64,000 nt of DNA from Flavisolibacter nicotianae (GTDB taxonomy: Bacteria; Bacteroidota; Bacteroidia; Chitinophagales; Chitinophagaceae). The notes beneath the pieces were generated by a model. That model was given only the letters and a program-made list of their open reading frames with translations, searched no databases and was not told where the DNA came from. This document shows, one piece after another, positions 1 through 64,000 of this stretch; positions within the stretch are counted from its first letter, which is position 1; every line of letters begins with the position of its first letter. Where the stretch lies: NCBI RefSeq assembly GCF_003628535.1, contig NZ_RBCI01000002.1, positions 558,001 to 622,000 on the forward strand, written 5' to 3'. Position numbers and translations under genes: made by a program.

Positions 1-31
1 TTGGATTTTTTACGGTTTACTTTTACGTCTT

Positions 32-484
32 ATGCGTGCCGTTATTCAAAGAGTTGGCAAAGCCAGCGTTACCGTCGATGGGAAAGTAACCGGGCAAATC
101 GGTGAAGGCTTATTGGTCCTGGTCGGAATAGAAGATGCCGACACGGGCGAAGACATCAACTGGCTAAGCGGGAAAATCGTGAACCTGCGAATCTTTGGTG
201 ACGAAAACGGAGTGATGAACAAATCGGTGTTGGAAACAGGCGGTGGTATTTTGCTCGTCAGCCAGTTCACCCTGCATGCGTCTACCAAAAAAGGGAATCG
301 GCCAAGCTATCTCAAAGCAAGCAAGCCGGAGGTGGCCATACCGATGTATGAAAAAATGATCAGGCAACTGGAGAACGATCTTGGAAAAAAAGTTGAAACC
401 GGAATTTTTGGTGCCGATATGAAAGTGGAACTGCTCAATGATGGCCCGGTAACGATTGTGATGGATACGAAAAACAAAGAGTAG
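32..484 (+). CDS. dtd: D-aminoacyl-tRNA deacylase
   Basis: The 150-residue product matches the full length of the DTD family, cytoplasmic enzymes that hydrolyse D-amino acids (and mischarged glycine) from tRNA. The two family signature motifs are visible: SQFTLHA near residue 78, which holds the active-site region, and NDGPVTIVMD near residue 135, equivalent to the NxGPxT motif that gives chirality selection. The start MRAVIQRV is the usual N-terminus of the family. Only 31 bases lie upstream in the window, so its promoter and any upstream partner cannot be judged. It converges on the DinB-fold gene, with a hairpin in the gap. Identification is secure. Confidence 0.96.
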   Translation: MRAVIQRVGKASVTVDGKVTGQIGEGLLVLVGIEDADTGEDINWLSGKIVNLRIFGDENGVMNKSVLETGGGILLVSQFTLHASTKKGNRPSYLKASKPEVAIPMYEKMIRQLENDLGKKVETGIFGADMKVELLNDGPVTIVMDTKNKE

Positions 485-485
485 G

Positions 486-515
486 ACCTTCTTCCTTTTT
501 ATGAAGGAAGAAGGT
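486..515. terminator. Hairpin between convergent dtd and DinB-fold gene
   Basis: ACCTTCTTCCTT at 486-497 pairs perfectly with AAGGAAGAAGGT at 504-515 across a 6-base loop. It lies between two convergent stop codons and could stop transcription both ways. No strong T-run follows on either strand, so the call rests on position and stem. Confidence 0.55.
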
Positions 516-533
516 TGTTCCCTGGTAAAATTT

Positions 534-1016
534 TTATTCAGTACCGGAAGCCTTCAAAGCTTTTGTGAGAAAGGCAATCTGCCCCAAATGATAGATGTCG
601 TGCTGGATAATGCCGGTCAACAATTTCCGGTAAGGATAGGTTCGTTCGCTGACGTTTTGCGCTAAAATTGAATCGTCTTTTTGCTGCAGGAGCCGGATCA
701 GTTCATCCTGTGTTTGCTGCAGCCGCTTTCGTCCTTCGGGCCACAGGCTTTTGTTGGTGTGATCCAGATTCTGCCAGTCGTTGTGTTCAAAATGGGCCAG
801 GCTTTTTTCCGACGGCGCCAGGTGGCTGATCACGAATTCACGCCAGTTGCACATGTGCCAAACCAGTTCCAGGATGCTGTGCTGTCCGCTGATCTTTTCA
901 AAAGCAGCCTGCTCGCTTACTTCTCCCAAGAGTACACTGGCATTCCGGCCAAACCACGGATCGCCTTCCCATGTTTCCTTCAGTTGTTCAATGAGCAAAT
1001 TGATCTCTTGTTTCAT
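534..1016 (-). CDS. DinB-family (DinB/YfiT four-helix) putative metal-dependent protein
   Basis: The 160-residue protein resembles DinB/YfiT-type proteins: a four-helix bundle with three metal-binding histidines. Candidate ligands are the histidines in HSILELVWHM (near residue 46) and in the C-terminal motif HDIYHLGQI (near 139-147), which is the clearest family mark. Members act as thiol-dependent transferases or are induced by stress; the substrate here cannot be read from sequence. It lies downstream of carB on the same strand, but a strong hairpin separates them and a promoter-like box sits only five bases before the ATG, suggesting its own, nearly leaderless transcript. It is unrelated to DNA polymerase IV despite the name. 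Confidence 0.85.
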   Translation of the reverse strand: MKQEINLLIEQLKETWEGDPWFGRNASVLLGEVSEQAAFEKISGQHSILELVWHMCNWREFVISHLAPSEKSLAHFEHNDWQNLDHTNKSLWPEGRKRLQQTQDELIRLLQQKDDSILAQNVSERTYPYRKLLTGIIQHDIYHLGQIAFLTKALKASGTE

Positions 1017-1020
1017 CGGG

Positions 1021-1028
1021 CAAAAATA
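1021..1028 (-). promoter_or_regulatory. Promoter -7 box for the DinB-fold gene
   Basis: Read on the minus strand this is TATTTTTG, an exact match to the Bacteroidota TAnnTTTG element, five bases from the ATG. It overlaps the T-run of the carB terminator, so either role is possible. Inferred from sequence only. Confidence 0.45.
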
Positions 1029-1030
1029 AA

Positions 1031-1094
1031 AAAGTCAAAATTCAAAAAGAGAGCGTCGCCGTTTCCGGCTTTTTCCCGTTTGAATTTTGACTTT
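1031..1094 (-). terminator. Long-armed terminator downstream of carB
   Basis: AAAGTCAAAATTCAAA at 1031-1046 and its exact reverse complement at 1079-1094 form a perfect 16-base-pair stem around a 32-base loop. On the minus strand the stem is followed by a run of T, and it begins 20 bases after the carB stop. Both features fit an intrinsic terminator. Confidence 0.75.
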
Positions 1095-1113
1095 CGTATC
1101 TGGTCAGTATAAA

Positions 1114-3936
1114 CTACTTGCTCAGGTACATGCTCCGGTCTTTGTACAACTGCCGGAAGTAAGGATCACGCAGGTCTTTGATAAAGCGGATCGCTTCGCC
1201 GGTGCTTTTCATTTCAGGGCCCAGTTCCTTGTTCACATTCGGGAATTTGTTGAACGAGAACACCGGTTCTTTGATGGCAAAGCCATTCAGCTTTTTGTCA
1301 AATTCAAAGTCGGTGAGTTTGTTCTCGCCCATCATCACCTTGGTGGCAATGTTCAGGTATGGAATGCCGTATGCTTTCGCGATGAACGGTGTTGTACGCG
1401 ACGCTCTTGGATTGGCTTCGATCACATAGACCTTGCCGTCCTTGATTGCAAACTGAATATTGATCAGGCCCTTTATGTTGAGGGCTCGGGCAATTTTCTC
1501 CGCGTAGTATTCCATTGTTGTTACCGTAAGCGGCGGCAGGTTGAAGGCCGGCAGAACGGCGTTGCTGTCGCCACTGTGAATGCCGGCGGGTTCAATGTGC
1601 TCCATCACGCCCATTACATGGAAGTTTTCGCCGTCAAAGATGGCGTCGATCTCGGCTTCCTGGCAACGGTCGAGGAAGTGGTCGATCAGGATTTTATTCC
1701 CGGGGATATGTTTCAATAAAGAGATCACCGCTTTTTCCACTTCGTCGTCGTTGATCACGATCCGCATCCGTTGTCCACCCAGCACATAGCTGGGGCGAAC
1801 CAGTACAGGATATCCCACGCGGTTGGCAACTGCAACGGCTTCGTCTACGGTGAAGGCCGTGCCGTAATTGGGATAAGGAATCTCCAGTTCTTTCAGCATA
1901 TCGCTGAAGCGGCCGCGGTCTTCGGCAATGTCCATGTTGTCATAAGAGGTGCCGACGATCTGAATGCCTTTTTCGTGCAGGCGTTCTGCCAGCTTGAGCG
2001 CCGTTTGACCGCCCAGCTGCACAATCACTCCTTCCGGCTTTTCGTGTTCGATGATCTCCCACAGGTGCTCCCAGTAAACCGGTTCGAAATAGAGCTTGTC
2101 GGCGATGTCGAAGTCGGTGGAAACCGTCTCGGGGTTACAGTTCACCATGATGGCTTCGTACCCGCATTCTTTGATGGCAAGCAGGCCGTGAACGCAGCAG
2201 TAATCGAATTCGATGCCCTGGCCAATCCGGTTGGGACCGGAACCAAGGACAATGATTTTCTTTTTGTCGGTTACCTTGCTTTCGTTGGTATGTCCTTCTT
2301 CGAAGGTGCTGTAGAAGTAGGGCGTCTTCGCTTCAAATTCGGCGCTGCAGGTATCCACCATCTTGTACACACGGGTGATGCCGGCAGCCTTGCGTTTTTC
2401 ATACACGTCTTCTTCGTTGGCGTCCCCCAGGATGCGGGCAATCTGCTCATCGCCGAAACCATGAATTTTTGCCTGCTTCAGTACATCGATGGGCAAGTCG
2501 GCCAGGCCATATTTATCCAATTCTTTTTCAATGTTGCAGATCTTTTGGATCTCGTACAGGAACCAGCGGTCGATCCCGGTAGCCTTGGCGATGGTGTTCA
2601 CACTGATGCCCAGCATCAGGGAATCTTTCAGGCGGAAGATGCGGTCCCATTTCGGCGTTTTGATGTATTCGAGAAGTTCCTCCGCGTGCATCTGGCTCTT
2701 GCCGTAATAACCCAGGCCCACGGCATTGTTCTCCAGGCTTTGACAGGCCTTTTGCACCGCTTCGGTAAAGCTGCGGCCAATGGCCATCACTTCACCCACG
2801 CTTTTCATCTGCAGGCCGAGTGTGTCGTTAGCACCTTTGAACTTGTCGAAGTTCCAGCGGGGAATTTTTACGATGACGTAGTCGAGTGCCGGTTCAAAAT
2901 AGGCCGATGTGGTTTGCACGATCGGGTTTTTCAATTCGTCCAGCGTGTAACCGATCGCCAGTTTTGCCGCGATCTTGGCAATGGGATAACCCGTGGCTTT
3001 CGATGCCAGCGCCGAAGAGCGGCTTACACGGGGATTGATTTCGATCGCGATGATTTCTTCCGTTTCGGGGTTGAGCGAAAACTGCACGTTGCAGCCTCCT
3101 GCAAAATTTCCCAGGTCACGCATCATCCTGATCGCGGTGTCCCGCATCAGTTGAAACGCCGTATCGCTCAGGGTCATGGCCGGCGCCACGGTGATGGAGT
3201 CGCCGGTGTGCACACCCATCGGATCAAAGTTTTCGACGGTGCAAATGATCACCACGTTGTCGTTGGCGTCTCGCAGCAGTTCCAGTTCAAATTCCTTCCA
3301 TCCCAGCACGGCTCTTTCCACCAGCACTTCGTGTATGGGGGAAGCGGACAGGCCACGCTGCAATGCCTCGTCCAGGTCGTCGGCATCGTGTACAAAACCG
3401 CCACCGGTTCCTCCCAGGGTAAACGAAGGACGGATCACCAGCGGGAAGCCGATCTGCTGCGCAAATTCTTTTCCTTCCAGGAAGGAGTTGGCCGTTTTGG
3501 CCGGCGCCACAGGCACGCCCAACTGGATCATCCACTGGCGGAATTTTTCGCGGTCTTCGGCTTTGTCGATGGCTTTGATGTCCACACCAATCAGCCTTAC
3601 GTTGTATTGTTGCCAAAGCCCCAGGTCTTCGGCTTCTTTGGCAAGATTGAGCGCTGTTTGTCCGCCCATGGTTGGCAGCACGGCATCAATGTCGTTTTCC
3701 TTTAAAATCTGTTCAAGACTTTCCACCGTCAGCGGCAGCAGGTACACTTTGTCCGCCATCATCGGGTCGGTCATGATGGTAGCCGGATTGCTGTTGATAA
3801 GGATCACTTTGATTCCTTCTTCCCGCAGGCTGCGGGCCGCCTGCGTGCCGGAATAATCAAATTCGGCCGCCTGACCAATAATAATGGGACCAGAACCAAT
3901 AATGAGGACAGATTTGATGGACGTGTCTTTGGGCAT
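1114..3936 (-). CDS. carB: Carbamoyl-phosphate synthase large subunit
   Basis: CarB makes carbamoyl phosphate from bicarbonate, ammonia delivered by CarA, and two ATP, feeding arginine and pyrimidine synthesis. The 940-residue product shows the internal duplication of the family: a first synthetase half opening with GSGPIIIGQAAEFDYSG near residue 14 and a second opening with GSGPNRIGQGIEFDYC near 568, each followed by an ATP-grasp domain with glycine-rich loops (LGGTGGGF; LGGQRMR). It ends right after the second ATP-grasp domain, about 130 residues before the end of the 1073-residue E. coli enzyme, so the C-terminal MGS-like allosteric domain (UMP/ornithine sensing in E. coli) is absent. Similar lengths are, to my recollection, common in Bacteroidota. 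No carA lies nearby. Identification is certain; altered allostery is inference. Confidence 0.98.
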   Translation of the reverse strand: MPKDTSIKSVLIIGSGPIIIGQAAEFDYSGTQAARSLREEGIKVILINSNPATIMTDPMMADKVYLLPLTVESLEQILKENDIDAVLPTMGGQTALNLAKEAEDLGLWQQYNVRLIGVDIKAIDKAEDREKFRQWMIQLGVPVAPAKTANSFLEGKEFAQQIGFPLVIRPSFTLGGTGGGFVHDADDLDEALQRGLSASPIHEVLVERAVLGWKEFELELLRDANDNVVIICTVENFDPMGVHTGDSITVAPAMTLSDTAFQLMRDTAIRMMRDLGNFAGGCNVQFSLNPETEEIIAIEINPRVSRSSALASKATGYPIAKIAAKLAIGYTLDELKNPIVQTTSAYFEPALDYVIVKIPRWNFDKFKGANDTLGLQMKSVGEVMAIGRSFTEAVQKACQSLENNAVGLGYYGKSQMHAEELLEYIKTPKWDRIFRLKDSLMLGISVNTIAKATGIDRWFLYEIQKICNIEKELDKYGLADLPIDVLKQAKIHGFGDEQIARILGDANEEDVYEKRKAAGITRVYKMVDTCSAEFEAKTPYFYSTFEEGHTNESKVTDKKKIIVLGSGPNRIGQGIEFDYCCVHGLLAIKECGYEAIMVNCNPETVSTDFDIADKLYFEPVYWEHLWEIIEHEKPEGVIVQLGGQTALKLAERLHEKGIQIVGTSYDNMDIAEDRGRFSDMLKELEIPYPNYGTAFTVDEAVAVANRVGYPVLVRPSYVLGGQRMRIVINDDEVEKAVISLLKHIPGNKILIDHFLDRCQEAEIDAIFDGENFHVMGVMEHIEPAGIHSGDSNAVLPAFNLPPLTVTTMEYYAEKIARALNIKGLINIQFAIKDGKVYVIEANPRASRTTPFIAKAYGIPYLNIATKVMMGENKLTDFEFDKKLNGFAIKEPVFSFNKFPNVNKELGPEMKSTGEAIRFIKDLRDPYFRQLYKDRSMYLSK

Positions 3937-3999
3937 GCTTAAGAAGTTTACCCGTTCAGTTGTTTGCGTGTTTACAAGTTGGTTTCCGCTGTTGCGAAC

Positions 4000-4033
4000 A
4001 ACTCGTGAACTTGTGAACCGTGAACTCGTGAAC
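4000..4033. repeat. Degenerate tandem GTGAAC-type word repeat
   Basis: The gap upstream of carB holds four imperfect copies of a 6-8 base unit, in the pattern CTCGTGAAC-TTGTGAAC-CGTGAAC-CTCGTGAAC. Related words occur at 60903-60925 and 60995-61019 in another intergenic gap. No coding potential. Confidence 0.6.
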
Positions 4034-4047
4034 GATTCATACAGATA

Positions 4048-4071
4048 TAAAAAAACCGGGTTTTTACCCGG
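4048..4071 (-). terminator. Terminator between the YtxH-like pair and carB
   Basis: On the minus strand CCGGGT-AAAA-ACCCGG is followed by seven T. It would stop transcripts of the two small membrane-protein genes before carB, which implies that carB has its own promoter in the following 110 bases. Confidence 0.75.
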
Positions 4072-4137
4072 GGTGCAAATGTAAATGAAAATGACAATGG
4101 TGAACGGTTAATTTTCCGTCGCAGCAAAAGCAAAAGA

Positions 4138-4152
4138 GCCGCTTGTCGCGGC
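4138..4152 (-). terminator. Weak terminator after the 75-residue membrane protein
   Basis: GCCGC and GCGGC arms around a 5-base loop lie 27 bases past the stop codon and are followed on the minus strand by TCTTTTGCTTTTG. The stem is short, so this may only assist the stronger hairpin at 4048-4071. Confidence 0.4.
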
Positions 4153-4178
4153 CCACTGATCTTTTATTTGCGAACGGC

Positions 4179-4406
4179 CTACCCGCCATAGGTCACATCG
4201 CCGGAAAATGAATTGATCCGTGCGTCGGGTGAGGAACCATTGCGGCCAAGAGCGCTTTTGAGGTTTCCCAAATTATCGGCAAAGAGGCGCCGGCCTTTCT
4301 CGACGAGGCCATTTCTTTCTTCCGTACTCATTTTGGAAAGACGGTACAAGCCATAAGCCGCCGCCCCAGCTAACAGTAAAGATCCCAGACTGGTTTTTCG
4401 AGTCAT
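4179..4406 (-). CDS. Small membrane-anchored protein, YtxH-like
   Basis: A 75-residue protein of unknown function. Residues 7-22 (LGSLLLAGAAAYGLYR) form one short hydrophobic, Ala/Gly-rich segment near the N-terminus, followed by a charged helix (KMSTEERNGLVEKGRR) and a polar tail. The layout copies that of the larger protein encoded 30 bases upstream (short N-terminal membrane segment, then a motif like SxEEKE), so the two look like a divergent duplicate pair in one transcript. YtxH/general-stress-like proteins share this layout, but the match is to architecture rather than diagnostic residues. Function not assigned. Confidence 0.7.
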   Translation of the reverse strand: MTRKTSLGSLLLAGAAAYGLYRLSKMSTEERNGLVEKGRRLFADNLGNLKSALGRNGSSPDARINSFSGDVTYGG

Positions 4407-4435
4407 AACCCTTTATTTTTTGTGATAAAAATTCA

Positions 4436-4783
4436 TTACGAGGCGGAAGCCGCAGGATTCTCGGCCGCTGGTGTTGCGCCGCCCGCTTCTGCCGTTGCTT
4501 GTGTGCCGGCTTTGGCACCACCAAACAGGTTGTTAAAAAAATCTTCCACTTTGGGCATGTGCTCTTTAAAGGCATCGGTGCCCTTGCTTTTTAATTCGTT
4601 GAAATAATCCATGGCCTTGTCTTCTGCGGCCACAGCCTGGTCCTTGAGTTTGTTGGCCTTGTCCTTCAGGTTTGTGGCCAGCTTTTCTTTTTCCTCGTCA
4701 GACAGGTTCATATACTTGTAGGCGCCAAAGGCGGCAGCGGCACCGAGCAGAAAGGTTGCCAGGTGTTTGTTGTTGACACTCAT
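4436..4783 (-). CDS. YtxH-domain-like membrane-anchored stress protein
   Basis: A 115-residue protein with a short hydrophobic segment at residues 8-24 (LATFLLGAAAAFGAYKY), then a charged amphipathic helix rich in Lys, Asp and Glu (about 28-80, KEKLATNLKDKANKLKDQA), and an Ala/Pro/Gly-rich low-complexity tail. This matches the YtxH-like family, small proteins often linked to general stress in Bacteroidota and Firmicutes; their biochemical role is unknown. It is the first gene of a two-gene unit ending at the terminator at 4048-4071. Topology and coiled-coil character are inferred from composition. Confidence 0.75.
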   Translation of the reverse strand: MSVNNKHLATFLLGAAAAFGAYKYMNLSDEEKEKLATNLKDKANKLKDQAVAAEDKAMDYFNELKSKGTDAFKEHMPKVEDFFNNLFGGAKAGTQATAEAGGATPAAENPAASAS

Positions 4784-4819
4784 AAAATATTTTTTTTGTT
4801 ACGATAGGCATTCTGCTAC

Positions 4820-4827
4820 CAATTTTG
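4820..4827 (+). promoter_or_regulatory. Candidate -7 box for the first M23 peptidase gene
   Basis: CAATTTTG differs by one base from TAnnTTTG and lies 54 bases before the ATG at 4881. Similar CAnnTTTG boxes lie before the DMT transporter gene. Weak, sequence-only call. Confidence 0.3.
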
Positions 4828-4880
4828 TGCCCGCCATGGCAAAAAGGTGGAACAGGAATTGAACCACGGGGGATTTCGAC

Positions 4881-6557
4881 ATGATGAACGGGATGCACAA
4901 AAAAATACTCACTCTTCTTTTTTTCGCTTCGACAGTCGGTGGGGCACAGGCGCAAAGCTATCCGCGGGGCTATTTCCGGTCGCCGCTGAATATACCCATG
5001 CAACTGGTGGCCAATTTTGGCGAGATCCGAGCCAATCACTGGCACATGGGCCTCGACATCCGCACCCAGCAACGGGAAAACCTTCCGGTCTACGCGGCGG
5101 CCGATGGCTATGTGGCCCGCATTAAAGTGGAGCCGGGTGGTTTTGGGCAGGCAATCTATATCAATCATCCCAACGGGTTTACCACGCTTTATGCCCACCT
5201 GAACCAGTTCTTTCCCGCTTTGCAGCAGGCCATCAAAGAAGAACAATACGGGCAGGAGACCTGGGCGATTGAATTGCAGTTCCCGCCGGATCGGTTCCCC
5301 GTGCACAAAGGCGAGTTGATTGCCCTGAGCGGCAATACCGGTGGTTCGGCCGGCCCCCATGTACACTTCGAGATCAGGGACACCAAGACCGAAAAGGTTC
5401 TCAATCCCCTGCTGTTTGGGTTTCCCCTGTCCGACGCGGTGCCACCTACTGTTACCAGGGTGGCCATGTACGACCGCAACAAGAGTACCTACCAGCAATC
5501 ACCGCAGATTTTCAGTTTAGGAGGAATCAGGGGGCGCTCCATCAAAGTGGGGTCGGACAAGATCAGTTTTGCCATTAGCGCAACGGACCGGATCGGCGGC
5601 AGCAACAACGGCATTTATGCCGCAAAAATCTCGGTCGATGGAAAGCCTGTTTCTTCATTTGCGCTCAATAACATCGGCTATGACGAAACCCGTTACATCA
5701 ATGCGCAGATCGATTATCCATTCGCGGCAAGGGGCGGCGGCCACCTGCAGCATATCTCGCCGCTGCCCGGCGCCACGGAGGTCGCTTACGATCTGCCGGG
5801 GGGTGACGGGATCATTCATCTGTCGGACAGCGAGCCGCATGCGGTGTTGATCGAGGTGCAGGATGCGAATTTCAACACCACCGGAATCCCTTTTACCGTT
5901 CAATACGATGGTGCCTTGCTGCCCGCATCGTCGAAGGCGACGGCCGAGCAGTTTTTACCGCGCAACATCAATGTGTTTGAACAGGAGAACTTCCAGGTGG
6001 TCACAACGGAGAATTCGATGTACGATGCGGTGAATGTGAGCTATTCGCAAGACTCCGGCGGCGCTGCCAACGCCGTGTCGCCGCTGCACCATTTTTTAAG
6101 TGCGGCCATCCCTGCGCACGACAGCGTGATGGTGCGCATCAAACCCTCTGTGGACATGCCCAATGCCTGGATGGACCGGATCGTGATCAAAAACGTTTCG
6201 GGCAGCAAAACCTTTGTACAAAAAGCGGTATGGCAAAAAGGATGGCTGATGGCCCGGTTCCGGCAATTTGGTACCTACCAGGCTTTTGTTGACAATGTAC
6301 CGCCGAACGTGAACGGCGTAGCAGCCGATCTTTCACGGGCAAGCCGCATCGTGTTTACACCAACCGATAATTTCAATACCATCCGCCGCTTCCGCGCAGA
6401 ACTGGACGGCCAGTGGCTTCGCTTTACCAACGATAAGGGAAGAACCTGGATTTACACGTTCGATGAACACTTTCCACGGGGCGAGCATCAACTGAAAGTG
6501 ACGGTGGAGGATGAAGCTGGAAATGTAACCGAGCGAACCTGGAATGTGAAGCGGTAG
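4881..6557 (+). CDS. Secreted M23-family (LytM-type) metallopeptidase
   Basis: A 558-residue exported protein. A signal peptide runs to about residue 25 (TLLFFASTVGGAQAQ). The M23 domain follows at once: zinc ligands appear as H55 and D59 in HMGLD and H162 in the HxH motif GPHVHFEIR, with the family turn YAAADGYVARIKVEPGG between. M23 enzymes cut peptidoglycan cross-bridges, or act as inactive activators when ligands are missing; here the ligands are present. The remaining 370 residues look like beta-rich domains with no family I recognise. In-frame ATGs at 4881, 4884 and 4893 are all possible starts. It stands alone, divergent from the YtxH-like genes. A second, differently built M23 gene lies at 39467. 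Confidence 0.88.
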   Translation: MMNGMHKKILTLLFFASTVGGAQAQSYPRGYFRSPLNIPMQLVANFGEIRANHWHMGLDIRTQQRENLPVYAAADGYVARIKVEPGGFGQAIYINHPNGFTTLYAHLNQFFPALQQAIKEEQYGQETWAIELQFPPDRFPVHKGELIALSGNTGGSAGPHVHFEIRDTKTEKVLNPLLFGFPLSDAVPPTVTRVAMYDRNKSTYQQSPQIFSLGGIRGRSIKVGSDKISFAISATDRIGGSNNGIYAAKISVDGKPVSSFALNNIGYDETRYINAQIDYPFAARGGGHLQHISPLPGATEVAYDLPGGDGIIHLSDSEPHAVLIEVQDANFNTTGIPFTVQYDGALLPASSKATAEQFLPRNINVFEQENFQVVTTENSMYDAVNVSYSQDSGGAANAVSPLHHFLSAAIPAHDSVMVRIKPSVDMPNAWMDRIVIKNVSGSKTFVQKAVWQKGWLMARFRQFGTYQAFVDNVPPNVNGVAADLSRASRIVFTPTDNFNTIRRFRAELDGQWLRFTNDKGRTWIYTFDEHFPRGEHQLKVTVEDEAGNVTERTWNVKR

Positions 6558-6607
6558 CAACGATCGAAAAGGTGAACAGGGAAGGTAGAAGGGTAAAGGA
6601 ACAAGAA

Positions 6608-6640
6608 CTCCGAAATTGTAAATCATAAATCCGAAATTGT
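6608..6640. repeat. Direct repeat CCGAAATTGT before bcp
   Basis: CCGAAATTGT occurs at 6610-6619 and again at 6631-6640, separated by AAATCATAAAT. The second copy abuts the bcp start codon. It belongs to the low-complexity intergenic words seen across the window. Confidence 0.5.
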
Positions 6641-6641
6641 C

Positions 6642-7106
6642 ATGGCCACCCATTTACAGGAAGGACAGAAGGCGCCGGCCTTTACCGGCATAGATCAAAA
6701 TGGTAAGAAGATTTCTTTGGCCGATCTGAAAGGGCAAAAAGTCGTGCTCTATTTTTACCCCGAAGACGATACGCCGACTTGCACCGTGCAGGCGTGTAAC
6801 CTCCGCGACAATGATGCGTTGTTGAAAAAACACGGTTTTATCGTGATTGGCGTGAGCCCCGACGATGAACAAAAGCACCAGAAGTTCAGGGAAAAATTCA
6901 ACCTGCCCTTTACGCTATTAGCCGATCCCGAACACAAGATCATTGACAAATACGGCGTCTGGGGCGAGAAGAATCTGTACGGCAGAAAATACATGGGCTT
7001 ACACCGCACGACCTTTGTCATCAATGAAGATGGTATAATTCAAAAGATCTTCCTGCGGCCAAAAAACAAGGCGCATGCAGAGGAGATAGTGAAGATAGCA
7101 GGATAG
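6642..7106 (+). CDS. bcp: Thioredoxin-dependent thiol peroxidase (Bcp/PrxQ peroxiredoxin)
   Basis: A 154-residue cytoplasmic peroxiredoxin that reduces H2O2 and organic hydroperoxides with thioredoxin as electron donor. The peroxidatic cysteine lies in TPTCTVQACNLRD (residues 45-57), and the second cysteine five residues later matches the intramolecular resolving cysteine of many Bcp proteins. The usual TPGC is TPTC here, a mild change. The motif DPEHKIIDKYGVWGEKNLYGR and the catalytic-fold Arg in HRTTFVI are as expected. Length is typical. It converges on birA over a 57-base gap that holds an inverted repeat. Confidence 0.95.
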   Translation: MATHLQEGQKAPAFTGIDQNGKKISLADLKGQKVVLYFYPEDDTPTCTVQACNLRDNDALLKKHGFIVIGVSPDDEQKHQKFREKFNLPFTLLADPEHKIIDKYGVWGEKNLYGRKYMGLHRTTFVINEDGIIQKIFLRPKNKAHAEEIVKIAG

Positions 7107-7108
7107 TT

Positions 7109-7154
7109 GATATTGAGATATTGGATATTGGGATATTCCTAATATCCAATATCC
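7109..7154. terminator. GATATT-rich inverted repeat between bcp and birA
   Basis: GGATATTGGGATATT (7123-7137) pairs with AATATCCAATATCC (7141-7154) apart from one bulged G, and more GATATTG words precede it from 7109. It lies between convergent genes, so a bidirectional stop is plausible, although there is no T-run and the unit repeats like the window's other intergenic words. Confidence 0.45.
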
Positions 7155-7163
7155 ATCTCCTCC

Positions 7164-7913
7164 TCAAACCCACTCCACTTCACCTACGCCAAACCGTTCT
7201 TCCGTAGCGTGTTCTACCACCAGTTCGCCCAGCGACGATACGTCCCGGATGGCTGCATCAAAAACGCGGCTGCCCTGTTTCAGGCGAACGGTTTCATTGA
7301 GCTTGTACAGGTGCTTCCGGTACTGTTCCTTGATCTCGGAAGGCAGTTTTTCCAGCAGGTCGTAAGCTTTCTCCAGGTGCGAGCAAAGTTCTTTGGCCAG
7401 CGCCAGGGGCTCTTGGTCCCTGCCGGTGATCTGCTTCAGCGAAACGGCTTTTGTTCCAAGGTGGTCGAAATGCGTTTGATTGACATTGATGCCGATACCA
7501 ACAATAGCGGCTTCCCATTTGCTACCCTTTACGATATTCTCGATCAGGATGCCGCCTGCCTTTCTGTCACGCCAAAAAAGATCGTTAGGCCATTTAACTT
7601 TTGTTTCGGGACCGGCATGAGCCGCAAAGAAATTATACACCCCAACAGCCGTAGCCATGCTGAGCAGGAATGACTGGGACAGGGCCAGGTTTACCGGCTG
7701 CAGGATGATGCTCAGGGAGATGTTTTTTCCGCCTTCGCTTTGCCACTCTTTGTTGCGCTGGCCTTTGCCCTTTGTCTGATCGTGGGCAAACACGGCCATT
7801 CCGCTTTGTGCCAACCCCGCATGCACCAATCCGGTGGCATAGTTGTTGGTGCTCTCTACCTGCTGCAGTTCTTCAAAGGGAGTTCCGATGGAATATATGA
7901 AAGACGTTTTCAA
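7164..7913 (-). CDS. birA: Biotin--[acetyl-CoA-carboxylase] ligase
   Basis: A 249-residue biotin protein ligase that makes biotinyl-AMP and attaches biotin to the lysine of carboxylase carrier domains. The biotin/ATP loop is read as KGKGQRNKEW (near residue 48), the family's GRGRxxRxW; VKWPNDLFW (near 101) is the conserved KWPND motif, followed by KAGGILIE. There is no N-terminal helix-turn-helix, so this is a group I ligase without repressor function. The only reasonable start is TTG at 7913, since the preserved N-terminus has no ATG and the next Met is near residue 39. It is divergent from rsfS with 85 bases between starts. Confidence 0.94.
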   Translation of the reverse strand: MKTSFIYSIGTPFEELQQVESTNNYATGLVHAGLAQSGMAVFAHDQTKGKGQRNKEWQSEGGKNISLSIILQPVNLALSQSFLLSMATAVGVYNFFAAHAGPETKVKWPNDLFWRDRKAGGILIENIVKGSKWEAAIVGIGINVNQTHFDHLGTKAVSLKQITGRDQEPLALAKELCSHLEKAYDLLEKLPSEIKEQYRKHLYKLNETVRLKQGSRVFDAAIRDVSSLGELVVEHATEERFGVGEVEWV

Positions 7914-7998
7914 CCTATTTTTGCGGCAAAGAAAAGCAGTCTTTCCTTACCTTGGCAACTGCACGAATTTTATTTGCTTAACATTTTAATTTACCTAT

Positions 7999-8400
7999 TT
8001 GGAACCATTAGACGTACTGACGAAAAGGAAGAAGTCTCCAGCCCGGCTAACAAAAGCATCAAAAATTTATAAAACCATCATCAGGGCCATACAGGATAAA
8101 AAGGGCGAGAACATTGTCTCTCTCGACCTGCGTAAAATTCCCGAAGCTGTTGCCGACTTTTTTATCATTTGCGAAGCCAGCAACCAGCCCCAGATCCGGG
8201 CCATCTCCGACGCGGTAGAAGAAGCGGTAAAGAAAAATGTGGGAGAGATTCCCTACCGTCACGAAGGAAAGCAAAATTTGCAATGGGTGCTGATCGATTA
8301 CATCAACGTCGTCGTGCATATCATGAGCTCTGAGTCCCGCAAATTTTACAAACTGGAAGAAATGTGGAGCGATGCGCCATTGGAAGAGCATAATGGCTAG
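7999..8400 (+). CDS. rsfS: Ribosome silencing factor
   Basis: A 133-residue RsfS/DUF143 protein that binds uL14 on the 50S subunit and blocks subunit joining in starvation. Family motifs are clear: SLDLRKIPEAVADFFIICEA (about 41-60) and GEIPYRHEGKQNLQWVLIDY, then the VVVHIM strand near 104. The reading frame begins with TTG at 7999 and has no ATG before the conserved core, so TTG start is inferred. Within 85 bases the divergent birA also starts with TTG. ftsH follows 84 bases later on the same strand, with a promoter-like stretch between. Confidence 0.93.
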   Translation: MEPLDVLTKRKKSPARLTKASKIYKTIIRAIQDKKGENIVSLDLRKIPEAVADFFIICEASNQPQIRAISDAVEEAVKKNVGEIPYRHEGKQNLQWVLIDYINVVVHIMSSESRKFYKLEEMWSDAPLEEHNG

Positions 8401-8484
8401 CCGCTAGTTTTGTTAAATCGGAACATTTGACCGGCAAATCCGCCAAAAATTCATTACTTGCACCGTTTAGAATAAACAGAAGAA

Positions 8485-10566
8485 ATGTCACAAGAGCCAT
8501 ATAAAAACGATAAAAGAAGGACCCTCCCCAAGTTCAACCGGAACACAGGAGACAATGAAAACAATTCGCCCCGCAAAGGGCCCCGTTTCAGCTTTTACTG
8601 GGTCTATGCCATCATTTTTGCCGTCCTGATCGGGCTGCAATTGTTTGGCTCGTTCAACCCCAACGCAGCACAGATCACCCAAAATGATTTTGAAGCCATG
8701 ATCCGGCGCGGCGAGGTTCAGGATTATACCATCATCTCCAACCGCAACCTGGTAAAGGTGCTGCTGAAGAAAGAAACCCTTTCCGACTCAGCACGCAATG
8801 CCATCGGCAAAAACGGCATGACCAGCGAAGGACTGATTGCCACCTTCCGGATAGCCTCGGTGGAATCGTTCAAAGACGATATGCGGGATTTTTATAAATC
8901 CAATCCGCAGATTCAAAAAGTAACCGAAAAAGCCGAAGCGGAAAGCAACTGGTTTACCCCGATCCTGCAAACCATCCTTCCCTTCCTTTTGCTGATCGGC
9001 ATCTGGATCCTGCTCATGCGCAAGATGAGCGGTGGTGCGGCCGGCGGTGGTGGCCCGGGTGGCATTTTCAATATCGGTAAGTCCAAGGCAACCCTGTTCG
9101 ACAAAGGCACACGGGTGAACATCACCTTTGCCGATGTGGCAGGCCTTGACGAAGCCAAAGTAGAAGTGATGGAGATTGTGGACTTTCTCCGCAACCCGAA
9201 AAAATATACCTCGCTGGGCGGTAAAATCCCCAAGGGTGCCCTGCTAGTAGGCCCTCCCGGTACCGGTAAGACCCTGCTGGCAAAAGCCATGGCCGGTGAA
9301 GCCCAGGTGCCATTCTTCAGCCTGAGCGGATCTGACTTTGTGGAAATGTTTGTGGGTGTGGGCGCCAGCCGTGTTCGTGACCTCTTTAAGCAGGCAAGGG
9401 AAAAAGCACCCTGCGTGATCTTCATCGATGAAATTGACGCCATTGGCCGTGCCCGTGGAAAGAATATGATGATGAGCAACGACGAGCGGGAAAGCACGCT
9501 GAACCAGTTGCTGGTGGAAATGGATGGTTTCGGCACCGATACCGGCATTATTGTACTGGCAGCAACCAACCGTCCGGACGTGCTGGATACGGCGTTATTG
9601 CGCCCCGGCCGTTTCGACCGCCAGATCTCCATCGATAAGCCCGACGTGAAAGGCCGTGAAGCAATTTTCAAGGTTCACCTGAAGCCGATCAAGGTGTCAG
9701 AGAAAGTAGACATCCATCGTCTTGCCGAACAAACACCCGGTTTTGCCGGCGCCGACATTGCCAACGTGTGCAACGAAGCGGCCCTGATCGCGGCCCGTAA
9801 AGGCAAACAGGCGGTTGACATGAGTGACTTTCAGGACGCGGTTGACCGTGTGATTGGTGGCCTCGAGAAAAAGAATAAAATCATTTCTCCCGAAGAGAAA
9901 AAAATCATTGCCTACCACGAAGCTGGTCACGCCATTTGCGGCTGGTTCCTGGAGCATGCCTACCCGCTGCTGAAGGTGACCATCGTGCCACGTGGTACGG
10001 CAGCCCTGGGTTATGCACAATACACGCCGAAAGAACAATATCTCTACAACACCGACCAGTTGCAGGACCAGATCTGCATGACACTGGGTGGTCGCGCCTC
10101 GGAAGAAATTTTCTTTGGCAAGATTTCCACCGGTGCGCAAAACGACCTGCAGCAGATTACACGCATCGCTACGGCAATGGTCACGGTCTATGGCATGAGC
10201 AGCAAGGTCGGGAACATCAGCTATTACGATCCGCAAGCCGATAACTCTTTCCAGAAGCCGTATTCGGAAGAGACAGCCCGCATTATCGATGAAGAAGTGC
10301 GCCGCATGATCGACGAGTCGTATGATCGTACCCTGGGGCTGCTACGGGAAAAAAAGCAGGAAGTTGAAAAACTGGCAGAGGCTTTGCTTGAAAAGGAAGT
10401 GCTTTTTCAAAGCGATGTGGAAACGCTGATCGGGCCGCGTCCGTACGAAGAGAAAAAGCCGTTGGACAACGGGCTTGAAGCCCACCCGGATGGCGGCATT
10501 AGTGAAGGTGTACCGCCGTACGATCCGAACGTAACGAACCACCCTAATCACCCGGCCTCGGCATAG
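8485..10566 (+). CDS. ftsH: ATP-dependent zinc metalloprotease FtsH
   Basis: A 693-residue inner-membrane AAA+ protease that extracts and degrades membrane and regulatory proteins. In order: a polar cytoplasmic N-terminus, membrane segment about 36-54, periplasmic region, second membrane segment about 158-178, a Gly-rich linker, AAA domain with Walker A GPPGTGKT (256-263), Walker B VIFIDEID (311-318) and the arginine-finger helix RPGRFDR, then the M41 zinc motif HEAGH (478-482). The tail after residue 640 is acidic and Pro-rich ([13 protein letters not shown]), variable in this family. It is followed after two bases by the LUD-domain gene, so the two are probably co-transcribed. Confidence 0.98.
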
Positions 10567-10568
10567 AA

Positions 10569-11192
10569 ATGAACAAAGCAAGAAACAACATTCTGAATAA
10601 AATACGGATGGCGTTGGCAACCCCAACGCCATTGCCTTTTCCGCAGGCGGAAGGCCGCGAGAACCCCGTGCAGGCTTCCTCGCAGGATTTTGTCGTGGAT
10701 TTTGCAGAGCAGTTTTCGGCGCTGCAGGGCAAGTTTATCTTTTGCCTCGATAAAAACGAGCTGGCGCAAAACCTGCAAAGGCTTTGCGGTCAAAACAAGT
10801 GGACAAAAATTTATTGCGGCGAGAAGCCGCTGCAGTCCTTATTGAATCCGAAAACCCTGCACAATGACATTGCGACCTGCGAAGCGTCGGTGACCAGTTG
10901 CGAAGCCCTGGTGGCCCGAACAGGAAGTATTTTGCTGAGTTCCGCCCAGCAGGGCCGTGTGCCCAGCGTGTATGCGCCGGTGCATGTGTGCATTGCTTCC
11001 ACCTCGCAATTGGTGTACGATATCAAAGACGGGCTGACAAGAGTGAAAGACAAATACAAAGACGCCTTACCATCTTTGCTCACACTGGCCACTGGTCCCA
11101 GTCGCACGGCCGATATTGAAAAAACGCTGGTGGTCGGTGTGCACGGGCCAAAGGAAGTGTATTGCTTTGTGGTTGATGATGGTGCTGCATAG
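10569..11192 (+). CDS. LUD-domain protein (LutC-like)
   Basis: A 207-residue protein related to LutC/YkgG. The diagnostic C-terminal LUD signature ATGPSRTADIEKTLVVGVHG lies at about 177-196, with the upstream core CEALVARTGSILL (about 113-125). In lactate utilisation LutC works with the iron-sulfur proteins LutA and LutB; neither is present here, and the gene instead starts two bases after ftsH. Solitary LUD proteins are common in Bacteroidota and their role is unclear, so I assign the domain but not lactate oxidation. A shared transcript with ftsH is inferred from spacing. Confidence 0.87.
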   Translation: MNKARNNILNKIRMALATPTPLPFPQAEGRENPVQASSQDFVVDFAEQFSALQGKFIFCLDKNELAQNLQRLCGQNKWTKIYCGEKPLQSLLNPKTLHNDIATCEASVTSCEALVARTGSILLSSAQQGRVPSVYAPVHVCIASTSQLVYDIKDGLTRVKDKYKDALPSLLTLATGPSRTADIEKTLVVGVHGPKEVYCFVVDDGAA

Positions 11193-11304
11193 CGCTCCCA
11201 CCATGTGACGAATTTGGTTGAAACGGATTTAGTCCTGCTGCGGAAAATGTCTCTCATTCAACAATTACAAACAAAGCGTTAGCGCAGAATCTTTTGGTGA
11301 TCTC

Positions 11305-12090
11305 ATGCAACTGCCCCCCGATAAAAAAGTTTATTTTCTCTCCGATTTTCACCTTGGCGTACCCACTCCCGGAAAAAGCCGTGAACGCGAAAAACTCATC
11401 GTGCAATTTCTCGACGAAGCGGCGAAAGATGCACACACCATCTTTTTGGTCGGCGATATGTTCGACTTCTGGTTTGAGTACAGCACTGTCGTCCCCCGCG
11501 GCTATGTGCGGCTGCTGGGCAAGCTCGCCGAATTGAGCGATGCCGGTATCCAGCTGCATTTTTTTGTGGGCAATCACGATATGTGGGTGAACAATTACCT
11601 GCAACAGGAGCTGAATATGCCGGTCTATTTCGGTCCGCAGACCTTCACCTTCAACGATTGCCGTTTTTACATTGCCCATGGCGATGGTCTTGGGCCCGGC
11701 GATCATGGCTACAAAGCGCTGAAAAAACTGTTTCGTAGCCCGGTGAGTCAATGGCTGTTTGGTGTTTTGCCACCGGCAATCGGCGTGGGAACCGCCAATT
11801 ATTTCAGCCGCAAAAGCCGCAAGGCCCAGGAGCATGTCGAAGAGTCGTTTCGCGGTGAAGAAAACGAATGGCTGCTCATTTACAGCCGCGGCATTCTGCA
11901 AAAAGAGCACTACGATTTTTTGATTTTCGGTCACCGGCACCTGCCCATCGATTATCGCCTGGGCGCCGGCAGCCGTTACATTAATCTTGGTGAATGGATG
12001 AATTTTCAAACCTATGCCGTCTTCGACGGCAGCTCGCTGGAACTGCGTTCCTATACCGGCAAAAACGATAAAATCTACCGCAAGCCATGA
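11305..12090 (+). CDS. lpxH: UDP-2,3-diacylglucosamine diphosphatase
   Basis: A 261-residue calcineurin-like phosphoesterase. The metallophosphoesterase motifs appear in order: DFHLG (about 14-18), GDMFDFW (about 52-58), GNHD (about 91-94), HGDGLG (about 128-133) and GHRH (about 213-216). This pattern, with DFW after the second motif, matches LpxH, the lipid A step that cleaves UDP-2,3-diacylglucosamine to lipid X and UMP at the inner membrane. Length is near the LpxH norm. The last four bases (ATGA) overlap the start of the next gene, indicating translational coupling. A generic phosphoesterase of the same fold cannot be fully ruled out. Confidence 0.88.
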   Translation: MQLPPDKKVYFLSDFHLGVPTPGKSREREKLIVQFLDEAAKDAHTIFLVGDMFDFWFEYSTVVPRGYVRLLGKLAELSDAGIQLHFFVGNHDMWVNNYLQQELNMPVYFGPQTFTFNDCRFYIAHGDGLGPGDHGYKALKKLFRSPVSQWLFGVLPPAIGVGTANYFSRKSRKAQEHVEESFRGEENEWLLIYSRGILQKEHYDFLIFGHRHLPIDYRLGAGSRYINLGEWMNFQTYAVFDGSSLELRSYTGKNDKIYRKP

Positions 12091-12896
12091 AGTCCTTTTT
12101 CACCTTCCTCTTCCTGGTGGCTGCAACGGTTTCGTTTGCACAAAAGGACAGTTCGTTTTTGCTCGTCAGAACCTACAGCGGTGACATTGCCGCCGTAGCG
12201 ATCGACAACCTGGACAACCTCTATGTTGTTTCGTCCACAGGGCAGTTGAAAAAGTTTAACAGCAGGGGCGATTCAGTCGGTGTCTTCAATGGCCTCCGTG
12301 CATACGGCAAACTCCAAACGGTTGATGTGACCAATCCCTTGCGGCTGCTGCTTTTTTACAAAGACTTTTCCACCGTGGTTATCCTGGACAGGCTGCTCGC
12401 CAGCCGTGCCAGTATCGACCTGCGGCGGCACAACGTGCTGCAGCCGGCAGCAGTTGGGCTTTCGTACGACAACAACATTTGGGTTTTCGACCAGTACGAC
12501 AACAAGCTGAAAAAGCTGGACGAAAGCGGGAACCTGTTGCTGGAAACGCCGGATTTCCGGCAGCTATTTGCAAGTTCCGTGACACCGCAAAAGATCATCA
12601 GCGACAATGGCCTGGTTTACCTTGCCGACAGTGCGCAGGGCCTTTTTGTGTTTGATCATTACGGTACCTACAAACGAACCATTCCCCTCAAAAACGGTGG
12701 CGACCTGGATGTGTGGAGCGGAAAGGTAGTCCGTCTCAGCGACGGTGCCGTTCGGGTGTATAATCCTGATCTTTTTACCGAGCAAGCACGCCGGTTACCG
12801 CCTTCCTTTACGCCTTATCTACACTCGTTCACCACCGGGAATAAGCTGGTGACTTATTCGCAGGACTCACTTCGCATTTACCGGTTTGCCGACTGA
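12087..12896 (+). CDS. Exported protein of unknown function, propeller-like
   Basis: A 269-residue protein with a signal peptide ending near residue 19 (FLFLVAATVSFAQ). The mature part has repeated beta-strand patterns separated by turns, such as IDNLDNLYVVSSTGQLKKFN, LSYDNNIWVFDQYDNKLKKL and DNGLVYLADSAQGLFVFD, resembling NHL/SMP-30-type propeller blades (about 40-residue spacing). No catalytic motif is visible. It overlaps lpxH by four bases (ATGA), so the two are translated from one message; a role in the periplasm linked to lipid A or the outer membrane is possible but unsupported. Fold assignment is inference. Confidence 0.75.
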   Translation: MKSFFTFLFLVAATVSFAQKDSSFLLVRTYSGDIAAVAIDNLDNLYVVSSTGQLKKFNSRGDSVGVFNGLRAYGKLQTVDVTNPLRLLLFYKDFSTVVILDRLLASRASIDLRRHNVLQPAAVGLSYDNNIWVFDQYDNKLKKLDESGNLLLETPDFRQLFASSVTPQKIISDNGLVYLADSAQGLFVFDHYGTYKRTIPLKNGGDLDVWSGKVVRLSDGAVRVYNPDLFTEQARRLPPSFTPYLHSFTTGNKLVTYSQDSLRIYRFAD

Positions 12897-12924
12897 TCTC
12901 GATGACAATTCTGTAAGCGTGGAC

Positions 12925-12957
12925 AGACCTCACGGGTTTTCAAAACCTGTGAGGTCT
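12925..12957. repeat. 33-base near-palindromic intergenic repeat
   Basis: AGACCTCACGGGTTTT and CAAAACCTGTGAGGTCT form an almost perfect hairpin (one G:T pair). It starts 28 bases after the unknown exported protein's stop and could terminate transcription. Palindromes with the core CACAGGTTTT..AAAACCTGTG are, from memory, widespread between Bacteroidota genes; this is the only copy I see here. Confidence 0.7.
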
Positions 12958-13024
12958 TGGCAAAGTTTCCGGAATGAAAACTGTACGGTCGCATTCACTA
13001 ATTTTATCGCAAATCGGACGTGTA

Positions 13025-14101
13025 ATGGATCGGATCTTTTGGGGCAATACGGTAGAAAATTATCTCTGGACGCTGGGTGTTATCCTCTTTGTTTTATTGC
13101 TCAATCGCCTCATCTCAAAATACCTGGCCCGGCTGATTTTCCGGCTGTTTCGCAGGCGGCTTACCGTTCATGATCCAAAGAAGTTTACCGACCTGGTTGT
13201 GCAGCCTCTCGGAATTTTTTTGGTGATCACCGTGTCGATCGTGGCGCTTTACAAACTCCATTATCCTCCACCACTGCAATTCACACTTTACAAATACCCA
13301 CTGCAGCAGGTGCTGCTTTCACTGGCCATTGCTGTGCAGATCCTGGCGTTTACCTGGCTGACGCTGCGGGTCGTTGATTTTATTGCGAGCATCCTGGAGC
13401 ACAAGGCCAATGAAACGCCTTCGCCCGGCGACAACCAGCTGATTGTTTTCTTCCGCGACTTTATCAAGGTGCTCATCGGCGCCATCGGTATCATGCTGAT
13501 GCTGAACCAGGCGTTCAACTACGATGTGTCTTCGCTGCTGACGGGCCTGAGCATCGTGGGAGCGGCACTGGCCCTGGCCTTTCGCGAAAGCCTCGAAAAC
13601 CTCATTGCATCATTCGTGATTTTTTTCGACCGTCCGTTTATGGCCGGCGATTTTGTGAAGGTGCAAAACGTGTCGGGAGTAGTAGAGCGAATCGGGCTGC
13701 GGAGCACACGTGTACGTACAGCCGATAAATCCTATGTGACGGTGCCCAACAAGCAAATGGTGGACAGTATTCTCGATAACATTTCGCGGCGGTCGCATAT
13801 ACGCGGTGAAATTAATTTGAACATTCACCTGCAAACCCCAACGGCCCGAATCAATGAACTGATCATCGAAATCAAAAACTTTCTTTCCACCATCCCGGAA
13901 ATTCAAACGCAAACAGTCCTGTTCAACGATATCAGGATGCAGGCCTACATTGTATTCATTGAATTTTTTACGCCGCCGATCGAGTGGGCACGTTTCACCG
14001 ATATCAAGCAGCGAGTCAATTTTCACATCCTGCAAACGATGGACAAACTGGAGATCAGGATTGCCTCCGAAGGGAAAGAAGCGGCTAGCGGGCCAAAGTA
14101 A
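13025..14101 (+). CDS. MscS-family mechanosensitive ion channel
   Basis: A small-conductance mechanosensitive channel of 358 residues from the start chosen here. Hydrophobic segments lie at about 9-28, 58-78 and 92-120; the pore-lining helix follows, read as LLTGLSIVGAALALAFRESLENL (about 164-186), with the Gly/Ala packing pattern typical of MscS TM3. The beta domain contains RPFMAGDFVKVQNVSGVVERIG, the strongest family mark, then a cytoplasmic alpha-beta domain. Channels of this family release solutes on hypo-osmotic shock. An earlier in-frame ATG at 12974 would add 17 residues that look non-hydrophobic and overlap a promoter-like TAATTTTA, so 13025 is preferred. Confidence 0.9.
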   Translation: MDRIFWGNTVENYLWTLGVILFVLLLNRLISKYLARLIFRLFRRRLTVHDPKKFTDLVVQPLGIFLVITVSIVALYKLHYPPPLQFTLYKYPLQQVLLSLAIAVQILAFTWLTLRVVDFIASILEHKANETPSPGDNQLIVFFRDFIKVLIGAIGIMLMLNQAFNYDVSSLLTGLSIVGAALALAFRESLENLIASFVIFFDRPFMAGDFVKVQNVSGVVERIGLRSTRVRTADKSYVTVPNKQMVDSILDNISRRSHIRGEINLNIHLQTPTARINELIIEIKNFLSTIPEIQTQTVLFNDIRMQAYIVFIEFFTPPIEWARFTDIKQRVNFHILQTMDKLEIRIASEGKEAASGPK

Positions 14102-14111
14102 AGTCGAATAG

Positions 14112-14170
14112 GCAATTGGCAATTAGCAAAGCGTGTACACCCTGGCCCTGACTCATTGCTTATTGCTTGC
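14112..14170. repeat. CAATTG/ATTGC word repeats at the mscS-thioredoxin junction
   Basis: GCAATTGGCAATTAGCAA at 14112-14129 is followed by the roughly complementary CATTGCTTATTGCTTGC at 14154-14170, which overlaps the end of the convergent thioredoxin-like gene. Related words recur at 41018-41037 and 41072-41085. Confidence 0.45.
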
Positions 14171-14680
14171 TGAACCAGCAATCACCTCCGCCAGTTCTTT
14201 TTCCGGCATGCCGATACGGCCATACTCCACTACGCGGCCGATCTCTTTGCCGTTCTTCAGTACGATGAACGTCGGAACGTTAATGATGTTGAAGGTTTCC
14301 GCCAGGTTGAAAAGGGTTTTCTTGTTGCGGTCAACACCCAGCAGCGTAATGCGGTTGGGGGAGAGGCCGGCGGCGTCGGTTGTGGCCAGGAAATTGGGAA
14401 GCAGGTGCTTGGTATCGCCGCACCAGGTACCGCCAAAAATCAAGATGCTTACGCTGTCTTTCACTGCAGCGAATTGTTTCACCACGTCGGGATTGGGTGT
14501 AAAGCTTTTCTGTCCTTCTGCAAACCAGCTGAACGCCGTATCGGTTACGAGGTCTTTGCGGCTGATGAATCCTTTCAGCACTTTTATACCGCTGTTGTCG
14601 CGGCTGATCTCAACCGCCGGCTGTGCATATACTGAAGAGAGCGAAAAGAAGGCAATGATGCAGAGGAGAATCGTTTTCAT
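14153..14680 (-). CDS. Exported thioredoxin-fold protein with a single active-site cysteine
   Basis: A 175-residue protein with a signal peptide ending near residue 19 (SLSSVYAQ). The thioredoxin core lies at about 75-165: strand SILIFGGTWCGDTKHLLP, then NVPTFIVLKNGKEIGRVVEYG with the conserved cis-Pro (VPTF) and the C-terminal Gly. The active site is WCGDT, so the second cysteine of CxxC is replaced and classical dithiol exchange is not expected; a monothiol or binding role is possible. WCGD(S/T) variants are known among Bacteroidota thioredoxin-like proteins (recollection). It converges on mscS and is followed upstream by 248 gene-free bases before the MMPL gene. Confidence 0.85.
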   Translation of the reverse strand: MKTILLCIIAFFSLSSVYAQPAVEISRDNSGIKVLKGFISRKDLVTDTAFSWFAEGQKSFTPNPDVVKQFAAVKDSVSILIFGGTWCGDTKHLLPNFLATTDAAGLSPNRITLLGVDRNKKTLFNLAETFNIINVPTFIVLKNGKEIGRVVEYGRIGMPEKELAEVIAGSASNKQ

Positions 14681-14887
14681 GTTTTTCCTTGTCCTTCAAA
14701 AATAAACGCAATCAGAGAGACGGGTGTTAAAGAGATGCTACAAATTCAAAAAGAAGGACATCCGTAGCCATTTCGGAATTTCCAAACGACGATCTGGAAA
14801 ACCAATCGGCGGATCCCGAAGGCCGTCAGCCCTGAAAAAAACAAGCATGAAATCTTGTTGCAATGCAGCAGTGTCCTGCCAAATTTC

Positions 14888-14923
14888 TTTGAACCGAACC
14901 ACTCCAAACTTCTTCTATCTTCG
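14888..14923 (+). promoter_or_regulatory. Candidate promoter of the MMPL exporter gene
   Basis: TTTG at 14888-14891 and TATCTTCG at 14916-14923 resemble the Bacteroidota -33 and -7 elements (one mismatch in the latter, 24-base spacer). The ATG follows six bases later, implying a nearly leaderless message. Confidence 0.4.
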
Positions 14924-14928
14924 CCCCT

Positions 14929-17349
14929 ATGTGGAAGTCCATTGCCATTGCTGTACTGCGGTTTAAATATGTCCTGCTTTTCCTCCTTGCGCTGCTCACG
15001 GCCTTTTTGGGCTACGAGGCCAGCAAGGTGAAACTGGGCTATGAATTTGCCAAAGCCATTCCCACCGACAATCCCAAGTATCTTGCCTTCGAACGCTTCA
15101 AGCAAACCTTTGGCGACAACGGTGGACTGATGGTGCTGGCCGTGCAGACCGACCGGTTTTTCGACTCGGCTTTCTTCAATGATTTTGTCCAGTTGCAACG
15201 CGACCTGAAAAAGGTCAACGGGATCGAAGGTATTCTTTCCGCGCCGTCGGCGGTGAAACTGGTCCGGGCCGAAGACGCCGAAAAGCTGCAGGCACTTCCC
15301 CTTTTCCCGGACTCCGTGCTGGCGCAGGCGCAAATCGACAGCGGCAAAGCTGCCCTGCTGAACATTCCTTTTTACCGGGGTTTGTTATACAACCTGCAAA
15401 CGCAGACATGGATGATGGCCGTTACGGTCGACAACAAGTTGTTCAACACACCGGAACGCAGCCGTGTGATCGACAGTGTGCTTCGCCTGTGTACGGATTT
15501 TGAAAACAAACATCACATCCAGCTACACAGGAGCGGGCTGCCGCTGATCCGCACCATCCTGAGCGACCGGATCAAAAACGAAATGAAATTCTTCCTCATT
15601 GGATCCGTGGTGCTCTCTGCACTCATTCTCCTCCTGTTTTTCCGTTCGGTGAGTGCGATGCTGCTTTCGCTGGCCGTGGTGGGCATTGGTGTGGTCTGGA
15701 GCGTAGGCTTTTTGCAGTTGATGGGATACAAGATCTCGATCCTGACGGCGTTGATTCCGCCGCTGGTGGTGGTGATCGGGATTCCCAACTGTATTTATTT
15801 CCTGAACAAGTTTCATACAAGCTACCGCGAAACCGGCGACAAGCGGGAAGCGATCATTACGATGATCAGCAAGATGGGGATCGTAACCCTGTTTTGCAAT
15901 ATTGCAGCAGCCATCGGTTTTGCCGTGTTTGCGCTGACAAAAAGCGCCATCCTGAAAGAATTCGGTGCCGTTGCCGGTGTCAATATTTTGGCCCTTTTCT
16001 TTATTTCTCTATTGCTGATCCCGGCGGTGTTAAGCATGCTGCCCGCACCAAAGCCACGTCACATGAAGTACCTCGAAAGTGCCCGCCTGCAGCGATGGCT
16101 GGCCAGGGTGGAAAGGTGGTCGCTTCATCACCAGGCACTCATTTTTGGAATCACGGCGGTCGTACTGGTGGTTTCCATTATCGGTATCACACGGTTGAAA
16201 AGTGTGGGATACATCGTGGATGATGTGCCCAAGAACGATAAGATCTACACCGACCTGAAATTTTTCGAAGAAAATTTTGGTGGTGTCATGCCGCTGGAAG
16301 TGGTGGTGAACACGAAGAAGAAATACGGTGTGACCCGCAGCCTGCAAAACCTTGTAAAGATCGACTCGCTGGTGCAATTCCTTGCGTCGAAAAAATATAT
16401 CGGCAAGCCGCTTACATTGACCGAAGGATTAAAGTTTGCCAAGCAGGCCTTTTTCGAAGGCGACAGTACGTTTTACATCATGCCCGGTGAAAACGACCTG
16501 CTGGCACTGCGGCCCTACCTCTCGCAAAACACCGACAGCACTACAGCCACCACCGACTCGGCAAAGCGGAAACAAAGCTTTACCCGGCTGGTGTCTTCAT
16601 TCATGGACAAAGACCGGCAGCAGGCCCGTATTTCTGTTACGATGAAAGATGTGGGATCGGAGCGACTGCCTTCCATTCTCGACAGCATTCAAATCCGGGC
16701 CGAAGAGATTTTTAACCGCGACAGCATTGACGCATTAACAGCAAGTGCGGCAGTGAAGGCCGAACACAAAGATGACTCGCTGTGGAGCAAGCGAAAGGTC
16801 GATGTGGAGCTGACCGGCGGCTCCGTGACCTTCCTCGAAGGCACACGGTTTATCATCAATGGCCTGAAGGAAAGTATTCTCTGGGCGTTTCTGCTGATTG
16901 CCCTGTGCATGCTCTATCTTTTCCGCTCGTTCCGGATCCTGCTTTGCTCACTCATCCCCAATGTCATTCCCCTGATCATTACCGCAGGCATCATGGGTTG
17001 GGCAGGCGTGCCGCTCAAACCGTCTACCGTACTCGTTTTCAGTGTTGCATTAGGTATCGCCATCGACATTACGATTCGCTTTCTGGTGAATTACAAGCAA
17101 CAGTTGAAAGGAAACGAATCAAACGTACAGAAAACGGTTATTGAAACCATCTACTCCACCGGCTTAAGCATTGTATACACCTCTATCGTTCTCATTGCCG
17201 GCTTTGTTATCTTTTGCTTTAGTGGCTTTGGCGGCACACAGGCGCTGGGCTGGTTGACATCCGTTACACTGGTCACGGCAACCGTTGCCAACCTGGTGTT
17301 GTTACCGGCTTTGCTGCTGCGGGTTTTCAAAGGGCGCCAAAAGTCGTAG
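14929..17349 (+). CDS. MMPL/RND-superfamily exporter
   Basis: An 806-residue inner-membrane protein with the duplicated RND layout: one N-terminal membrane helix (about 9-28), a large periplasmic loop, a block of five hydrophobic segments (about 221-370) including the sterol-sensing-like stretch LIPPLVVVIGIPNCIYFLN, a helix near 406-425, a second loop, and a second five-helix block (about 642-800) with SVALGIAIDITIRFLVNY. MMPL proteins export lipids or hopanoids with proton energy; HpnN-like and Patched-like members share this architecture. No periplasmic adaptor or outer-membrane channel lies beside it, and the substrate cannot be told. It is monocistronic as far as can be seen. Confidence 0.9.
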   Translation: MWKSIAIAVLRFKYVLLFLLALLTAFLGYEASKVKLGYEFAKAIPTDNPKYLAFERFKQTFGDNGGLMVLAVQTDRFFDSAFFNDFVQLQRDLKKVNGIEGILSAPSAVKLVRAEDAEKLQALPLFPDSVLAQAQIDSGKAALLNIPFYRGLLYNLQTQTWMMAVTVDNKLFNTPERSRVIDSVLRLCTDFENKHHIQLHRSGLPLIRTILSDRIKNEMKFFLIGSVVLSALILLLFFRSVSAMLLSLAVVGIGVVWSVGFLQLMGYKISILTALIPPLVVVIGIPNCIYFLNKFHTSYRETGDKREAIITMISKMGIVTLFCNIAAAIGFAVFALTKSAILKEFGAVAGVNILALFFISLLLIPAVLSMLPAPKPRHMKYLESARLQRWLARVERWSLHHQALIFGITAVVLVVSIIGITRLKSVGYIVDDVPKNDKIYTDLKFFEENFGGVMPLEVVVNTKKKYGVTRSLQNLVKIDSLVQFLASKKYIGKPLTLTEGLKFAKQAFFEGDSTFYIMPGENDLLALRPYLSQNTDSTTATTDSAKRKQSFTRLVSSFMDKDRQQARISVTMKDVGSERLPSILDSIQIRAEEIFNRDSIDALTASAAVKAEHKDDSLWSKRKVDVELTGGSVTFLEGTRFIINGLKESILWAFLLIALCMLYLFRSFRILLCSLIPNVIPLIITAGIMGWAGVPLKPSTVLVFSVALGIAIDITIRFLVNYKQQLKGNESNVQKTVIETIYSTGLSIVYTSIVLIAGFVIFCFSGFGGTQALGWLTSVTLVTATVANLVLLPALLLRVFKGRQKS

Positions 17350-17591
17350 AACCTTTCTTGCGACTTCTTTGTTCCGCTTGTGTTGCTGCCCTGAACCCGG
17401 CTGCAGGGGACAGGCTTTGTCCGTCTGGTTGCTGGGGTGCCTGCCGGTCCGTTGAAAAATTTTATCGGCGGGACGTTTGAAAAAGGCATTTGGAAAATGT
17501 CCGGCGTGCATGCAGCTTTTTGCCTGAATTTGGAGACTAATTAATTCACCCGCACAATGTTGTGCGACTTTTTAACCATTAACTCCTAAAC

Positions 17592-20500
17592 ATGAGAAGA
17601 ACTCTAACACTCATGCTAGTCATGCTGTTTCTCAGTTCGCAGCTACTGGCACAAAATCGAACCATTACAGGTAAAATCACAGATGTCGCCGGCCTTCCTA
17701 TTGCAGGAGCTTCTGTCCAGGTCAGGGGCACCAATTTGGGCACGGTGACCGGCGCGGATGGCTCTTATAGCATCAGTGTGCCGTCCAATGCCAATACACT
17801 GGTGGTTACCGGGTCGCAGCTTATGCGGCAGGAGGTGGGCCTCAGTGCCAATCAAACAACCGTAAATATCACCATGCAGGCTGCCGAACGAAGCCTGCAG
17901 GAAGTGGTGGTAACCGGCTATGCCGTACAACGGCGGAGAGAGGTAACGGGGTCGGTTGACCGTATTTCAGCACGAGAGATCGAGAACCTGCCCATCACCA
18001 GTCCCGACCAGGCCTTGCAGGGACGTGCGGCAGGGGTAACGGTAACCAACAACTCCGGTACCCCCGGTTCATCCATCAACGTAAACATTCGCGGCATCGG
18101 CTCCATCTCTGCCAGCAGCCAGCCGCTTTATATCGTGGATGGCATTCCGATCAACACCGGCAGCTTTTCGCAGGTCGGTGTGGGAGGGCAAACGCTGAAC
18201 AGTCTCGTGGACATCAACCCGAATGAAATCGAGTCGTTTGAAGTGCTGAAAGATGCGGCAGCCACCGCTGTTTACGGGGCCCGTGCTGCGAATGGTGTGG
18301 TGTTGATCACCACGAAGAGAGGCCGCAACCAACGCACAAAGATCAACGTTAGTTCCTCGTACGGGATTCAAAAAGCCTGGCGGAGAATTGAGACGATCAC
18401 GGGACCGGAATATGTTGCGTTGGTGCAGGAAGGCGTCCGGAATCGCTTTGGAGCATCCATTGTGCCTTCGCAACTGGGGCTGACCGGGCTGGATGCTGAT
18501 CCCAGCACGTATCCGACAACGAACTGGCAGGACCTGATCTTCCGTTCGGCACCCATTGCGCAGCACGACATCTCCGCACAGGGCGGCAACGAACGAACCC
18601 GGTTTTACGTCGGTGGCGGTTATTTCGAGCAGCAGGGCATTATCATTGGTTCTTCCTTCCGCCGCTACAACTTCCGTATCAATCTTGACAACAATGTAAC
18701 CGATAAATTCAAGATCAGTACCGGCTTCTCTGGAAGCCGTACACGTACAAGCCGTACCAATAACGACAACAACATTTATGGCGTATTGAGTACGGCTGTC
18801 TTAAATGGGTCGTATTACTCTCCCTTCAATCCCGATGGGACGTATGTCAGGGACCCGAATTCGTCGATCGAGAATCCGCTTTTGTCCGGCAACGAGATTT
18901 ACAACAATGCCAACAACAACCGGATACTGGGTAACCTTGCAGGTGAATACCAGATCCTGCCATCGCTCTCCTTCCGCACCACGTTGGGTGTTGATTACAC
19001 GCAGCTCAACGAACTTCAGTTTTTCCCTTCTATTTCGGCAGCCGGTGCAGGCACCAATGGCCAGGCTAACGAAGGCTACAACAATGTGCTGAACCTGATC
19101 AACGAGAACATTTTGAATTTTACTAAAAGTTTCGGCAGTCATAACCTGACACTGATCGGCGTAGCGTCTTACCAGAAAAACCGGTTTGAATCCATCTTTG
19201 GCCAGGCCCTGCAGTTTCCCGGCAACAGCATCCGCCGCCTGTCTGCCGGTTCAACCAAAAGCATCCTGACATCGGATGAAAACAGCCAAGGCATCATTGG
19301 TTATGTGGGCCGTGCCAACTACAATTACAAGGGCCGGTATCTTTTCAGTGCTTCTGTACGCAGGGATGGCATCTCCAACTTTGGTGAAAACAAGCGCTAT
19401 GGTACATTCCCCGCTTTCTCTGCGGGCTGGGTTCTTGGCGACGAGGACTTCATGAAAGGCATCCGTCCGCTTACCAACCTGAAAATCCGTGGCTCTTATG
19501 GTATCACCGGTAATGCCATCGGTATTGGGTTGTTTGCTTCCCGTCCGTTGGTGGGTGTGGGAGCAAACTATCTTTCGTCTGCACCGGGTCTTGCTCCTTC
19601 GCAATTAGGGAATCCCAACCTGAGCTGGGAAGAAGCCCGCCAGGCCGATCTTGCGCTGGAAGTGGGCTTGTTCAACCGCATCAACCTGACGGTGGAAGGG
19701 TATAAAAAGAATACAAACAAACTCCTGCTGGCCAGGCCCCTGGTTGGTTCTTCCGGTTTTACGACGGTAACGGAAAATGTGGGTGAACTGGAAAATATGG
19801 GACTGGAGTTCCAGTTGAATACGAGGAACATTGCCAAGAAAGATTTTACCTGGACTACGGATCTTAACCTCACCTTCCAGCAGAACATCGTGAAGAAACT
19901 GCAGGGCGGCACGCCCTTCGCAGCCGGTTTTGCCAGTTGGGTGCAGGAAGGCGAATCCATTGGATCGTTCCGCGGCTATAAGGTGGCGGGTATTTTCCAA
20001 ACGCAGGACGAGATCAATGCGGCCCCCTTTCAAAATTCGAATACCCGTCCGGGTGATATCCGCTTTGTCGACATCAACGGCGACAACAAGATTACCACGG
20101 ACGACCAGACAATCCTGGGCAACGCCATTCCGAAATTTTTTGGTGGCCTGACAAACAACCTGTCCTACAAGGGTTTTGAGCTGAACGCCTTTATCCAGTT
20201 CGTTTCCGGCAACAAGATCTACAACAACACCCGTGCCTTCAGCGAAGGCATGAACAGCGTGTTTGGACAAACGGTTGGTGTAAGAGACCGCTGGCAGCCC
20301 AGCAAAACCAGCACCACTGTGCCAAGAGCCGTATTTGGCGACCCGGCCAATAACCGTCGTGTGTCGGACCGCTGGGTGGAGGATGGTTCGTACCTGCGCC
20401 TGAAGAATGTGGTGCTTTCGTATGGCCTGCCGGCAGCGGTTACCAACCGGCTGCATGTAAGCACGTTCCGGGTGTTTGTACAAGGACAAAACCTGGTTAC

Positions 20501-20630
20501 CCGCACGAAGTACAAAGGCTTTGATCCGGAGGTGAGCACCTTCTCTACGACGAACACGGCACCGGGAACCGATTTCCTCACTTTTCCGCAGGCACGGACG
20601 ATCACCTTTGGATTGAACCTTGGTTTTTAA
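17592..20630 (+). CDS. SusC/RagA-type TonB-dependent transporter, pair 1
   Basis: A 1012-residue outer-membrane transporter. Signal peptide to residue 20 (LVMLFLSSQLLAQ); CarboxypepD_reg-like domain about 23-105 (GKITDVAGLPIAGASVQVRG); TonB-box-like EVVVTGYAV; plug about 125-230 with the SusC marks NVNIRGIGSIS, PLYIVDGIPI and ESFEVLKDAAATAVYGARAA; then a beta-barrel to the terminal phenylalanine in TITFGLNLGF. SusC forms the channel gated by the SusD lid encoded nine to 18 bases downstream, importing glycans, peptides or other large nutrients. The gene is visibly richer in GC than pairs 2 and 3. No sigma/anti-sigma signalling extension is present, and the substrate is unknown. Confidence 0.95.
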   Translation: MRRTLTLMLVMLFLSSQLLAQNRTITGKITDVAGLPIAGASVQVRGTNLGTVTGADGSYSISVPSNANTLVVTGSQLMRQEVGLSANQTTVNITMQAAERSLQEVVVTGYAVQRRREVTGSVDRISAREIENLPITSPDQALQGRAAGVTVTNNSGTPGSSINVNIRGIGSISASSQPLYIVDGIPINTGSFSQVGVGGQTLNSLVDINPNEIESFEVLKDAAATAVYGARAANGVVLITTKRGRNQRTKINVSSSYGIQKAWRRIETITGPEYVALVQEGVRNRFGASIVPSQLGLTGLDADPSTYPTTNWQDLIFRSAPIAQHDISAQGGNERTRFYVGGGYFEQQGIIIGSSFRRYNFRINLDNNVTDKFKISTGFSGSRTRTSRTNNDNNIYGVLSTAVLNGSYYSPFNPDGTYVRDPNSSIENPLLSGNEIYNNANNNRILGNLAGEYQILPSLSFRTTLGVDYTQLNELQFFPSISAAGAGTNGQANEGYNNVLNLINENILNFTKSFGSHNLTLIGVASYQKNRFESIFGQALQFPGNSIRRLSAGSTKSILTSDENSQGIIGYVGRANYNYKGRYLFSASVRRDGISNFGENKRYGTFPAFSAGWVLGDEDFMKGIRPLTNLKIRGSYGITGNAIGIGLFASRPLVGVGANYLSSAPGLAPSQLGNPNLSWEEARQADLALEVGLFNRINLTVEGYKKNTNKLLLARPLVGSSGFTTVTENVGELENMGLEFQLNTRNIAKKDFTWTTDLNLTFQQNIVKKLQGGTPFAAGFASWVQEGESIGSFRGYKVAGIFQTQDEINAAPFQNSNTRPGDIRFVDINGDNKITTDDQTILGNAIPKFFGGLTNNLSYKGFELNAFIQFVSGNKIYNNTRAFSEGMNSVFGQTVGVRDRWQPSKTSTTVPRAVFGDPANNRRVSDRWVEDGSYLRLKNVVLSYGLPAAVTNRLHVSTFRVFVQGQNLVTRTKYKGFDPEVSTFSTTNTAPGTDFLTFPQARTITFGLNLGF

Positions 20631-20648
20631 ACCCTTTAAATGTTTACA

Positions 20649-22049
20649 ATGAGCTTAAAAAATAAATGGACAGGAATGTTATTGGTAGCTGCTCTGTTGG
20701 GCACCAGTTCCTGTAAAAAACTGCTGGAACAGCAGCCCGGATCAGCCCTTGACGCGACAACAGCTTTTAATACGCCGACGGCCGTAGCAGCCGGTGTGGC
20801 CGGTATTTATAATGGCCTGCAAAGTGGCAACTATTATGGTCTTCGCTACTGGGCGCTGGCAGACTTGTACGCCGATGTGTTGCGGCATACAGGGACCTTC
20901 CCTTCGTTTGCTGAAGTTGCCAACCGGAACATCCTCTCGAATAATGTGGAGGTGACCAACATGTGGAACCAGATCTATGCAACGGTCAACCGGGCCAACA
21001 ACATCATTGCGGCGATACCGAAAGTGACCGATCCGAGTTTTACCAACAAAGCCGTCCTCGATGGGGAGGCTCGCTTTGCCAGGGCGTTGGCCTACTTCGA
21101 TCTGGTTCGCCTGTGGGGTGGCTCTACAACCGGTTACAACAAAGCCGGCGGCTTGGGAGTGCCTTTGTTCCTGGAGCCTACGCTGGTACCGGAAAATGCG
21201 GCGCCGAAACCACGGGCAACCGAGCAGCAGGTGTATACGCAAATTGCAAGTGACCTGGATGTTGCCATTGCCAACCTGCCGGCGGGGCTGCGTACGGGCC
21301 GTCCTGGCGTGGATGCGGCACTGGGCCTCAAAGCCCGTCTGGAACTGTACCGCGGCAATAATGCCGAAGCGGAAAACCTGGCGACACAGGTCATTGACAA
21401 ATACAAAGGCAACACGGCTTTTGGCGGTCTTGCACCCAACTATGCCGATCTGTGGCTGACGCAAAACGTGAAGCCCGAAAGCATTTTTGAATTGCAATAC
21501 GATGCAACGAACACCAACTCCATCGCCTTCTTTTATTTTACCGGTGCCTACGGTGGCCGCAACGAAATCACGGCTGCCACCACGTTAAAAGGAGTGCACG
21601 AAGCCGGTGATAAACGCCTGCCGGTAAACGTGACCACGGCTTCTACACTGGCGCCGGCCAACAAGACGCTGAAGTATACACGGGTGGCCGGGACAGACAA
21701 TGTCATCATTCTCCGTCTTGCCGAATTGTACCTTATCCGGGCGGAGGCGAGGGCCAAACTGGGAGCTGACCTGGCTGGCGCAAAAGCCGATGTGGATGTG
21801 ATTCGTGCACGGGCCGGGCTGGCACCCACAACGGCAGCGACGCAGGATGAGTTGCTGGCCGCGATCGAGCAGGAAAACCTCGTGGAGTTTGCGCACGAAG
21901 GACATCGCTTCTTTGATTTGCGCCGCAACAACCGCGAAGATGCCGTGCTGGGTTTCACCGGTCCGAACGAATTCAAGGCCCGCTGGCCCATCCCGCAGCG
22001 GGAACAACAGACCAGCGGTAACGTGGTAGAACAAAACCCTGGCTATTAA
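20649..22049 (+). CDS. SusD/RagB-family surface lipoprotein, pair 1
   Basis: A 466-residue lipoprotein, partner of the SusC gene that ends 18 bases upstream. The lipobox-type signal is LLGTSSC, giving lipidated Cys near residue 22, followed by KKLLEQQPGSALDATTAF. TPR-like helices hold LDGEARFARALAYFDLVRLWG and the substrate-proximal region; the C-terminal SusD domain has FAHEGHRFFDLRRNNRED and the usual ending PIPQREQQ..EQNPGY. SusD-like proteins capture ligand and act as a hinged lid on the SusC barrel. An ATG nine bases earlier (20640) is an alternative start; the later one gives a better signal peptide. A strong terminator ends the unit. Confidence 0.94.
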   Translation: MSLKNKWTGMLLVAALLGTSSCKKLLEQQPGSALDATTAFNTPTAVAAGVAGIYNGLQSGNYYGLRYWALADLYADVLRHTGTFPSFAEVANRNILSNNVEVTNMWNQIYATVNRANNIIAAIPKVTDPSFTNKAVLDGEARFARALAYFDLVRLWGGSTTGYNKAGGLGVPLFLEPTLVPENAAPKPRATEQQVYTQIASDLDVAIANLPAGLRTGRPGVDAALGLKARLELYRGNNAEAENLATQVIDKYKGNTAFGGLAPNYADLWLTQNVKPESIFELQYDATNTNSIAFFYFTGAYGGRNEITAATTLKGVHEAGDKRLPVNVTTASTLAPANKTLKYTRVAGTDNVIILRLAELYLIRAEARAKLGADLAGAKADVDVIRARAGLAPTTAATQDELLAAIEQENLVEFAHEGHRFFDLRRNNREDAVLGFTGPNEFKARWPIPQREQQTSGNVVEQNPGY

Positions 22050-22069
22050 AGCCCGGAATTCGACTCCCG

Positions 22070-22103
22070 AAAAAGCGCTCTGCAAACCAGGGCGCTTTTT
22101 TTT
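22070..22103 (+). terminator. Terminator of susCD pair 1
   Basis: AAAAAGCGC and GCGCTTTTT arms surround a 13-base loop, with a run of eight T continuing from the stem. It begins 21 bases after the SusD stop. A strong intrinsic terminator separating pair 1 from pair 2. Confidence 0.88.
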
Positions 22104-22231
22104 ACGTAACGCCTACGTGAAAACACCTATAGATTAACGATATAGTTTATATGGGAAAATATAAAGGAAAAAAAATCGTCTTCCCGTGCAACCAAACCTT
22201 AAATTTTTTCGCCTTTTTTTATTTCTACCCC

Positions 22232-22239
22232 TAAATTCG
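22232..22239 (+). promoter_or_regulatory. Candidate -7 box for susCD pair 2
   Basis: TAAATTCG followed by CAAC matches TAnnTTTGCnnC with one mismatch, and a T-rich stretch precedes it near the -33 position. It is about 260 bases before the susC ATG. Sequence-only inference. Confidence 0.35.
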
Positions 22240-22283
22240 CAACGCTAATTTTTAAGCACCACCAAAAAACTGGATACACGAAC

Positions 22284-22364
22284 ATGAGAAGTCGAGAAAA
22301 GAAACTGTGTCAGCGACAGGCTGTTTTACATTACTGCTCCCATCACTGCATTCTGCATCTTTAA
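22284..22364 (+). CDS. Possible 26-residue leader peptide before susC pair 2
   Basis: ATG at 22284 opens a 26-codon frame ending TAA at 22362-22364. The peptide is basic at the start (MRSREKKLCQRQ) and ends in a Cys/His cluster, YCSHHCILHL. It lies between the candidate promoter and susC, within the presumed leader. Three cysteines and four histidines in 26 residues are unusual for chance, but a frame this short is easily random and I know no family for it. Treat as a candidate only. Confidence 0.25.
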   Translation: MRSREKKLCQRQAVLHYCSHHCILHL

Positions 22365-22499
22365 ATCGTTTATTCGTTATCCAATCCATTCACCACGCCC
22401 TATCCAATTTACGGATCCTCCATTTTAAACATGATTGACCAATCAGCTTTCCACCTGATGGATACATCTTTTATCCCTTTTTAAACACAAAAAACAAAC

Positions 22500-25400
22500 A
22501 TGAGAAGATTTCTAATGCTTATGCTTGGAATGTTGCTGCTTAGTTCACAACTCCTCGCACAAACCCGCACCATTACGGGTAAAGTAACAGATGCAAGCGG
22601 TGCTCCGATCGCCGGCGCTTCTGTGCAAATCAAAGGAACAAGTGTAGGAACGGTCACCAGTACCGACGGTTCGTACACCATTTCTGTTCCGGCCAATGCA
22701 AAATCTCTGGTGTTCAGCGGCGCTGACCTGGAACAAAGAGAAATCAGCATCGGCAGCCAAAACTCCATTTCTGTTTCCATGCAGTCCAATGAAAAGAGCA
22801 TGCAGGAAGTAGTGGTAGTCGGTTACGGTACAAAGTCGGTACGTGAAGTCACCGGCTCCATTGCAAAAGTGGGTGGAGACAAGATCGCCAACGAACCTGT
22901 GAGCAGCTTTTCGCAAGCCCTGGCAGGTAAAACCGCTGGTGTGCAAGTCAACCTGTCAACCGGTTTACTGGCCGACAGAACGGCTATCCGTATTCGTGGA
23001 GTGAACTCCATTTCATCGTCTTCGCAGCCGCTGGTTGTGATTGATGGTGTTCCTGCTTTTAGCGGTAACCTCAATGGATTCAACGGCGGAAACGGAACAC
23101 GTTTCGACCCGCTTTCGTTGATCAACCCCAACGACATTGAGTCGGTAGAGGTGTTGAAAGATGCCGGTGCTGCCGCCATCTATGGTTCTAGAGCGTCGAA
23201 TGGTGTTTTGTTGATCACAACAAAGAAAGGAAAGAAAGGTACCATGCAGGTGAGCTTCGACTCCAAAACAAGTTGGGCTACTGCAACCAAACTTCCCAGC
23301 CTGTTGAACGGTGATGAGTTTATTGCCATTTCAAATGAAAAAACGACCAACCGCTGGGGTGTTAGTAACCCTTCGTTTGCTACGCCGGCAAAAAACAGCG
23401 ATATCAACGGCGATGGTGCGAACGACCGCACAAACTGGAATGACCTGCTGTACAGAACCGGTTTGATGACCGACAACAGCGTTGCCTTCCGTGGTGGTGC
23501 TGACAAAATTTCTGTTTACGGTTCGTTGCGTTATCTGAACCAGGAAGGCATCACACTGAAGAACAAAATTCAAAGCGGACAGGCTCGCCTGAACCTGGAC
23601 GTTACTCCGAAGACCTGGTTCAAGGCCGGTTTGCAAATGACCTATAGCAAAACCCTGAACAACGGTGTTTTGTCTGATTCGTATGTCACCGGTACAACCG
23701 TATCCGGCTGGATGGCCCCTCCGACTGTTTCGGTCTACAACCCGGCGAACATCACCGGTTACAACCTGACATCAGCCGGCCTGTTGTCATTGGGTAACAA
23801 CACGCCGTTGCAACCCGGTGGTGGTTCTTTGTTGCCAAGCACGGCCTACTACTACAACGTGCTGGCTGCGTTGAATCTGAACCGCAACGACAACACCGCG
23901 ACTGATACAAGGATCAATGTGTATGGCGAACTGACACCGATCAAAGGATTGAAGCTCACGAGCCGTTTCGGTACCGTGTACATTTCGAACTTTGAAGACC
24001 AGTACAACTCTCCATATATTGCCGGATTGGGTGTTCCGTATGGTGGCCTGGTGCAAGACCAGGAGCAAAACAACAACCTGTGGAACTGGCAGAACTACGC
24101 CAGCTACGACAAGATGATTGGTGGTGGTCACAAGATCTCCGTAACGGCTGGTACTGAATACCAGAAAAGAACCTTCCGTTATTATTATGTTGGTGCCAAC
24201 AACTTCAGTGATCCTTTCTTTAAAGACATCATTGATGGTGCGTATACCAATACACTGCCCGGAAGTTCTACAATCCTCAACCTGACGGGTGGCGACAATA
24301 GCTCAAACGGCTTTATCTCTTACTTTGGCCGTCTTGGCTATTCTTATGCCGGTAAATATTTTGTTGAAGGCTCATTCAGAAGAGACGGTTATTCTGCCTT
24401 TGGTAAGAAAAACCAGTTTGGTAACTTCCCTGGCGTGTCTGCTGGTTGGGAAGCGACAAGAGAAAGCTTCTTCCCCAAAACAACCTGGCTGGATTACCTG
24501 AAGATCAGGGGCGGCTGGGGTAAAACCGGTAACTCAGCAGGCCTGGGCAACTATGCTTCCAGAACCTTGTACAGTGGTGCTGCGTATACCAGCTTAACGG
24601 GTTTGGGCATCTCTCAGGCGGGTAATGCCAGCTTGCAATGGGAAAGCTCAGAAAAGACCAACATCGGATTTGATGCAAACTTCCTGAAAAATAAAGTTTC
24701 GTTGACTGCCGACTACTTTAGCACCAACATCAACAATTTGATTTTGGCCGCTCCCATTCTGTATACCGTTGGTGTACCGGGATCCAGCATCTCCACAAAC
24801 ATTGGTGGCATGACCAACAAAGGTCTTGAGTTGACGTTGAACGTAACACCGGTTTCAACCAGGGATTTCAACTGGACGACTTCGTTGAACTATACAACCA
24901 TCACGAACAAAGTGACCGGACTGGTTCCGCAAAATGGCAACGCCGATATCACCTCGGGTGTACAGGTAGCCAGTGTTGGTAAAGCGATCGGTACCTACAA
25001 ACTGCCGGTATGGGCTGGCGTTGATCGTGCTACAGGAAACCCGATGTGGTATTCTGGCACTGGTGCGATCAAAATGTGGGATTTCGCAACGCAGAAATGG
25101 CTGGATGACAAAGGGCAGCAAACAACAGCCCTGTCGTCTACTAGCGACTACGTTTATCTCGATGGAAAAACCGGTTTGCCAAAATGGTATGGCGGTTGGG
25201 ACAACACCTTTACGTTCCAGGATTTTGATTTGAACGTTAACATCATCTACCAGGGCGGCAACTACATCCTGAACAGCACAAAAGCCGGTATGCTGACAAA
25301 CTTCTTCAGCAATAACTTCAGCGAGATTAAAAACCGTTGGACAACACCGGGCCAGATCACTGAGGTGCCGAAACTGTGGGCTTCCGACAATACAGCCAAC

Positions 25401-25673
25401 CAGTCTTCCACACGTTTCCTCGAGAAAGGTGACTTTGCAAGAGTGAGAACGATCACACTGGGTTATAACCTGAACAGGAGCCTGCTGAACAAATGGGGTC
25501 TTTCAAGAGTAAGAGTCTATGCGCAGGCTTTCAATCCTTTTACCATTACCAAGTACAGCGGATTGGATCCTGATGTGAACTACAACTCTTTCAGCAACAT
25601 CGCCATTGGTACAGACAACAGGGCTACACCTCCTATGAAAACCATGACGGTGGGTGTGAACGTAACATTCTAA
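22500..25673 (+). CDS. SusC/RagA-type TonB-dependent transporter, pair 2
   Basis: A 1057-residue outer-membrane transporter built like its upstream neighbour: signal peptide to about residue 20 (MLMLGMLLLSSQLLAQ), CarboxypepD_reg-like domain about 24-105 (GKVTDASGAPIAGASVQIKG), TonB-box-like EVVVVGYGT, plug with IRIRGVNSIS, PLVVIDGVPAF and ESVEVLKDAGAAAIYGSRA, then barrel ending in MTVGVNVTF. Its first 90 residues are much closer to those of pair 3 than the barrels are. The gene uses many GGT, GCT, AAC and AGA codons and is lower in GC than pair 1. The partner SusD starts 30 bases downstream. The transported nutrient is unknown. Confidence 0.95.
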   Translation: MRRFLMLMLGMLLLSSQLLAQTRTITGKVTDASGAPIAGASVQIKGTSVGTVTSTDGSYTISVPANAKSLVFSGADLEQREISIGSQNSISVSMQSNEKSMQEVVVVGYGTKSVREVTGSIAKVGGDKIANEPVSSFSQALAGKTAGVQVNLSTGLLADRTAIRIRGVNSISSSSQPLVVIDGVPAFSGNLNGFNGGNGTRFDPLSLINPNDIESVEVLKDAGAAAIYGSRASNGVLLITTKKGKKGTMQVSFDSKTSWATATKLPSLLNGDEFIAISNEKTTNRWGVSNPSFATPAKNSDINGDGANDRTNWNDLLYRTGLMTDNSVAFRGGADKISVYGSLRYLNQEGITLKNKIQSGQARLNLDVTPKTWFKAGLQMTYSKTLNNGVLSDSYVTGTTVSGWMAPPTVSVYNPANITGYNLTSAGLLSLGNNTPLQPGGGSLLPSTAYYYNVLAALNLNRNDNTATDTRINVYGELTPIKGLKLTSRFGTVYISNFEDQYNSPYIAGLGVPYGGLVQDQEQNNNLWNWQNYASYDKMIGGGHKISVTAGTEYQKRTFRYYYVGANNFSDPFFKDIIDGAYTNTLPGSSTILNLTGGDNSSNGFISYFGRLGYSYAGKYFVEGSFRRDGYSAFGKKNQFGNFPGVSAGWEATRESFFPKTTWLDYLKIRGGWGKTGNSAGLGNYASRTLYSGAAYTSLTGLGISQAGNASLQWESSEKTNIGFDANFLKNKVSLTADYFSTNINNLILAAPILYTVGVPGSSISTNIGGMTNKGLELTLNVTPVSTRDFNWTTSLNYTTITNKVTGLVPQNGNADITSGVQVASVGKAIGTYKLPVWAGVDRATGNPMWYSGTGAIKMWDFATQKWLDDKGQQTTALSSTSDYVYLDGKTGLPKWYGGWDNTFTFQDFDLNVNIIYQGGNYILNSTKAGMLTNFFSNNFSEIKNRWTTPGQITEVPKLWASDNTANQSSTRFLEKGDFARVRTITLGYNLNRSLLNKWGLSRVRVYAQAFNPFTITKYSGLDPDVNYNSFSNIAIGTDNRATPPMKTMTVGVNVTF

Positions 25674-25703
25674 TTAGTTAACTCATTATAAGGACGATAA
25701 GTT

Positions 25704-27113
25704 ATGAAATTGAAAACGATAAAAATTGCTGCACTGGCGCTCCTTCTTTCAGGAAGCTTTGCAGCCTGTAAAAAAGACTCCTTGTTTCAGGAGCCGACAG
25801 ATGCCATCTCCGATGCGGATGCGTACAGCACGGCTGCCCGGATTGATAAAGCCGCTATTGGTATGTACGATGCATTGCAGAATGCTAACTATTTCAGCGG
25901 CCGTATTTTGATCTATGCCGACCAAAGAGGATTGGATGCTACGCCAAGTACGTATTTTGGTACGATGGGTAGCTTTACAACCCTGACTTCTTCCGATGGA
26001 ACGGTTGCTTCTGCCTGGCAGGGTGCATACCGCACGATTTACACAGCGAATCTTTTCCTGAAAAGTTATGCAGCCAACAAAGGTTTGCTGACCCAGGCAA
26101 AGGCCGATCAGTACGAAGGAGAAGCCAAGTTCATCCGCGCCATTTGTTATTGGTACCTGGTGAATCTCTGGTCACAGGATTACAATTTCACAGCCGATGC
26201 CAGCCACCCCGGCGTTCCCCTGGTACTGGATGCTTCTGACGAGCCGTTCTCTTCTTCCAACAACCTGCCAAGGGCGACGGTAAAACAGGTGTACGCACAG
26301 ATGGAAACCGATCTGCTGGATGCAGAAGCTAAACTGCCCCTGACTTCATCTGACGCTTTCACTAAAGTTGCTCGTGCAACCAAAGGTGCTGCAAGAGCTA
26401 TGCTCACACGCCTGTACCTGTACAAAGGCGACTATGCCAAAACAGTGACCTATGCTGATGCGGTGATTAACTCGAACCTGTATTCGCTGAATGCAGATCC
26501 GAAGACAACGTTCACAGATCCATACACCAGCAACGAGTCTATTTTCTCGGTAGCGATGAGCGGTGGTGATAATCCGAACACAAACAACTCTCTTGGCCAG
26601 CACTACGGTACCAATCCCGGAAGAGGTGATATCTCGGTAACATCGGATTATGTTGCCCTGATGAATACGGCTACTGACAAACGTTACCTGAACCTGATCA
26701 AACAATACCAGGGATCGTACTGGACAACAAAGTACTCAGGCCTGACGACGGATTTTGTACCGGTTGTCCGTTATGCTGAAGTGCTGTTGAACAAAGCTGA
26801 AGCTTTGGCAAGAATGGCAACTGGTGTGGATGCAACTGCACTGGCACTGGTACAGCAAGTAAGAAGCCGTTCCAACGGTGGTCTGCTTGTGGTAACCACC
26901 AAGCAGGAATTGATCGATGCCATCATCAAAGAAAAACGAATTGAGCTGGCTTTCGAAGGTTTCGGTATCACGGAATTCAACCGTTTACACCTTGACCTGC
27001 CGGCACACGGTATCGTAAACGCGATTCCTTACGGCAGCAACCTGCGTGTATTCCCGCTTCCGAAATACGATATGGACAAAAATCCAAATCTGGTTCAGAA
27101 CCCGGGCTATTAA
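25704..27113 (+). CDS. SusD/RagB-family surface lipoprotein, pair 2
   Basis: A 469-residue lipoprotein and lid partner of the SusC protein encoded 30 bases upstream. Lipobox SGSFAAC places the lipidated cysteine near residue 22, followed by KKDSLFQEPTDAISDADAY. SusD hallmarks are GEAKFIRAICYWYLVNLW in the TPR region, VRYAEVLLNKAEALARM, the helix IIKEKRIELAFEGFG and the ending FPLPKYDMDKNPNLVQNPGY. Base composition matches its SusC rather than pair 1. A UUCG-loop terminator follows within 20 bases, so the unit is two genes long. Confidence 0.94.
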   Translation: MKLKTIKIAALALLLSGSFAACKKDSLFQEPTDAISDADAYSTAARIDKAAIGMYDALQNANYFSGRILIYADQRGLDATPSTYFGTMGSFTTLTSSDGTVASAWQGAYRTIYTANLFLKSYAANKGLLTQAKADQYEGEAKFIRAICYWYLVNLWSQDYNFTADASHPGVPLVLDASDEPFSSSNNLPRATVKQVYAQMETDLLDAEAKLPLTSSDAFTKVARATKGAARAMLTRLYLYKGDYAKTVTYADAVINSNLYSLNADPKTTFTDPYTSNESIFSVAMSGGDNPNTNNSLGQHYGTNPGRGDISVTSDYVALMNTATDKRYLNLIKQYQGSYWTTKYSGLTTDFVPVVRYAEVLLNKAEALARMATGVDATALALVQQVRSRSNGGLLVVTTKQELIDAIIKEKRIELAFEGFGITEFNRLHLDLPAHGIVNAIPYGSNLRVFPLPKYDMDKNPNLVQNPGY

Positions 27114-27131
27114 TCGGATCACAAACTCATG

Positions 27132-27160
27132 GAAAGGCTGCCTTCGGGTAGCCTTTCTTA
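27132..27160 (+). terminator. UUCG-tetraloop terminator of susCD pair 2
   Basis: GAAAGGCTGCC-TTCG-GGTAGCCTTTC forms an 11-base-pair stem (one G:T) closed by the very stable C(UUCG)G loop, followed by TTATTTG. It begins 19 bases after the SusD stop. Confidence 0.85.
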
Positions 27161-27373
27161 TTTGACATGATCTGGAACGTTGGTTTATCATAAAGCAACC
27201 GGGCAGGTATGAGCCGATGGTAGTTGACAGATAACAACCAGGAGGAGGGCTGCTTATCTCGAAGATCGATTGTGTTGTCCCAGATGACGGTTTGGAATAA
27301 AAAAACCCGAGGTTCCAGCGTCTCTTGAGAGGAAAACAGGCTTGCTTAAACTCCCTGTTTCGTTTGTGAAAAA

Positions 27374-27404
27374 TAAAAGACTGTTAGCCGACGGTCTTTT
27401 TTAA
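27374..27404. terminator. Hairpin upstream of susC pair 3, twin of the one after pair 3
   Basis: AAAAGACTGT and ACGGTCTTTT pair (one G:T) around TAGCCG, with T-runs on both strands. No gene lies directly before it on the plus strand. Its sequence nearly repeats the hairpin at 32606-32637 (shared run AGCCGACGGTCTTTTTT), in the same orientation. Confidence 0.7.
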
Positions 27405-27773
27405 TAAATCAATGGATAGCCATTTGATCTTTTTATGCAGGATTTTTCGGCCATAACTATTTTTTTGATTCAAAAGGTTGCCGTCTACCGAAATGTCGAT
27501 GTTGAAAAAAGATGTATAAAAGAAGACCACTGAATCGAGAGACATTAAATAATTGCCTATGTAAGGAGAGTGCGTTTTCTTTTTACAGTCTTTTGCACTG
27601 TGCGCCGTGAATGGTAGTGAACAGTGCCCAATATTTTCGATTGTTATTGTTGAACGGATCAATATTCAAGAAGCGGAATAAATGTGTATTTGTTCTTATC
27701 AAGAGAAAACGACCAATAATGGGATTTCAACGAAATGTTAAAAGCCTGGCTTTCTCTGATATAATACAGATTA

Positions 27774-27781
27774 TACATTTG
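27774..27781 (+). promoter_or_regulatory. Promoter -7 box of susCD pair 3
   Basis: TACATTTG is an exact TAnnTTTG match, 48 bases before the susC ATG at 27830. No perfect -33 TTTG is visible; TTTCTCTG lies near the right distance. Confidence 0.5.
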
Positions 27782-27829
27782 CGACCCTGACTTATTTGTA
27801 CAACAATTTTTCTAAACCAAAAATCAAAC

Positions 27830-30800
27830 ATGAGAAAATTTCTGATGCTGATGCTGGGAGTGTTGCTGCTAAGCTCACAACTCCTGGCACAAAACCGGAC
27901 CATTACCGGAAAACTAACCGATGAAAACGGGCAGCCGCTTGTGAATGCATCCGTTACCGTGAAAGGTACCAAAGCGGGAACCACCACCAATGCAAGAGGT
28001 GAGTTCTCCTTGAACGTTCCTGCTGATGGCAGAACACTTGTGATTTCTTCTGTTGGCTACCAGGCTAAGGAAATTGCAGTGGGTTCATCCAACACCATTA
28101 CTGTTAGCCTTAGTTCTGAGTCACAAAATCTTGCGGAAGTGGTAGTAACAGGTTACGGTACACAGGCAAAAAAGTCGTTTACCGGGTCTGCCTCCAAAGT
28201 GAATGCGCAACAGATTTCTACCCTGATGACGCCTTCCGTAGACAAGGAACTGGGCGGAAGGGCTGCTGGTGTGCAGGTGACCAATTCCAGTGGTACCGTC
28301 AATGCGCCGGCAACCATTAGGATCAGGGGCATTCAGTCCATTAACCAGTCCAACCAGCCGCTGTTTGTGGTAGACGGTGTTCCCATCATCACGGGTAACC
28401 TGTCCGCGACGACGAACTCCAATGCGTTGGCCGACATCAACCCGGCGGATATCGAAAGCATTGAAGTGCTGAAAGATGGTGCTGCCCTGAACATTTACGG
28501 TTCAAGAGGTGCGGCCGGTGTGGTGCAAATCACTACTAAAAGAGGCCAGCGCGGCCAATTGAAAGTCAACTACGATGGCTTTGTCGGCTTTAGCTCGGCT
28601 GCCAAGCGGTACGCCTTGCTGGATGCCAGCCAGTTTGTTACCATTGCCAACGAAAAATCGGCCAATGCTGCAAACCCCGCTACAGCGCCCAAGGCGGGTA
28701 TCAACCCCGGTGGTGTCAACACCGACTGGCAAAAAGAAGTGTTGGTGGATAATGCTCCTGTTGCCAATCACAATTTGAGTATTGCAGGAGGTTCCAATCG
28801 TACAACCTATTACATGTCGTTGAACTACGGCAGCCAACAAGGTGTAGTAAAAAGCAACTGGAATAAAACCTATCGTATCCGGGCAAACATCGACAACGAA
28901 ATCAATAGCTTTATCCGGATTGGCAACAACATCACACTTTCCCGCCAGGAAAACCAGGATCAGAATACCGGCACTAACTCACTGGGCGGCGCCATTGCGT
29001 CCAGCATCCGCTTGTTGCCCAACGTGTCTCCTTATGATCCCAATAACGTAACCGGATTTAATATCAATTCGGCCAACCAAATACCGGCAGGCCCTAACTC
29101 ACAGGGTATCGATGCCAACTGGTTTAACATTGCGTTTCTGCTCAAGAATAACCAATACTATTCCGAGCAGTTCCGGATTATTGATAACGCCTTTGTTGAA
29201 CTCACACCGGTAAAAGGGTTGAAGTTGCGTTCGCAGTTCCAATACGATATGTTGAACGATTACGCTTACCAGCGCTGGGATCCCCGGCACGGTGACGGTT
29301 TCAGCAGCGTAGGTCTTGCTTATAACGCCGACCAGAATTTTGCCAACATGACCTGGCAAAACTATTTTAACTACAACAAGAGCCTGAACGCACACAATTT
29401 CTTCCTAACCGGCGGTTATGAAGTGACCAAAGGCAGAACAAAGTGGTTAAGCGCAACGGGAACAAACATTGCTGACCTGTTCTACCTGCAAAAAAATGTG
29501 ATCTCGGGTTCTGCCTCGACGCCAAGCATTGGCGGTAATTACAGCGAGTCTGGCTTTGAGTCGTTCTTTGGCCGGTTTAACTACGACTACCGCAACCGTT
29601 ATTTCGCCCAGGTGAGTTTCCGCCGCGATGGTCAAAGCTCTTTGGCCCCCGGTAAGAAGTACGGTAACTTCCCCGGTTATTCAATCGGTTGGAGACCGTC
29701 GGAAGAGTCTTTCTGGAGAAACAGTGTGTTTCTTACAAACACGTTCAGTGATGTTAAATTCAAAGCCTCGTATGCCACTGTTGGTAATGCCCTGGGAGGC
29801 CTGCCTTACCTGAGCACATTCGGTGCAGCACCCTATGGCAACATCAACGGTCTTGCTGTGAATGCAATCGGCAACCAGGACCTGCAATGGGAAACCAGTA
29901 AAAAATACGATGCAGGTATTGAAGTCGGCTTGTTAAAAGGGCGGATCAATTTTACCGCAGATTGGTTCCTGAACGACATTGATAATCTTGTGTTGAATGT
30001 GCCCACGCCGCTCAGTGCCGGTATCCCGGGTAACTCTATTCCGCAAAACATCGGGACTATGGAAAACAGGGGTATTGAATTAGGCGTTGATGCCTCGGTA
30101 GTCCGTAGCAAAGATTTCAGCTGGAATGTGAATGTGAACTTCTCCAGTGTGCAAAACAAGATGAAAAGCTTGTATTCGATTGGCGGAACACCCACAGAAT
30201 TCATTCCGAACGGTTCTTACAACATCATTCGTGTAGGTGATCCGATTAACATCATTCACGGCTATCGCTTTGCAGGCGTCAATACGGCCAATGGGTATCC
30301 GATGTATTACAAAGCCGATGGCAGATTGGTGGTACGGAACGTTCCCAATGGTGCTTATTACTATATTAAGGACGCTAATGATGGTACCATTACATCGGCG
30401 AACCAAACGTCCATGACGTTTAACGATAGAACAAACCTGGGACAAGCCAATCCTACCTGGTATGGCGGCGTTACCAATTCACTGAGCTACAAAGATTTTG
30501 GATTGGACTTCATGTTCCGCTATTCCGGTGGCAACAAAATCATGAACATTACCCGTCAGGAAGCCCTGTTGGACCAGGCCTTTGTCAACAATGGCACAGA
30601 GATTTTGCAACGTTGGCAAAAGGCCGGCGATGTAACGACCGTCCCGAAGTTGATTTACAACCAGGGGAACGTGATCAATGAAACCGGTCTTGCGATTTCA
30701 CGTTTTGTAGAGTCGGGCGATTACCTGCGGTTACAGAATGTGATTCTCCGCTACAACGTGAATGCATCTGCCTTGAGTAAGATCACCAATGGCCGTGTAC

Positions 30801-30955
30801 AAAGCCTGCGCATTTATGCACAAGGACAAAACCTGCATGTGTGGACAAAATACTCCGGGGCCGATCCCGACAACCACACAACAGCCGGTTTGGAAAATCC
30901 CGGTTTACCTCCGCAGATCAGAACCTTTTCGTTTGGTTTGAACGTAGGCTTTTAA
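27830..30955 (+). CDS. SusC/RagA-type TonB-dependent transporter, pair 3
   Basis: A 1041-residue outer-membrane transporter. Signal peptide to about residue 20 (MLMLGVLLLSSQLLAQ, nearly identical to pair 2), CarboxypepD_reg-like domain about 24-105 (GKLTDENGQPLVNASVTVKG), TonB-box-like EVVVTGYGT, plug with IRIRGIQSIN, PLFVVDGVPI and ESIEVLKDGAALNIYGSRGA, then barrel closing in TFSFGLNVGF. Length and architecture are complete. It is followed after 32 bases by its SusD. Transcription probably starts at the TACATTTG box 48 bases upstream, a short leader unlike that of pair 2. Ligand unknown. Confidence 0.95.
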   Translation: MRKFLMLMLGVLLLSSQLLAQNRTITGKLTDENGQPLVNASVTVKGTKAGTTTNARGEFSLNVPADGRTLVISSVGYQAKEIAVGSSNTITVSLSSESQNLAEVVVTGYGTQAKKSFTGSASKVNAQQISTLMTPSVDKELGGRAAGVQVTNSSGTVNAPATIRIRGIQSINQSNQPLFVVDGVPIITGNLSATTNSNALADINPADIESIEVLKDGAALNIYGSRGAAGVVQITTKRGQRGQLKVNYDGFVGFSSAAKRYALLDASQFVTIANEKSANAANPATAPKAGINPGGVNTDWQKEVLVDNAPVANHNLSIAGGSNRTTYYMSLNYGSQQGVVKSNWNKTYRIRANIDNEINSFIRIGNNITLSRQENQDQNTGTNSLGGAIASSIRLLPNVSPYDPNNVTGFNINSANQIPAGPNSQGIDANWFNIAFLLKNNQYYSEQFRIIDNAFVELTPVKGLKLRSQFQYDMLNDYAYQRWDPRHGDGFSSVGLAYNADQNFANMTWQNYFNYNKSLNAHNFFLTGGYEVTKGRTKWLSATGTNIADLFYLQKNVISGSASTPSIGGNYSESGFESFFGRFNYDYRNRYFAQVSFRRDGQSSLAPGKKYGNFPGYSIGWRPSEESFWRNSVFLTNTFSDVKFKASYATVGNALGGLPYLSTFGAAPYGNINGLAVNAIGNQDLQWETSKKYDAGIEVGLLKGRINFTADWFLNDIDNLVLNVPTPLSAGIPGNSIPQNIGTMENRGIELGVDASVVRSKDFSWNVNVNFSSVQNKMKSLYSIGGTPTEFIPNGSYNIIRVGDPINIIHGYRFAGVNTANGYPMYYKADGRLVVRNVPNGAYYYIKDANDGTITSANQTSMTFNDRTNLGQANPTWYGGVTNSLSYKDFGLDFMFRYSGGNKIMNITRQEALLDQAFVNNGTEILQRWQKAGDVTTVPKLIYNQGNVINETGLAISRFVESGDYLRLQNVILRYNVNASALSKITNGRVQSLRIYAQGQNLHVWTKYSGADPDNHTTAGLENPGLPPQIRTFSFGLNVGF

Positions 30956-30987
30956 TCAATTTTTTTCACTAGAAAACTATTAACACG

Positions 30988-32586
30988 ATGAAGAAAATAA
31001 GTCTGATATTAATACTGGCTTCTGTCGGTGTTGTGAGTTGCAAAAAAGTTTTGGATACGCAATCGTATTCGTCCATCACCGATGCAACGGCCTTCGACAC
31101 ACCGGAAAGAGCTCTACTGGTACTGAATGGCGTGTACGATGCCGCACAAAGCGGTGGCTATAACGGTGGTACAGAAACAAGAGGTTATCCTTTTGGTTCG
31201 GCCAACATCGAGCAGGGTGACGTGAGAGGCGAAGATGTGATTAACGTGGCCGCCTTTTACCAGGCGACGTATGAAACCACGCACACGCCAACTTCTGCCA
31301 ATGCGGTTGCCTTCTGGGACAATACCTACGGTATGATCAACAAAGCAAATGTTGCCATCGAAGGTTTTAAAAATGCCGGTACAAAGGGCACGCTGACTTC
31401 AGCGGTAGCCACACAATACGAGGCCGAGTGCCGTTTTTTGCGGGCGATGGGACATCATGAATTGGTGCTGATGTATGCCCGTCCTTATTTGGATGGTAAT
31501 GGCAGCCAGCTTGGCGTTCCTTACAGGGACGTTGCCAACACAAGCGGCTCTGCTGTGGAGCAATTACGGACCATTCCTCGTCCAAAAGTTGCAGACGATT
31601 ACCAGAAGATTTTGGCTGACCTGGATTTCGCTGAAGCCAATTTGCCGGCAGGCACGGCTGGTACGGCGATCAACACCTACCGGGCCACTAAAGCAGCCGC
31701 TATCGCTCTGAAAATGCGGGTGAAACTGCACATGGGTGATTATGCCGGTGTGATCACCGAAGGCAATAAACTGGTTCCGGCTATCGCTCCTTATGTTAGC
31801 CCGATCGGCGGTTGGACGTTAACGGCTACGGCTGACGGAGCCTTCAGTGCAACAGGTGGCGCCAATGCATCGAAAGAAAATATCTTTTCGGTCAAAAACG
31901 ATCCACAGGATAACATCAGTGTGAACGGTTCGTTGCCCGGCCAGTTTGGCCCGACGAATTTGGGTGGCCGTGGACTGGTAGCTGTTTCACCCATAATCTG
32001 GAACAACACCGGATGGAAATGTGATGATAAAAGACGGACGCTGTTGTACACTGCAGGAACCAACAACAACGGTAAATCAAGCATACTTACGCTGAAGTAC
32101 AAGGACTTTGTTACCCGGGGCGACTGGGCGCCGCAAATCCGTTATGCGGAGGTGCTGTTGACCCTTGCAGAAGCAGAAGCACGCCAGGGTACGGGTGTTT
32201 CACTAAGAGCGATTGACCTGCTCAACGCCGTGCGCAACAGGGCATTGGCCAACCCGGCGACGGATGCTTACACAGTCGCAAGCTTCGCTGATAAAGTAGC
32301 GCTGGTCCAGGCCATCCTGCTCGAACGCAGAATTGAATTTTTGATGGAAGGAAAACGCTGGGGCGATATTAGCCGCCTTTCAGGCGAAAATAACCCGGCC
32401 TATTCACCAGGTGGTGTTCCTGCCAAGGCGTCCAATGGTACGCAGGGAGCTGACATCTATGGTTGTGGCCTGGCCTATGCTCCCACAAGAGCTGCCATCC
32501 CATACAGTGATTACCGGTTCATTTGGCCAATCCCCTCAAATGAGGTAACGCAAAACCCGGTTGTTACACAGAACCCCGGTTACTAA
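30988..32586 (+). CDS. SusD/RagB-family surface lipoprotein, pair 3
   Basis: A 532-residue lipoprotein, some 65 residues longer than the other two SusD proteins here. Lipobox SVGVVSC gives a lipidated Cys near residue 19, then KKVLDTQSYSSITDATAF. SusD marks include YEAECRFLRAMGHHELVLMY in the TPR region, IRYAEVLLTLAEAEARQ, ERRIEFLMEGKRWGDISRLS and the ending FIWPIPSNEVTQNP..TQNPGY. The extra length lies mostly between about residues 260 and 360 and in the loop before the C-terminus, regions that shape the ligand site in this family, which suggests a ligand different from pairs 1 and 2 (inference). Confidence 0.94.
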   Translation: MKKISLILILASVGVVSCKKVLDTQSYSSITDATAFDTPERALLVLNGVYDAAQSGGYNGGTETRGYPFGSANIEQGDVRGEDVINVAAFYQATYETTHTPTSANAVAFWDNTYGMINKANVAIEGFKNAGTKGTLTSAVATQYEAECRFLRAMGHHELVLMYARPYLDGNGSQLGVPYRDVANTSGSAVEQLRTIPRPKVADDYQKILADLDFAEANLPAGTAGTAINTYRATKAAAIALKMRVKLHMGDYAGVITEGNKLVPAIAPYVSPIGGWTLTATADGAFSATGGANASKENIFSVKNDPQDNISVNGSLPGQFGPTNLGGRGLVAVSPIIWNNTGWKCDDKRRTLLYTAGTNNNGKSSILTLKYKDFVTRGDWAPQIRYAEVLLTLAEAEARQGTGVSLRAIDLLNAVRNRALANPATDAYTVASFADKVALVQAILLERRIEFLMEGKRWGDISRLSGENNPAYSPGGVPAKASNGTQGADIYGCGLAYAPTRAAIPYSDYRFIWPIPSNEVTQNPVVTQNPGY

Positions 32587-32605
32587 GCCAATCAAGAACA
32601 AGCAT

Positions 32606-32637
32606 AAAAAAAGACCGTCAGCCGACGGTCTTTTTTA
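32606..32637. terminator. Bidirectional terminator between susD pair 3 and the TlpA-like gene
   Basis: AAAAAAGACCGTC-AGCC-GACGGTCTTTTTT is a perfect 13-base-pair hairpin with T-runs on both strands, between convergent stop codons. It ends susCD pair 3 and the gatB-TlpA unit. Twin of 27374-27404. Confidence 0.9.
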
Positions 32638-32653
32638 TATGTCATGCCTCAAT

Positions 32654-33772
32654 TTATTTGATCACTTTCTGTAGTGTTTGGAGGATCTCCTCGCCGTGTA
32701 AATTTTCTGCAATGATGTTCCCCGCCGGGTCTACCAGCACGTTATAGGGAATGGCCTGCACGCCGTACAAAACCGCTGCAGCATTGTCCCAGAATTTCAG
32801 GTCGCTTACCTGCGTCCAGGCAAGGCCGTCCTGCTGGATGGCTTTTTGCCAGGCATCTTTGTTCTGGTCGAGCGACACGCCGAGTATCGTAAAATTTTTA
32901 TCCTTGAATGCATTGTAAGCCTTCACCACGTTGGGATTGTCCTGGCGGCAGGGCTGGCACCAACTGGCCCAGAAATCCACCAGTACATACTTGCCCCTGA
33001 ACTGGGACAGTGAAACCGGATTGCCATTGACATCGGGCTGCGAAAAATCCTGCGCCTTTGTGGACGGGAGATTTTTCTTTACGTTTTGCAGGCTGGCGTG
33101 GGCCGGAAATTTTTGGGCGGCCGCATTGATAATGTCGGCGATTTCCATTTTGCTAAAACCCTTGATGCCAAGATTGCTGGCCGTGTTTTGAAACGATCCC
33201 AGGGCATATAACACGAGTACAGGGCTTTTGCTGTTGGCGATAAACTCCTGTGCAAACGATTTCAGCTCGCTGGCCGTTGCTTCCACTTTGGCATACGCTG
33301 CACTCACCACGCTGTCGGGAGCACCGGCTTTTTGCAGCGAATCCATCTGCGCACCCTGTGCAAAAAGCTGCATGCCTTTCTGGTAAGAGGTCTGGTCGAA
33401 GGAAAGGAGGGCCGTTGTGGCCGGCGAATTCTTAACTGTGTAGGGTTCCGCCGTGTTGTTCAGGTCAGCCGACACAGTGATTTTTTCGGCATCGTTAATA
33501 AAAAACGCAAACGGCACCACCTTGCCCTGCAGCCGTAACTGGTAAAGGTTTTCCTCTTTGCTTTTTGCATTGAGCGTAAAGGAGCCATTGGTTTTGAGCG
33601 TGGCCGAATCGAGGATCGTGGGACGGCCATTGGGTGTATTTTCTTCGAGGTAAATAACGTTGGACGACGTGTTCTTCACGGTGCCGTCCACTTCCAGCGG
33701 TTTGCCGCCGGTCTGATTTTCTTTGCACGCCGCGAAACTGACAACGAGTGCAAAACCAAGTAATTTCTTCAT
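32654..33772 (-). CDS. TlpA-type thiol-disulfide oxidoreductase lipoprotein with DUF4369-like N-terminus
   Basis: A 372-residue lipoprotein: lipobox VVSFAAC (Cys near 16), an N-terminal beta-sandwich resembling DUF4369 (about 27-115, VDGTVKNTSSNVIYLEEN and LDSATLKTNGSFTLNAKS), a helical linker, and a C-terminal AhpC/TSA-Redoxin domain (about 235-372) with active site FWASWCQPCRQDNP and cis-Pro motif IPYNVLVD. Such proteins reduce or isomerise disulfides in the periplasm. It starts four bases after the gatB stop, so the two are probably co-transcribed although functionally unrelated. Length and both domains are typical of Bacteroidota members. Confidence 0.92.
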   Translation of the reverse strand: MKKLLGFALVVSFAACKENQTGGKPLEVDGTVKNTSSNVIYLEENTPNGRPTILDSATLKTNGSFTLNAKSKEENLYQLRLQGKVVPFAFFINDAEKITVSADLNNTAEPYTVKNSPATTALLSFDQTSYQKGMQLFAQGAQMDSLQKAGAPDSVVSAAYAKVEATASELKSFAQEFIANSKSPVLVLYALGSFQNTASNLGIKGFSKMEIADIINAAAQKFPAHASLQNVKKNLPSTKAQDFSQPDVNGNPVSLSQFRGKYVLVDFWASWCQPCRQDNPNVVKAYNAFKDKNFTILGVSLDQNKDAWQKAIQQDGLAWTQVSDLKFWDNAAAVLYGVQAIPYNVLVDPAGNIIAENLHGEEILQTLQKVIK

Positions 33773-33776
33773 GCGA

Positions 33777-35219
33777 TTAATTCAATTTTTCGAGGATTTT
33801 CCGGGTGACTTCTTCCGCGTTTGCCTTGCCTTTGGAAAGCTTCATCACTTCGCCCACAAATAAACTCAACAACCCTTTTTTCCCTTTTTTATAGGCTGTT
33901 ATTTTTTCGGCGTGTTTTGTTAAAGAGGCGTCAATCAACGTGTCGATCTCGTTTCCCGACTGCACCTGCAATCCCTGTTCCTGTATATACTGCCGAACGT
34001 CTGCTTCCGGATTGTTAAGGAGATGTGGAAAGATCTTTTGCGATGCGATACCGTAGGTGATCACACTCTCGTCGATCAGTTGAATCAGCCGGGCGATCGT
34101 TTCCGGCCGCACGGGAATGGTATCAATAGAAAGGTCGTTTTCGGCCAGGTAATTTTTAACGGGTCCAATGACCCAGTTGGCGGCTGCTTTAGCGTTGGCC
34201 GTTTCGTTGGCCACCTGCAGAAAATACGTGGCCAGTTCGATATCCTCCGACAGTTGCGAGGCGTCGTATTCGGACAGCTTGTGCTCCTGCAGCAGGTTGT
34301 TTTTTATTTCGCTCTGCAGCGGCGGCATGCTTTGCCGGATGGCCTCAATCTGTTCGTTGGTAACGATGAAAGGAGGAAGATCGGGTTCGGGAAAATACCG
34401 GTAGTCGTCTTCGTCTTCCTTGGTGCGGATGACATAGGTGGTGAAGGTCGAATCATCCAGTCCTTTTGTTTGCTGCAGGATGGTTTCGCCGCGTTTGTGT
34501 TTGGCAATCAGTGCTGCACTTTCCGACTCGATGGCTTTGCGGATATAGCGGATGGAGTTCAGGTTTTTAATCTCCACCTTGGTGCCTAGTTTTGGCTCCC
34601 CCTTTGGACGAACAGAAATATTGACATCGCAGCGCAGGCTTCCTTCTTCCATGTTGCCGTCGCAAACGCCCAAATGCCGCACCAGTTTGCGCAGCGTCGT
34701 CACATAGGCTGCCGCTTCTTCCGAACTTCGTAGATCGGGTTCTGTAACGATCTCCAGCAGCGGTGTGCCGGCCCGGTTGAAATCAAGTTGCGTATAGGCT
34801 GTTTCTCCTTCATGTACGCTTTTGCCGGCATCTTCTTCGATGTGGATGCGGTTGAGGCGAACGGTTCTTTTCTCGCTGCCAACTGTAATCTCCACGTATC
34901 CTCCTTTGCAGATCGGTGTAGTGTGCTGAGAGATCTGGTAGCCTTTTGGCAGGTCGGGGTAGAAATAATTTTTGCGGGCAAAATAGTTTTGCTGAACGAT
35001 CTCGGAATGGGTGGCGAGGCCAAGCGTAATGGCCAGGCGAATCGCTTCCCGGTTCAGTTTGGGCAAGGTGCCGGGATGCGCCAGGGAAATGGCGCTGACC
35101 TGTGTGTTAGGCGGTTGGCCAAACACGATGGTGTCGCCGCAAAACAGTTTGGTCTTTGTGAGCAACTGTGCATGCACTTCCAGGCCGATCACAACTTCGT
35201 ATCCGGTATCTGCATTCAT
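33777..35219 (-). CDS. gatB: Asp-tRNA(Asn)/Glu-tRNA(Gln) amidotransferase subunit B
   Basis: The 480-residue GatB subunit binds and phosphorylates mischarged Glu-tRNA(Gln) or Asp-tRNA(Asn), which GatA/GatC then amidate. Signatures: YEVVIGLEVHAQLLTKTKLF at the N-terminus, YFYPDLPKGYQISQ near 85, the GatB motif DFNRAGTPLLEIVTEPD near 145, and the C-terminal tRNA-binding YqeY-like region. gatA and gatC are elsewhere. The reading frame extends 23 codons further upstream, but that part crosses the terminator hairpin at 35249-35272 and the promoter box at 35226-35233, so the ATG at 35219 is the start. The TlpA-like gene follows after four bases. Confidence 0.97.
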   Translation of the reverse strand: MNADTGYEVVIGLEVHAQLLTKTKLFCGDTIVFGQPPNTQVSAISLAHPGTLPKLNREAIRLAITLGLATHSEIVQQNYFARKNYFYPDLPKGYQISQHTTPICKGGYVEITVGSEKRTVRLNRIHIEEDAGKSVHEGETAYTQLDFNRAGTPLLEIVTEPDLRSSEEAAAYVTTLRKLVRHLGVCDGNMEEGSLRCDVNISVRPKGEPKLGTKVEIKNLNSIRYIRKAIESESAALIAKHKRGETILQQTKGLDDSTFTTYVIRTKEDEDDYRYFPEPDLPPFIVTNEQIEAIRQSMPPLQSEIKNNLLQEHKLSEYDASQLSEDIELATYFLQVANETANAKAAANWVIGPVKNYLAENDLSIDTIPVRPETIARLIQLIDESVITYGIASQKIFPHLLNNPEADVRQYIQEQGLQVQSGNEIDTLIDASLTKHAEKITAYKKGKKGLLSLFVGEVMKLSKGKANAEEVTRKILEKLN

Positions 35220-35225
35220 GGTCAG

Positions 35226-35233
35226 CAAAAATA
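35226..35233 (-). promoter_or_regulatory. Promoter -7 box of gatB
   Basis: Minus-strand TATTTTTG matches TAnnTTTG exactly and lies six bases before the gatB ATG, implying an almost leaderless message. Confidence 0.5.
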
Positions 35234-35248
35234 GCCTATCCAAACAAA

Positions 35249-35272
35249 AGCCCTGTCTAAAAAGACAGGGCT
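35249..35272 (-). terminator. Terminator of the PDZ gene
   Basis: AGCCCTGTCT-TTTT-AGACAGGGCT (minus strand) is a perfect 10-base-pair stem followed by TTTGTTT. It lies between the PDZ-protein stop (35388) and the gatB start. Confidence 0.8.
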
Positions 35273-35387
35273 GAAAAAGACTGCACAATGAAACAAATTT
35301 GTGAAACGTCAGACCTGCGTTGTGAAAAAGAGAAACGGTTCATTTAACGTTCACTCCTGTTTCACGTTTGACCTTTCACGACTCCCG

Positions 35388-36398
35388 TTACAGGTCCACT
35401 GTTTTTATTTTCCTCGGAATTCTGACTTCGATTGTCTGGGTTTTGCCACCGCGGTTGATCTGCATTTTTACATTCGGCTGCTCTTTTTTCTCCCGCATCA
35501 TTTTGGCAATGTCATCGGCGCTGTTTACAGGTTTGTCATCGACCTGCAGAATGATATCGCCTTCTTTGACGCCGGCTTTGGCCGCCGTGCCTTCGTCGTC
35601 AATGTCCAGCACTTTTACGCCTTTGCCATCGTCTGTGTCCTGTACGGACATGCCCAGCTTTGGTCCGCGGCCCGGTACATATAGATTGCCGGCAACAGGA
35701 GGCATGGCACGTTCAAACATGCGTTCATTCATATTCTCCCGCCATACCTGATCGGTAAGGACGCGGGGTGCTACCATGGTGGTCATGTTCACGCCTTTCC
35801 AGCGACCCAGTTCGGCGGTTGTTTTTTGTTCTTTGCCGTCGCGCAGGTAGGTGATGCTCACCTTTTCGCCGGGCTTGTGGGAACGAACCGTCTCTGTTAC
35901 GTCGTCGGTGGTTTCAATTTTTTTGTTGTCGATTTTGGTGATGATGTCACCTTTTTTCAGTCCGGCTTTTTCGGCGGCACTTTCTTTCGATACCGACTGT
36001 ATCTCGGCACCTTTTTCGTCGCCGTCCGTTACCACGCCCAGCATGGCTCGGTTAGAGTCGACCCGGAAAATCGAGGGTTGGTCAAAGTCGAAGTTGAAAT
36101 TGAAATCGTTGTTGCCACGGCCCATGGCAATGGCGCCGGACCCCCGCAGGTTGTTGATGTGCACATTGACATCTTTGAGATCGGCGGCGTCTTTGCCGTT
36201 GATCTTGACTTTGTCGCCGTCGATCTCGATCACCGTTTTACCGGTTTCGTCGCCGGTACGCGTAATCACGATCTGTTGTTTCCGGGTCTTTGCTTTTTCC
36301 TTGTCTTTGGTTGTAACATCCTGCGCGAGCAGGGTAGCCGGAACAGCACAAACCAATAGGGCACCCAACATCAGTTTGGAAAGAAAACATTGTTTCAT
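35388..36398 (-). CDS. Exported protein with two PDZ domains
   Basis: A 336-residue protein with a signal peptide ending near residue 25 (VPATLLAQ). The PDZ domains lie at about 117-200 (AMLGVVTDGDEKGAEIQSV, then EKAGLKKGDIITKIDNKKI) and about 247-330 (LGMSVQDTDDGKGVKVLDI, then AKAGVKEGDIILQVDDKPV). Between signal and first PDZ is a charged region with an NDFNFNFDFD stretch. There is no trypsin-like HDS catalytic triad, so it is not a complete DegP/HtrA protease; it may be a periplasmic adaptor or chaperone-like protein. It is flanked by its own promoter box (36443-36450) and terminator, so it is a single-gene unit. Confidence 0.88.
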   Translation of the reverse strand: MKQCFLSKLMLGALLVCAVPATLLAQDVTTKDKEKAKTRKQQIVITRTGDETGKTVIEIDGDKVKINGKDAADLKDVNVHINNLRGSGAIAMGRGNNDFNFNFDFDQPSIFRVDSNRAMLGVVTDGDEKGAEIQSVSKESAAEKAGLKKGDIITKIDNKKIETTDDVTETVRSHKPGEKVSITYLRDGKEQKTTAELGRWKGVNMTTMVAPRVLTDQVWRENMNERMFERAMPPVAGNLYVPGRGPKLGMSVQDTDDGKGVKVLDIDDEGTAAKAGVKEGDIILQVDDKPVNSADDIAKMMREKKEQPNVKMQINRGGKTQTIEVRIPRKIKTVDL

Positions 36399-36442
36399 AA
36401 GCTGAATTCTTTTATTTTTTGACTACGTTTAATTTCGTAGAT

Positions 36443-36450
36443 CAAATATA
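36443..36450 (-). promoter_or_regulatory. Promoter -7 box of the PDZ gene
   Basis: Minus-strand TATATTTG fits TAnnTTTG exactly, 44 bases before the ATG. TTTCG lies about 19 bases upstream at the -33 position. Confidence 0.55.
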
Positions 36451-36502
36451 AGATGGATTCCTACATTACGAAACTTTTCGCAATTGTTAAAAGACGAGCG
36501 GT

Positions 36503-39283
36503 TTAAAGTGCGCCTTTAACGGTTGCAATCACTTGCCGGAGGTTCGAACTGTCCTGCCCGCCGGCCGTGGCTAATGTTTTCTGCCCGCCGCCACCACCTT
36601 TGATCAGCGGCGAAATTTTTTGCTTGATCAGGGCTGAAGCATCCAGGCCTTTTTCGGCCGCAATGGCATCATCGAAAAGCAGTACCACGCTGGCTTTGCC
36701 ATCAATCGCGGCAGCAAGGGAGATGACAGGGTTGGGCACCGCGGCCTTCAGTTCAAACGCCAGCTTTTTCAGGGCGTCGGCGCTTGGAACGTCCACCACC
36801 TCGCCAATAAAATGAGCGCCATTGATGATCTCGGCTTTTTGCACCAGGCCGTCACGAAGCGCTTTGATCTGGGCAGCCTCGAACTTTTCCAGTTGCTTTT
36901 TCAGCGCCGCATTTTCATCGTAAAGAGAAACGATTGCCTTATTGAGGTCTTTCGGGTTTTTCAATGCTTCCCGAACCACACGGACAGTAAGGAACTGTTC
37001 CTGGATATAGTTTTCGGCGGTCAGCCCGCTAAGGGCTTCAATGCGCCGCACACCGGCTGCAACGGCCGCTTCGGATTTGATCTTGAAAAATCCCAGCTCG
37101 CCGGTAGCACCAACGTGAGTGCCGCCGCAAAGTTCAATGGAATAGGTTGGATCGATTGTCACGACGCGGACAAGGTCGCCGTACTTCTCGCCAAAAAGGG
37201 CCATGGCACCGCTCTGCACCGCTTCTTCTTTCGGCATTGTGCGAATGACGACGGGAAGGTTTTCGCGGATCTTTTCGTTCACCAGCCGTTCCACTTCGTT
37301 GATCTCTTCGTCGGTCATTTTGCTGAAGTGCGAGAAGTCGAAACGGAGGTAGTCGGCGTTTACCAGCGAGCCTTTTTGTGCCACGTGTGTGCCCAGCACC
37401 TTGCGCAGCGCCGCATGCAGCAGGTGGGTGGCGCTGTGGTGAATGGCGGTGGACTGTCGCCTGCCCGCATCCACTCTTGCCGTGACTTCTCCTTCCAGTG
37501 AAGACGGAAGCTTTTCAGCAAAATGGATGATCAGGTCATTTTCCTTTTTGGTATCGACAATTTTTACTTTTTCATTTTTAATGAGGAATTCTCCCGTGTC
37601 GCCAACCTGTCCGCCGCTTTCGGCATAGAACGGTGTTTTGTCCAGCACAATCTGGTAGGCTTCTTTGCCCTTGGCTTTGACCTTACGGTATTTTAAAACA
37701 GCCGCTTTTGCTTCCAGCGAATCATAGCCGACAAATTCGTTGCTGGTGCCTTCGTTCACCACGATCCAGTCTTCGGTATCGATGGCGGTTGCGGCCCGGG
37801 AACGGTCTTTTTGTTTTTGCATTTCGGCATTGAACCCTTCTTCATCTACAACAAAGCCAACTTCTTTGGCCATTAACTCTGTTAAGTCTTTAGGAAATCC
37901 GTAAGTGTCTTGGAGCTTGAAAGCTAAATCACCCTTCAATTTTCCAAATACAATATTTAGACTTTTCTGAATCTCTTCAAGTTGTTTTCGAAGGGGCTCA
38001 AAAGTTTTATCCCATGCTTGCTTTTGCTCCTTTAGCGTACTTGTAATGCCTTTTAATTTTTCAACTGTTTCCTTTGGTAACCCAATATTTGGGAGATTTC
38101 CCATTGAATCTTTTAAGGAGGTGAAAATGCTTTCATCAAATAACTTGATACCATTTTCCAAAGTCTTAAGAAATGCTTCCTCTTCTTCGCGGATCACTTT
38201 CGCTACAAAGGCTTCCTGTTGCTTCAATTCAGGAAACACGTTTTCAAATTGTGTGGCAATCACAGGCAGCAATTGGTAAAGCAAGGGCTGCTGGTAGCTC
38301 AAATAAGAATAGTAATACCGAACCGCTCTGCGCAAAATTCTTCGGATCACATAGCCGGCGCCGGTATTCGAAGGCAACTGGCCATCGGCGATGGTGAAGG
38401 AAATCGCACGGATATGATCGGCCAGCACACGAAAGGCAATGTCGCTTTTGGTATCGGTGCCGCTGTAGTCATTTTTGGTGATCTCCTGGATCTTCGCGAT
38501 GGTGCCCGTGAAGATATCCGTGTCGTAGTTGGACTGCTTTTCCTGCAGCACCCGCACCAGGCGTTCGAATCCCATGCCCGTATCCACGTGTTTGGCCGGC
38601 AGGGGTTGCAGGCTTCCGTCTTTTAGCCGGTTGAACTGGATGAATACGTTGTTCCAGATCTCGATCACCTGCGGGTGATCAGAATTCACCAGGGTCTTTC
38701 CATCCACGCCGCTCCGTTCTTCATCCGGACGTGTGTCCACGTGAATTTCCGTACAGGGGCCGCAAGGACCGGTGTCGCCCATTTCCCAGAAATTGTCTTT
38801 TTTATTGCCCAACAAAATCCGGTCTGAAGGAATCCATTTTTTCCATTCGGCAGCCGCTTCTTCGTCTTTGGGCAGGCCGTCTTTTGCGTCGCCTTCAAAC
38901 ACCGTGACGTACAGCCTGTCCTTTGGAATTTTCAGCACAGCGGTCAGCAGTTCCCAGCTCCACTCGATCGCTTCTTTTTTGAAATAATCGCCGAAGCTCC
39001 AATTGCCCAGCATTTCGAACATGGTGTGGTGATAGGTATCCACACCCACTTCTTCGAGGTCGTTGTGCTTACCGCTCACCCGCAGGCATTTCTGCGTATC
39101 GGCAATGCGGGGATGCGGCGCAGGCCTGTTGCCCAGGAAATAATCCTTGAACTGGTTCATGCCGGCATTGGTGAACATGAGCGTGGGATCGTTCTTTACC
39201 ACGATCGGTGCGGACGGCACAATCTGGTGGCCACGGGTCGCGAAGAAATTCAAAAAAGCGCTGCGGATCTCGGCACTGGTCAT
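36503..39283 (-). CDS. alaS: Alanyl-tRNA synthetase with an atypical internal insertion
   Basis: AlaRS charges tRNA(Ala) and edits Ser/Gly mischarging. From the ATG at 39283 the protein has 926 residues: class II catalytic core with FFATRGHQIVPSAP, FTNAGMNQFKDYFLG and GMGFERLVRVLQ; editing domain with HHSATHLLHAALR and CGGTHVG, the zinc-binding His/Cys set; and a C-terminal C-Ala domain with the RKQ-type GGGGGQ motif. About residues 385-451 (38131 down to 37931), between LFDE and DLAFKLQDTYGFP, hold roughly 67 residues where E. coli AlaRS has about 12, and the DNA there is only about 34% GC. A longer frame to 39382 has no promoter and overlaps the box at 39349, so it is rejected. Confidence 0.96.
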   Translation of the reverse strand: MTSAEIRSAFLNFFATRGHQIVPSAPIVVKNDPTLMFTNAGMNQFKDYFLGNRPAPHPRIADTQKCLRVSGKHNDLEEVGVDTYHHTMFEMLGNWSFGDYFKKEAIEWSWELLTAVLKIPKDRLYVTVFEGDAKDGLPKDEEAAAEWKKWIPSDRILLGNKKDNFWEMGDTGPCGPCTEIHVDTRPDEERSGVDGKTLVNSDHPQVIEIWNNVFIQFNRLKDGSLQPLPAKHVDTGMGFERLVRVLQEKQSNYDTDIFTGTIAKIQEITKNDYSGTDTKSDIAFRVLADHIRAISFTIADGQLPSNTGAGYVIRRILRRAVRYYYSYLSYQQPLLYQLLPVIATQFENVFPELKQQEAFVAKVIREEEEAFLKTLENGIKLFDESIFTSLKDSMGNLPNIGLPKETVEKLKGITSTLKEQKQAWDKTFEPLRKQLEEIQKSLNIVFGKLKGDLAFKLQDTYGFPKDLTELMAKEVGFVVDEEGFNAEMQKQKDRSRAATAIDTEDWIVVNEGTSNEFVGYDSLEAKAAVLKYRKVKAKGKEAYQIVLDKTPFYAESGGQVGDTGEFLIKNEKVKIVDTKKENDLIIHFAEKLPSSLEGEVTARVDAGRRQSTAIHHSATHLLHAALRKVLGTHVAQKGSLVNADYLRFDFSHFSKMTDEEINEVERLVNEKIRENLPVVIRTMPKEEAVQSGAMALFGEKYGDLVRVVTIDPTYSIELCGGTHVGATGELGFFKIKSEAAVAAGVRRIEALSGLTAENYIQEQFLTVRVVREALKNPKDLNKAIVSLYDENAALKKQLEKFEAAQIKALRDGLVQKAEIINGAHFIGEVVDVPSADALKKLAFELKAAVPNPVISLAAAIDGKASVVLLFDDAIAAEKGLDASALIKQKISPLIKGGGGGQKTLATAGGQDSSNLRQVIATVKGAL

Positions 39284-39348
39284 CACAATAAAAGATGGTT
39301 TTTTGCTTTTTATACTCTTATTTTGTCCCTCCTCGGTTTGAGGGTGAG

Positions 39349-39356
39349 CAAAGGTA
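39349..39356 (-). promoter_or_regulatory. Promoter -7 box of alaS
   Basis: Minus-strand TACCTTTG followed by C is an exact TAnnTTTG match, 66 bases before the alaS ATG; TTTG at 39380-39383 could be the -33 element (23-base spacer). Confidence 0.55.
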
Positions 39357-39361
39357 AGGAG

Positions 39362-39455
39362 ACGTGAGACGTGAAACGGCAAACGTGAAACAGGGAGGCA
39401 CCTGAATTTAACAGACTTTCCTTTTTGCGTCTCACATTTGACGTTTCATGACCCG
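39362..39455. repeat. GTGAAAC/GTTTCA word repeats upstream of alaS
   Basis: GACGTGAGACGTGAAAC and CAAACGTGAAAC (39361-39390) face the inverted forms GTCTCACATTTGACGTTTCA (about 39431-39450). Similar words occur at 35298-35385. They lie in the divergent alaS-M23 spacer and have no coding role. Confidence 0.5.
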
Positions 39456-39466
39456 GTTCTGCCAAC

Positions 39467-40438
39467 ATGAAAAAAATCAAATACTACTATAACACGCATA
39501 CGCTTCGTTACGAAAAGCTGATCACGCCGTTGCGGGTGAAGCTGTTGCGGGTATTTGGTTTCCTGGCAACCGCCTTTGTCACAGCTGCGATCATCACCTA
39601 TTTCGCCTTCCGGTTTGTGGGTTCGCCTTACGAAAAAAAGCTGCGGTCCGATAACGAAACCCTGCGCTACCAACTGCAACGGCTCAACGACCGGGTGGAA
39701 GCCATCGACCAGCAAATGGCCGGCCTGGAAAAACGGGACAACGAAGTCTACCGCAGCATCTTCGAGGCACAGCCCATCCCCGACAGCCTGCGTGCCCTAC
39801 AGGCCGAAAAAGAACAGGAGATCGCCAGGGTGGAAGGCCTGTCCGAAAGCTCCCTGATTTTTTCCATCGATACCACCATCCAGCGCCTGAAGGCCCGTAT
39901 TACGTCGCAAACGAAATCGTACACCGAACTGGCCGACCTGGTAAAGAACAAAGAAAAACTGCTGGCCGGTACACCGGCGATACAGCCCGTAAGCAACAAA
40001 GACCTGAACCGGATTGCCTCCGGTTTCGGCTACCGCATCGATCCCGTTTACAAAACCATCAAGCTCCATGCAGGCCTCGATTTTGCCGCTCCGCAGGGCA
40101 CACCCATTTATGCAACAGCCGATGGCGTGGTTCGGGAGGCGGGCTTCAGTGATGGCGGTTACGGCAACCACGTGGTGGTGAACCATGGCTATGGCTACGA
40201 AACCCTTTACGGACACATGGTGCGCATCAAGGCCCGGAACGGGCAAAAGGTGACGAGGGGAGAGGTGATCGGTTACGTCGGCAGCACCGGCAAATCCACC
40301 GGTCCGCACTGTCACTACGAAGTGCACAAGAACGGGCAGAAACTGGATCCTGTTTATTTTTTCTACAACGACCTGAGCCCCCAGCAGTTTGACCAGTTAC
40401 TCAAGCGGGCCAGTTCCTCCAACCAAAGCCTGGATTAG
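39467..40438 (+). CDS. Membrane-anchored M23 metallopeptidase with coiled coil
   Basis: A 323-residue peptidase of the NlpD/EnvC-like shape. A membrane segment lies at about 27-50 (VFGFLATAFVTAAIITYFAF), followed by a coiled-coil stretch (about 58-90, LRYQLQRLNDRVEAIDQQM) and a second helical part, then the M23 domain (about 180-305). Zinc ligands are visible in HAGLDFAAPQG (H, D) and the HxH of GPHCHYEV, with GFGYRIDPVYKTIKLH leading into them. It probably cuts or remodels peptidoglycan from the inner membrane. It is divergent from alaS. Unlike the M23 gene at 4881 it has no signal peptidase site and no long C-terminal beta region. Confidence 0.92.
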   Translation: MKKIKYYYNTHTLRYEKLITPLRVKLLRVFGFLATAFVTAAIITYFAFRFVGSPYEKKLRSDNETLRYQLQRLNDRVEAIDQQMAGLEKRDNEVYRSIFEAQPIPDSLRALQAEKEQEIARVEGLSESSLIFSIDTTIQRLKARITSQTKSYTELADLVKNKEKLLAGTPAIQPVSNKDLNRIASGFGYRIDPVYKTIKLHAGLDFAAPQGTPIYATADGVVREAGFSDGGYGNHVVVNHGYGYETLYGHMVRIKARNGQKVTRGEVIGYVGSTGKSTGPHCHYEVHKNGQKLDPVYFFYNDLSPQQFDQLLKRASSSNQSLD

Positions 40439-40459
40439 AGTTTGGAGTTTGGAGTTTGG
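40439..40459. repeat. Three tandem AGTTTGG units
   Basis: AGTTTGG is repeated three times exactly, beginning at the last base of the M23 stop codon region. The rest of this 255-base gap (to 40693) contains no gene I can support. Confidence 0.6.
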
Positions 40460-40693
40460 AAAAATTAAATCGGACAATATAAGCCCGGATATTCTGGTAA
40501 AGGGCACAAACGCCGAAGGTGTCCCGTGTTGATAGAATAGAATGAAATAAGACGAAAACCGGCTTCAGAGGAGCCGCGTGTTCTACGCAAAGCAAAATAT
40601 AAACCGCCATCGGGAAAGAAATACAGAGCGCCTCCGGCGAAGAAAAATTACAAATTACACCAGTTACGTCAACCACAAACCGCAAACTTTCTC

Positions 40694-41020
40694 ATGACCC
40701 TCCAGGAAGCACAACAAAAAGTCGACGAGTGGATCAAAACCACCGGCGTTCGCTATTTCAGCGAACTGACCAACATGGCCATTCTGACCGAAGAAGTAGG
40801 CGAGGTGGCCCGCCTGATGAGCCGGCAGTACGGCGACCAGTCATTCAAGGAAAGCGACAAGAGCAAAGCGCTTTCCGATGAACTGGCCGATGTGCTTTGG
40901 GTCCTTATCTGCATTGCCAACCAAACTGGCGTTGACCTCACCGAAGCCCTGGAAAAGAATTTTGAGAAGAAAACCTCCCGCGACAGCCAACGCCACCGGC
41001 AAAACGAAAAGCTGAAGTAA
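40694..41020 (+). CDS. MazG-like nucleotide pyrophosphohydrolase
   Basis: A 108-residue all-helical protein of the MazG/dUTPase superfamily. Metal ligands appear as the ExxE motif in ILTEEVGEVARLM (about 31-43) and the downstream ExxD motif in SDELADVLWVLICIANQTG (about 61-79). Single-domain members hydrolyse (d)NTPs to monophosphates and pyrophosphate, often house-cleaning non-canonical nucleotides. Specificity cannot be told from sequence. It is followed by about 118 bases with word repeats and then the first YihY gene, probably a separate unit. Confidence 0.88.
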   Translation: MTLQEAQQKVDEWIKTTGVRYFSELTNMAILTEEVGEVARLMSRQYGDQSFKESDKSKALSDELADVLWVLICIANQTGVDLTEALEKNFEKKTSRDSQRHRQNEKLK

Positions 41021-41138
41021 TGAGCAATGAAAATTGCGCCAGGTACGATAGAGCAGGATAGCAGGAGCGTTGCAAATTGCTAATTCCTCCCTCCCGCAAT
41101 GGCTTCGTTTTTGTACTTCCACACAAAAAGAGGGTGGT

Positions 41139-42272
41139 ATGAAGAGTTTTTCTATTGGCGTGGTGTGGAAATCCCTGAAAGATGCCTTTTCCGGTTTTAG
41201 CGACGACAAGGTGATGAAACTGAGCGCTTCGCTGGCCTATTATACCGGCTTTTCGCTGGCGCCGCTCCTGGTGGTGATCATTGCTATTTGTGGTTTTGTG
41301 TTTGGGCAGGAAGCCGTGCAGGGCACCATCGACAACCAGATAAGAGGATTTATTGGCTATGATGCCGCCAGGCAGGTGCAGGACATGATCAAGAATGCAT
41401 CGCTCAGCGGCAAAACCACGATGGCCACCATCATCGGCGTGGTAACCCTGCTCATTGGTGCGACTTCCATTTTTGGCGAAATCCAGGACTCCATCAACAG
41501 CATCTGGGGCTTAAAGCCAAAGCCCAAAGTGGGCCTGGTGAAGACCCTGCAGGTGCGCCTTCTTTCCTTTGGCCTGATTGCCAGCCTGGGTTTTATCTTG
41601 TTGGTGTCATTGGCGGCAACGGCCGTGGTGGAAAGCCTGGGCGACCGGTTAAACGCTATGTTCCCCGATGTGGCCGTGGTGGCCTTTTACATTATTAACC
41701 TGGTGGTGAACATTGCCGTGACCACGTTTTTGTTTGGCGTTATTTTCAAAGTGCTGCCGGATGCCCGGATCAAATGGAAGGACATCTGGCCCGGGGCCAT
41801 TGCCACTTCGCTGTTATTTCTCATCGGTAAATTTGCCATCTCCCTTTATATCAGTAAAAGCAATTTTAGCAGCAGCTACGGGGCTGCCGGTTCGCTGGCC
41901 GTGATCTTTGTCTGGATCTATTATTCTGCCATCATTTTGTATTTCGGGGCCGAATTCACCAAGGCCTATGCCCTGAACAAAGGCGCGAAGATCGTTCCCA
42001 ACAAGTACGCCGAATGGGATGAAGAGCCAACGGTTCCGGGTGCCGAACCCAAAAAAACACCGGAGAGTGCAGGTTCTTCGCCATCTGAAAAAGCTCGCCG
42101 TCTATCGCCGCAACCCGTTCCCCAACTGGCCGTTGACAACCCGGTAGCCCATAACCTTGAGGCAACCAGTGCCCGCGACAAAGGCAAGGAGGGCCCGGGT
42201 ATGGGAACCGTGCTCCTTGGACTAGCCCTGTATTTTATGAACCGCGGAAAAGGCAGGACGCACGATCAGTGA
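41139..42272 (+). CDS. YihY/BrkB-family inner-membrane protein, copy 1
   Basis: A 377-residue membrane protein of the YihY (formerly RNase BN-annotated, virulence factor BrkB) family. The N-terminal signature FSDDKVMKLSASLAYYTGFSLAPL is followed by six hydrophobic segments, with the family stretch GATSIFGEIQDSINSIWGLKPKP and the C-terminal motif YGAAGSLAVIFVWIYYSAIILYFGAEFTKAY. After about residue 290 a hydrophilic tail, Pro/Ser-rich, extends to a final short hydrophobic run (GMGTVLLGLALYF). Function is unknown; the nuclease label is historical and wrong. A frame reaching 41070 adds only a low-complexity segment with a word repeat, so the ATG at 41139 is used. Copy 2 follows after 75 bases. 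Confidence 0.9.
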   Translation: MKSFSIGVVWKSLKDAFSGFSDDKVMKLSASLAYYTGFSLAPLLVVIIAICGFVFGQEAVQGTIDNQIRGFIGYDAARQVQDMIKNASLSGKTTMATIIGVVTLLIGATSIFGEIQDSINSIWGLKPKPKVGLVKTLQVRLLSFGLIASLGFILLVSLAATAVVESLGDRLNAMFPDVAVVAFYIINLVVNIAVTTFLFGVIFKVLPDARIKWKDIWPGAIATSLLFLIGKFAISLYISKSNFSSSYGAAGSLAVIFVWIYYSAIILYFGAEFTKAYALNKGAKIVPNKYAEWDEEPTVPGAEPKKTPESAGSSPSEKARRLSPQPVPQLAVDNPVAHNLEATSARDKGKEGPGMGTVLLGLALYFMNRGKGRTHDQ

Positions 42273-42347
42273 CGTGTCGTGAAATCGTTCCGCTAACCGG
42301 CCGCAGGGCTGCTGGCCATTTTTTTGTAAGAGGTACCCCTAAAAGGC

Positions 42348-43334
42348 ATGCAAAAGAAGCTGACCCCAAAAGGTGTCTGGAACCTGCTGAAGCAAACGTT
42401 CACCAGTTTTTCCGACGACAGGATTGTAAAGCTGAGTGCCGCACTTGCTTACTACACGGTGTTTTCCATCGGCCCCATGATCATTGTCGTGATCTATGTG
42501 GCGGGGTTAGTATACGGGAGGGAGGCCATCCAGGGAAATGTTTTCCACCAGTTGCAGGGCCTGGTAGGTGCTGATGCAGCCGGGCAAATCCAGGAAATGA
42601 TCAAAAACGCGGCGCTGAACGGCAGCGGCCCCATTGCCGCCGCCATCGGTATCGCCACTCTCCTGATCGGTGCCACCAGCGTGTTTGCCGAGATCCAGGA
42701 CTCCATTAATATGATCTGGGGTTTGAAACCGAAGCCGAAAAAGGGCTGGCTGAAAATGATCCTGAACCGCCTGCTTTCGTTCTCGATCATTGTGAGCCTG
42801 GGCTTTGTGCTGCTGGTTTCACTGGTGGTCAACGGCGTGATCGAAGCCCTGATGGACCGCCTGCAGGCCCGCTATCCCAATGTCACGGTGGTGGTGCTTT
42901 ACATCATCAACCTTGTGATTACGTTTTCTGTCATTACAGCCTTGTTTTCTGTCATCTTCAAAGTTTTGCCCGACGCCCTGATCAAGTGGAAGGATGTCAT
43001 GATCGGTTCCATGGTCACGGCCTTGCTGTTCATGATCGGGAAATTTGCCATTACCTTTTATATCGGGAAGTCCAATGTCGGCAGCACGTACGGGGCTGCC
43101 GGTTCGCTGGTGGTGCTGCTGCTTTGGGTGTATTATTCGGCCATCATTTTGTATTTCGGGGCCGAGTTTACCAAGGCCTATGCAACCGATTATGGTTCAT
43201 TCATCCGGCCTAGTCCCTATGCCGTTTGGGTCAAGAACGTGGAAGTGGAAGAAGGGCGAACCTCGCTCAAACAACAGGAGCAGAAAAAGAAGGACGAGAA
43301 CGAAAGCACGGGGGATAATATTAAAGTGACGTAG
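42348..43334 (+). CDS. YihY/BrkB-family inner-membrane protein, copy 2
   Basis: A 328-residue paralogue of the preceding gene. It repeats its segments almost throughout: FSDDRIVKLSAALAYYTVFSIGP, GATSVFAEIQDSINMIWGLKPKP, LPDALIKWKDV and YYSAIILYFGAEFTKAYA. It lacks the long tail of copy 1 and ends in a short charged stretch (KQQEQKKKDENES). Its N-terminus (TVFSIGPMIIVVI) fits the family better than copy 1 (TGFSLAP). Head-to-tail order and similarity suggest a local duplication; co-transcription is likely from the 75-base gap. It ends just before a dispersed repeat. Confidence 0.9.
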   Translation: MQKKLTPKGVWNLLKQTFTSFSDDRIVKLSAALAYYTVFSIGPMIIVVIYVAGLVYGREAIQGNVFHQLQGLVGADAAGQIQEMIKNAALNGSGPIAAAIGIATLLIGATSVFAEIQDSINMIWGLKPKPKKGWLKMILNRLLSFSIIVSLGFVLLVSLVVNGVIEALMDRLQARYPNVTVVVLYIINLVITFSVITALFSVIFKVLPDALIKWKDVMIGSMVTALLFMIGKFAITFYIGKSNVGSTYGAAGSLVVLLLWVYYSAIILYFGAEFTKAYATDYGSFIRPSPYAVWVKNVEVEEGRTSLKQQEQKKKDENESTGDNIKVT

Positions 43335-43335
43335 A

Positions 43336-43395
43336 GCCCCCTCAATCCCCCAAGGGGGAAGTGGCTTTAGCGCAGCCCTTGCTTTTGCACGATAC
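43336..43395. repeat. Dispersed intergenic repeat, copy A
   Basis: A C-run/G-run palindrome (CCCCCTCAATCCCCCAAGGG..) runs into GGCTTTAGCGCAG and ends in CTTTTGCACGATAC. The same order of parts, with an identical 14-base end, occurs at 63866-63928, and a shortened form at 43547-43590. Confidence 0.65.
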
Positions 43396-43546
43396 AGAAA
43401 GCCTATGTCCTTCTTTAAGACTTAGCTTTTCCTTTTAAGCACCAGCAGCAGAATTTCAACTCGTCTTCCCTTGTGTCGCACCCTTCAGCGTTCAGAATAA
43501 AATTGCTCAAAGATGGCATCTTGCATAAGCGAGCCTTTGTGCTACG

Positions 43547-43590
43547 GCCAATCCCCCTTGGGGGGTAGGGGGGCTTTCCTTACTTTTGCC
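43547..43590 (+). repeat. Dispersed intergenic repeat, copy C, overlapping the glyS promoter
   Basis: GGCCAATCCCCCTTGGGGGG, then a G-run, GGCTTTCC and TTACTTTTGCCGCC. Parts and order match copies A and B, but the stretch between CTTTCC and the TTTTG box is shorter. It ends six bases before the glyS ATG. Confidence 0.55.
43557..43588 (+). promoter_or_regulatory. Promoter of glyS
   Basis: CTTG (43557-43560), a 20-base spacer and TACTTTTG (43581-43588, exact TAnnTTTG) make a good Bacteroidota promoter with the ATG nine bases downstream. Both boxes lie inside repeat copy C. Confidence 0.6.
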
Positions 43591-43596
43591 GCCATT

Positions 43597-45063
43597 ATGG
43601 CAACAGATAACAACCGCTTTCAGGCAATCATATCGCACTGTAAAGAATACGGATTTATATTTCCTTCTTCCGAGATCTACGACGGCCTGGGCGCCGTGTA
43701 CGACTACGGCCAGTGGGGCAGTGAACTGAAGAAAAACATCAAGGACTACTGGTGGAAAAGCATGGTGCAGCTAAACGAGAACATCGTGGGCATCGACGCC
43801 GCCATCTTCATGCATCCCACCACCTGGAAAGCCAGTGGTCACGTGGACAACTTCAGCGACCCGATGATCGACAACAAGGACAGCCAGAAGCGCTACCGTG
43901 TGGATCACCTCATCGAAGCCAAAGCGGACGAACTGGAAAAGGCCGGCCACCCGGAACAATCGGAGATCCTGTTGAAGGAAATGGACACGCTATTGGCCGC
44001 CAATGATTTTGCCGGGCTGAAAACACTGATCGAGAACAACAAGATTGTTTGTGCGGTCAGCAACACTTCCAACTGGACCGATGTGCGCCAGTTCAACCTG
44101 ATGTTTTCTACCGAGTTTGGTGCCGTATCAACCGAAGACAACGAAGAGAATATCGTGTACCTGCGTCCCGAAACGGCGCAGGGCATTTTTGTCAATTTTT
44201 TGAACGTGCAAAAAACAGGACGGATGAAGATCCCGTTCGGGATTGCACAAATCGGAAAGGCCTTCCGAAACGAAATTGTAGCCCGCCAGTTCATCTTCCG
44301 TATGCGGGAGTTTGAGCAGATGGAAATGCAATTCTTTATCCGGCCCGGCTCGCAAAAAGAGTGGTACGAACACTGGAAGGAAGAGCGCATGAAATGGCAC
44401 CGGAGCCTCGGCATCCCGGCTGAAAAATACCGCTTCCACGACCACGTAAAACTGGCCCACTATGCCGATGCCGCCTGCGACATCGAATATGATTTTCCCA
44501 TTGGTTTCAAAGAAGTGGAAGGCATCCATTCCCGTACTGATTTTGACCTGCGCAATCACCAGGAGTACAGCAAAAAGAAAATGCAGTACTTCGACGCAGA
44601 CGTGAATCCCGAAACCGGCAAGCCCTATGGCAATTACATTCCCTATGTGATTGAAACGTCCATTGGTGTGGACAGAACGGTAATGATGGTGTTGAGCGAA
44701 GCATACGAAGAGCAGGACCTGAGCACACCCGAAAAGCCCGACAGCCGCGTGGTGCTGAAGTTCCCTCCCAAACTGGCACCCATCAAACTGGCCGTTTTGC
44801 CCCTGGTAAAAAAAGATGGCTTACCGGATATTGCCCGCAACATCATCGATACCTGCAAGCCGGAGTTCCGTTGTTTTTATGAAGAAAAAGATACGATCGG
44901 CAAACGCTACCGGAGAATGGATGCCATCGGCACGCCCTTCTGTATTACCGTCGACTACCAAACCAAGGAAGACAATACGGTGACCATCCGTTACCGCGAC
45001 TCCATGCAGCAGGACAGGATTCACATCGACCAGGTAAAAGACCTTGTCTTGAAAGCACTGTAA
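43597..45063 (+). CDS. glyS: Glycyl-tRNA synthetase, homodimeric type
   Basis: A 488-residue class II synthetase of the eukaryote/archaea-like alpha2 type, not the alpha2beta2 GlyQ-GlyS of E. coli. It has FIFPSSEIYDGLGAVYDYGQ and the family WKASGHVDNFSDPM near the N-terminus, the motif 2 region RPETAQGIFVNF..FRNEIVARQFIFRMREFEQMEMQFF and a C-terminal anticodon-binding domain with APIKLAVLPLVKKDG. The ATG at 43597 is chosen because the frame extension upstream to 43513 would be encoded by the intergenic repeat and would contain the promoter. A terminator follows 23 bases after the stop. Confidence 0.96.
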   Translation: MATDNNRFQAIISHCKEYGFIFPSSEIYDGLGAVYDYGQWGSELKKNIKDYWWKSMVQLNENIVGIDAAIFMHPTTWKASGHVDNFSDPMIDNKDSQKRYRVDHLIEAKADELEKAGHPEQSEILLKEMDTLLAANDFAGLKTLIENNKIVCAVSNTSNWTDVRQFNLMFSTEFGAVSTEDNEENIVYLRPETAQGIFVNFLNVQKTGRMKIPFGIAQIGKAFRNEIVARQFIFRMREFEQMEMQFFIRPGSQKEWYEHWKEERMKWHRSLGIPAEKYRFHDHVKLAHYADAACDIEYDFPIGFKEVEGIHSRTDFDLRNHQEYSKKKMQYFDADVNPETGKPYGNYIPYVIETSIGVDRTVMMVLSEAYEEQDLSTPEKPDSRVVLKFPPKLAPIKLAVLPLVKKDGLPDIARNIIDTCKPEFRCFYEEKDTIGKRYRRMDAIGTPFCITVDYQTKEDNTVTIRYRDSMQQDRIHIDQVKDLVLKAL

Positions 45064-45085
45064 GACGAAAAGACCAAATAACAGG

Positions 45086-45132
45086 GCAGGTGGGATGGCA
45101 ACAGCAATGGCCGGACCGCCTGCTTTTTTTTT
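45086..45132 (+). terminator. Terminator of glyS
   Basis: GCAGGTGG and CCGCCTGC pair (one G:T) around a 22-base loop and are followed by nine T. It lies 23 bases after the glyS stop; the convergent YdcF-like gene ends at 45167. Confidence 0.75.
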
Positions 45133-45166
45133 ATCAGTTGGCGCAAGTGTATCGACGGCAAACCTG

Positions 45167-45931
45167 TCAGGCTTTGCCCGTGATGAAATAGAGCAGCGTT
45201 CCCACGTATTCTTTAATCAGGTTGTCCCAATAGGTAAGCGCAGCCGCCGAAGGAAGAAGGTAATCCTCGAGAAAATTGGTGCCGCCACCGCGTGAAAGAA
45301 AATTGCACGGGTAAAGCGTTGCATTGATGCCGGCCTTTTGGAAAACCCGTGATGCCCGCGGAAGGTGCATGGCCGATGAAATCAGCAGGTAAGGACCGGT
45401 TACATGCGCCGAATCGGAGAGGCGCTTTGCATTGACGGCGTTTTCAAACGTGTTGCGTGACAAGCCATCTGTAAAGATTCGCTCCGGCGGAATTCCCAGT
45501 TGAACAAGATTCGTTTTGATAAATGCGGCTTCGCTGAATGGCTGCTCGGTGATGTAGCCATTGCCGGCGGCAACGATGATGTTGTTGAGATGTCCCTGCT
45601 TGTACAAAAGCGCTGTTTGGATAAACCGGTCCGACACGTTGTTGAAATAACCGGTTTTGTCGCCCGGGCTGTAGCCGACAAGCCCGCCGAGCAAAATGCC
45701 GGTGTTGAATGTTTGTGAGGCGGCCAACTGCACCGGCTTTGTTTCGTAAGCCTTCATCAGCTTTGTGATCACGAACGGGTTGGTGAAAAAAACAAGAAGG
45801 CCGAAGGCCGTGCGAAAGGCCAGTTTTTTTCGCCGGTCAGTTTTTGCCAGCAGGGCAAAAAGGAAAACAAAAAAGATCCAGAGCAACGGACGAAGAAAAA
45901 GTACGATAAGCAGTTTTACGAACACAAACAT
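45167..45931 (-). CDS. YdcF/ElyC-type DUF218 membrane protein
   Basis: A 254-residue protein. Two hydrophobic segments lie at about 4-26 and 38-58, followed by a DUF218 domain with GILLGGLVGY, DRFIQTALLYKQGHLNNIIVAAGNGY and SRNTFENAVNAKRL, the last being the conserved SxNTxEN motif, then LLISSAMHLPRASRVFQKAG. ElyC in E. coli acts in envelope polysaccharide synthesis under stress; SanA is a related barrier protein. Close placement beside ppdK gives no functional hint. Annotation as YdcF family is solid; molecular activity is unknown. Confidence 0.9.
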   Translation of the reverse strand: MFVFVKLLIVLFLRPLLWIFFVFLFALLAKTDRRKKLAFRTAFGLLVFFTNPFVITKLMKAYETKPVQLAASQTFNTGILLGGLVGYSPGDKTGYFNNVSDRFIQTALLYKQGHLNNIIVAAGNGYITEQPFSEAAFIKTNLVQLGIPPERIFTDGLSRNTFENAVNAKRLSDSAHVTGPYLLISSAMHLPRASRVFQKAGINATLYPCNFLSRGGGTNFLEDYLLPSAAALTYWDNLIKEYVGTLLYFITGKA

Positions 45932-46006
45932 GATGGCGGCTAAGATAGCCTGAAATGCTGATCCATTTCATCACTCCCGGCATTCATTGTTTTCTAAAAA
46001 GACAAA

Positions 46007-46030
46007 GGGCTTTGCTGAGCAGCAAAGCCC
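46007..46030 (-). terminator. Terminator of ppdK
   Basis: Minus-strand GGGCTTTGCTGCTCAGCAAAGCCC forms a stem of about ten base pairs followed by TTTGTCTTTTT. It lies just after the ppdK stop. Confidence 0.85.
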
Positions 46031-46051
46031 CTAACCGATGCCTGCTAAAAA

Positions 46052-48883
46052 CTAACTGATCGCAAGACGGTGTTTTTTGGAAACCTTCCCGTTGGTGGGG
46101 GCAGGCAAAGCTGGTTTGCTTTTATTTTTTGCGCTCGTTTCCGCGTCTTCAATTGCTGCATGTGCAGCGGCCAGCCGCGCAATCGGCACCCGGAACGGCG
46201 AACAACTAACGTAGTTCATTCCAATACGGTGGCAGAACTTCACGCTTTCCGCATCGCCGCCATGTTCGCCGCAGATGCCCACTTTCAGGTGTGGCTTGGT
46301 TTTGCGTCCTTTTTCTGTTCCCATCCGGATGAGCAAGCCTACGCCTTCCTGGTCGATCGTTTGAAACGGGTCGTCGTGCAGCAGCTTTTCATCGAGGTAA
46401 ACCGGCAGAAAGCCGCCAATGTCGTCGCGGCTGAAACCAAAGCTCATTTGAGTAAGATCGTTGGTGCCAAAGCTGAAGAAGTCGGCTACTTCGGCCATGT
46501 GGTCGGCTTTGATGGCTGCCCTCGGGATTTCGATCATCGTGCCATAGAGATAAGGAATGGCAGCCAGGCCTTTGTTTTCACACACTTCTTTGTATACCCT
46601 GTCGACGATCTTTTTCTGGTGGGTCAATTCGTTCACCGTGCAGGTCACCGGCACCATGATTTCGGAAAACGCTTTTTTCCCGTCTTTGAGCAATTCGGCC
46701 GTCGCTTCAAAAATGGCCCGCACCTGCATCTCGGTGATTTCGGGGTAACTGATTCCCAGCCGAACGCCGCGATGACCGAGCATCGGGTTGTTTTCGTGCA
46801 GGGCAAGAACGCGTCTGCGCAAGAGACTCATGCTGATGCCCAACTCCCGGCTAAGCTCGTGAAGTTTTGCCGAGTCATGCGGTACAAATTCGTGCAGCGG
46901 TGGATCGAGCAGGCGAATGGTCACAGGATAACCTTTCATGACTTCGAGGGTTGCCTTGATGTCTTTCTTTACGAAGACAAATAGGTCGTTCAGTGCCGTT
47001 TTTCTTTCTTTTGCCGTTTTACTTACGATCATCTTGCGCAGCAGGAACAGGGGCTGTTCGCTGTTTTCGCCGTAGAACATATGCTCGGTGCGGAAAAGCC
47101 CGATGCCTTCGGCGCCAAACCTGAGGCCCTGCTCCGCATCGTGCGGTGTTTCGGCATTGGTTCGGACCGCCATCACTTTTACCTTGCTCACGAGTTTCAT
47201 CAGGTCGTTGTACGACTGGTTTTTATCGAGGTCGATGTCTACGAGCGGCAGGCTGCCTTCATACACAAAACCCTTCGTCCCGTTCAGCGTGATCCAGTCG
47301 CCTTCCTTGATGAGGGTGCCGTTGGCACGGAAGGTTTTGTTTTCCTGGTGAATCTCAATGTCGCCACAACCAACGATACAACATTTGCCCCAGCCTCTTG
47401 CCACCAGTGCCGCATGCGAGGTCATGCCCCCCTTGGTGGTAAGGATGGCCTGCGACTTGTGCATGCCGTCTACGTCTTCAGGTGAGGTTTCTTCGCGTAC
47501 AAGAACAACTTTTTCGCCGCGGTGCGCCCATTCCACTGCCTCGGCCGACGAAAAGACAACACGTCCTTTGGCGCCGCCGGGTCCGGCCGGCAATCCTTTC
47601 GCGATCACCGGGTTTACCTGCTCGGCCTTGGGGTCGATCATGGGCAGCAACAATTCAATCAGCTGGTTAGGTGCCACCCGTTTAATGGCGGTGTGGATGT
47701 CGATCAGTTTTTCACTGTACATCTCGGTGGCCATACGTACGGCGGCAATGCCGTTGCGTTTGCCCACGCGACATTGCAGCATATACAGCGTTCCTTTTTC
47801 AATGGTGAACTCGATATCCTGCATGTCCTTGTAGTGTTTTTCCAGCCGCTTCTGGTACGTATACAGTTCTTTGTACAACTGTGGCATCCGTTTTTCCAGC
47901 GTGGGCAAATGTTCGCTTTGCGGGTTTTTCGAATATTCATTGACGGGAGCCGGTGTGCGGATGCCTGCCACGACGTCTTCGCCCTGTGCGTTGACGAGGT
48001 ACTCGCCGTAAAACCGGTTTTCACCATTGCCGGGGTTGCGGGTAAAGGCAACGCCGGTAGCGCTGTCGTTTCCCATGTTTCCAAAAACCATTGCCTGGAT
48101 GTTGACGGCCGTACCCCAGTCGTCGGGGATTTTTTCAATGCGCCGGTATTCGATGGCACGCCTGCCGTTCCAGCTTGCAAACACGGCACCGATTCCGCCC
48201 CACAATTGTTCGTTGGGATCTTCGGGAAAGGCCTTGCCCAGCACTTTTAAAACCGTTGCTTTGTATTCTTTTACCAGCGCTTTCAGGTCGCCGACGGTCA
48301 GGTCCGTATCGCTGAAATAACCTTTGGATTGTTTTACTTTTTCCAGCTTTTCATCCAGCAGCTTGCGAATGCCTTTCCCGTTTTTGGGTTCAATGCCGGC
48401 TGCTTTTTCCATGACCACATCGGCATACATCATGATCAGTCGCCGGTAGGCATCGTAGGCAAATCGTTCATCGCCTGAACGGGCAATGAGTCCTTTGATG
48501 GTTTGTTCGTTCAATCCTACGTTAAGGATGGTTTCCATCATGCCGGGCATGGACTTACGGGCACCCGAGCGAACAGAAACCAGCAGCGGATTGGTAATAT
48601 CCCCGAAGGTTTTGCCCGTTAGCTTTTCCATCCGGTGGATAGATTCTGCCACTTGCTTTTGCAGCACTTGCGGAAAGGTTTTGTTGTTTTGATAATACCA
48701 GGTACAGACTTCGGTGGTGATGGTAAATCCCGGTGGAACCGGCAGGCGAAGGTTGGGATGGCCGGCCATTTCGGCAAGGTTGGCGCCCTTGCCACCCAAT
48801 AAATTTTTCATCGATTCATTGCCGTCTGCTTTTCCGCCGCCGAAGAAGTAAACAAATTTTGCGGCACTGGTAGTCTTTGCCAT
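46052..48883 (-). CDS. ppdK: Pyruvate, phosphate dikinase
   Basis: A 943-residue cytoplasmic enzyme that interconverts pyruvate + ATP + Pi with phosphoenolpyruvate + AMP + PPi. The ATP-grasp domain starts with FGGGKADGN and LLGGKGANLAEMA and has SVRSGARKSMPGMMETILN. The swivelling phosphohistidine domain carries KGGMTSHAALVARGWG, with catalytic His near residue 490 and the regulatory Thr two residues before. The C-terminal PEP domain shows GLFRTEHMF, GTNDLTQM and GICGEHGGDAESVKFC. The protein ends in a lysine/proline-rich tail of about 30 residues. The stand-alone gene has its own terminator; its direction of flux cannot be told. Confidence 0.97.
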   Translation of the reverse strand: MAKTTSAAKFVYFFGGGKADGNESMKNLLGGKGANLAEMAGHPNLRLPVPPGFTITTEVCTWYYQNNKTFPQVLQKQVAESIHRMEKLTGKTFGDITNPLLVSVRSGARKSMPGMMETILNVGLNEQTIKGLIARSGDERFAYDAYRRLIMMYADVVMEKAAGIEPKNGKGIRKLLDEKLEKVKQSKGYFSDTDLTVGDLKALVKEYKATVLKVLGKAFPEDPNEQLWGGIGAVFASWNGRRAIEYRRIEKIPDDWGTAVNIQAMVFGNMGNDSATGVAFTRNPGNGENRFYGEYLVNAQGEDVVAGIRTPAPVNEYSKNPQSEHLPTLEKRMPQLYKELYTYQKRLEKHYKDMQDIEFTIEKGTLYMLQCRVGKRNGIAAVRMATEMYSEKLIDIHTAIKRVAPNQLIELLLPMIDPKAEQVNPVIAKGLPAGPGGAKGRVVFSSAEAVEWAHRGEKVVLVREETSPEDVDGMHKSQAILTTKGGMTSHAALVARGWGKCCIVGCGDIEIHQENKTFRANGTLIKEGDWITLNGTKGFVYEGSLPLVDIDLDKNQSYNDLMKLVSKVKVMAVRTNAETPHDAEQGLRFGAEGIGLFRTEHMFYGENSEQPLFLLRKMIVSKTAKERKTALNDLFVFVKKDIKATLEVMKGYPVTIRLLDPPLHEFVPHDSAKLHELSRELGISMSLLRRRVLALHENNPMLGHRGVRLGISYPEITEMQVRAIFEATAELLKDGKKAFSEIMVPVTCTVNELTHQKKIVDRVYKEVCENKGLAAIPYLYGTMIEIPRAAIKADHMAEVADFFSFGTNDLTQMSFGFSRDDIGGFLPVYLDEKLLHDDPFQTIDQEGVGLLIRMGTEKGRKTKPHLKVGICGEHGGDAESVKFCHRIGMNYVSCSPFRVPIARLAAAHAAIEDAETSAKNKSKPALPAPTNGKVSKKHRLAIS

Positions 48884-48950
48884 AAATGCGTTGTTTAGAC
48901 TACAGAATTATGGCGGATCCATTCAAATTTTTACTACTGCGATCAGCCCT

Positions 48951-48972
48951 GCTGCTGATTCTAATCAGCAGC
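48951..48972. terminator. Hairpin downstream of the flavoprotein gene
   Basis: GCTGCTGATT and AATCAGCAGC form a perfect 10-base-pair stem around CT, in the 149-base gap between ppdK and the ferredoxin reductase-like gene. It would be a terminator of the latter, but lacks a T-run. Confidence 0.4.
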
Positions 48973-49032
48973 CATGGCTCCTGGCGGGATGTGTTCTGCA
49001 ATAAAAAAAAGTTGAAAAAAATCGGTCGTGGC

Positions 49033-49773
49033 TTACCCGTACAACTCCTGGTGAATGGCTTTCCGGTCGTACCCCAATTCCTGGATACGTTGTTTGGCTT
49101 CGCTGATCATGGCCTTCCAGCCACACAGGAAAAATTGCGCCGGCGGCGGCGCTGCATTGCCATTCTTCTTTTCCTTCACCAGGGTTTCATACACGTCGTG
49201 CACATAACCGCTTTGGCCGTTCCATTTTTCGCGGGAAAGAGTCGGAACAAAATGAAAGCCTTCCATTTTCGATTCCAGCTCTTTCAGTTCGCTGGCATAA
49301 AGCAGGTCTTTCTGTGTGCGGGTGCCAAAGATCAAATGGATGTCCGGGTGCGGGATCTGGTGCTCGTAAATGTAGTGTACCATGCTTCGGAACGGCGCAA
49401 TGCCGGTACCTGTGCAGATAAAATAAAGATCACGGTCCAGTGGCTCGTGAAGGGTGAATACCCCCTGCGGACCGCGAAGGGTGAGCCCGGAGCCCACGGT
49501 CACCTCGTTGAAAAGGTAGGTTGAGCCGACCCCTCCTTCAAGGTGCACAATTAGGAGCTCGAATACATTGGTGCCGTCGGGCCAGGAGGCGATGGAATAA
49601 CTGCGGAGACGTCTCGCCGGTTTCTCGTCGATGGGTAAATCCAGCGTCACAAATTGCCCGGGTAGAAAATCAAATGACTGCAACTCAGGGACTTGAATCC
49701 AAAACCGGCGGGTATTGTCGGTTTCATTTTCAATACGGGTCACAATGCCTTTTCGCCAGGGTTGCAGTGCCAT
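49033..49773 (-). CDS. Ferredoxin--NADP(+) reductase-like flavoprotein
   Basis: A 246-residue FAD/NAD(P)-binding oxidoreductase. The FAD-binding strand RLRSYSIAS (about 54-62) is the RxYS motif; the nucleotide-binding part has CTGTGIAPFRSMVHYI (about 119-134), with FGTRTQKDLLY after it and a C-terminal FFLCGWKAMISEAKQRI. Members move electrons between NAD(P)H and ferredoxin, flavodoxin or cognate oxygenases. There is no N-terminal ferredoxin domain or partner gene nearby. It ends in HQELYG, close to the ExYx ending of bacterial Fpr. Substrate and partner are undetermined. Confidence 0.88.
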   Translation of the reverse strand: MALQPWRKGIVTRIENETDNTRRFWIQVPELQSFDFLPGQFVTLDLPIDEKPARRLRSYSIASWPDGTNVFELLIVHLEGGVGSTYLFNEVTVGSGLTLRGPQGVFTLHEPLDRDLYFICTGTGIAPFRSMVHYIYEHQIPHPDIHLIFGTRTQKDLLYASELKELESKMEGFHFVPTLSREKWNGQSGYVHDVYETLVKEKKNGNAAPPPAQFFLCGWKAMISEAKQRIQELGYDRKAIHQELYG

Positions 49774-49910
49774 GAGGTGGTTTTATGCCAATGTACGGAA
49801 AATGCGTAATTCTGAAAGTTTTCCACAAAAAACGGGTCTTGGCACAGTAGTTGAAAACTAAAACGCAGAAATTAACGCCTTAAAATATTTTAGTCGGACG
49901 GTTTAGGTTA

Positions 49911-49936
49911 AAGGGCTGGTATTCTTACCGGCCCTT
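49911..49936 (-). terminator. Terminator of the unknown exported protein gene
   Basis: AAGGGC(T)GGTA and TACC(G)GCCCTT form a stem around TTCT; on the minus strand TTT follows. It begins six bases past the stop of the gene at 49942. Confidence 0.65.
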
Positions 49937-49941
49937 CTCTT

Positions 49942-50448
49942 TTATAACCGGTTCCCCGGCGCCAGACTTGAAAGGCGAGAAAGGGTTTGGTAATAAAACT
50001 TGCTTCCTTTCTTGTAGACTACCACCAGTGCTGCACTGCGGGCAAGGCTCTTTGCTTTGGCACTCGGCGCCTTGCTTTCGGTCGCCGCAATGGGGATCAA
50101 TTGCACCACGTTTTGTGAAGTTTTGGGGACAAGCACTTTTTTCGGTGAGCCAATATTGGCCTCGTCACCGTACTCAACCGGTGTTTCATTTATGGTCTTG
50201 ATCGTAACGCCATAACGGGTGCCGTCTACCCAGAGTTCGCTTGGGTAAATGCGGCCCGGCGATTCCGCGTACAGGAAATAGTTTTTGGCAGTTCCCCTGC
50301 TGACCCGCAACCCTTTGTCATTTGGCTCGGGTGCCTTTCCGCCCGAAACAACTTGTGAATATCCATACAGCTTTATGGTTCCCTTGCTTTGCGCTGAACA
50401 GGAAAGACCTACGGTGAGAATGGTAAAAAAGAAAAACAATGCTTTCAT
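49942..50448 (-). CDS. Exported protein of unknown function
   Basis: A 168-residue protein with an N-terminal hydrophobic segment (residues 2-17, KALFFFFTILTVGLSC). It may be cut after SCSAQ or lipidated at the Cys in GLSC; the lipobox is weak. The remainder is beta-rich and polar, with KGTIKLYGYSQVVSGGKAPEP and a basic tail (KAKSLARSAALVVVYKKG). I recognise no domain. It stands between the flavoprotein and the T9SS protein with its own terminator on both sides. Product is a plausible lipoprotein or periplasmic protein only by signal sequence. Confidence 0.65.
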   Translation of the reverse strand: MKALFFFFTILTVGLSCSAQSKGTIKLYGYSQVVSGGKAPEPNDKGLRVSRGTAKNYFLYAESPGRIYPSELWVDGTRYGVTIKTINETPVEYGDEANIGSPKKVLVPKTSQNVVQLIPIAATESKAPSAKAKSLARSAALVVVYKKGSKFYYQTLSRLSSLAPGNRL

Positions 50449-50493
50449 ACTTCTTTGATGTTTTAAAACGGTTTTTTCACTAAAGGTCGAATG

Positions 50494-50520
50494 AAAAACC
50501 CTCCGGTTAAAGAGGGTTTT
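50494..50520 (-). terminator. Terminator of the T9SS propeller gene
   Basis: Minus-strand AAAACCCTC and GAGGGTTTT arms around an 8-base loop are followed by TT. It lies eight bases after the stop of the gene at 50529. Confidence 0.8.
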
Positions 50521-50528
50521 AACAGTTG

Positions 50529-53525
50529 TTACTGACGAATGATTTTTTGTACGTGCCTGTACTTGTTGTCGTCGCTGAGGATGTTCAGAATATAAACCCC
50601 TGCCGACAGGCGCTGCAGCGGAACAGAGCCGCTTTGGTAGCCCCTTGATTCCTGGAACATCACCTGCCCTTTCATGTTGAGCACCTGCACCATTATTTTC
50701 CGAACTCCGGTTTGGTTGCCGGTCTGGTACTGCACATCACTGGACGATGCGGTTGGATACACGGTCCGGATAAAGCTCCGGTCATTGGTGACCGGTGTAA
50801 TTCCCGTGTTCAGGTTGGGGGTAAAGTTGGGTGTTCCCAGGAAGGTGTAAAACATCCCATTTCCATGGGTGCCGACCAGTAAAACGTTATCGGCCGGCCG
50901 GTAAGCCAGGGAGGTGACCACGGAATAATTCAACAGGCTGCCACCTTCCCGCTGCCACACCGGGGACTGACCGGCATCCAGCACCGTTCCCAGGTTGGAG
51001 GTGCTGTAAAGACCAATCGAGGTGCCGACATAATATTCCGTGACCGGCTGGTTCGACGCATCTTTCTTTACCACGATAGCGCAACTGCGGAACGAAGGAA
51101 GGGTAAGGTTTCCCTCCGCGTTTTTCCAGGTTGGTGTAGCCGATTTACCGTTTTTGGTCCACCAGATTCCGACTACGTTATAGTTCGATACCACGGCAAT
51201 CACCTCGTCGTCGTTGTTGGGATTAACGGCAATATCCTGCACATTACCCGTCAGGCCGGAAGGCGTAATGTTGACCGGATGTGTGGTTGGTGCCGCATTT
51301 TGCGGGTCATCCAGGCGGTAAATCTTTCCGTTTGTGGTGCCCATATAAAGCGTGTGGCTGCTGACATAGGGGCCACGGCTGTAGCCAATGCCCCGGATGC
51401 CTACGTTGCGGCCGCTTGTTGGATCGGTTGGGTCAACCGTTGACGATACGCCGGTCATTTCCGTCCAGTTGCTGGAGGTAACCGCACCGGCATTGGTTGT
51501 CCGGAACAGGCGGTTGAAGTTAACGTAATAAAGGTTTCCTGAATTATCGGACTCCAGCCGCAGGTTGGTCACAAATTCGCCAAACTGGTTTTCATCGGTG
51601 CTTTGTCCCTGCTGCGACGTCGTCAGGCCCGAAGGGGTAATTTCGGTTCCGCCCTGAAAAGGGTTGGCAATCCTTGCCCTGTAGAGGCGGCCAAACTGGA
51701 TCGACTCATAAATGTATTGTGTCCCGCTGTTGTCCTGCGAAATACCGACGTAGGTACCATCGGCACTGAACAGGAGCCGGTGGTTGTTGCTATCGGCGGG
51801 TGCCGTGCCCAGCACACCGGTTTTATCGCGGAAGCGAACACCATTGTCCTGTGAGCCTGAAGCAAAATTGTTTCGGCCCACCGTCGGATCGATGGCAACA
51901 TTGTAACACTGCAGCGTTTGATAGTTCGGGATCATTCGCCAGGCCACGGTTGCGGCCATGACGTCCGTGGTTTCCTGGATGCCGCCGTCGTTGGCGCAAA
52001 TTGCCTGGCTGGGATTGGCAGGACTGAACACCAGCCGGTGAATATCGGAATGCGAATTGGCGTATTGCGAGTAGGAGAACGTAGTGGCATAACCGCCGAT
52101 CCAGGCTGTGTTGGCCGTCGTGGCAAAACCGTCGGTGGAGCGGTAGAGGTTCGTGCCACCCACAAAAACGACGTTGGGGTTGTCGGGTTTCACCGTTACT
52201 TCCATATCGTAACCGCCCTGAACTGACAGGGGATCGGAGCCACTCAAATTGCCGCCCAGGATATCGGGCATATTGGCCGAGCGGTTTGTCCAGGTGTAGG
52301 TAGAGCCATTGACGTCCAGGCGGAACAAATCTGCTTCCGGTTTCAGGTCGCCACCCGAGGCCACGGCATCACTGCTCAGTCCATTTTCGTAAAAAACATA
52401 GGCAACGTTGTTGTTGGACGGTGCCAGGGAAATCAGGATGCGTTTGGGCCCGACGGCATTAAGAGTGGCATCGATTTCATAAGAATTGGCCCTCCAGTTC
52501 GCTACCGAATCCACACCCAGCGTTTGTCCGCCTGCAATGCGGGTATAGGAATTCAGGTTGCCCGTTGGAGACACCCAAACTCCCCTGAGGCTTTGTTCCG
52601 GAAAACCGCCGTTCACGGCCAGGTAAACCGTACCGTTGTTGGCAATGTCGAGGTCCATCTGGCCTGTGGTGGCAAAGGCGCCCTGTGTGCCGCCAAATAC
52701 GGTTTGAAAAGTGGCACCGCCATTCGAAGTCCGCAACAGGCGGCGGTGTGCGGCAATGTAGACATCACCGTTTGCCGGGTTGATGCGGATGCGGTGTACA
52801 TAGTCGAACGGGTTGTCGAAGGCTTCCAGCGCACCTCCCGGTAAAACGGTTCCGTTGATATCGGTAATGGTGTTCATCGGCAGGCGTGCCCAGGTTACCC
52901 CGTTGTCGATTGATTTCCAGATCCCGTAACCCATGTACACGGCGCCGATCTCGGTTGCTGTATTTCCGTATGGTTCGCCACCGCCGGCATACCAGGTATC
53001 CTGGAAACCAGGACGTGGATCCTGTGCCAAAGCCGTAAGGTTATGAATTTCGTTTTGCGGAGTTACCAGGGTCCATGAATTGCCGCCATCGGCCGAGCGC
53101 ATGATGCCGCCGCTGACACAACCGGCAATGATGACACGGGTCGTGGCAAAGCGGGCATCGTATTTCATTGCCCTCGTGCGGCCGCCAATGTTGTTGGGGC
53201 CCGCCGGAATATAACTGTTGAGAACCTCCATCCGGCTGGTGCCGTTTACGCCTGTGGGTGCCACATCACCGGAACTCCGAACGGGTAACGTCCGCGCAAA
53301 TGCTTTTTCCTGCGAAAAAATACCTTCGGGGATTTTGCCGGTTCGCGGGTCTTTGAGCAAATCATATTCATATTTCATGCGGGCCTGTAGGAATTCGGCA
53401 GGTGCCTCGTCTTCCTCTTCTTCCCTCTCCGGGAAAGTGCTTCCTTTTTTTGCAAACGGGACCAGAAAAAACAAAAGAGCAGCGGTTACCACAGCAGTGA
53501 CAAGGAGGGTAATTCTGATTTTCAT
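50529..53525 (-). CDS. T9SS-sorted protein with BNR/WD40-like beta-propellers
   Basis: A 998-residue secreted protein. A hydrophobic segment at about 5-24 (LLVTAVVTAALLFFLVPF) is followed by an acidic stretch (FPEREEEEDEAPAEF). The bulk contains repeated sialidase/BNR-like blades, such as RSADGGNSWTLVTPQNE, KSIDNGVTWARLP and LLRTSNGGATFQTVFGG, typical of seven- or ten-bladed propellers. The C-terminal ~80 residues form a type IX secretion sorting domain: VLNMKGQVMFQES, LQRLSAGVYILNI and final KYRHVQKIIRQ. Such proteins cross the outer membrane through T9SS and are anchored or released at the surface. The substrate or partner is unknown and no catalytic site is evident. Confidence 0.88.
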   Translation of the reverse strand: MKIRITLLVTAVVTAALLFFLVPFAKKGSTFPEREEEEDEAPAEFLQARMKYEYDLLKDPRTGKIPEGIFSQEKAFARTLPVRSSGDVAPTGVNGTSRMEVLNSYIPAGPNNIGGRTRAMKYDARFATTRVIIAGCVSGGIMRSADGGNSWTLVTPQNEIHNLTALAQDPRPGFQDTWYAGGGEPYGNTATEIGAVYMGYGIWKSIDNGVTWARLPMNTITDINGTVLPGGALEAFDNPFDYVHRIRINPANGDVYIAAHRRLLRTSNGGATFQTVFGGTQGAFATTGQMDLDIANNGTVYLAVNGGFPEQSLRGVWVSPTGNLNSYTRIAGGQTLGVDSVANWRANSYEIDATLNAVGPKRILISLAPSNNNVAYVFYENGLSSDAVASGGDLKPEADLFRLDVNGSTYTWTNRSANMPDILGGNLSGSDPLSVQGGYDMEVTVKPDNPNVVFVGGTNLYRSTDGFATTANTAWIGGYATTFSYSQYANSHSDIHRLVFSPANPSQAICANDGGIQETTDVMAATVAWRMIPNYQTLQCYNVAIDPTVGRNNFASGSQDNGVRFRDKTGVLGTAPADSNNHRLLFSADGTYVGISQDNSGTQYIYESIQFGRLYRARIANPFQGGTEITPSGLTTSQQGQSTDENQFGEFVTNLRLESDNSGNLYYVNFNRLFRTTNAGAVTSSNWTEMTGVSSTVDPTDPTSGRNVGIRGIGYSRGPYVSSHTLYMGTTNGKIYRLDDPQNAAPTTHPVNITPSGLTGNVQDIAVNPNNDDEVIAVVSNYNVVGIWWTKNGKSATPTWKNAEGNLTLPSFRSCAIVVKKDASNQPVTEYYVGTSIGLYSTSNLGTVLDAGQSPVWQREGGSLLNYSVVTSLAYRPADNVLLVGTHGNGMFYTFLGTPNFTPNLNTGITPVTNDRSFIRTVYPTASSSDVQYQTGNQTGVRKIMVQVLNMKGQVMFQESRGYQSGSVPLQRLSAGVYILNILSDDNKYRHVQKIIRQ

Positions 53526-53879
53526 GTTTTGGGGTGTAGGTTATAATTTTTTTTAGGCAATGAGATGCATGATATTTTTCAGCGGCCAGCCTTACCCTGC
53601 ATTTCCTTGTTTCAGAACGCTGAATTTACAACAAGATGCGCAGACCGAAAGCGACCGTTGGCAACAATGCAAAATCGTTCAAAAAAATATATGTTAAAAC
53701 AAATTCCCTTTTGCCTGGCCGGTCTCATTTCTCTTGTTGGTCAGGAGGCTGTGAAACGCCGCGGGTCAACGCATTGAAGTCCTTCCTCTTAACAAGACAA
53801 TAAAGCAACAGTTATTTCTTCCACTTGTTCAGGCGCTATCTTTGCACCCTTTACCCCGAGCAAAGAAAGGACGAGCCGA
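53526..53879. other. Divergent intergenic region between the T9SS gene and mfd
   Basis: This 354-base gap separates two divergent genes. I see the mfd promoter box (53837-53844) and nothing else I can support: no RNA gene, clear hairpin or repeat. Plus-strand frames here lack recognisable sequence and are taken as chance. Confidence 0.5.
53837..53844 (+). promoter_or_regulatory. Promoter -7 box of mfd
   Basis: TATCTTTG followed by CACC is an exact TAnnTTTG match 36 bases before the mfd ATG; a T-rich stretch lies about 20 bases upstream. Confidence 0.55.
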
Positions 53880-56800
53880 ATGAGCGCAGGTGTTTTACTG
53901 GAAAAATACAAAGCCGACCCCCGCCTTTTTCAAGTAGCGGACAAGCTCAGTTATGCCCAGCCGCAAAAGATCTGGTTGCAGGGATTGTTTGGCAGTTCAT
54001 CGCAGTTTGTTGCCGCCGGTATTTTCCTTCATTCATCCTGTTCGCAGTTGAACCATGTGTTTATCTGCAACGATGCCGAAGATGCCGCATATTTTCAGAA
54101 CACGCTGGAGAACCTGACCGACGCAATCAACATTTACTATTTTCCCTCGTCGTTTAAAAACCGCAAGAATTACCGCCTGCTCAATTCATCGCACGTCATG
54201 CTGCGCACCGAGGCGTTGACGAAGTTTTCGTCGCAACTGGGCAACAGGGTGGGAGCCCTCGTGACCTATCCCGAAGCCGTGGCCGAAAAGGTGGTGGTTT
54301 CCAAAGCCATTTCCGAGAATATCATTCACCTGAAAGCTGGTGATGAAATCGATCCCGACGGGCTGTATGCGCGGCTGGTGGATTATGGCTTTGAGCGGAC
54401 CGACTTTGTCTACGAGCCAGGGCAGTTTGCCGTACGGGGCGGCATCCTGGATATTTATTCGTTTGGCAACGAAAAACCCTACCGGGTTGAGTTGTTTGGC
54501 AATGATGTGGACTCGATCCGCATCATCGACCCGGAAACACAACTGAGTGAGCGACGCCTGTTGCAGGTCAGCATCATTCCCAACGTGGAAACGCAGTTTG
54601 AAGAAGAGGAGAAGGTTTCGCTGCTGCAGTTTCTCCCGGAGAACACCGTGGTGTGGATCCAGGACGAAGACCTGCTGCGGGAAAAATTACTGAACACGGA
54701 AGAAGAAGTAGACCTGTTTCTTTCCACCGTTCAAACAACCAGCAAACCGGCCGACGAAGAAGCGGACGACAAGCTGGTGAAAAAGGATGTGAAACGCGAA
54801 GAGTTTATTTCCGCCGCCAATTTTTTCGACGACCTCCGGAACCGGTCCGTCCTTTATTTTGGATACGAGAAACCGGAGCAGTTTCATACCGAAATTGGCT
54901 TTGCCACCAAAAGCCAGCCGGCCTTCAACCGCCAGTTCGATTTTCTGATCAACGACCTGAAAAGCTGGGAGGCCAAACGGTTTGAACTGAACATCTTTGC
55001 CGAAAACCCCAAGCAGCTCGAACGGCTATACACCATCTTCAACGACCTGAAGGAAGAAATCCAGTTCAACCCGATTGCCACGTCCATTCATGAAGGCTTT
55101 ATCGACGAAGACCTGAAGATCGTTTGCTACACCGATCACCAGATCTTCCAGCGCTATCATAAATACAGGGTCAAGCAGGCCTACAACAAAAACAAGGCGC
55201 TGACACTTCGAGCCCTGCGTGAATTGCAGCCCGGCGACTACGTGACCCATATCGATCACGGCGTCGGTGTGTACAGCGGTCTGCAGAAAATAGAAGTGGC
55301 GGGCAAAATGCAGGAAGCCGTCCGGCTGATCTACAAGGACAAGGACATTCTGTACGTCAACATCAACTCGCTGCATAAGATTGCCAAGTACACGGGCAAG
55401 GAGGGCTCCGTGCCGAAGGTCAACAAGCTGGGCTCCGACGTCTGGAACCGGTTGAAAGAAAAAACCAAGACCAAAGTCAAGGAGATCGCCTTTGACCTGA
55501 TCAAGCTTTATGCGCAACGCAAGGCGCAAAACGGATTTCAGCATACCCCTGACAACTACCTGCAAACCGAGCTCGAAGCCTCGTTCATTTACGAAGACAC
55601 GCCGGATCAAAGCAAGGCGACGCTGGATGTAAAGAAAGACATGGAGTCGCCCTCACCCATGGACCGCCTCGTGTGCGGTGATGTGGGTTTTGGAAAAACG
55701 GAAATTGCCGTGCGTGCCGCCTTCAAAACCGTCGTGGATGGAAAGCAGGCCGCCGTGCTGGTACCGACGACCATTCTTGCCTTCCAGCACTACAAAACCT
55801 TCAGCGAACGCCTGAAAGATTTTCCCGTAACGGTGGATTATATCAACCGCTTTAAGTCGGCAAAGGAGAAAAAAGAAACGCTGAAGAAACTCGAAGAAGG
55901 AAAGATCGACATCCTCGTAGGAACGCATGCTATTCTTGGAAAAGAAGTCAAGTTCAAAAACCTTGGCCTTCTAGTCATCGACGAAGAACAGAAGTTTGGT
56001 GTGGCCCACAAGGAAAAAATTAAAACGCTGCGTACCAATATCGATGCGCTGACACTGACGGCAACGCCCATTCCGCGTACGCTGCAATTCAGTTTGATGG
56101 GGGCAAGAGACCTTTCCATCATCAACACGCCGCCGCCGAACCGGCAGCCGATCCAGACGGAGGTGCGGGTCTTCAACCAGGATTTTATCCGCGATGCGAT
56201 CTATTTTGAAACCGAACGTGGCGGGCAGGCCTTCTTTATTCACAACCGAATCCAGGGTTTGGCCGAAATGGCTGCCATCATCCAGGGCCTTTGTCCTGAT
56301 TTAACCATCGGCTGGGCACACGGCCAGTTGGAAGGGCACGAGTTGGAAGAGCGCATCATGGATTTTATTGACAGGAAATACGACGTGCTCGTATGTACCA
56401 ATATCGTGGAAAGCGGTGTGGACATTCCCAACGTGAATACCATCATCGTGAACAATGCGCACCAGTTTGGCCTCAGCGACCTCCACCAGTTGCGCGGCCG
56501 TGTGGGACGCAGCAACAAAAAGGCCTTCTGCTATCTCCTGGCGCCGCCGATGAGCACCTTGCCAACCGATTCCCGTAAGCGCCTGCAAACGCTGGAGCAA
56601 CACAGTGAATTGGGAAGCGGTTTCCAGATCGCAATGCGTGACCTTGACATCCGCGGTGCCGGTAACTTACTCGGTGGCGAACAAAGCGGTTTTATGGCCG
56701 AAATCGGTTTCGAGATGTACCAGAAGGTACTTGCCGAAGCCATCAAGGAATTGAAGCGCACCGAATTCAAGGAACTGTTCAAAGAAGAAATTTCCCGGCA

Positions 56801-57299
56801 GGATGATTTTGTGCAGGATTGCACCATCGATACCGACCTGGAGATCCTGATCCCCGACGATTACGTGGAAAATATTACGGAACGTCTTTCGCTTTACTCC
56901 CGCCTCGATAACTGCGAAACCGAAGAAGAATTGCAGGCCATGGAAGTGGAGCTGACCGATCGCTTTGGTCCCCTGCCACCGCCCGTGCAGGAATTGTTTG
57001 TCACTGTTCGTTGCCGCAAGCTGGCCGTGGAATTGGGATTCGAACGACTGATCCTGAAAAACGACTCGCTCAAATGTTACTTCATCAACCGTCCGGATTC
57101 GCCGTATTTTGAATCGGAAACCTTCAACCGCATCCTGTCGTATTTGCAAACCGGCACAAACAAAGCCCGGTTAAAGCAGGTGGGAAAACTGTTTATGATC
57201 GTAGCCGAACCGGTGAAAGACATGCAGGATGTACACCAGTTTTTGGGACGGATGCATACGACCGTCACAAAAGCGCCGGCGGCAACAGTGCAGGAATAA
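53880..57299 (+). CDS. mfd: Transcription-repair coupling factor
   Basis: A 1139-residue ATPase that removes RNA polymerase stalled at DNA damage and recruits UvrA. Order of parts: UvrB-like N-terminal region, the CarD-like polymerase-interaction domain (about 450-520, LQPGDYVTHIDHGVGVYSGL), the SF2 translocase with Walker A GDVGFGKTE (near 600), DEEQ box VIDEEQKFGV (near 699), TATPIPRTLQFSLMGARD and the GRVGRS motif VI region, ending in the TRCF C-terminal domain (ITERLSLYSRLDNCETEEEL). Length agrees with the E. coli 1148. It is a monocistronic gene by spacing; a small membrane-protein gene converges on its end. Confidence 0.97.
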   Translation: MSAGVLLEKYKADPRLFQVADKLSYAQPQKIWLQGLFGSSSQFVAAGIFLHSSCSQLNHVFICNDAEDAAYFQNTLENLTDAINIYYFPSSFKNRKNYRLLNSSHVMLRTEALTKFSSQLGNRVGALVTYPEAVAEKVVVSKAISENIIHLKAGDEIDPDGLYARLVDYGFERTDFVYEPGQFAVRGGILDIYSFGNEKPYRVELFGNDVDSIRIIDPETQLSERRLLQVSIIPNVETQFEEEEKVSLLQFLPENTVVWIQDEDLLREKLLNTEEEVDLFLSTVQTTSKPADEEADDKLVKKDVKREEFISAANFFDDLRNRSVLYFGYEKPEQFHTEIGFATKSQPAFNRQFDFLINDLKSWEAKRFELNIFAENPKQLERLYTIFNDLKEEIQFNPIATSIHEGFIDEDLKIVCYTDHQIFQRYHKYRVKQAYNKNKALTLRALRELQPGDYVTHIDHGVGVYSGLQKIEVAGKMQEAVRLIYKDKDILYVNINSLHKIAKYTGKEGSVPKVNKLGSDVWNRLKEKTKTKVKEIAFDLIKLYAQRKAQNGFQHTPDNYLQTELEASFIYEDTPDQSKATLDVKKDMESPSPMDRLVCGDVGFGKTEIAVRAAFKTVVDGKQAAVLVPTTILAFQHYKTFSERLKDFPVTVDYINRFKSAKEKKETLKKLEEGKIDILVGTHAILGKEVKFKNLGLLVIDEEQKFGVAHKEKIKTLRTNIDALTLTATPIPRTLQFSLMGARDLSIINTPPPNRQPIQTEVRVFNQDFIRDAIYFETERGGQAFFIHNRIQGLAEMAAIIQGLCPDLTIGWAHGQLEGHELEERIMDFIDRKYDVLVCTNIVESGVDIPNVNTIIVNNAHQFGLSDLHQLRGRVGRSNKKAFCYLLAPPMSTLPTDSRKRLQTLEQHSELGSGFQIAMRDLDIRGAGNLLGGEQSGFMAEIGFEMYQKVLAEAIKELKRTEFKELFKEEISRQDDFVQDCTIDTDLEILIPDDYVENITERLSLYSRLDNCETEEELQAMEVELTDRFGPLPPPVQELFVTVRCRKLAVELGFERLILKNDSLKCYFINRPDSPYFESETFNRILSYLQTGTNKARLKQVGKLFMIVAEPVKDMQDVHQFLGRMHTTVTKAPAATVQE

Positions 57300-57326
57300 A
57301 TCTCGCTAAATGTTCAAAACCGCATT

Positions 57327-57752
57327 TTATGCGTTGGCGGCATTGGTGACGGCAATGCTGGTAAACGGCAGCAGGAACGAACCAATGAACATGATGTAGA
57401 AGCCGGTACCAAACGACTGCAGCGTTTCCGCAACATTTTCCTTCGACTGGGTCATGGTAAAGACAATGATGGCGATAATCGCCAGCAAGGGAAACAGGTT
57501 AAACAGGACGGATGTTTTTTTGCGCAAAATGGCGAGTACGAGATTGGCGACCACACACAAAAACACAATCAGCAGGCAGATAAACGTAACCAGTTGGGTT
57601 GACGTAAACCGGCCCATGCTTCCGAAGCCTTCGGTGAGCAGGCTCCAGGCACTCAGGTTGGTTCCATAAATGGGTAGGGTGCTCAACTGCAGGAAGAAGG
57701 CAGCAACAATCGCAAGACTCAAGACAATGCGCAGTATGTTCTGATTTTCCAT
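57327..57752 (-). CDS. Small integral membrane protein of unknown function
   Basis: A 141-residue protein with four predicted membrane segments (about 6-26, 46-68, 76-96 and 109-132), for example LVTFICLLIVFLCVVANLVL and LFNLFPLLAIIAIIVFTM. No family motif is recognised. The frame extends to 57842, but the additional 30 residues are encoded by the scpA terminator hairpin; the ATG at 57752 is therefore used. It is downstream of scpA on the same strand but separated from it by that terminator. Confidence 0.75.
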   Translation of the reverse strand: MENQNILRIVLSLAIVAAFFLQLSTLPIYGTNLSAWSLLTEGFGSMGRFTSTQLVTFICLLIVFLCVVANLVLAILRKKTSVLFNLFPLLAIIAIIVFTMTQSKENVAETLQSFGTGFYIMFIGSFLLPFTSIAVTNAANA

Positions 57753-57797
57753 CGTGGAAAAATTTGGCAAAAGGTAGAAACTGTTTGCCGTTTTTAC

Positions 57798-57837
57798 AAA
57801 AAAAAGGCGGCGTTGCGTGTTTGTACGCAGTGCCGCC
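57798..57837 (-). terminator. Terminator of scpA
   Basis: Minus-strand GGCGGC(A)CTGCGT and ACGCAACGCCGCC arms (stem of about 12, with internal mismatch) are followed by eight T (57798-57805). It starts 28 bases past the scpA stop. Confidence 0.8.
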
Positions 57838-57864
57838 CTCATTCGTGTTGGAACGCTGAAATAT

Positions 57865-58647
57865 TTATAAAAGGCGCATATGCTCTTCGTCGGTCAGGCC
57901 TTCTTCGGTTTCGTTGTATTCCACAATGAAATTATTGCGGCCCTCACCAATCATGATGCGCAGGAATCTTCCCTGCACCAGTTCCAGCATCGATAGAAAC
58001 AGGAAGATGGCATGCACCCGGTTCTCCACTTTTTCAAACACTTTTTCAAACGAAAGGGTACGCTGGCTTTGGGCCAGTGCAATCATGTCGTTGCGGCTTG
58101 TTTCCATGCTGTAGTTGTAGCGAACCACTGTGTGAATGGGCTTGTTCATGCGGTCCTGGTAGCGCTGCATCACCCGTTCAAAGGCTTTCATGAGTTTGAA
58201 CAACGTGATGGTTTGCACTTCGGTGCCTTCGCTGGCCTCTTCGCCAATCTGCGATAGCTCTTTCTGGATATTGCCCCGCTTCACCATCAACTGTCGTTCC
58301 GCCTCCAGCAGGGTCATTTCCGCCGCGGCCTCTTTGTATTTTTTGTATTCGAGAATCTTGTCCACGAGTTCCTGGCGGGGGTCGATCTCGTTGCCTTGGG
58401 CATCCACCTCTTTGCGCGGCAGCAACATTTTTGCCTTGATGCGCATCAGCGTCGAGATGAACAGGATAAACTCACTGCTCAATTCAATGTTGAGAGTCTC
58501 CTGCTGGTGAATGAAGGCCAGGAAGTCGTTGATGATCTTTGTGATCGGGATATTATAAATATCCAGTTCGTCTCTTTCGATAAAGAAAAGGAGCAGGTCG
58601 AACGGACCTTCAAACTGGGGTAATCTGATTTGGTAGGTTGAACTCAC
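57865..58647 (-). CDS. scpA: Segregation and condensation protein A
   Basis: ScpA is the kleisin of the bacterial SMC-ScpAB condensin. The 260-residue product starts SSTYQIRLPQFEGPFDLLLF, the usual N-terminus, with LDIYNIPITKIINDF and ELSSEFILFISTLMRIKAKMLLPR (the SMC neck-binding helices), a charged variable middle part, and the C-terminal winged-helix element FLFLSMLELVQGRFL. I infer a GTG start at 58647; the alternative TTG 45 bases further up would be encoded by a palindrome at 58669-58690. No scpB is present in the window. Confidence 0.92.
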   Translation of the reverse strand: MSSTYQIRLPQFEGPFDLLLFFIERDELDIYNIPITKIINDFLAFIHQQETLNIELSSEFILFISTLMRIKAKMLLPRKEVDAQGNEIDPRQELVDKILEYKKYKEAAAEMTLLEAERQLMVKRGNIQKELSQIGEEASEGTEVQTITLFKLMKAFERVMQRYQDRMNKPIHTVVRYNYSMETSRNDMIALAQSQRTLSFEKVFEKVENRVHAIFLFLSMLELVQGRFLRIMIGEGRNNFIVEYNETEEGLTDEEHMRLL

Positions 58648-58668
58648 AGGCTTGAAAATTAAAAGAAA

Positions 58669-58690
58669 GTCCCGCCTGCGCAGGCGGGAC
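58669..58690 (-). terminator. Perfect 22-base palindrome downstream of mscL
   Basis: GTCCCGCCTGC/GCAGGCGGGAC is a perfect palindrome followed on the minus strand by TTTCTTTT. It lies 108 bases past the mscL stop and just before the scpA start, so it can end mscL transcripts. Confidence 0.6.
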
Positions 58691-58798
58691 AAGTCAAAAA
58701 TAGGGTTTCTTTCGCAAAAGCGGCGCCCTGGCTCTTTTCAATAAAAGACGAAAGCCGGCGCCCGTGCCGGGAAATTTGGAAACGGTACCCGGCAGCCG

Positions 58799-59185
58799 CT
58801 AGCGTTGTTTCAGCGAATCGCGGATCTCCATCAGCAGCTTTTCCTGCAGCGTGTACTCCGGTGCAGCCGGTTCGGCCGCGGCTACTTCTTTTTTGCGTTT
58901 CAGGCTGTTCATGCCTTTGATCAGGAGAAACAGGGATAAGGCAATAATGATAAAGCTGATGACGGCTGCTAAAAACTTGCCGTATTTAACAGCACCCCAC
59001 GAAAGTTCTTCGAGATTTTTAAGGCCGGCTTTTTCCAGCAGGGGCGCCAGTATCAGCGGGGTAATGATGTTTTCTACCAGCGAGGTAACGATGGCGCCGA
59101 AAGCACCGCCGATGATTACGGCAATGGCCAGGTCAACAACGTTGCCTTTGAGGGCAAACTCCTTGAATTCTTTGACAAATCCCAT
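58799..59185 (-). CDS. mscL: Large-conductance mechanosensitive channel MscL
   Basis: A 128-residue channel that opens at near-lytic membrane tension. It begins MGFVKEFKEFALKGNVVDLA, has first helix VDLAIAVIIGGAFGAIVTSL with the conserved VIIGGAFG packing motif, a periplasmic loop, the second helix about 68-90 (FLAAVISFIIIALSLFLLI) and a charged C-terminal helix. It is typical in length, slightly shorter than E. coli's 136. With the MscS protein at 13025 the window codes for two classes of osmotic safety valve. A TACATTCG-like box lies 24 bases upstream of the ATG (59209-59216, minus strand). Confidence 0.96.
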   Translation of the reverse strand: MGFVKEFKEFALKGNVVDLAIAVIIGGAFGAIVTSLVENIITPLILAPLLEKAGLKNLEELSWGAVKYGKFLAAVISFIIIALSLFLLIKGMNSLKRKKEVAAAEPAAPEYTLQEKLLMEIRDSLKQR

Positions 59186-59248
59186 AACGAAGGTTTTTGG
59201 TTTGTTTCCGAATGTAATACAGTTAGAGGACAGTTCAGAGAGGCGTCC

Positions 59249-59992
59249 CTATTTTTCTTCCGGGGCAGGATATTGCATGTTCAGTGCGGCCAGCGCATCG
59301 GTTATCTTTTGTGCAATGATGTATTCCTTGTACCAGTTATGATCAGCCGGTACAATGGTCCAGGGAATCTCGTTGCAATACGTGAAGACATCTTCGTAGG
59401 CAGCCCTGTATTTGTCCCAGAGCTTTGCTTCTTCAAAATCCTTTGCATTGTACTTCCAGCCTTTTGCCGGGTCCTGCGTTCTTTCCTGCAGCCGCTCCAT
59501 TTGCCGTTCCGGAGAAACGTGGAGATAAAATTTCAAAATGGTTGTGTTGTTGTGTTCTGCCAGCAGTCGTTCAAAATCGTTGATGGCTTTGAATCGTTTT
59601 TGTGCTGTTTGGTCGTCGCACCAGCCATGCACCCGGGTTACCAGCACGTCTTCGTAATGGCTCCGGTTGAAAACCTGGATCATTCCTTTCGGCGGGGCAT
59701 ACCGGTGAATGCGCCACAAAAAATCATGACTCAACTCTTCTTCCGTCGGCGCCTTAAAGCCCTTCACCGACACACCCTGCGGATTGAGACCGGTGAAAAC
59801 ATTCTTAATGGCGCCATCCTTGCCGCTGGCATCCATGCCCTGGATAACCACCAGCACGGCGTGCTTGCTTTCGGCATAAAGGCGGTTCTGCAGATCGTCG
59901 AGTTGCTCATGCAGTTTAGCCGTTTTTTCTTTTGTTTCGTCCTTGGAAATTTCTTTGGGCGAGCGGGTTGGGATAGCGGTCAGAATGGCCAT
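59249..59992 (-). CDS. Polyphosphate kinase 2 family protein
   Basis: A 247-residue PPK2-family phosphotransferase from the ATG at 59992. Walker A is read in VIQGMDASGKDGAIKNV; family motifs PTEEELSHDFLWRIHRYAPP, FNRSHYEDVLVTRVHG and PADHNWYKEYIIAQKI follow. PPK2 enzymes use polyphosphate to phosphorylate nucleoside mono- or diphosphates; the class (AMP, ADP or both) is not decided by what I can see. Its start lies only 47 bases from the divergent DMT exporter's start. A frame extension to 60028 depends on a GTG and overlaps that promoter region. Confidence 0.9.
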   Translation of the reverse strand: MAILTAIPTRSPKEISKDETKEKTAKLHEQLDDLQNRLYAESKHAVLVVIQGMDASGKDGAIKNVFTGLNPQGVSVKGFKAPTEEELSHDFLWRIHRYAPPKGMIQVFNRSHYEDVLVTRVHGWCDDQTAQKRFKAINDFERLLAEHNNTTILKFYLHVSPERQMERLQERTQDPAKGWKYNAKDFEEAKLWDKYRAAYEDVFTYCNEIPWTIVPADHNWYKEYIIAQKITDALAALNMQYPAPEEK

Positions 59993-60025
59993 AAAGATTT
60001 CTTGTTTTAAATGAAAAAGCAGGTG

Positions 60026-60033
60026 CACTTTTG
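60026..60033 (+). promoter_or_regulatory. Candidate -7 box of the DMT exporter gene
   Basis: CACTTTTG, one mismatch to TAnnTTTG, lies seven bases before the ATG at 60040, with TTG at about -33 (21-base spacer). Weak call. Confidence 0.35.
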
Positions 60034-60039
60034 CAGCCC

Positions 60040-60900
60040 ATGTCCAATCAAAAAACAGCCAACTGGGGTTTGTTCATTGTCCTTGCGCTGGTTTGGGGAA
60101 GTTCGTTTATTTTGATGAAAGAAGGAGCGAAGACCTTAACCGGCTGGCAAATCGGGACTGTCCGGATTTTTTCTGCAGCAATGGTCTTTTTTCCCTTTGC
60201 CGTGTTTTTTCTTCGCCGTATTCCGCGCCGCAAGCTGCCACTGATCGTTCTTACCGGAATCCTGGGCAACTTATTTCCGGCTTTCCTCTTTGGCATTGCC
60301 ATCCAGCGACAGACGGAAAGTGCCCTGGCGGGTATCCTGAATTCATTGACTCCGCTTTTTGTGATCTTGATCGGCGCACTGTTTTTTCGCAAAACCGTTC
60401 CGGCAAAAAAGGTCATCGGGGTTTTGATCGGGTTCGCCGGGCTGGTGCTTTTGAGCCTGGCCAAAGGACCGGTCACGCTCAGCGGGATCGGTTTTATGCT
60501 GCTCATTCTTCTGGCCACTGTTTTCTATGGCTTAAATGTCAACCTTATTACCACCTATTTAAAAGGCATCGATCCATTTCAAATGGCAACGGTTTCCATC
60601 GCTTCGCTGTTGCTGCCGACCAGTGTGCTGCTTTATTTTCACCCGGTCTCCTTTGCAACGGCCGCCATGCGGCAAAGTATCCTGGCAACGGTTACATTGG
60701 GCGTCATGGGTAGTGCAGCCGCCACGACCCTGTATTATATTCTCATCAAAAAAGCGGGCGGCCTGTTTGCCTCCCTGGTTACCTATGCCATACCCGTGGT
60801 GGCAATCTTCTGGGGCCTGCTGGACGGTGAGCAGGTTGGCCCGGTGACGGTGGTCTGTCTTGGAATTATTTTGGGCGGTGTTTACCTGGCAAATAAATAG
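60040..60900 (+). CDS. EamA/DMT-family transporter
   Basis: A 286-residue inner-membrane transporter with ten hydrophobic segments in two EamA repeats; the first starts TANWGLFIVLALVWGSSFIL, and the second follows GFMLLILLATVFYGLNVNLI. A typical family stretch LAGILNSLTPLFVILIGALFF lies in the first half. DMT proteins export amino acids, purines or other metabolites; the substrate is unknown. The start is the ATG at 60040; the earlier TTG at 60031 lies in the promoter-like box. A good terminator follows. Confidence 0.9.
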   Translation: MSNQKTANWGLFIVLALVWGSSFILMKEGAKTLTGWQIGTVRIFSAAMVFFPFAVFFLRRIPRRKLPLIVLTGILGNLFPAFLFGIAIQRQTESALAGILNSLTPLFVILIGALFFRKTVPAKKVIGVLIGFAGLVLLSLAKGPVTLSGIGFMLLILLATVFYGLNVNLITTYLKGIDPFQMATVSIASLLLPTSVLLYFHPVSFATAAMRQSILATVTLGVMGSAAATTLYYILIKKAGGLFASLVTYAIPVVAIFWGLLDGEQVGPVTVVCLGIILGGVYLANK

Positions 60901-60928
60901 TTGACGCGTTCACAAGTTGGTGTAAACG

Positions 60929-60963
60929 AAAACAGCTTTCCACTGGTGAAAAGCTGTTTTTTT
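60929..60963 (+). terminator. Terminator of the DMT exporter gene
   Basis: AAAACAGCTTT and AAAGCTGTTTT form a perfect 11-base-pair stem with a 10-base loop, followed by TTT. It starts 28 bases after the stop; the convergent frr ends at 61024. Confidence 0.85.
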
Positions 60964-60994
60964 ATCAAGCGTCCATAATGGTGCAGACTAAAGA

Positions 60995-61019
60995 CACGTG
61001 AGCTTGTAAACTCGTGCAC
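60995..61019. repeat. GTGAGC/GTAAAC word repeat
   Basis: CACGTGAGCTTGTAAACTCG with trailing TGCAC resembles the GTGAAC words near 4000-4033; a further related stretch, GCGTTCACAAGTTGGTG, lies at 60906-60922. Confidence 0.4.
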
Positions 61020-61023
61020 TTTT

Positions 61024-61590
61024 CTACACCGACATGATCTCTTTTTCTTTCGATTGAAGGTGTTTGTCGACCAGGGAAATATGGTGGTTGGTCAGTTCCT
61101 GGACTTCTTCTTCGGCGTCTTTGGCGGCGTCTTCGCTCAGGCCGTTTTTCTGTGCTTTTTTAATGTTTTCGATGGCATCGCGGCGAATGTTACGGATTGC
61201 TACCTTGGAATGCTCGCCTTCTCCCTGGCAACGCTTCACCAGCTCGCGGCGGCGTTCTTCGGTCAGTGGTGGAAGAAACATGCGGATGATGTTCCCGTCG
61301 TTTTGGGGGTTGATGCCGATATTCGAATTGATGATGGCTCTTTCAATGGGGTGGAGCATGTTTTTTTCCCAGGGCTGAATGCTCAGCGTACGGGCATCGA
61401 GCACCGTAATGTTGCCAACCTGGCTGATGGGCATGGGAGAACCATAATAATCAACGCTGATACCATCCAGCATTTGCGGGTTGGCCTTTCCAGCCCGTAT
61501 TTTTCCCAGTTCAGCCTCGAGGTGACTGATGGCTTTCTTCATGGAATCTTCAGCAAATGAAAAGATTGACGACACGTCTTCTGTTGACAT
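61024..61590 (-). CDS. frr: Ribosome recycling factor
   Basis: A 188-residue RRF that, with EF-G, splits post-termination ribosomes. Family marks are GKIRAGKANPQMLDGISVDYYGS (about 29-51), DARTLSIQPWEKNMLHPIERAI and PPLTEERRRELVKRCQ, with the C-terminal helix KHLQSKEKEIMSV. Length is typical. It has an exact TAGCTTTG promoter box 22 bases upstream. The usual neighbour pyrH is not adjacent. Confidence 0.97.
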   Translation of the reverse strand: MSTEDVSSIFSFAEDSMKKAISHLEAELGKIRAGKANPQMLDGISVDYYGSPMPISQVGNITVLDARTLSIQPWEKNMLHPIERAIINSNIGINPQNDGNIIRMFLPPLTEERRRELVKRCQGEGEHSKVAIRNIRRDAIENIKKAQKNGLSEDAAKDAEEEVQELTNHHISLVDKHLQSKEKEIMSV

Positions 61591-61612
61591 ACGTTTTGAT
61601 TTTTTGGTAGCG

Positions 61613-61620
61613 CAAAGCTA
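61613..61620 (-). promoter_or_regulatory. Promoter -7 box of frr
   Basis: Minus-strand TAGCTTTG is an exact TAnnTTTG match 22 bases before the frr ATG. Confidence 0.55.
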
Positions 61621-61649
61621 AGGAAGAAGCAGCTAAAAGGAGGTCATCT

Positions 61650-62783
61650 TTATTGCTCGGCCACGGCGGCTTCCTCGTTTTTAAAGGCAACGATTTTGGT
61701 GCCCTGGCCTTCGGTGGCCTGCGTGTAGGAAGAACTGGCCACCACGAGTACCGGCCGCTTTTTCCAGTATTTTAAAACGGCAATCAACGCAAACGAGCTT
61801 CCGATCATGAGGCTGAGTAGCACAGTTGTGCCCATGGAGCGGCCCGCATAGGCAAGCGCCACGAAAAATACGTTCATCAGGAGACAGATCATGGTAACCT
61901 GGCTGTGGTTAAAGCCACGGTCCAGTAACAGGTGATGAATGTGGTTGCGGTCGGCCGAAAACGGCGAACGGCCCTTCGAAATCCGGACGCTGAAAACCCG
62001 CATCGTGTCGAGGAGGGGTACGATCAGGATGGAAAAACCAATGGCAACCGAAGACGTAATAGGGAAACTACCGTTAAGGGAGTCGGCCACCGTAATGAAC
62101 TTAATGACCAAAATGGCATTGACAAGTCCAAGAAGCAGCGAGCCGGAGTCGCCCATGAAAACTTTGGCGGGATGAAAATTATACACCAGGAAGGCGCAAA
62201 GGGCACCGGTCAGTCCAAAAGAGAGTACTGCATAGGCAGGCATGTGGGCCATGGCAAAGTAGGTGCCGAAGAGGGCCGTGGTCAGGATACCCAGGCTGCT
62301 CGACAGGCCGTCGACCCCATCGATCAGGTTGAAAGCATTCACGATAACGATGATGGTCAGGTAACTCAGCGGAAAACTGATGTATTCGGGAAGTTCATGA
62401 ATTCCCAGGAAGCCGTGCATGCTGTCGATCCGTACACCGGCCAGGTGAATGATGATGGCAGCCGCCCCGATTTGTCCCAGCAATTTTTTGGAAGCGGAAA
62501 GGATCAGGATGTCGTCTTTGATCCCCAGGAAGAACATTAGCACAAAGGCCGCATAAAAATATTGGAACTCCGGCGCCTGTTGTAGCGAAAGGCAAAGCAG
62601 GAGCGACAGCAGGAAACCGATAAAGATACCAACACCACCCAGCGAGGCAATAGGCTTGGTGTGGAGCTTGCGTGCATCGGGTACATCGAACAACCCTTTT
62701 TCATCGGCTACTCTAATGATTGCGGGAATTGCAATGAAAGCAATGGCAAAAGAGACAGACCCAGCCAACAACAAATTCATCAT
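61650..62783 (-). CDS. MraY/WecA-like polyprenyl-phosphate sugar-1-phosphate transferase
   Basis: A 377-residue inner-membrane transferase with about ten hydrophobic segments. Family motifs: KPIASLGGVGIF (the N-terminal conserved loop), FNLIDGVDGLSSSLG (about 141-155, the aspartate motif), FMGDSGSLLLG, and the cytoplasmic HIHHLLLDRGFNHSQV motif, which favours the WecA/TagO group over MraY. It likely moves GlcNAc- or a related sugar-1-phosphate to undecaprenyl phosphate, the first step of a surface glycan. No glycan cluster surrounds it. Start MM at 62783; a longer frame to 62822 begins with TTG and is rejected. Confidence 0.92.
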   Translation of the reverse strand: MMNLLLAGSVSFAIAFIAIPAIIRVADEKGLFDVPDARKLHTKPIASLGGVGIFIGFLLSLLLCLSLQQAPEFQYFYAAFVLMFFLGIKDDILILSASKKLLGQIGAAAIIIHLAGVRIDSMHGFLGIHELPEYISFPLSYLTIIVIVNAFNLIDGVDGLSSSLGILTTALFGTYFAMAHMPAYAVLSFGLTGALCAFLVYNFHPAKVFMGDSGSLLLGLVNAILVIKFITVADSLNGSFPITSSVAIGFSILIVPLLDTMRVFSVRISKGRSPFSADRNHIHHLLLDRGFNHSQVTMICLLMNVFFVALAYAGRSMGTTVLLSLMIGSSFALIAVLKYWKKRPVLVVASSSYTQATEGQGTKIVAFKNEEAAVAEQ

Positions 62784-62990
62784 ACTGCAGGGTTTTGGAG
62801 TGTTACAATCAGTGTCATGCAAAGTCGTTTTTCGGGTTAGCGTTCTTCACGTACATGGCTTCTGCAATGATACTTGAGACGCAAAAGTAATAAGTTGAGA
62901 TGATATTTTGTAATAAAAAAGATCGCACATTTGCAGGGCAAAAACGCATGATAACGGTCTTGCAAAAGGCCTTGCACCAATAAAAAATTT

Positions 62991-63827
62991 ATGCCAAATC
63001 TTACCGAAATCGCTTCGCAGGTCAGACGGGACATTGTTCGTATGGTTCACGGCGCTGCCAGTGGCCACCCCGGCGGATCGCTGGGATGTGCTGATTTTCT
63101 GACAGCTCTCTACTTCCAAATCATGCATCACACACCACAGCCGTTTGATATGGATGCCCTCAACCAGGACGTCTTTATCCTCTCCAACGGTCACATCTCT
63201 CCGGTTTTTTATTCGGTGCTTGCCCGCAGCGGCTATTTCGATGCGGCGGAGCTGGCCACCTTCCGCAAGCTCAACTCCCGGTTGCAGGGGCACCCCACCA
63301 CGCACGAAGGACTGCCGGGTGTGCGCATTGCCACAGGCTCGCTGGGACAGGGAATGAGTGTAGCCATTGGCGTTGCCCTGGCGAAAAAGCTGAACAACGA
63401 CCAAAGCGTGGTCTATACTCTACACGGTGACGGTGAATTGCAGGAAGGCCAAAACTGGGAGGCCATCATGTTTGCGCCCAACCACAACGTGGACAACCTG
63501 ATTGCCACGATTGACTGGAACGGGCAGCAGATCGACGGTCCCACCTACAAGGTCAACGACCTGGGCAACCTGCGGGAAAAATTTGAAGCCTTCGGCTGGC
63601 ACACCCTGGAGATGAACGGTAACGAGATGGACGAAGTGGTGCACACGCTGGAAGAAGCAAAATCGCTTGTGGGTAAGGGTAAGCCCATCGCCATCATCAT
63701 GCGTACCATCATGGGCAAAGGGGTGGAATTTATGGAGAACGATCACAACTGGCACGGTGTAGCCCCCAACGATGAACAACTGGCGAAAGCACTGGCACAA
63801 TTGCCGGAAACGCTGGGTGATTATTGA
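62991..63827 (+). CDS. Transketolase, N-terminal subunit
   Basis: A 278-residue protein equal to the N-terminal thiamine-diphosphate-binding half of transketolase. It has HGAASGHPGGSLGCADFLTAL, LSNGHISPVFYSVLA, GSLGQGMSVAIGVALA and the TPP/Mg motif GDGELQEGQNWEAIMFA, and ends after GVEFMENDHNWHGVAPND. The C-terminal (pyrimidine-binding) half must be a separate gene, as in many Bacteroidota and archaea; it does not follow in the next 173 bases, which hold a dispersed repeat and a terminator instead. Transketolase moves two-carbon units in the pentose phosphate pathway. Confidence 0.94.
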   Translation: MPNLTEIASQVRRDIVRMVHGAASGHPGGSLGCADFLTALYFQIMHHTPQPFDMDALNQDVFILSNGHISPVFYSVLARSGYFDAAELATFRKLNSRLQGHPTTHEGLPGVRIATGSLGQGMSVAIGVALAKKLNNDQSVVYTLHGDGELQEGQNWEAIMFAPNHNVDNLIATIDWNGQQIDGPTYKVNDLGNLREKFEAFGWHTLEMNGNEMDEVVHTLEEAKSLVGKGKPIAIIMRTIMGKGVEFMENDHNWHGVAPNDEQLAKALAQLPETLGDY

Positions 63828-63865
63828 CCGCACCCAGCCCTGGAAGCCGCCTCGATGTCTCAAAA

Positions 63866-63928
63866 GCCTCCCCAAACCCCTCCAGGGAGGGGCTTTCCAT
63901 CGCACAGACCCCTTCTTTTGCACGATAC
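63866..63928. repeat. Dispersed intergenic repeat, copy B
   Basis: GCCTCCCCAAACCCCTCCAG, GGAGGGGCTTTCC, a short CGCACAGACC section, and the end CTTTTGCACGATAC. It shares part order and an exact 14-base end with copy A at 43336-43395, 20.5 kb away. Confidence 0.65.
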
Positions 63929-63931
63929 TTC

Positions 63932-63965
63932 AAAGCCTCCATCAGTCATCCTGATGGAGGCTTTT
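63932..63965 (+). terminator. Terminator downstream of the transketolase N-half
   Basis: AAAGCCTCCATCAG and CTGATGGAGGCTTT form a perfect 14-base-pair stem around a 5-base loop, followed by T. It lies 105 bases after the stop codon. Confidence 0.85.
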
Positions 63966-64000
63966 GCTGCCGTTTGGCGTCCCCGCCAACAGCTTTTTCT

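Follow-up and report, generated by a model that had tools for sequence, protein, structure and literature searches.

In-frame insertions into protein-coding genes are known from the Rickettsia palindromic elements. The insertion described here, in the alanyl-tRNA synthetase (AlaRS) gene alaS, is likewise in frame, but without a further copy in its own genome; its 80 residues are short for an intein, and no such domain was found in the protein or in the linker that holds the insertion. Lineage-specific variable regions of housekeeping proteins, as presented in the consulted sections of PMC9425974, are likewise length-variable regions within essential, conserved proteins, whereas at our locus the flanks diverge together with the linker, close relatives switch state, and one linker appears to be a piece of another gene. 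Within AlaRS itself, the split enzyme of Nanoarchaeum equitans (PMC10036535, consulted sections) has a chain interrupted within the tRNA-recognition domain, a domain which thus tolerates change, but its gene is divided into two, unlike the insertion studied here, and the same position is not implied. The same sections of PMC10036535 give N303 and D400 as the residues with which Escherichia coli AlaRS recognises G3:U70. In the literature searched, to the extent of the text available from it, no description of the AlaRS linker site was found.

We analysed a 64,000-nucleotide stretch of the Flavisolibacter nicotianae genome (contig NZ_RBCI01000002.1, our C2), which we refer to as the window, and in which alaS lies on the reverse strand (Table 1). 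The source genome (6.09 Mb, 70 contigs, 100% complete, 0.24% contamination) contains this single AlaRS, as far as found, and the gene sits well inside its contig. Its product reached 906.5 bits against the TIGR00344 equivalog model (cut-off 457.05), which identifies it as a bacterial AlaRS, with the match falling in two stretches. The catalytic, editing and C-terminal parts of bacterial AlaRS are all present, but the linker before the G3:U70-reading Asp, about 24 residues in bacterial AlaRS, has 80 residues in the window. Between the anchors EEEEAFLKTLENG and DTYGFP the linker has a GC content of 0.34, and the reading frame through it is open, as the earlier note had stated. The corresponding linker of E. 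coli MG1655, measured from the same anchors, is 24 residues long, giving the window an excess of 56, close to the insertion of about 55 residues first proposed; the figure of about 12 residues then given for the E. coli linker rests on other limits. The Asp that opens DTYGFP is residue 400 in MG1655 and is retained as Asp459 in the window, so the insertion immediately precedes the Asp that reads alanine identity. Judged by this adjacency along the chain, the insertion would lie near the tRNA.

Table 1 Features of the alaS locus (positions are those of the window, residues those of the alaS product).
Feature	Position	Strand	Basis
alaS, alanine--tRNA ligase, 926 aa	36503..39283	-	start ATG at 39283; TIGR00344, PF01411, PF07973, PF02272
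Linker, residues 379-458, 80 residues (insertion)	37910..38149	-	anchors EEEEAFLKTLENG and DTYGFP
Asp459, equivalent of E. coli Asp400	37907..37909	-	counted in MG1655 alaS and in the window; directly after linker
Co-diverged module, residues 373-478	37850..38167	-	window-specific residues cluster, 11/49 non-linker positions compared
Low-GC3 stretch (0.25-0.40), linker and flanks, about residues 359-498	37790..38209	-	GC3 scan
Predicted long helix, residues 357-394, from tRNA-recognition domain into insertion	38102..38215	-	AlphaFold2
Predicted added helix, residues 404-419	38027..38074	-	AlphaFold2, ten-residue block mean pLDDT 72-80
Predicted added helix, residues 424-442	37958..38014	-	AlphaFold2, ten-residue block mean pLDDT 65-82
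Neighbour gene, M23-like peptidase (named by eye)	39467..40438	+	conserved beside alaS

The added helices suggested from the sequence do form in an AlphaFold2 prediction (50 sequences, mean pLDDT 84, pTM 0.63, weak at residues 28-41, 69-78 and 83-88), in the input alignment of which only locus L038 has a linker of similar length. The insertion is modelled as an extension of the helix at 357-394 followed by two further helices, with block pLDDT values of 65-87. Foldseek placed the whole model on AlaRS structures, including the Archaeoglobus fulgidus AlaRS-tRNA complex 3wqy.

The base composition of the gene breaks at the same place. The blocks 37920-38039 (GC 0.35) and 38040-38159 (GC 0.325) together reproduce the 81 G/C in 240 bases counted earlier, and GC is mostly 0.46-0.66 elsewhere in the gene, with 0.41-0.47 at 37500-37739. 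The low-GC3 stretch starts about 20 codons before the linker and runs on for about 40 codons after it, and GC3 outside it is mostly 0.45-0.85; a second, milder dip (0.40) occurs at residues about 560-600 (37490-37610 in the window). The 120-codon GC3 dip of alaS (-0.32) is deeper than that of any other among 33 long open reading frames of the window, chosen by length rather than with a gene finder; the second largest dip is -0.15 and the median -0.08. The linker region has a mean GC3 deficit, relative to the rest of the gene, of 0.137 among long alleles (n=43) and of 0.054 among short ones (n=78); the window drop of -0.33 is the largest among these 121 loci, and the short-linker congener L006 also has a GC3 of 0.30-0.40 in several blocks near its linker. 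As low GC3 at this site is partly general across alleles, composition alone is no proof of transfer.

The earlier note had allowed that close relatives might all carry the same segment, but they do not. Matches were found in 16 of 18 genomes of the genus, the window genome included; twelve have linkers of 22-24 residues and four have long ones, of 80 (the window), 66, 58 and 56 residues, the latter three differing in sequence from the window linker. The M23-like peptidase gene adjoins alaS in 13 of the 14 genus loci tested, again including the window, and in L038 (at L015 only 21 residues of it are seen, at the end of the stretch, and at L018 none), so within the genus the linker variants are alleles of one locus. 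It was not found at the four other non-genus loci tested (L051, L052, L053 and L099).

In the family, 284 of 294 genomes gave a match. Linkers were read at the 30 best-matching loci (all 53-107 residues) and in 56 of 60 further regions (16 of these 35-126 residues), and at least 46 of the 284 genomes carry a long linker, a minimum estimate from a biased selection, since the 30 loci were those with the best full-length matches, which favours long linkers, and the 60 regions were mostly picked for long open frames. Linkers were not extracted from L148, L149, L196 and L197 among the 60 regions, or from L095 among 80 named loci. Over all loci there were 173 distinct linkers, 116 of 19-32 residues and 57 of 35-126 residues, and BLASTP of the linker cores at 1e-3 divided the 57 long ones into 45 sequence clusters. 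Some inserts are nevertheless kept, as Pedobacter cryoconitis (L109) and Pedobacter duraquae (L114) have a similar 51-residue linker, nearly unchanged from SENAI to ILKDQMV. In L192 and L194, two species with a common insert, the linker is 98% identical over 168 bases and the downstream sequence 89% over 365. The motif that follows the linker also varies: long alleles L004, L040, L043, L046 and L048 have DRYGFP or DRHGFP, in which the residue next to the G3:U70-reading Asp is altered, the other listed long alleles have DTYGFP or DTFGFP, and the short allele L064 has DRFGFP.

A phylum-wide search matched 378 of 395 genomes. Among the matches listed, there were two each in G401, G446, G485, G559 and G570, class members outside the order of the window, one of the two in G570 spanning the linker, and one in each of the others. 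In the distant families f14, f30, f36, f38 and f52 every listed member had two matches across the linker region, pointing to linkers that are longer or divergent throughout these clades of Bacteroidota.

On a tree of 117 AlaRS (41 long; residues 1-330 and 521-926, thus without the linker region; LG+G4, quick search), the long or short state requires 23 changes; 200 shuffles of the labels required 34 on average and never fewer than 26, which implies that the state is partly inherited, with much switching. Opposite states occur in tree neighbours: L099 of Taibaiella koreensis has 25 residues and its neighbour L053 has 107, and L006 has 24 next to the 80 of the window. The linker of L006, which comes from the short-allele sister species G010, is identical to that of Flavisolibacter longurius (L060). 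We also tried a scheme of two module types, which gave 33 changes against a shuffled mean of 39.9 and minimum of 35, left 17 of 117 sequences mixed, and was dropped as not clean.

The divergence extends to the residues that flank the linker. Residues of the window protein absent from ten short-allele congeners occupy 11 of 49 module positions (361-378 and 455-485) and 33 of 786 in the rest of the protein (1-360 and 501-926; p=1.6e-5). The genus provides three full-length long alleles for this count, the window, L004 and L005; the latter two gave 8/49 (p=8e-4) and 12/49 (p=1.7e-6), and of the ten short-allele controls none fell below 0.05, the lowest value being 0.068. Of the unique flank positions, 473, 475, 477 and 478 are common to the three long alleles, and 469 and 471 to two of them. 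Identity between the window and L006 is 82-97% in blocks of residues 1-330, falls to 75, 53 and 33% at 455-470, 471-485 and 486-500, and returns to 85% at 501-520 and 95% at 521-560, with other low blocks at 561-620 (70%) and 741-800 (73%); L006 and L007 share 100, 93 and 100% in the three blocks of 455-500. At 486-500, however, the window resembles other congeners and has 0/15 unique residues, L006 and L007 being the odd ones, so that a Fisher test on the module (24/65 vs 1/65, p=1.4e-7; rest 101/783 vs 123/783, p=0.13) exaggerates the signal from the window. Between pairs of alleles that differ by 22% or less elsewhere, pairs which are not independent, module divergence without the linker was 0.164 for short-short comparisons (rest 0.166, 27 pairs), 0.319 for long-short (rest 0.188, 37 pairs) and 0.312 for long-long (rest 0.185, 39 pairs).

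Individual flank residues follow the same division across genera. In 171 sequences, which are related by descent so that the p-values are inexact, Met at position +13 after the linker occurs in 26/55 long and 8/116 short alleles (p=3e-9), Trp at +19 in 25/55 long and 7/116 short, and Leu at +19 in 8/55 long and 83/116 short (p=1e-12). The Met at +13 and Trp at +19 are common to long alleles of several genera.

A search for the closest source of the patch, as the earlier note had advised, yielded no donor. The window insert has no further copy in its own genome (next DNA match E=0.13 over 18 bases), gave, apart from its own genome, only three marginal matches (E near 1e-3) among the 395 genomes searched in the phylum, and had no match in phages, viral contigs or plasmids. 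Nothing convincing was found in NCBIfam or PHROGs, and Pfam returned weak matches to helical families (best E=0.01). An identity scan, on an alignment from which identical proteins were dropped (124 of 136 kept), placed residues 451-505 of the window nearest to other genera. The best tree already contained four of the groupings considered as clades, and five others were put to AU tests, which are weak in the 69 columns of the module: the window with L006 and L007 gave p=0.16, with L004 in addition p=0.11, and all genus rows together p=0.045. Outside the module, the similarly weak test did not reject the window with L038 (p=0.245). We also considered the L038 linker as a homologous insert: the two share the edges IKLF and LAFKLQ as well as length, but the core does not exceed shuffles (658/2000 local and 107/2000 global shuffles reach the score), and this candidate was rejected. 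A profile built from the window and L038 linkers finds only these two among 284 genomes.

One long linker resembles a piece of another gene. The 65-residue linker of L052, from G162, contains SYVLGLDLGTNSIGWAIIDEEKIVDMG and matches Cas9, the similarity beginning at about the fourth residue of that protein. Family scans covered 48 of the 57 distinct long linkers, with L083 of the remaining nine scanned separately; a single member of the 48 matches TIGR01865 (Cas9; E=2.1e-13), which can only be L052, and this was the only convincing family match in the set. Searched alone against the PDB, the L052 linker recovers Cas9 chains from E=2.1e-6. Of the 293 other genomes of the family, 67 contain a sequence that matches it with an E-value no higher than 1e-3, one such match having 72% identity across 29 residues, and G162 itself encodes a separate cas9-like start with 59% identity to it over 29 residues. 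G162 is a binned draft genome, 81% complete with 4% contamination in 390 contigs. A 128-residue open frame in another genome (L213; G216, contig C2, 3297-3437) has a Cas9-like N-terminus and then departs from Cas9; G216 has a further cas9-like match on its contig C21.

The 126-residue linker of L181 (G214) includes a stretch like a viral protein (15/27 residues; score 82 vs a maximum of 58 in 500 shuffles), and at the similar stretch the viral protein has a weak match to the REase family MTES_1575 (E=0.0013, below the cut-off). The L181 linker had no match in Pfam and none better than 0.11 in the PDB, and its nuclease resemblance therefore remains a lead; in 294 family genomes it found itself alone below 0.01, and in phages and plasmids nothing. 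The 107-residue linker of L053 had no match in viral contigs or plasmids. The viral contig IMGVR_UViG_3300036766_001324 (L221) encodes, at 920-2554 on the plus strand, a protein of 544 residues that carries DUF7487 and, in its second half, weakly matches an REase family.

The patch is real, is not a product of chance and is not unique to the source genome. We read it as an allele of an exchangeable, hypervariable AlaRS module (about residues 361 to 485 or 500), the version in this lineage having most likely come by recombination, and give this reading a probability of about 0.6. The insertion or mosaic replacement of the earlier note was broadly right in that the allele differs from those of congeners, although no donor was found and low GC3 is partly general; what the sequence alone could not reveal is that the patch belongs to a large set of alleles, at a site that changes repeatedly. 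In the family of the window, the site alternates between a short linker of about 24 residues and long ones of 35-126 residues with many unrelated sequences. Recombination within the conserved stretches of alaS on both sides probably gave the lineage of the window its version, and the import would comprise the 80-residue, mostly helical stretch together with the matching changes seen in the next helix. From the sequence and its predicted secondary structure, the site may tolerate exchange because it forms the junction of two sub-parts of the tRNA-recognition domain, with the conserved motifs on either side intact. New linkers may sometimes derive from captured gene pieces, as the similarity of L052 to a Cas9 N-terminal fragment suggests. 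Of the marks of a mosaic gene, a composition break inside the gene is present, and a donor sequence was not found in the genome itself, the phylum, phages, viral contigs or plasmids. The GC3 break, wider than the insert, and the flank residues in common with long alleles of other genera favour exchange, short of proving it, and the flank changes could be compensation instead of import.

Such compensation is part of a different account, which we consider unlikely, in which a weakly constrained surface linker grew in place by insertions and drifted AT-rich while its neighbours repacked, with no exchange between lineages. The generally lower GC3 of linkers, the low GC3 of L006 in several nearby blocks and the lack of a donor for the window insert agree with this, as does the parallel alteration of positions 469-478 in three different long alleles, but the window drop is the extreme of all loci compared and extends past the linker, and drift cannot yield a Cas9 fragment. 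Diversifying selection, in which an antagonist that binds or modifies the AlaRS surface (a phage protein, toxin or inhibitor) favours new linkers and module exchange, seems improbable: it fits the recurrent switching, the 45 clusters among 57 long linkers, module divergence that is as high between two long alleles as between a long and a short one, and the well-kept insert of L192 and L194, yet the portions of the literature searched gave no antagonist of the site. We know of no antagonist of the AlaRS linker site. That the linker is a contested arms-race surface, where an AlaRS-targeting factor drives module exchange and the recruitment of any sequence, even a Cas9 fragment, into an essential enzyme is speculative and in our view quite improbable.

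It is very doubtful that the inserts are remnants of an alaS-homing mobile element (an intein or homing endonuclease) with flanks altered by co-conversion. The flanks do co-vary with the inserts, and the viral protein resembles L181 at its weak REase-family match, but the window AlaRS and its linker contain no intein or endonuclease family, only the Cas9-like one of the 48 long linkers scanned has a convincing family, and L181 itself is without a Pfam match. Many odd alleles come from fragmented genomes, G162 among them, as an artefact of assembly or contamination would predict; the window allele, however, comes from a complete and clean genome and lies well inside a contig, the single-contig genome G005 also carries a long allele, and no stops occur inside the matches among those listed, which makes an artefact the most improbable of these explanations. 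For the long linkers beside the G3:U70-reading Asp, simple tolerance is the default reading of the exchangeable module, with tuning of tRNA handling and escape from an AlaRS antagonist as candidate roles.

A bacterial group thus keeps rewriting a spot beside an alanine-identity residue, and one genome has there a new sequence similar to the Cas9 N-terminus. These natural linker swaps provide a system for asking how foreign coding sequence joins an essential protein, and the linker set also bears on whether something attacks AlaRS.
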